Below, in pieces: positions 1 through 20,320 of a stretch of DNA of 20,320 nt (position 1 is the stretch's first letter; each line of letters opens with the position of its first letter). The notes beneath the pieces were generated by a model. That model was not told the DNA's origin, made no database searches, and saw nothing but the letters and a program-made list of their open reading frames with translations. Made by a program: the position numbers and the translations under genes. The stretch spans positions 1 to 20,320 of IMG/VR virus record IMGVR_UViG_3300009170_000037; one strand, 5' to 3'. The DNA is from a virus.

Positions 1-41
1 CTTTTTGCTGCAATATCATTAATTGAAATTTTATCTGACAT
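1..41 (-). CDS. Partial CDS, N-terminus only, unknown product
   Basis: An ATG at 39-41 opens a frame that stays open to the window edge and reads MSDKISINDIAAK. It overlaps the last 11 bases of the DpdA-like gene in another frame, matching the tight packing seen here. Only 13 residues are visible, so no family can be named. Its position directly after the QueC-like and DpdA-like genes makes another gene of the same operon plausible, for example a further deazaguanine-pathway enzyme, but that is inference from position only. Confidence 0.5.
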   Translation of the reverse strand, partial: MSDKISINDIAAK

Positions 42-822
42 ATGATTTAAATTTTCTAATGTTATAAGATATTAATTCTAATTGTTCGTCGTTAAGTTTA
101 ATATCTAAATTATCTGCTAATTTAGCTTTAGGTTTCTCTCCTACTAATCCATCTTCTAAGAATTTATTTCCTACCCATCCGTTAATAATTGGAGAGCTAG
201 TATCTAAAGAGAATATTAATTTTTCCATAATCGGATTATCTTTAAATAAAGCAAATTCGATTGGATTTTGACATCCTAATAAATGGAATTTAATATTATC
301 ATAAAAACCTGGAGAGGTATTATAATACTTTTTAATCCACCATTTTAAGAATCTAAATCTTACTGTTACCCATTCTGAATCTTTAATTAAGTCAAAAGGT
401 AAAGCAATAATATCTACTTTTTGAATAGTATATAAGTCAATACAATCTGCAATATCTTCAAAAGAATCACCTTGACATACTCCGATATATTTTAAAGTAT
501 CGTCGTCATCTCTATATTCTTTTAGATATTCAATAGCATTTGATTTAGTTCTCTCGTAATCATTAACTACATCAGGTAAAACCAGGTGGGTTGGTTTATA
601 TTCTTTAGATAAATTATATAATTCCTCAAACCCAATAGATTCACCTAATTCAAAAGCTGAATTATCTAGAATTGAGAATGGAGCAGTTTCTAATTTTTTC
701 TTATAAAAAGCTGCATACTCTTTATCTAAATTTAATAAGTGACCTAATACGTATGGATAATCATTAATAATATCGTGAATAGGAAATAATTGTTTTGGAA
801 TCTCGTGTGATATTAGTGACAT
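31..822 (-). CDS. dpdA: DpdA-like DNA 7-deazaguanine transglycosylase (TGT-fold)
   Basis: This 263-residue protein resembles the tRNA-guanine transglycosylase (TGT) barrel. Enzymes of this group swap guanine for a 7-deazaguanine base; the phage DpdA branch acts on DNA. Visible TGT-type landmarks, in order: D53 in ILDNSAF (cf. the substrate-recognition Asp in TDSGG), D84 in LVLPDV, Q117-G118 in GVCQGD (cf. QGG), a glycine segment HLLGCQNP at 180-187 (cf. MGVGTP), and D207 in FSLDTSSP (cf. the nucleophilic Asp). It is shorter than tRNA TGT (about 370 residues), and the CxCxxC...H zinc site after the nucleophile is absent. Its ATG lies one base after the stop of the QueC-like gene, so the two are probably co-translated and act in one pathway. 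The alignment is by eye. A TGT-like enzyme acting on another substrate is the main alternative. Confidence 0.75.
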   Translation of the reverse strand: MSLISHEIPKQLFPIHDIINDYPYVLGHLLNLDKEYAAFYKKKLETAPFSILDNSAFELGESIGFEELYNLSKEYKPTHLVLPDVVNDYERTKSNAIEYLKEYRDDDDTLKYIGVCQGDSFEDIADCIDLYTIQKVDIIALPFDLIKDSEWVTVRFRFLKWWIKKYYNTSPGFYDNIKFHLLGCQNPIEFALFKDNPIMEKLIFSLDTSSPIINGWVGNKFLEDGLVGEKPKAKLADNLDIKLNDEQLELISYNIRKFKSYVR

Positions 823-823
823 A

Positions 824-1681
824 TTATTTATTATAATCGTTTAAAACTTTTTCTACTGCTGATACTACATAATGCCAAGATACAGGAACTACTTCTCCTT
901 TATCATTAACATAAGCATAATCTACCGGATCTGGACGTCCTAATTTAATAAAGGCTTCTACTCGTTCTACTGAAGATGCTGATTTAAAATCTGAATACCA
1001 TTTATTATCTGATTTGATCGGCTTGTAAGAAGTATTAGTTCTTGAATAAACTTCATCAAAATTTAAACCTAATTTTTGACATAGTTTTTCACCATCTTGT
1101 AAAATATTAAATTTATCACCTTCTAAGTATGGTGTAAAGTATCCAACTTTTTCAGAACCCCAGTTTCCTAATCTAAATGCTTCATCATCAGCATCACGGA
1201 ATTCTTGACGGCAATCTGGATAAATTGCATGATCTCCAGCATGGATACCTAAAGCGATATCACAAGTTTCGCCTGTTTTCTGTGCTACAGATAATGCTAC
1301 TGCTTGAGTAATTGAAGCAAATATTTTGTTACGATTAGGTACTACGGTTGCTTTCATATTATCTTCAGCATAGTGACCTTCAGGTACATCTTCGCCGCCT
1401 GATACTAAAGCTGAATCTAATAGATCAACTAATCCATTTAATTGGATTTGGCGATATCTAATGGTAGTGTATACTGTTTCTCCATTAACTTCAATAGGTT
1501 TTTCAAATGTAGAATTAATATAATCTACCAATGATTCCGCTCTTTCAAGCTCTACTCTGTGTTTTTGACCGTAATCAAATGAAATTGCTGTTACGGTATC
1601 ATACTCTTTTAAGCAACGTAACAATAATGTACTTGAATCCATCCCTCCTGATAGGGATACTACAACGTGTTTTTTAGACAT
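824..1681 (-). CDS. queC: QueC-like 7-cyano-7-deazaguanine synthase lacking zinc cysteines
   Basis: QueC turns 7-carboxy-7-deazaguanine into preQ0 using ATP and ammonia, supplying the base for queuosine or for deazaguanine DNA modification. This 285-residue protein has the N-type ATP pyrophosphatase loop SGGMDSST (11-18), SFDYGQKH (34-41), VPNRNKIFAS (114-123) and GIHAGDHAIYPDCRQEF (145-161), all diagnostic of QueC. The C-terminal zinc region is recognisable (TSYK 217-220; DFKSASSVERVEAF 231-244), but the four expected cysteines are S218, D231, S234 and S237. The other cysteines (C23, C140, C157, C201) are elsewhere. Length is somewhat above the usual 220-240, with extra residues around 60-110. 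It is followed by the DpdA-like gene with a one-base gap. A modified base-making or base-amidating activity is possible; the QueC family itself is certain. Confidence 0.9.
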   Translation of the reverse strand: MSKKHVVVSLSGGMDSSTLLLRCLKEYDTVTAISFDYGQKHRVELERAESLVDYINSTFEKPIEVNGETVYTTIRYRQIQLNGLVDLLDSALVSGGEDVPEGHYAEDNMKATVVPNRNKIFASITQAVALSVAQKTGETCDIALGIHAGDHAIYPDCRQEFRDADDEAFRLGNWGSEKVGYFTPYLEGDKFNILQDGEKLCQKLGLNFDEVYSRTNTSYKPIKSDNKWYSDFKSASSVERVEAFIKLGRPDPVDYAYVNDKGEVVPVSWHYVVSAVEKVLNDYNK

Positions 1682-1732
1682 TATTAATTAATTTTAAATT
1701 ATGCCAGGTATTATAAAGGATATAGGCAAATC

Positions 1733-2179
1733 CTATTTATATCTTGATTCCATAAAATAGTAAAATTCTTCCAGAGTTCCAACAAAATTTTCAAATACTT
1801 CATCATATTCTTCAGAAGATATTTTAAATACTTGTCTTACTGCTCTTTTAAATTCTAGCAATCTTTTCTTTTCGTCTTTTTCAAAGTCTTCAATAAGCCT
1901 TCTATACTTCTCCATATATAGTCCGCTCTTACTCTGAAGTTCTTCAAAGTCATTTTTATTCTTGACATTATCATTTAACTGGAGAATAGCATTTTGTGCC
2001 TGCCAGTAATAATGAGAAAAATCAAAATCTCCGTTTCTTATACGCTGTAGTAGAGGGTGATACTTAGTTAGTTCACTTTTAGAATCGTAGTTTCTCCACT
2101 ATTGAAACCTGTTGTACTTTATTGGACTTAGATGAGATAATTTCTCTTCTATAAATTCTCTAGATTGAATTCTTACCAT
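1733..2179 (-). pseudogene. 148-codon ORF of unknown function interrupted by one in-frame amber codon
   Basis: Reading from the ATG at 2177-2179, one frame runs 149 codons to a TAG at 1733-1735, with a single internal TAG at codon 27 (2099-2101). The upstream part reads MVRIQSREFIEEKL... to KYNRFQ. After the TAG the frame continues WRNYDSKSELTKYHPLLQ... and joins without a shift to the longer open stretch that starts with MEKYRRL at 1915. Both sides are charged, helical-looking and of the same composition, which suggests one protein. TAC or TAT to TAG is a one-base change, so FQYWRNYD is a likely ancestor. After the TAG there is no ATG until 1915, so a 60-residue C-terminal product is also possible. 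I do not recognise the family. Options: recent nonsense mutation, sequencing error, amber suppression or readthrough. It begins a unit with the QueC-like and DpdA-like genes and follows a promoter-like motif. Confidence 0.6.
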
Positions 2180-2180
2180 A

Positions 2181-2217
2181 CCTAAATATAGTAAAAAATA
2201 TTCTATTTTAAAACTTT
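2181..2217 (-). promoter_or_regulatory. Promoter-like motif, copy 1
   Basis: Read on the minus strand, this 37-base stretch starts AAAGTT, contains TATTTTTTACTATATT and ends AGG just before the ATG at 2179. It matches the copy before the gp32 gene at 29 of 37 positions with no gaps, including a 16-base exact match (2185-2200). The element TATATTTA resembles the Bacteroidota -7 box TAnnTTTG. If it is a promoter, it would start transcription of the amber-containing ORF and the modification genes, with little or no leader. It overlaps the end of the DUF5522 gene. No transcript data are available. Confidence 0.45.
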
Positions 2218-2367
2218 ATTATCCTTTTGATGTTTAGGAATATAAGGACAATGCTTACATCCATTCCCGCAGCAATAACCTCTTTGTTTATGATAAAGCT
2301 CGGTAAACACTATTTTTCCGTTTTCCAGATAATAGTGTCTACCTTGCTCGAATTCCTTCTTTTCCAT
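2203..2367 (-). CDS. DUF5522 family small cysteine-rich protein
   Basis: This 54-residue protein is too short for many gene callers. It reads from ATG at 2365-2367 to TAG at 2203-2205. It carries the DUF5522 signature: YYLENGKIVFTELYH (12-26) followed by RGYCCGNGCKHCPY (29-42), with C32, C33, C37, C40 and H39 as possible metal ligands. The family is small, of unknown function, and found in bacteria (commonly Bacteroidota) and eukaryotes. Its start codon overlaps the stop codon of the ribonucleotide reductase gene by one base (TAATG), a classic coupling arrangement, so it is probably translated together with the reductase. Whether it serves the reductase is only suggested by position. The match to the family is strong by eye, and the gene could have come from a host. 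Confidence 0.85.
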   Translation of the reverse strand: MEKKEFEQGRHYYLENGKIVFTELYHKQRGYCCGNGCKHCPYIPKHQKDNKVLK

Positions 2368-4217
2368 TATACTATCTCACAAGCACCGCCTGCACATGCT
2401 GCTTGATCAGATAGATCTGTATTATCTTGTAATTCAACAACCTTTGTTAGATCAATAGCATGCAAGTGAGATGCTAATTCATTAAATTGTTCTTCAGTAA
2501 TATCTTCGAAAGGAGCCTGAGTATAAGTTCCTCCAAAGTAAGGTAATACTGATAATCCGTTAAATGTATCTTTATTCTCCCACATCCATTCTCCTACTTT
2601 TTCCCATTCACCTTCTTGAATAGATACTGTAGCAGATACGTTATTTGTATTATTACCTTTTCTATGACCTTTCTTAACCCATTTAGTATTAAAATGCTTT
2701 ACTCTTTCTAACATATCCATTACATCCTCAGATCTTAAGATAGAACCTTCCGGTGCTCTTTGAGGTACTGAAATTACAGCCTGGATAGTTGGTTTAAAGA
2801 AATCGTCTTCTACTAATTCTGGATGATTAATAGCTAGATAATTGTAGATTGCTTCGTTCTTACCTACACGAATGCGGCGGATATAATAATCATTATGCCA
2901 TGCGTGAATACCTGAAGAAGTTCCTAATACTAATGAAGAGGTACCTGAAGGCTTAACTGTAGTAACGCGTGCTGCTTTATTAATTCCAATTAATGCTGCA
3001 ACTCTAGCATTTTCTTCTTTAGCAATATCTGCAGATTGTTTTAAATCGTAGTTTAAAATAACTCCAGAACCGATTCCGGTCATACCTACTCCTAATAAAG
3101 CATCTTTCTCTGTTGTTTTCTTCCAGATATCTCTTAAATAATGGAAATCAGTATAAGAGGCTTGTAGAGATCCAATAAATGCTGCTGCTTTTACTCTTTC
3201 ATTTAAGTCTTCTTGTGATTCAATATCAGATACATTTACTTCACATAAGTTACAAAACTGATAAGGACGTAAAGCAATCTCACAGCATGGATTAGTTCCC
3301 CAATCTTTATCATTAGAGAAATATAATCCCGGTTCACCTGACCCGCTTAATTCGATTTTCTTCCATAATTTAAAGAATTCCTCTTCGTTAATTTTATGAC
3401 GGATAATAACAGCTGAGTTATTAGCTCTACCGCGTTGAGGATTTTCTTCCCACCAATTGCCGAATTTACAGGTTAACATATCTTCATCATCTAAGTTAAA
3501 CAACGAAATCAATGCTGCTCTACGAATACCACCTGATAATACTGCGTCAGCTAAAAAGCAAACGATATCGTGGCATTCTAATGAAGTTAATTTATCGCCA
3601 GTTTGTTTTCTATCAAATAATTTCTGTAGTTGGAATAAGCATTCTTTTAAAGGCTCTGGACCTGGTGCTTTACCTCCTGAAGTAATTAACTGAGCTCCTT
3701 TAGGACGAATATCTCTAAAATCAAATTTAGGAAGAGGAGATCCAGTAAAATATGATTTACATAACATTCTTACTGCATCTGACCATCCTTCAATGCTATC
3801 GTTAATTAAAAATCTTTTAGTCTTGCTAGGAATTTTAATTTCAGGAAGTTTTTCAATATGATGCTGCTGAACACTAAACCCTACTCCGCAACCTGATAAT
3901 AGTAAGAACATTGCTTCTGAGAATGATCTATAATCATCGATAGGTAAAAATGAACAGTTAAATATTCTAGCGTTATTTAATTCAATGGGAGTACCACCGA
4001 ACTGCAAAGAACGCATTGAAGGTAATACTTTTTTATCGTAAACAAATTGGTAAGCTTTTTCTATCTCTTCTTTTAAGTCTGGGAACTTGGAGATATGCAT
4101 GTTTTTATTGCGGGTAGTAATCTCATCCCACGTTTCTCTTCTTTGTAAATCTTTGTTAAATCTAGCATACTTCATGTATACTGTAATGTCGCTTAATACT
4201 TCTTGTGTTACATCCAT
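2367..4217 (-). CDS. nrdJ: Class II (adenosylcobalamin-dependent) ribonucleotide reductase
   Basis: This 616-residue enzyme reduces ribonucleotides to deoxyribonucleotides using an adenosylcobalamin-generated thiyl radical, feeding phage DNA synthesis. Visible features: FNCSF with C88 and FCNL with C322 as the disulfide-forming pair, NPCCEI with N309, C311 (radical cysteine) and E313, PSGTSSLVLGTSSGIH in the barrel, and a C-terminal CAGGAC pair (C608, C613) for re-reduction. No separate small subunit gene is nearby, as expected for class II. It is shorter than Lactobacillus-type triphosphate reductase (about 740 residues). Bases 4218-4298 upstream are AT-rich with T-runs, and I see no firm promoter there. 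The stop codon overlaps the start of the DUF5522 gene. Whether it uses di- or triphosphates cannot be decided by eye; the single-chain triphosphate type fits the NCSF and C-terminal motifs best. Confidence 0.92.
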   Translation of the reverse strand: MDVTQEVLSDITVYMKYARFNKDLQRRETWDEITTRNKNMHISKFPDLKEEIEKAYQFVYDKKVLPSMRSLQFGGTPIELNNARIFNCSFLPIDDYRSFSEAMFLLLSGCGVGFSVQQHHIEKLPEIKIPSKTKRFLINDSIEGWSDAVRMLCKSYFTGSPLPKFDFRDIRPKGAQLITSGGKAPGPEPLKECLFQLQKLFDRKQTGDKLTSLECHDIVCFLADAVLSGGIRRAALISLFNLDDEDMLTCKFGNWWEENPQRGRANNSAVIIRHKINEEEFFKLWKKIELSGSGEPGLYFSNDKDWGTNPCCEIALRPYQFCNLCEVNVSDIESQEDLNERVKAAAFIGSLQASYTDFHYLRDIWKKTTEKDALLGVGMTGIGSGVILNYDLKQSADIAKEENARVAALIGINKAARVTTVKPSGTSSLVLGTSSGIHAWHNDYYIRRIRVGKNEAIYNYLAINHPELVEDDFFKPTIQAVISVPQRAPEGSILRSEDVMDMLERVKHFNTKWVKKGHRKGNNTNNVSATVSIQEGEWEKVGEWMWENKDTFNGLSVLPYFGGTYTQAPFEDITEEQFNELASHLHAIDLTKVVELQDNTDLSDQAACAGGACEIV

Positions 4218-4298
4218 TGGTTTAAAAAATTAAAATATAAAAGATAGTTATCCCAGACCTAGTTTCCTAAGTTTAAAAAAAATTACTAAAAAAGTTAG

Positions 4299-4535
4299 TT
4301 ATCTAATTGATTGCTCAAAGCTTTGTTCAAGATAGCTTTGATCGGTTGCAGCATTTGGAGCTGGTGCTAGATTAGATTGATTTAATGGATCAATCTGACT
4401 TATAACCTGACCCTTTCCTGCGGTAGCAATTAAAGTATTGTCATAGTTGGTAATATTAACTCTATTGGTAAAAATTCCACCATTATTGTTTTTACTACTT
4501 AACTGACTTTGGGTTTCTTGATTTAAAATTGCCAT
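4299..4535 (-). CDS. Hypothetical protein, 78 residues
   Basis: I do not recognise this protein. It is rich in N, Q, S and T, has no predicted membrane segment, and has a short P/A-rich piece (NLAPAPNAATDQ) near the end. The start is the ATG at 4533-4535 after an A/T-rich leader; the stop is TAA at 4299-4301. It lies between the helicase and reductase genes, 81 bases upstream of the reductase and 34 bases after the helicase, in the same direction. The clean frame filling the gap supports a real gene. The composition is more like a small virion or accessory protein than an enzyme. Confidence 0.6.
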   Translation of the reverse strand: MAILNQETQSQLSSKNNNGGIFTNRVNITNYDNTLIATAGKGQVISQIDPLNQSNLAPAPNAATDQSYLEQSFEQSIR

Positions 4536-4569
4536 AAATTCTTTATTTTAAATAAATATCAAACCCTTA

Positions 4570-5940
4570 CTAAAGCCCACCCAATTCAAAAAACTTTTTA
4601 CTTAATAATTCTCTTTCGTCTTTATTGAAGTTTCCAGGCCTTGTTTGCTGTTCACTTCCTTGCTCAATATTTGATTCATCAAATACTGAATTATCGATAA
4701 CAATTTTACCGATTGTTGTATCTAATAAAGCTCCATATGACATTCCATCGATTCCATATCTATTTTTCATAATGTGGAATCTACCTGTACCGTTAACTTT
4801 ATCCTGACGTTTTCTAGATAAAGACATTGCAAAATCTGCAATCATTATTTTATCATATGATCCAGCTGCTTTATCTCCTTCAATAATATCATCTTTAGCA
4901 CCTGCTCTATTTACCTGAGATACAGTCCATATTGGAATATGTAATTCTCTTGCTAGAGCTTTTGCTGATGAATATACATCATCAATTTCGTCTTTTCTTT
5001 CAATACTTTTGCGATTAGATTTTAATAAATCTAGATAGTCAATAATAATTAAATCAGGTTTAATTCCTAAATCAGTACATTTTTGAACGTGAGCTTCAAT
5101 AGTAGATACAGAAGCTTTTTTCATAGGATATTCCTTAATAATAAGATTACCAGGTAAATCACTGATAGTCTGCTCTAATGTTCCTCTATCTAATTCTAAT
5201 CTATCAATAGGTATTCCGGAAAAGGTAGCATCGTATCTTTTACCTACATAAGCTTCTGATAATTCTAAAGTATAATGCAATACATTATATCCTAGTTTAA
5301 TAGCATTTACTCCTAATGCAGTTAAGCACCATGATTTACCTCCTCCAGGATTACCGAATATTAATCCTAAATCTCCGTTTCCTAATCCTCCTTGAAGTAA
5401 TTCATCAATATGATCCCATCCTGTTGGTATAGCGTTACGTTCTTCTGTACGATATCGTGTTTCTATATCATTAACATACTCATGGCCAATATTTTTATCT
5501 TGTCCAGATTTTAAGGCTGAATCGATGATTCTTCTAATATCATCATACATTCCGTTTCCTAATAAATCTACTGAGGTTAATAATGCTTTCTTTAATTGCT
5601 GATTTTTACAGAAGTTAGCAAACTCCTGCTCGATATATTCTTGATCTTCATTAATAGTTTTAAAAGCTTCTTTTAGCTGCTCAATTACAGATACTTTTAA
5701 AACTTCATTATTAATCTTTTTAACCTGAATTTGTAAAGAATCTAACGTTGCTACAGTATGATATTTTTGATAATACCTTAAAATTTCCTCTACTAACCAT
5801 TTATGAGCAGGATTATCAAAGTATTCAGGATCTAAAACATCGTTTATATTCTGTAGAAATTGCTTATGCTTTAATAATGATGATAATACTTTTATTTGAA
5901 AACTCGATCCGTACGCCGATAACTGATTTAACGCTGTCAT
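4570..5940 (-). CDS. Replicative DNA helicase, DnaB/T4 gp41-like
   Basis: This 456-residue protein is a RecA-fold hexameric helicase that would unwind DNA 5' to 3' at the phage fork. An N-terminal helical domain (about 1-150) is followed by the ATPase core: Walker A GNPGGGKS (196-203), LHYTLELSE (221-229, catalytic Glu region), Walker B DLIIIDYLDLL (296-306), a sensor strand WTVSQVNRAG (338-347), and KNRYG (392-396), which supplies the likely arginine finger. Length matches T4 gp41 (475 residues). No primase zinc finger or TOPRIM domain is fused to it, so the primase must lie elsewhere. A short TTAAGGAT precedes the ATG closely. It ends in TAG, which shows that TAG terminates translation in this phage. 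Its neighbours rnh, uvsX and gp32 support a replisome cluster. Confidence 0.9.
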   Translation of the reverse strand: MTALNQLSAYGSSFQIKVLSSLLKHKQFLQNINDVLDPEYFDNPAHKWLVEEILRYYQKYHTVATLDSLQIQVKKINNEVLKVSVIEQLKEAFKTINEDQEYIEQEFANFCKNQQLKKALLTSVDLLGNGMYDDIRRIIDSALKSGQDKNIGHEYVNDIETRYRTEERNAIPTGWDHIDELLQGGLGNGDLGLIFGNPGGGKSWCLTALGVNAIKLGYNVLHYTLELSEAYVGKRYDATFSGIPIDRLELDRGTLEQTISDLPGNLIIKEYPMKKASVSTIEAHVQKCTDLGIKPDLIIIDYLDLLKSNRKSIERKDEIDDVYSSAKALARELHIPIWTVSQVNRAGAKDDIIEGDKAAGSYDKIMIADFAMSLSRKRQDKVNGTGRFHIMKNRYGIDGMSYGALLDTTIGKIVIDNSVFDESNIEQGSEQQTRPGNFNKDERELLSKKFFELGGL

Positions 5941-5974
5941 ATCCTTAATTTAGTAACTTTTATTGTAAAAACAA

Positions 5975-7015
5975 CTATTTGTTTTTAATATTTTTTAAGT
6001 AATCAAAAACATCAAATAACCACATTGATGTATTAGGAATTGAATTACCTAAATTATCCTCATTATACATTTCTAAGAAGGATTGTCTGTTTAATGTTTT
6101 GCTTGGGTCTGCCACAATCTTTTCGATAACTACTATATCTTCTTCAGGCACATTGGGGTTATGGAGATCCATTAGCTTTTCATTAATCTCTAATTGATTA
6201 CGGAAGTTATATACTGACTGATATGCTTTCTTTTCACCAGCCTTATTTAAACTCATATCAATTATTTCTTTTAGAGGAACTTTACGCTCTTCTTGTAATT
6301 GAGGAAATAGTTTTATAGCTCCTTTCGGACCTAATCCTCTAACTCCGGGAACATTATCAGAAGGATCTCCTAATAGTACTTTATAGTTAAGATAATTAAT
6401 CGCTGGTACTTTTAGTTCTTCTTTAACTTCTTTGGGAGTATAGAATTTCTTTTTAACTGGAGAGTATACAGTTACTCTATCTGATACTAATTGAATATAA
6501 TCTTTATCGGAAGACATAATATGTACTTCTCCTTCTAAAGTATTTGCTAAATATCCAATAACATCATCTGCTTCAATCTTATCTATACATAAAAGATCTA
6601 CCGGAAGGCATTTTAAATAATCGATTAATCTAACGATTTGATTAGTAATTGATTCTGCTTCTTCTTCTCTGGTTTCAAAACCTTCCCAGTTAGTAATTTT
6701 ATTAAGCTTACGATTTGCTTTATATTCAGGATAAAGGTACTGCTTATTAGTAGAACCTCCTAATCCATCAAATACTAAAATTACTCTGGTTGGTTTGATA
6801 AGCTTGATTGCAAAGCCTATAGATTTTAAATAACCGGTTAATCCACCGATATGATTGCCCTGCTGATTAATATGATTAATCATTACAAAGCTTCTCAGGA
6901 AAGTATTAAGAGAATCAACAAGGAGGACCTTGTCATTAGTATGCAAGGCCTCCTGTTTGGATTCTTTTAAACTATCAAAAATTGCTCTAAAGTCCTTATT
7001 CATCTGAATTGTCAA
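5975..7015 (-). CDS. rnh: 5'-3' exonuclease / RNase H, T4 Rnh-like FEN family
   Basis: This nuclease would remove RNA primers and 5' flaps during lagging-strand synthesis. Its 346 residues show the FEN/5' nuclease metal-site pattern: D34 in LLVDSLNTFLR, D83 in LVFDGLGGS, E148-A-D150-D151 in KIEADDVIGY, D170 and D172 in SSDKDYIQL, and D217/D220 in LLGDPSDNVPGV. That last segment leads into the helix-hairpin-helix GVRGLGPKGAIKLF (224-237) that grips DNA. YPEYKANRK (95-103) is the helical-arch basic motif. The chosen ATG at 7015 overlaps the end of uvsX by 20 bases; M5 (7003) would shorten this overlap and is an alternative start. Stop is TAG. T4 Rnh has 305 residues; the extra length is a roughly 30-residue N-terminal extension and the C-terminus. 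Confidence 0.9.
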   Translation of the reverse strand: MTIQMNKDFRAIFDSLKESKQEALHTNDKVLLVDSLNTFLRSFVMINHINQQGNHIGGLTGYLKSIGFAIKLIKPTRVILVFDGLGGSTNKQYLYPEYKANRKLNKITNWEGFETREEEAESITNQIVRLIDYLKCLPVDLLCIDKIEADDVIGYLANTLEGEVHIMSSDKDYIQLVSDRVTVYSPVKKKFYTPKEVKEELKVPAINYLNYKVLLGDPSDNVPGVRGLGPKGAIKLFPQLQEERKVPLKEIIDMSLNKAGEKKAYQSVYNFRNQLEINEKLMDLHNPNVPEEDIVVIEKIVADPSKTLNRQSFLEMYNEDNLGNSIPNTSMWLFDVFDYLKNIKNK

Positions 7016-8081
7016 AAATATCTCTAATATCTTCTTTCATCTCTGATTCGATCACTACTTCGAAATCTCCTCCACCGAGTATTTTTAACCACTCATCTGA
7101 ATGTTCTTTTTTGTATTTATCTAAAGCTTTTTTATCATCCTGAATAAAACCGTGAGGAGTCATAATGATATTACCTTTAGTATCTACTCCTGAGATGTGA
7201 TTCTTTTCTACGTGGACTTTAGTACGTTTAGCAAACGTTACATCCTTACCTCCTTTAATCGCTTTGATCTTAGAAGTGCCTTGGTTTGTAATATTACCAA
7301 AAGTAATAATTATCGTAGCATCAAACCACATCGTATCACCGCCCTTATTCTTCATCCTTGGCTGCTCCATCGGCATATTAGGTTTTGCAACCCACACCTT
7401 ATTAATAGCAACTAAAGTATTAGTATAAGGTGAATTAGATTTTCTAGATAATAGAATACGCTGATTGATAAAGTTACCGAATTGAACCGACATTGCACCT
7501 GCATTCCACTCATTATTATTAGATGATTTCTCTACTGACATCTTACAAGGTACTGAACCTATTGAATCCCAGAAGAAGCATAAATCATAAGGTAAGTTAC
7601 CTTTTTTCTGCTCATCTAATAAATCATTAATAAATGCTGCAACATCTTCAATAGTAGTCATGCTGCTTCTATCAGTATAAATGAAGAATCCTTTATAATC
7701 GGTTACTTCACCTGTTGATTCGTCAACAACATCTTCTACTTCAAGTCCCATCATCTTAGCATGTTCCCAAGACCATTTCATCTCAGTAATAATGAATACT
7801 GGTAGGATGCCCATTTTCTGAGCATTTACTGCTGCTTCTAATAAAGCAGTAGTTTTACCAGTATCTGAGTGACCTCTTAGTAAGGTAATATGCCCCTGAG
7901 GAATACCTGGAACTGATACAGCTTCTCTAAAAGCGTTGGATAAAGGTATCCAAGCTTGTTCTTTAAATTTAACACTTGCACCTCCTAGGTTTTTACCTTT
8001 TTTAAATTTATCTAAATCATGCTTACCGTTTATCGCACTCGATACACTAGCATTCAAAGATTCGCTTTTTAATTTTGCCAT
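6996..8081 (-). CDS. uvsX: UvsX-like RecA family recombinase
   Basis: UvsX forms filaments on single-stranded DNA and carries out strand exchange for recombination-dependent replication and repair. This 361-residue protein contains Walker A GHSDTGKT (70-77), an acidic residue E100 in FIITEMKWSWEHAKMMG, Walker B DLCFFWDSIGSVP (166-178), the Q200-FGNFINQR segment that resembles the RecA L2/sensor area, and a C-terminal acidic tail. T4 UvsX has 391 residues. It follows the gp32-like gene after an 8-base gap and overlaps the rnh start by 20 bases, so the three are probably co-expressed. The WSWEH segment and overall layout fit UvsX rather than bacterial RecA. Confidence 0.88.
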   Translation of the reverse strand: MAKLKSESLNASVSSAINGKHDLDKFKKGKNLGGASVKFKEQAWIPLSNAFREAVSVPGIPQGHITLLRGHSDTGKTTALLEAAVNAQKMGILPVFIITEMKWSWEHAKMMGLEVEDVVDESTGEVTDYKGFFIYTDRSSMTTIEDVAAFINDLLDEQKKGNLPYDLCFFWDSIGSVPCKMSVEKSSNNNEWNAGAMSVQFGNFINQRILLSRKSNSPYTNTLVAINKVWVAKPNMPMEQPRMKNKGGDTMWFDATIIITFGNITNQGTSKIKAIKGGKDVTFAKRTKVHVEKNHISGVDTKGNIIMTPHGFIQDDKKALDKYKKEHSDEWLKILGGGDFEVVIESEMKEDIRDIFDNSDE

Positions 8082-8089
8082 ATTTACAA

Positions 8090-8947
8090 TTAGTTATTTT
8101 CCCATGGTAGATCTGAAGGCTCATCTCCTTCAGCATTATCTGAAACGTCATTGAATAATTTATCAAATTCATCATCAACGTTTTTCTTTGCAGCAATCGA
8201 ATATTTACCTGCTCCTGCACTAACTACTTCAGGAGTAGATTCTTTTACTGGTGCTGGAGCTTGTGGAGTTTCTCCTGCTTCCTCACTTGGGTTTAACCAT
8301 TGTAATAAAGCCTCTTTCATCTCGTCGTAAGTATACTTTTTGAAGATAGCTAAAGGCTCTGGTTGTTTTTCTAACCATTCTTGAACTTCTTGTGCGTTAC
8401 TAGATAAAGGAGTAATCTTAGTACGAACGCGAACTGAGGTTTTGTTATATGCACGACCTGATTGATCTGGACCAACAGTATCGATAGTTAAATCACGACC
8501 TTCAACTGGATCAGTAAAATCACCTACATCTTCGTCTTCTAAGATCGCTAATAACTCCATATATACCTCCTTTCCGAACTCCCATAAACGCACTCCTTTT
8601 TCTTCTTCACCTCTTACTACTACAGGTGCGAAGACGCGCATCTTAGGTTGCAGTTTTTTAGCTAACTGCCAGTTTTCCTTATCATTAGTTTTGCTAATTT
8701 GAGTAGCAAATTCTACGATAGGATCTTTCTCTTCAAAATTAACTAAAGAGATCATAGTACGGCTGCCTACTCCGTAGTGGAAAAAGATTTCCTTGAAAGG
8801 CCATTGTTTGTTGTAAGCAGAAGGAACCATTCGTACTGAATGCTTACCAATTGCTGGTTTCCAGATAATTTCAGAAAGTTTATTTCCGCTACCACCTGGT
8901 TTTTGCTGCAATGCAGCGAGCTTGTTTTTGATTAAGTTTAAATCCAT
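8090..8947 (-). CDS. Single-stranded DNA-binding protein, T4 gp32-like
   Basis: A gp32-type protein coats single-stranded DNA and organises the replication and recombination complexes. In 285 residues it shows a basic N-terminal cooperativity region (LNLIKNKLAALQQK), an OB-fold core beginning at KHSVRMVPS and including PFKEIFFHYGVG, FAPVVVRGEE and LLAILEDEDVGDFTDP, and an acidic C-terminal tail (DEFDKLFNDVSDNAEGDEP) that recruits partner proteins. T4 gp32 has 301 residues and a zinc site of three Cys and one His; this protein contains no cysteine at all. The equivalent segment is DPIVEFATQISKTNDKENW. It is preceded by a promoter-like motif and followed by uvsX, consistent with strong expression at the head of a transcription unit. 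Confidence 0.88.
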   Translation of the reverse strand: MDLNLIKNKLAALQQKPGGSGNKLSEIIWKPAIGKHSVRMVPSAYNKQWPFKEIFFHYGVGSRTMISLVNFEEKDPIVEFATQISKTNDKENWQLAKKLQPKMRVFAPVVVRGEEEKGVRLWEFGKEVYMELLAILEDEDVGDFTDPVEGRDLTIDTVGPDQSGRAYNKTSVRVRTKITPLSSNAQEVQEWLEKQPEPLAIFKKYTYDEMKEALLQWLNPSEEAGETPQAPAPVKESTPEVVSAGAGKYSIAAKKNVDDEFDKLFNDVSDNAEGDEPSDLPWENN

Positions 8948-8974
8948 TTTCGTAACTTTTAATTAATACTAATG

Positions 8975-9011
8975 CCATAATATAGTAAAAAATACTATAG
9001 GTTCCAACTTT
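8975..9011 (-). promoter_or_regulatory. Promoter-like motif, copy 2
   Basis: On the minus strand this 37-base stretch runs from AAAGTTGG through TATTTTTTACTATATT to ATGG, ending 27 bases before the gp32 start. It matches the copy at 2181-2217 at 29 of 37 positions without gaps, including 16 consecutive bases (8979-8994). The core also forms a perfect 7-base inverted repeat, TATAGTA and TACTATA, around five T residues (8981-8999). Position before a highly expressed replication gene fits a phage promoter, perhaps an early or middle class. The inverted repeat could instead be a leader hairpin. Confidence 0.5.
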
Positions 9012-9025
9012 TTTTGAAAAAAGTT
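9006..9025 (-). terminator. AT-only inverted repeat, weak terminator candidate
   Basis: On the minus strand AACTTTTTT is followed two bases later by its reverse complement AAAAAAGTT, directly at the stop codon of the 140-residue gene. It has almost no G or C in the stem and a very small loop, so it would be a weak terminator in either direction. Its right arm overlaps the upstream end of the promoter-like motif before the gp32 gene, which may mean it is part of the regulatory site instead. Confidence 0.3.
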
Positions 9026-9446
9026 AAGCTGAGATGATTCTGTTGATCTTGGTTTGGAGTTTTCTTAGATCAGATCCTTGAGTTAATAGAATAGTATTTT
9101 TGAAGTCATTCCATTCTATTTTATAATTCGGATCAACAACACCTTCATTTAATTCTTTGATTAAAAGATTTAAAGCGTTTATAGTATAAAGGGTGTTGCT
9201 TTCTTTTTTACGATGTAATAATATCGTATTAGGAATAATTTTTGAATTAGAGTTATTCGGGTCGATATTATAAGTACACATTAGCTCGTCACTATCCTTA
9301 GCCTCTAAAATAAAAATTTTATTATATAGAATAGAATAATGTGATTTAATAGTATTTAGAGTATCTTCTAGACCTTCTTCTGAAGTAAAAGTACAGAATA
9401 ACTTATTCATTATATCTTGTAACGTATAGTTGTTGTTATTTATCAT
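9024..9446 (-). CDS. Hypothetical protein, 140 residues, coupled to the PolA-like gene
   Basis: I do not recognise a family. The protein is mixed alpha/beta in appearance, has no membrane segment or signal peptide, contains two cysteines (C18 and C57) and ends with a basic helix LRKLQTKINRIISA. Its ATG overlaps the TGA of the polymerase gene by four bases (ATGA), so translation is probably coupled and the two proteins may be made in similar amounts. That position makes a polymerase accessory role worth considering, but nothing in the sequence shows it. It ends in TAA next to an AT-only inverted repeat. Confidence 0.75.
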   Translation of the reverse strand: MINNNNYTLQDIMNKLFCTFTSEEGLEDTLNTIKSHYSILYNKIFILEAKDSDELMCTYNIDPNNSNSKIIPNTILLHRKKESNTLYTINALNLLIKELNEGVVDPNYKIEWNDFKNTILLTQGSDLRKLQTKINRIISA

Positions 9447-10768
9447 AAATAGTTCGTTTTCACTAAAGACTCGTAATTCTTACCGTATTTAATTTTTGCT
9501 GTTAGATTATGTTTATTAATAATTTCTTTAACTCCTACCAAAACATCTTTTTTATCTTCTACTGAGAAGTCGATTAAGAATGAGTCATATACGATTAAAG
9601 ATATAAAGCTTTTTTTATTTTCTAATAATTTATTAAGTTCTTTTAATATAATAATATTACTTTTAGTTTCCAAATTTTGTATAGCATAATTGAATAATTT
9701 TTGCGGATAAAAGTTCTCCATTTTATCCTTATGCAATATTCTTCCGGTAGGTAATTTTATATATCCTTCAGTATTATATTTATCCCACATTAATTTAATA
9801 AATCCCTTAATCTTCTGAAAGAACTCTATGCTTTCATATTCTTTATCAATTCCTCCGTATATCTGCTTAAATGTAATTGCTTTAGATTGCTGATATTCTT
9901 CTTCTGATATTTCTTCTTTATTAAAATAATATCTTCCTAAAATATTATGAATAGAATCGTTATTATCTAATTTAAATCCTATTAAGTTAGCAATTAATCT
10001 TAAGTGATATCCATCAAAGTCAAATTCAATAAACATATCGTTTAATGGATAAAAACTTTCTCTACATCCATTATCCTTATTTAACGCCAGAAAATTAATG
10101 TTATTAAATTTATTAGTAGGTCTTCCAGTAAGATTATATAAATTATAGTAGGTGTATATTAGATTATCCTGAATAGAATAAGGTCTCCAATTAGGTTCGA
10201 AATGCTTATCTAATACTTTTTGATCTACTAATAATCCTTTTTCTTCTACTTTTTTATATTCAGATACTAAATCATCTAATAAAGTATTTTCGTTTTCTTT
10301 TCCAATATAATCTTTTACCAAATCATACAAGCATTCACATTTTTCATAATGCTTAGATATAGGAATAATTTTATTAAGATTTGAATCTGGATAATATTTT
10401 CTATAGTAATCTCTATGAACTAGAGTATCGCATTCTAGATCAATTAATTTATTTTCCTGATCAAGAATAGTAAAATTTATATCAATAAGATTATTTGAAG
10501 GAATAAAGTAAGAATGAAATTTTTTATCTAAACAATATAATTTATTATGCTTTGATAAAAATTCTATAACGTCTTCTTTTTCCAGAGAAAACGCTTCACT
10601 ATGGTCAATGGGTAAAATATAACCTTTATCGCTATTCTTATAATATAATAAGCATATATCATTAATAGCAGGATGAAAATTACTATTGCCAGATATAAGT
10701 TGGATAAAAGATTTTTCATCTGTATGAAGTTGTAATAATTGCTCTCTTGTCTCTACTATGTAAAACAT
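9443..10768 (-). CDS. Divergent family A DNA polymerase with degenerate exonuclease domain
   Basis: The 441 residues follow the Pol I palm and fingers order. TGRPTNKFNNINFLAL (214-229) matches the TGRLSSxxPNLQNIP strand. Motif A is EFDFDGYHLRLIA (248-260), with D250 at the catalytic Asp. Motif B is YQQSKAITFKQIYGG (292-306), keeping K296, F300 and Y304. Then come GYIKLPTGRILH (335-346), YAIQNLETKSN (361-371, cf. MQGTAAD) and motif C LIVYDSFLIDF (391-401) with D395. Departures from Pol I: the Arg of motif B is Y292, the Glu of motif A is H255, and HDE is YDS. The N-terminal 100 residues look like a decayed 3'-5' exonuclease: the DxE position reads SFIQLISGN (20-28) and motif II reads LDKKFHSYF. 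The thumb region (about 150-210) is short. Synthesis activity is plausible, proofreading is not. Whether it is the main replicase or an accessory polymerase cannot be decided here. Confidence 0.8.
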   Translation of the reverse strand: MFYIVETREQLLQLHTDEKSFIQLISGNSNFHPAINDICLLYYKNSDKGYILPIDHSEAFSLEKEDVIEFLSKHNKLYCLDKKFHSYFIPSNNLIDINFTILDQENKLIDLECDTLVHRDYYRKYYPDSNLNKIIPISKHYEKCECLYDLVKDYIGKENENTLLDDLVSEYKKVEEKGLLVDQKVLDKHFEPNWRPYSIQDNLIYTYYNLYNLTGRPTNKFNNINFLALNKDNGCRESFYPLNDMFIEFDFDGYHLRLIANLIGFKLDNNDSIHNILGRYYFNKEEISEEEYQQSKAITFKQIYGGIDKEYESIEFFQKIKGFIKLMWDKYNTEGYIKLPTGRILHKDKMENFYPQKLFNYAIQNLETKSNIIILKELNKLLENKKSFISLIVYDSFLIDFSVEDKKDVLVGVKEIINKHNLTAKIKYGKNYESLVKTNYL

Positions 10769-10812
10769 ATAACCTTAATTTGTTTATAAGATAGGAAATT
10801 ACTTTCATAAAA

Positions 10813-11460
10813 TCAACTTTGAGTTGGTCTAGCGTATTTATCGTATTTATCTCCTATATATTCAATTAGTCCTCTAAAGTTTTTATCTTTTTCTTCTACT
10901 AATCTTTTATTTGTATCTATAATTCCGGCAACTTTATATTGTCTATTCTCTCTAGTATCCCTTAAAGGACCAGTTAATTGCCAAAATAAATCTGTTACTT
11001 GATAAGTAATATAATCATATTCACTATCTTCTCTTAATAATGAATCATAAGTTTCTTTATTTATTTCTATTACAAATCCAATTTCATTTCTTTTTTTAGC
11101 AAAATATCTCATTATAAATCCTCTCTGATAATCCTGATCTGTAGGCTTTGGGTAGAAAAGAATTGGTGTAAGAAAAGTTTGTGTATTTTGGATGTTAGGA
11201 TTATTAAGGTATTGTTTAGTAAAATCATTTAAAGCTAGTCCTCCACCGTTATTTATTAAGGTAGGAAATTCTTCTGAAGATATTGTAGATTTTGGAGTAA
11301 GTTCTTTAGATGAACCTTCAATTGGGTTCTTACCTGCATAAACTTTTCCGTTATATGTCATATAATAAGCTCCTGTATATGATTTACCATTAACAAAATA
11401 CTCATTACCCTTAGTATAAAGATTAGTAGTTATTCTATTTTTAGGAAAATACTTTATCAT
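10813..11460 (-). CDS. Probable virion structural protein, baseplate-associated
   Basis: This 215-residue protein begins MIKYFPKNRITTNLYTKGNE, followed by FVNGKSYTGAYYMTYNGKVYAGKNPIEG (22-49). I associate this N-terminal pattern with structural or baseplate-region proteins of marine and Bacteroidota T4-like phages, though I cannot name a T4 counterpart. There is no signal peptide or membrane segment. Its ATG lies two bases after the stop of the hub gene (TAA, TT, ATG), so it is the last gene of the tail cluster. A 44-base gap then separates it from the polymerase gene, marking the border of the structural and replication modules. It ends in TGA. Confidence 0.6.
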   Translation of the reverse strand: MIKYFPKNRITTNLYTKGNEYFVNGKSYTGAYYMTYNGKVYAGKNPIEGSSKELTPKSTISSEEFPTLINNGGGLALNDFTKQYLNNPNIQNTQTFLTPILFYPKPTDQDYQRGFIMRYFAKKRNEIGFVIEINKETYDSLLREDSEYDYITYQVTDLFWQLTGPLRDTRENRQYKVAGIIDTNKRLVEEKDKNFRGLIEYIGDKYDKYARPTQS

Positions 11461-11462
11461 AA

Positions 11463-14400
11463 TTATGCATTAAATTTTAAACCAGCTGGTAATTTAATAT
11501 TGAATTTTTTAGCACAATAGGTTCTAAAATCTCCTTTAGTTAATGGTTGACCAGGTGTTTTACCTGCTGCTATTGCAATACCGGCATTCTGTTTTGATAT
11601 TTTTTCTGCAGATACTTTACTTGTTCGAGCTATAGCACTATCAGATAATCCTGCAAATGCAGGGAAGAATACTAATAAATACAATCCAAAGAATGATCCT
11701 CTTTCTTGTTGTGTTAGCTTTCTAACAGGTGCATTTGAAAAATATTCATCAGCCATTTCTAATTGCTGTAATGGAGATAGTCTTAGTATTTGCTCTAAAC
11801 TAGTTACACCATAGCTTCTAGTTGTTCTATAATTTAATACTCCGGAAGCTATAGTCCACTGCATTATTCCGGCAGCAATTAATCTTCCTTCTTGTCTATT
11901 AGCTGCTGTAGTTGATATGCCAGATTCAGCATGGAAGCATTTTAGTACATCTTCTGGTTTAAATCCATACTTTGCAGCTAATCTACCTACTCTATTTAAA
12001 AATTCTTGATTTTTTAATAAAGTATTAGCTCCAATCGGTACTGGTGGACCTGAAGGAACTTCACTATAACTTCCTCTTGGAGGAGCACCGCCTGCACCAA
12101 CACTTGTCTCTCCAAATTCACTACTTGTTACATTTACTGGATTAAGTAGGTTGATCATTTGACCTCTAATACTAGTTGTCCATTGATTATTATCTATAGA
12201 ATGATTTAATCCAGCAATCGCAAAACCTACTCTAGTGTTTCCTTGCTCGTCTAGATACTGTTTAGGCAATACATCGTTAGGAATAGTAAATCCTTCTAAT
12301 AATGAAAGTCCGCTAATTCCATCTAAACTTAAATTAACACTAATAGGTAATACTGCTCTAGATTTAGTAGAATTTCTACTTGCTTTTAATTTATTAGCAG
12401 CAGTAGAATAATAATTTTTAGCTATATCTACATTAGCTTTATTATAATTTTGTTTATTATATATTGTTATTAGGTGATCATTAAATATTTCAGCTGAGCT
12501 TTCATCTGCAGTAGATTTTTCTGTCTTTTTATCAGGATTTGCAGATTCTTCTTTAGCTGGCATTATCCTGTCGATTAATTTTACATTTAAATTACCAAAT
12601 GCTGAAGAATCAGTATTTAATGCCCCAAAATTACCTGCCTGAGCACCTATGGCTATTTGACGGCTCATTGCAGTGCTTACCTCGGTTTTAATATTTAAAG
12701 ATCTTATAATAGAAGTTCTACCAAATACTGGAAGTCCTATAGGTAATAACGCACCTGATGAGTCTTCTAAAGGATTTTTAGGATCAGGTTTACCGTTTAT
12801 CAATGTTTGATCTAATGGTGGAGCTATTACTTGATCATCATAAATTCTAACAGTATTGCCGTCATCATAATAACCTACTCTAAATTTATTAATATTTCCT
12901 AAAGATTTATTAATATCTTCCATTAATATTTCTAAGAATGATCTTAAATAAACATCAGAATTAGGATTACTACTAGCTTGAGACTGTAATAAATTTATAA
13001 CATAATCAATGTTTACTCCTAAGTTCATTAACTTAGCTCTAGATTCTTTAACTCCAGATCCTTCATTAAAGTCTGTTTTAATAAATCTAGAAACGTTATC
13101 TAAGCTTACTTGAAATTTATTTGCATCACCTAATTTAATATTAGGGAATAACGCATCATATCCTTCTTGACTAATATTTACTTGAACCAAACAAACTCCT
13201 GGGTCAACAGAGAAATGATATTTAGTAGTTAAACAGAAGTTAGTTTCTGGATTAAAATCTAGATATACTATTGGTTTTTTAACTTGTTTAGCAGTTGTAT
13301 TTTCAGTTCCTGACGGATTATCTTGAGTATCTGTTTCGTATAATAAACTAGAATTGTTAATATAATATAATAATAGTCCTAGTTTAATATAGGTAAACTT
13401 TGAAGTAGTTCCTTGACCATCAATATCAATAATGCCAGAAATATAAGCTGTAAATAATTTATCAAAGTTTACATCAGGAACTTTATTTGTAAATTCTATT
13501 TCTCCAGATAATAATTCACTATTAAAACCTTTTCTAATATATGCTCCTAAAACATCTTCTTTTGATAATAATGTTAATTCTTTAGATGTTTGAGGTAAAA
13601 TATTTCCTGCAGTTTTAATTCTAGTAGTATCTAATACACCATTCTTTAATTGATTTTCTATAAACTCTTTTAAGTTTACTTCACCTCCACTTGTGCTTCC
13701 TAATTCATTAGCTTTATCTCTTAATTCTATTAAGAATTTATCGATATTAGACATTACCACTTTAGGTAATGTATCTTGAGGAACATCTAATGCATTTTGT
13801 GCTGCATCAGGATCAACATTAGAAGGATTAATTATTTTTTGTAAATCAAATACATAGTTTACTGATGCAATATTAAACGGACCATATCCGCTAGCTTTTA
13901 TAGTATTAAAATTATTTGATGCTAAAGAAGTAATATCATTTTCTAATTTAGTAATACTTAAAGCGTCTCTTGCTTGTAAACTATCTTTGGAAATTTCTAA
14001 ACTTGTGTAAAGTTCTTGTATTGCTTTTTCTAATACTTGAACTCTTGCTCCTCCTCTATTTCCAGTTTGTTTATCTGTTATTTTAAAATTAGCCGATATA
14101 TTTAAAGTATTATCTTTTTGAACCGGAATAACATCAGATACAGTTACAGTAATTCCTTTAGTTTTTTCATTATCACCTACTGTCTGTCTTTTTGATGTAT
14201 CATTAAATTGAGTAGTAAGATATTTGTAATAAAATTCTCTTAAAACTGGCTGAGTAATATTTTTAGCATCTTTATCATAATTAGATAGTTCTGCTTGTGA
14301 TATTATTGTTAAATTTATATATTTTAGATCTGATCTAGGAACTGTTATTTCTACTTCTATAGATGCACAAGTTGCTGTATCTAAAGGATCTTTATTTTCT

Positions 14401-15728
14401 CCAGTAAAATATTCAAACTCTTCTTTTTCTTTAAGAGTAAATCTCTGGATAAAAGAAATTGTATCTTGATCTTTAAATTTAGTTAAAGTTGGTATAAATC
14501 CATCACCTATTTGTGCAATAAAATCTATTTGAGTAAAATCTCTATTAATATAATCTCCTGAATTATCTTTTAGTGCTAAATATTGTTTACCATTTTCTGT
14601 TACTCTAACTAAAGACAGATTAGTTCTACCAAATGCTAATTTTTGTGTATTAGGATCTATTCCTACTATTTTTTGGTTATCATCTGTTATAAAGGAATAT
14701 TGTATTAATACAGGTTTATTTGTAAAAGCATAATTCCAATTAAAAATAATTGGGTCTGACCCTATTACTATTTTTCTTCCTTCGTTTGGATATAAAATAA
14801 ATTTATTATCTTTTGTAACAAAAGGATCTTTAGGATATTGCTGAGGTGCAGGAGTAGTTCCTGCTGCTTGAACAACATTATTATTAGAAGATTGTGCGGC
14901 TGCCTGATATGCATCTCCAGGCATACTATAAGATTGATTAATTTTTAAAGAATCAATTACACTTCCTAGACCTGTTAATTTAACATTACAATCGTATCCC
15001 CCATCTGATGTTTGGTTCCATTCATAGTTAGATATTAAACCATACATTCCGTCATAGTTACCGGAAGTCTCTATTCTTTTTTCATTAATTTTTCTAACTA
15101 TTCCTTCCTTAGTTTTTAAAGTTTCATCTTTAGTATTAAAAATATCTAAAGGAAAAATTAAATTCTGTAGTTTTTTAGTTTTATTATCTATATATGAAGT
15201 ATGTCCCCATTCAATCAAGCAAGAATACCCTAATCTAAAATAAAGAGTGTCTATAATATCTAATTGCTCTCTATTCCAAACCTTAAATTTAATATTAGCT
15301 ATTCTTAAAGATCCAGCTGTTCCGGCATGCTCTATGGTAGCTGAAGTAATACCTGGCATTGGTCTGAAACCTTGCTGACTAGTTCCTCCTAATCCATATG
15401 CTGAATTATTAGTTATATTTACAGGATTTGATAATTCTATGCCGGATCTAAGATTATTTTTGGTATATATTCCTTGATCATCAGGAGTATAATAAGATGT
15501 TCCTCCCATTAATACCCAATTTCTAGCTAATTCATCACTAGATTGACCAATAGGATCTACTACGCTAACAAAAGAAGCCATTCTAATCCAGCAATTTTTA
15601 TTAGCTAGATACATAACTTGATCTTCGTTTCTATCAAACGTAGAACTTTGATATGCCCTAGTAAAAATTTGATCTTTTACATATCTTTTGAAAGGGACTC
15701 CAACTATATTGGTAATCTTTTCACTCAT
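11463..15728 (-). CDS. Baseplate hub/spike protein with C-terminal muramidase-like domain
   Basis: This 1421-residue protein is the largest in the window. The N-terminal part (about 1-270) has segments found in phage hub proteins: LYFRLGYSCLIEWGHTSYID and GNYDGMYGLISNYEWNQTSD. A region near 1126-1197 (LSLDGISGLSLLEGF ... LNHSIDNNQWTTSIRGQM) looks like the domain that closes many gp27-like hub proteins. After a G/P-rich linker (about 1205-1234) comes a transglycosylase/lysozyme-like domain (1235-1421): KCFHAESG puts the likely catalytic Glu at 1268, and AAGIMQWT (about 1285-1292) matches the GxxQ motif of soluble lytic transglycosylases. Its job would be to centre the baseplate and cut peptidoglycan at entry. 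The middle (about 270-1120) I cannot assign. It is followed within two bases by the 215-residue gene. Confidence 0.8.
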   Translation of the reverse strand: MSEKITNIVGVPFKRYVKDQIFTRAYQSSTFDRNEDQVMYLANKNCWIRMASFVSVVDPIGQSSDELARNWVLMGGTSYYTPDDQGIYTKNNLRSGIELSNPVNITNNSAYGLGGTSQQGFRPMPGITSATIEHAGTAGSLRIANIKFKVWNREQLDIIDTLYFRLGYSCLIEWGHTSYIDNKTKKLQNLIFPLDIFNTKDETLKTKEGIVRKINEKRIETSGNYDGMYGLISNYEWNQTSDGGYDCNVKLTGLGSVIDSLKINQSYSMPGDAYQAAAQSSNNNVVQAAGTTPAPQQYPKDPFVTKDNKFILYPNEGRKIVIGSDPIIFNWNYAFTNKPVLIQYSFITDDNQKIVGIDPNTQKLAFGRTNLSLVRVTENGKQYLALKDNSGDYINRDFTQIDFIAQIGDGFIPTLTKFKDQDTISFIQRFTLKEKEEFEYFTGENKDPLDTATCASIEVEITVPRSDLKYINLTIISQAELSNYDKDAKNITQPVLREFYYKYLTTQFNDTSKRQTVGDNEKTKGITVTVSDVIPVQKDNTLNISANFKITDKQTGNRGGARVQVLEKAIQELYTSLEISKDSLQARDALSITKLENDITSLASNNFNTIKASGYGPFNIASVNYVFDLQKIINPSNVDPDAAQNALDVPQDTLPKVVMSNIDKFLIELRDKANELGSTSGGEVNLKEFIENQLKNGVLDTTRIKTAGNILPQTSKELTLLSKEDVLGAYIRKGFNSELLSGEIEFTNKVPDVNFDKLFTAYISGIIDIDGQGTTSKFTYIKLGLLLYYINNSSLLYETDTQDNPSGTENTTAKQVKKPIVYLDFNPETNFCLTTKYHFSVDPGVCLVQVNISQEGYDALFPNIKLGDANKFQVSLDNVSRFIKTDFNEGSGVKESRAKLMNLGVNIDYVINLLQSQASSNPNSDVYLRSFLEILMEDINKSLGNINKFRVGYYDDGNTVRIYDDQVIAPPLDQTLINGKPDPKNPLEDSSGALLPIGLPVFGRTSIIRSLNIKTEVSTAMSRQIAIGAQAGNFGALNTDSSAFGNLNVKLIDRIMPAKEESANPDKKTEKSTADESSAEIFNDHLITIYNKQNYNKANVDIAKNYYSTAANKLKASRNSTKSRAVLPISVNLSLDGISGLSLLEGFTIPNDVLPKQYLDEQGNTRVGFAIAGLNHSIDNNQWTTSIRGQMINLLNPVNVTSSEFGETSVGAGGAPPRGSYSEVPSGPPVPIGANTLLKNQEFLNRVGRLAAKYGFKPEDVLKCFHAESGISTTAANRQEGRLIAAGIMQWTIASGVLNYRTTRSYGVTSLEQILRLSPLQQLEMADEYFSNAPVRKLTQQERGSFFGLYLLVFFPAFAGLSDSAIARTSKVSAEKISKQNAGIAIAAGKTPGQPLTKGDFRTYCAKKFNIKLPAGLKFNA

Positions 15729-15730
15729 AA

Positions 15731-16036
15731 CTATCTATTTTGATTTATATTATTATACAAATTAATAACATTTTGTATATTGGTTGGGATTCTAAGCTGA
15801 GAGCCTGGTTCTGGGACTAATGAGTCTCCAGTTAAATTATTTGCACATGCTATTATCCAGTATAAAGTAGAATCTCCATAAAAATCCTGTGCTAGAACAT
15901 CTAATCTATCTGTAATAGTAGTAATTATATATACATCATTTATATCTGCAGGAATGTCAGGGTAGATATTATTAGCATAAAATCTTTTACCTTGATCGTT
16001 CTTTAATATTTTAATATATTGATATCTACTTGACAT
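15731..16036 (-). CDS. LysM-like baseplate wedge protein, gp53-type
   Basis: The 101-residue protein carries a compact LysM-like pattern: DRLDVLAQDFYGDSTLYWII (43-62), ACANNL, and EPGSQLRIP (76-84). This combination of an LDxLAxxFYGD helix, a YWxIA stretch and a closing PGxxLxIP is shared by T4 gp53 and tail protein X, which sit at the baseplate centre or wedge and stabilise it. Its neighbours are the hub gene (two bases after its stop) and the gp48/gp54-like gene (one base before its ATG), consistent with a baseplate operon. T4 gp53 has 196 residues, so only the core domain is present. It ends in TAG. Confidence 0.75.
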   Translation of the reverse strand: MSSRYQYIKILKNDQGKRFYANNIYPDIPADINDVYIITTITDRLDVLAQDFYGDSTLYWIIACANNLTGDSLVPEPGSQLRIPTNIQNVINLYNNINQNR

Positions 16037-16037
16037 A

Positions 16038-18017
16038 TTATTTACCTGTTAATCTAGATCTTACGTAATTCGGATCAGGAGTACTTACAACATTTTGTTG
16101 TACTTTATTATACTTAGCTACCACTTTAGTTTTATCTTGAACTGCTGTTATTTGCTGCTGTCTTGGAATACCAGAAGTTCTACCTGTTGATGCCTGAGCA
16201 TTTACAGTCGATTGTCTTCTAGTTGAATTTGTTCTAGTTTGAACTGTTGCTACTTGAGCCTGAGCATTAGTAGGTCTATTGATATTATTAGTAGGTAATG
16301 TTGTAGGAGTATTGATTGTATTATTTTGAGTTACTCCAACAGATGATGCATTACTAATACTTTCTGCATTAGGTCTTATTTTATCATATTGATTTATTAA
16401 TGGAGTAATAGAACCGTTTTTGCTAAATTTAGATTTTTCAGGTAAGAAATTATGTATTGGAGTAAATTCACAATCTACTTTAATAACTTGAGGCAGTTGT
16501 GCAACTGTAGTGTCTCCTTTTTCTAATTTAATTTCCCATGGGTAATCAGCCTCAATACTTAAATTAGCAGAGTTTAAAAATCCAGGCTGTCTGTAAATAT
16601 AATCACCTATAGTCATTCTTATAACAGGTGTTCTCATAAAACTATTATCTCCATAATCAGGATATATTTGTGAGATAAATATATTTAATTTATCATACAA
16701 AGGCAATAGTTCTTGTCTAGTTTGTGCAGCAACTAAGAATCCAAAATTTATTTTTCTAGTAAATCCATCATAAGCATAAAAAGTTTCTCCTCTACCTACA
16801 TATTTTACTTCATTATAAGCTGCATTATGAACATCACTAAAAGAATCTAAAAATGCTCTAAATTGAACAAAAGTACTGGTAGTTGGATCATCATAATTTA
16901 TAGCTTCAAATCCGAACTTAATAATATCTATATCTTCATATGATACTCCAGGAATAGCGAATCCTTGTTGCCAAGGATCAGTTCCTGCAAGAGTGTTAAA
17001 TGCAGGGTTAGCATTTACTATATCTAATCCATATTCTGAGTTATCTAGATAGTTTACTCTTGGTCTATCTACTGAACCAGGTGCTCCTATTTTTAATCTA
17101 TTTTCTACACTATTCAGTTCATAATCTGATGATATAATGCCTGGTATAATGCTTCTAAAATCTGCTTTTATTTTTCCTCTTATATTTTCTGTTCCAAGTT
17201 CGCTAATTTGAGCGTAACTTAAAACATTTACACCAGCATTTACATCACCTTTAGTAATATCTATATCAGATTGATCAGTATATACTGTTCTTTCTATAGT
17301 AGTAAATCCTCTACCTCCTAATGAATCAGGACCTCCTTGATATTCAAATAATAAGTTATTAGAAGTAGATACTCCTAAATTACTAAAATTATTAAAATTA
17401 AGGAAAGGATCTTGCTGTATTTTAGATCTTAATAAGAAAACTAATCTATTTAAGTCTTCGCTTTTATTTTTAACAGTATAGAAATAACTTAATTGGTAAG
17501 GATTAACAGGAACATTTCCATGTCTATCATAATGAAATCCAGATCCTTGTACTCCTACTTGTTTTAAAGTATTTGCTCCGTTGTTATATATTCTAGTATA
17601 TTCTATTCCTCCTTGGGCAAGTCTTCCAACCTGCTGGTTAAAAGGCTGAGCGGCTTCTCCTGCTTCTATTTTAGGATTAGCAAATTGTAATTCTTTTTGT
17701 TTAATTAAAAAGATATTACCTTTTGAAGTTTTTAAAAAGCTTTGAATTCTTCTTCTATCAATTTCTGCTGCTTGAGGAACAGTGGGTCCGGTTAATGAAA
17801 TATTAAGACTGCTTCCTCCTCTTAAAGGATAATCATTACCTGTTCTATTTAATTCATAATAGTTTTTAGTATCAGGAGATGCATTCTCCGGTAAAGGAAA
17901 TTGAACTAAAGGAGTTTGACTACTATCTCCATATGAAATAGATTTTTGAGTAAAGTTTCCTTGACCGCTATAGTAGAAAAATTTTGGATCGTTATTTAAT
18001 AAATCAATTAATGCCAT
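16038..18017 (-). CDS. Baseplate protein with gp48/gp54-like (tail tube junction) domain
   Basis: The 659-residue protein has a domain at about 404-520: VKYVGRGETFYAYDGFTRKI, then NFGFLVAAQTRQELLPLYDK and LNIFISQIYPDY, then RMTIGDYIYRQPGFLNSANL and DYPWEI. This pattern (ring-shaped fold, LTIGD, PGFLxS, WEI) recalls the tube-cap proteins gp48/gp54 that link the T4 baseplate to the tail tube. Residues 1-400 I cannot assign; they are rich in G, N and Y and lack membrane segments. The last 120 residues (about 540-659) are low-complexity N, T, Q and R, probably flexible. It sits between the tape measure gene and gp53-like gene, where a tube-baseplate junction protein is expected. The gp48/gp54 assignment is by pattern only. 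Confidence 0.65.
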   Translation of the reverse strand: MALIDLLNNDPKFFYYSGQGNFTQKSISYGDSSQTPLVQFPLPENASPDTKNYYELNRTGNDYPLRGGSSLNISLTGPTVPQAAEIDRRRIQSFLKTSKGNIFLIKQKELQFANPKIEAGEAAQPFNQQVGRLAQGGIEYTRIYNNGANTLKQVGVQGSGFHYDRHGNVPVNPYQLSYFYTVKNKSEDLNRLVFLLRSKIQQDPFLNFNNFSNLGVSTSNNLLFEYQGGPDSLGGRGFTTIERTVYTDQSDIDITKGDVNAGVNVLSYAQISELGTENIRGKIKADFRSIIPGIISSDYELNSVENRLKIGAPGSVDRPRVNYLDNSEYGLDIVNANPAFNTLAGTDPWQQGFAIPGVSYEDIDIIKFGFEAINYDDPTTSTFVQFRAFLDSFSDVHNAAYNEVKYVGRGETFYAYDGFTRKINFGFLVAAQTRQELLPLYDKLNIFISQIYPDYGDNSFMRTPVIRMTIGDYIYRQPGFLNSANLSIEADYPWEIKLEKGDTTVAQLPQVIKVDCEFTPIHNFLPEKSKFSKNGSITPLINQYDKIRPNAESISNASSVGVTQNNTINTPTTLPTNNINRPTNAQAQVATVQTRTNSTRRQSTVNAQASTGRTSGIPRQQQITAVQDKTKVVAKYNKVQQNVVSTPDPNYVRSRLTGK

Positions 18018-18021
18018 TTTA

Positions 18022-20241
18022 TTATCTTAAAGGTCTTGGTCCTAAACTACTTGCTGATGGAGTTAATGATGCATTTCTTGCAACTGCAGTAGCAATAGGA
18101 GCTCCATCTATACTTAATGACATAACTTTACCTTGTCTTGTTTCTGATAGAAGCTGTTTTAGTAAATCTACCATTTCATCTGTTCTACCTAATCTTGTTC
18201 CACCTTCTATAGTTACTCCGTTAGTAGATATTGTATCTTGAGGCAATGGTTTTAATACGAAGTCACCAACTGCTTGCTCACCTTGTATTACTTTTCCGGA
18301 ACCCATACTAGATGTTCCTCTAATTCTATCACCAATATTGGAGTTTTCTATTTTATCTATAAGATCATTATCTATACTACCGAAAGAAATAAAGTCTGCT
18401 ACATTTAAAATTGCTGCTGTAATCTGCACTACTATGTCAGCAACATCGGCGAATCCTTCTCTTAAAGTAGATATTAAAGCCTTTACGTTATCTGGATTAG
18501 TTAAATAATCAATTGCGTTTGTAATATATTCTACTATTCCTGAATTAACAATAAATCCTTGAATTGAAGATTTGACTTTTTCTATTAATTCAGCAATTTT
18601 TTCTTGTGCTGATAATTGGGTTAGATTTTGATATGCACCTTCACCTAATGCTTCATTTATTTCTTCTTCAGTTTTATATTTTGCTAATGCTAACTCTAAT
18701 CTTTTTTGAGCATTATCTGTATCTTTTGCTCCAAGTTTAGTTAGCATTTCTTGATTTTTAAGAGTATCAGCTAAATCCTCTCTCGTCATACCAACAGACT
18801 TAGCAATAGCTTCTTGCTGAATCCTATTCATTTCTAAGAATTCGTTAGCTGAACCGAATTGCTTAGATATTTCCATTGCAACTCCTGCTGTATCTCCTTC
18901 TAATGCTAATTGCTGAGCTCTTGAAAGATTAATATCTTTACCTGTTAGTAACTGTGCTTCTAATTGATTTTGTATTGCTGATTCAAAATCTAATAAAGAC
19001 CCTGCTATTTGATCAACTTTAGCAAGATCCATTCCTAAAGCCTTAGTAATAGTTAAAGATTTAGCTAATTTATCCGGATATTTTGCAAATTGTAATCCTA
19101 ATACTCCACCTAATTTACTTGCCTCACCTATAATTTGCTTATAGTTAAATGAAATTCCAGTTGCTTGTTTTAACCCTTCTACTTGAGCTAATACTCCAGT
19201 TACTACTTCTTTTTGAGATTTACCTGATATGATGGACGCCTGAGCTAAAGATCCCATCTCTTCAGTAGATAACCCCATTATTTTCTTTAACTCGATCTGC
19301 GTTTCTAGCATTTCTGCAGTAAGAATATTATTTACTCCTAATTGCTGAGATAGATCGGTTTGAACTTCCATTAAATTTGCTGTTGTAGTAAGCAATTTTC
19401 CGGATGATTCCTGTATTCTAGTGAAGTTTTTATATACTTCGTACGATTCTTGTTTAGAAAAACCTAAATTTCTACCGAATTTTATAATTTTATCATCTAT
19501 TTCTAGAACAAATTCTACTAATGACTTAAATCCACTTAATAATCCTCCTATCAAACCTCCTATACCCGGTAGCATCTTCATCATATCTAGACTTTTATCT
19601 ATTAATGATCCAAGACCTTCACCTTTTCCTGTTAATGCACCCATAGCTCCTTTAACAAGTGGACTACCAACTTCACTATATGCTTTTAATCTAGCGCTAA
19701 GAGTTAGTTGATCTTTCGCATCTTTTAGACCTTGTTTTCGGGCTTCAGCAATTTTTAATGCAGCTGCATATTCAAGCTCTTCTACATTTAAACTTTTTTC
19801 CTGAAGAGATATTTGATTTTCTAGATCAGAAATAAGTTTATCTGCATTTTGTATTTGATTTGCATTTCCAGATTTTACAGCAGCATGATATAACTGTTCG
19901 GCTTTAATTTTTTTATTAATATTATTAACTAAAGATTCAGCATTAGCTTTTGATTGATCACTTATGTTTTTTGATAAATCATTTAAATTTTGCTGAGCTA
20001 TTTTTTCTTTCTTTTTAGCTTCTAATATTTGATCGTTTATTTTTTTATAGGATAATTGACCGCTAGCACTATCTGAAATGTAGTTGTTTTGTTTTTCAAG
20101 TTCTTTATTTAATCTTTGAAGACTACTTACAGAATTAGCAACTAAATCATTATAGTCTCCTTGATCTTTAAGAGCTTCTTTTAATGATTTTACAAGTTCT
20201 TTAGAACTAGCTAGTTGATTTTTTTGTGGATCGTCGGCCAT
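18022..20241 (-). CDS. Tail tape measure protein
   Basis: A 739-residue protein whose layout is that of a tape measure protein, which sets tail length and is ejected ahead of the DNA. Residues 1-190 form long charged helices suitable for coiled coils. A hydrophobic stretch, MLPGIGGLIGGLLSGFKSLVEFVLEI (about 223-248), and a second one, ADIVVQITAAILNVADFISFG (about 602-622), could cross a membrane. The middle is alanine-, leucine- and glutamate-rich helix. The C-terminus contains FVLKPLPQDT and GGTRLGRTDEMVDLLKQLL, a segment common at the end of phage tape measures. By the usual rule of about 1.5 angstrom per residue, the tail would be near 110 nm, similar to T4. The ATG at 20239-20241 is preceded by an A/T-rich leader. 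It lies four bases before the gp48/gp54-like gene. Confidence 0.85.
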   Translation of the reverse strand: MADDPQKNQLASSKELVKSLKEALKDQGDYNDLVANSVSSLQRLNKELEKQNNYISDSASGQLSYKKINDQILEAKKKEKIAQQNLNDLSKNISDQSKANAESLVNNINKKIKAEQLYHAAVKSGNANQIQNADKLISDLENQISLQEKSLNVEELEYAAALKIAEARKQGLKDAKDQLTLSARLKAYSEVGSPLVKGAMGALTGKGEGLGSLIDKSLDMMKMLPGIGGLIGGLLSGFKSLVEFVLEIDDKIIKFGRNLGFSKQESYEVYKNFTRIQESSGKLLTTTANLMEVQTDLSQQLGVNNILTAEMLETQIELKKIMGLSTEEMGSLAQASIISGKSQKEVVTGVLAQVEGLKQATGISFNYKQIIGEASKLGGVLGLQFAKYPDKLAKSLTITKALGMDLAKVDQIAGSLLDFESAIQNQLEAQLLTGKDINLSRAQQLALEGDTAGVAMEISKQFGSANEFLEMNRIQQEAIAKSVGMTREDLADTLKNQEMLTKLGAKDTDNAQKRLELALAKYKTEEEINEALGEGAYQNLTQLSAQEKIAELIEKVKSSIQGFIVNSGIVEYITNAIDYLTNPDNVKALISTLREGFADVADIVVQITAAILNVADFISFGSIDNDLIDKIENSNIGDRIRGTSSMGSGKVIQGEQAVGDFVLKPLPQDTISTNGVTIEGGTRLGRTDEMVDLLKQLLSETRQGKVMSLSIDGAPIATAVARNASLTPSASSLGPRPLR

Positions 20242-20274
20242 ATACTAATTTATATTATATAAATATCCTATTAT

Positions 20275-20319
20275 TTAAGATTTTAAATTAGTACTATAAG
20301 TAGGCTTTTGAGGAATATT
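20275..20319 (-). CDS. Partial CDS, last codons of an unknown upstream gene
   Basis: From the window edge, one minus-strand frame reads NIPQKPTYSTNLKS and ends in TAA at 20275-20277. Only 14 codons are visible, and another frame is also open for about 11 codons, so this is tentative. The 33-base gap to the tape measure start is of a size common here. Nothing can be said about function; an upstream tail gene is expected from position. Confidence 0.35.
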   Translation of the reverse strand, partial: NIPQKPTYSTNLKS

Positions 20320-20320
20320 A

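Follow-up and report, generated by a model that had tools for sequence, protein, structure and literature searches.

The stretch of DNA analysed here (the window, 20,320 nucleotides) is a 20.3-kb virus fragment with a T4-like replication set, consisting of a UvsX-like recombinase, a DnaB-type helicase, a 5'-3' exonuclease, an ssDNA-binding protein and a PolA-type polymerase. On the minus strand, an intact open reading frame at 824-1681 (-) starts with ATG and encodes a 285-aa protein of the preQ0 synthase family, QueC. Directly downstream of queC, at 31-822 (-), lies a gene for a predicted DpdA-like DNA-guanine transglycosylase, the product of which is 33% identical to DpdA of Flavobacterium phage immuto 3-5A (immuto). 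The AF2 model of this protein has a pLDDT of 93.1, the best folds in a structure search are TGT (E 1.2e-7) and DpdA 7ui4, a DNA preQ0 insertase (E 9.6e-6), and 7ui4 is the top match in a sequence-profile search of the PDB (E 0.014). Further along the same strand, a ribonucleotide reductase at 2367-4217 (-) weakly matches the insertion domain of the B12-dependent (class II) type; at this position immuto encodes separate NrdA- and NrdF-type subunits. Directly downstream of the reductase gene and overlapping its end is a gene at 2209-2367 (-) for a small Cys-rich DUF5522 protein (RGYCCGNGCKHCPY; Pfam E 3.6e-20).

Assignment of the 824-1681 (-) product to QueC is supported by Pfam PF06508 (E 6.5e-36; 124 bits against a cut-off of 22), by PHROG 1550, "QueC-like" (3e-42), and by the AF2 model described below. 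The NCBIfam equivalog TIGR00364 gives 124.2 bits, below its cut-off of 150.3, and the match ends ahead of the zinc motif; a four-cysteine relative in the sister group (L129) also falls slightly below this cut-off, at 148.1. PADLOC returned a partial QueC match only. According to a 2026 survey of PF06508 (PMC13329287), canonical QueC is characterized by the zinc motif and a conserved lysine in addition to SGGxDS, YxQxHxxE, VPxRN and YPDC. The preliminary description had reported intact ATP-binding and substrate motifs, and indeed the ATP-pyrophosphatase loop SGGMDSS (residues 11-17; 1631-1651 (-)), VPNRN (1328-1342 (-)) and YPDCR (1208-1222 (-)) are all present, as are the conserved lysine and YGQKHRVE (1550-1573 (-)), which it did not mention. 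The zinc motif C(x)8CxxCxxC is absent. Alignment with 91 QueCs that have a CY...CxxCxxC motif places the four zinc-cysteine columns, in order, at S218 (1028-1030 (-)) within T-S-Y-K, D231 (989-991 (-)), S234 (980-982 (-)) and S237 (971-973 (-)), the same replacements as first described, whereas the protein retains other cysteines. We refer to this arrangement as S/D/S/S.

In Escherichia coli QueC, the substitutions Y35A, R99A, Y131A and Y189A inactivate the enzyme and do not restore queuosine, and Y189 is essential in vivo; the same paper describes zinc as necessary for QueC to function and treats C(x)8CxxCxxC as a hallmark (PMC13329287). The counterpart of Y189 in the window QueC is Y219 (1025-1027 (-)), which adjoins the first lost ligand and is invariant in 118 of 118 aligned QueCs. 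Across these 118 sequences, some of which have the zinc cysteines and some of which do not, the catalytic residues D15, S16, Y37, H41, E44, R117, N118, D150, Y154, D156 and K190, which belong to the signature of that survey, are likewise invariant, as are P184 and R240, and a class-by-class comparison found the zinc ligands to be the only consistent difference between the two kinds. Because it lacks the zinc motif, we class the window protein as a variant of the QueC family, most likely working like QueC, rather than as a canonical QueC. We found no published description of a zinc-less QueC in the open-access literature searched, coverage of which is incomplete. An earlier study did not discuss zinc in phage QueC, and noted that no individual phage QueC had been tested (PMC6884629).

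The AF2 model of the window QueC has a pLDDT of 94.9, rising to 97-98 over residues 211-250, through the former zinc site, with no metal and no template. Here residues 222-230 (992-1018 (-); pLDDT about 97) replace the zinc-knuckle loop with a hairpin of two strands, 222-224 and 227-230, that leads into a helix at 235. The model matches Bacillus subtilis QueC 3bl5 with Z 19.0 (2.6 A over 189 residues) and Erwinia QueC 2pg3 with Z 18.1. Cap9 gives the top structural Z, 19.2, which is tied with the 19.0 of QueC, and the core of QatC gives 17.8.

The S/D/S/S residues are not peculiar to the window. The QueC of immuto, an independently sequenced isolate, is 75.5% identical to the window QueC and has the same residues, and T-S-Y-K-P ... 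[SA]-D-[YF]-K-S-A-S-S-V-E-R is found in immuto and in all 80 IMG/VR relatives. The loop between S218 and D231 varies among relatives from about 9 to over 40 residues, with the motif constant. Wider searches brought the number of distinct QueC sequences with S/D/S/S to 163, all with the set fixed; they come from bacteria of the Francisellales type and from aquatic phages. Serine occupies positions 218, 234 and 237 in 162 of the 162 sequences for which codons were read, and both TCN and AGY codons are used. Use of both serine codon families at positions where serine is invariant indicates selection for serine itself and not drift. Some of the relatives came from contigs binned as Flavobacteriaceae, Pelagibacter or Woesearchaeota (L114-L119); their QueCs fall inside the phage clade, and these are probably phage contigs binned with cells. 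The QueC of L119 is cut by the contig end right after the SASS motif.

In a QueC tree from which the zinc-site columns were excluded, the S/D/S/S sequences form one clade (support 98), sister to a planctomycete type (100 together). The preliminary description had proposed a specialised family rather than decay, and this large, strongly supported clade with its invariant replacement motif supports that proposal. Bacteria branch at the base of the clade and the viruses form one group (82/90), though because of long branches the direction of transfer between bacteria and viruses is uncertain. In the planctomycete and related loci (L127, L128, L130, L132, L133, L129 and L401-L405) the ligands are partly replaced, as S/H/T/D, S/S/T/D, C/T/T/D or S/D/S/D, and this group, with its one four-cysteine member, possibly represents intermediates of zinc-site loss. 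A search starting from the TMED198 sequence among them (L133) turned up no viral relatives. Given that the four-cysteine L129/L195 sits inside the planctomycete group, the ligands may have been lost more than once within it, or this row may be misplaced.

Two further sets of zinc-less QueCs lie among phage QueCs on the opposite side of the tree from S/D/S/S. Lineage B (L357-L391) consists of viral contigs related to Cellulophaga phage phi47:1 with the motif TDYNG...NEWGxGxxxNPA[TS]xLR; its zinc positions read D/x/N/T-or-S and its catalytic residues are kept, while phi47:1 QueC itself retains all four cysteines. Lineage C consists of named phages (L433, L438, L440, L442, L444 and L452) of Rhizobium, Pseudomonas, Edwardsiella, Vibrio and other hosts, with the motif T[SA]YDG.YPP....H[SA]..LRA; it includes Pseudomonas phage Iggy, the QueC of which has none of the four zinc cysteines. 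A single origin of all zinc-less QueCs is rejected by the AU test (p=2.5e-6). A shared origin of lineages B and C is not rejected (p=0.75), and the two may share one loss. On this phylogeny, loss of the zinc ligands has evolved at least twice, leaving the predicted catalytic site untouched.

It had been suggested at the outset that zinc-less QueCs might turn out to be ordinary if most phage QueCs lacked the cysteines. This is not the case, as 13 of 18 other named-phage QueCs sampled, as well as phi47:1, keep all four. The concern is nevertheless partly relevant, since the separate lineage C group accounts for up to 43 of about 261 named-phage records with QueC, six of the 43 having been read letter by letter. 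Four Immutovirus records among the 261 are zinc-less, and zinc-less forms are a minority among named phages.

A genome scan also detected the S/D/S/S QueC in cultured gammaproteobacteria, namely Cysteiniphilum, Facilibium and two Thiotrichales strains. In six genomes of these bacteria the zinc-less form is the sole full QueC, and one PTPS/QueD, bacterial Tgt, QueF and QueA are present in six out of six. At the two loci inspected, queC is divergent from an adjacent queD-queE pair and lies among housekeeping genes, and so looks like part of a chromosomal operon rather than the remains of a prophage. Across the order, QueC was found in 15 of 33 genomes, 13 with S/D/S/S and two with four cysteines. 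Several Pirellulales-type planctomycetes carry the sister form of QueC (S/H/T/D, S/S/T/D or C/T/T/D), and in the genomes checked Tgt, QueF and QueA are present alongside it. From gene content, one bacterial lineage appears to have no source of preQ0 for queuosine other than a zinc-less QueC, and if Cysteiniphilum-type bacteria make queuosine, they do so by way of the zinc-less QueC.

Phages with the zinc-less form have a single QueC, usually accompanied by QueD, FolE, QueE and DpdA and in some cases by QueF. FolE, QueD and QueE were not seen within the 20-kb window fragment; the immuto genome encodes FolE, QueD, QueE, QueC, QueF and DpdA. All 16 long related phage records searched whole have exactly one QueC, the zinc-less form, with QueD in 15, FolE in 12 and QueF above cut-off in seven. 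A DpdA relative is present at 116 distinct S/D/S/S loci. Linkage of the zinc-less queC to queD/queE or to a transglycosylase is therefore seen in the adjacent DpdA-fold gene of the window, in the QueD of the related phage records and in the bacterial queD-queE pair.

The QueD encoded with S/D/S/S QueC (for example L002:29964-30425 and L122:4378-5094(-); 92 viral loci) no longer has two of the three histidines of the classical zinc site. Its CxxxHGH signature has become CxxxHGY, and the AHRL-type (first zinc) histidine is mostly Trp and sometimes His or Tyr. Strict coupling of zinc loss in QueC and QueD is ruled out, given that lineage B zinc-less QueCs have an HGH QueD in 27 of 27 cases and that 22 viral loci have a zinc-type QueC beside an HGY QueD; phi47:1 likewise combines a four-cysteine QueC with an HGY QueD. 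At L084 (from the record of L036, G003) an HGH-type QueD (94 bits) takes the place of the HGY type seen in its S/D/S/S relatives, pointing to gene replacement, and the L276 QueD is without the CxxxHGx motif. The QueD of phage 9g worked in E. coli (PMC6884629). It is of the HGH type, however, so that this result cannot be taken as validation of HGY proteins. There is no support for zinc or cysteine being avoided in general: the window encodes the Cys-rich DUF5522 protein, its QueC keeps other cysteines, and immuto FolE, examined by eye, keeps the usual CSHH and Cys ligands. A broader proposal is that the 7-deazaguanine branch after FolE has become zinc-independent, with QueC and QueD lacking classical zinc sites in phages and in queuosine-making free-living bacteria, as a stable adaptation that arose more than once; we offer this tentatively and regard it as rather doubtful.

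We consider it quite probable that the window protein is a working preQ0 synthase that no longer uses zinc, in which the knuckle has given way to a hairpin held by Ser and Asp, and the product of which probably goes to DpdA. Such an enzyme would convert 7-carboxy-7-deazaguanine to the amide and then to the nitrile, preQ0, in two ATP-driven steps. The four-cysteine knuckle that caps the canonical fold would be replaced by the short hairpin, and its job of holding the C-terminal cap and Y219 would be taken over by Ser/Asp hydrogen bonds together with helix capping, with Y219 and the entire predicted ATP and substrate site retained. In the window phage, preQ0 would probably be passed to DpdA, which would insert it into phage DNA in exchange for guanine; in certain relatives, reduction to preQ1 by QueF would come first.

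The preliminary description had raised the possibility of altered chemistry or partner binding. Without zinc, the protein might stop at the amide (ADG) or, like Cap9, join the deazaguanine to another molecule, giving a different DNA base or a partner protein. Cap9 joins a deazaguanine to protein from a QueC-like active site and is the top structural match of the model, dADG is known in phage DNA (PMC8306585), and QueF above cut-off is absent from nine of the 16 phage records, so that no step seen in those demands preQ0. However, Cap9 and QatC, QueC relatives with changed chemistry, both retain the zinc cysteines (PMC13329287, PMC13279940), so zinc loss is not a mark of that chemistry, and the whole functional QueC signature is kept in the window protein. 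Moreover, the gene is the sole QueC both in phages with a preQ0/DpdA pathway and in bacteria that carry the genes for tRNA queuosine; the latter encode QueF, which acts on preQ0, as well as Tgt and QueA, but no further QueC. An enzyme that halts at the amide is conceivable, yet difficult to reconcile with the presence of QueF in all six bacteria and in seven of the 16 phage records. We therefore find no support for this suggestion and think it unlikely.

Retention of a metal, through Ser and Asp oxygens or neighbouring residues, would instead make the protein a metal-swapped QueC. Invariance of S218, D231, S234 and S237 is what would be expected of ligands, and the planctomycete S/H/T/D and C/T/T/D sets include potential ligands. 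Serine hydroxyls, on the other hand, coordinate zinc and similar metals poorly, and the unrelated residues at these positions in the other zinc-less lineages (D/x/N/T, S/T/N/N and A/T/D/S) point to packing and hydrogen bonding. The model is also confident without a metal, though AF2 is often so for true metal sites. Taken together, we judge a metal-swapped site to be very unlikely. Finally, decay of the gene or a sequencing artefact, the latter also raised initially, has nothing in its favour apart from the cysteine loss itself and can be dismissed, as the residues are shared by 163 distinct sequences with mixed serine codons, among them the immuto isolate, 80 of 80 IMG/VR relatives and cultured bacteria.

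If the protein is indeed a zinc-free preQ0 synthase, several consequences follow. The data suggest that zinc, long thought essential to QueC, can be dispensed with, and removal of the motif at least twice around an apparently untouched active site would separate structure from catalysis in this enzyme. Zinc-less QueCs are ready-made candidates for zinc-free enzymes. Probable QueCs are overlooked when annotation relies on the TIGR00364 cut-off or on the cysteine motif, and their inclusion widens the set of phages likely to have deazaguanine DNA to many uncultured aquatic phages.

Among known systems, the zinc-less QueCs encoded by Iggyvirus, by Rhizobium phages and by others resemble the window QueC in keeping all the catalytic residues and losing all four cysteines, and Iggy has a DpdA/FolE/QueD/QueE cluster. 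They differ in having arisen by a separate loss, in having S/T/N/N or A/T/D/S at the zinc positions and in their shorter loop. A genome paper reports dPreQ0 genes in Iggy and cites work reporting dPreQ0 DNA modification in these phages (PMC11008142). The host presumably has a QueC of its own, as is commonly assumed for Pseudomonas aeruginosa, and the dPreQ0 reported in Iggy DNA is support, not proof, that the phage enzyme made it. All of these phage proteins are annotated as QueC, their zinc loss unremarked in the open-access papers searched. Canonical QueC (3bl5, 2pg3) shares with the window protein the fold, the ATP loop, YxQxHxxE, VPxRN, YPDC and the conserved Lys and Tyr, and shares with zinc-less QueCs the pathway neighbours QueD/QueE and DpdA or Tgt. 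The window QueC differs in the replacement of the four zinc cysteines, in its length (285 versus about 220 aa), in scoring below the NCBIfam equivalog cut-off, and in carrying a C-terminal extension as well as additional loops near residues 60-75 and 222-230. Cap9 of type IV CBASS has the QueC fold and a QueC-like active site in common with the window protein, which nevertheless does not belong with Cap9: Cap9 keeps the cysteine motif and adjoins a CD-NTase (PMC13329287), whereas the window QueC has no zinc cysteines and a DpdA-like neighbour. QatC, from qatABCD defence systems, shares the core QueC fold, but at about 400 aa it binds zinc through retained cysteines and no longer has the QueC substrate motifs (PMC13329287, PMC13279940), opposite to the pattern found in the 285-aa window QueC.
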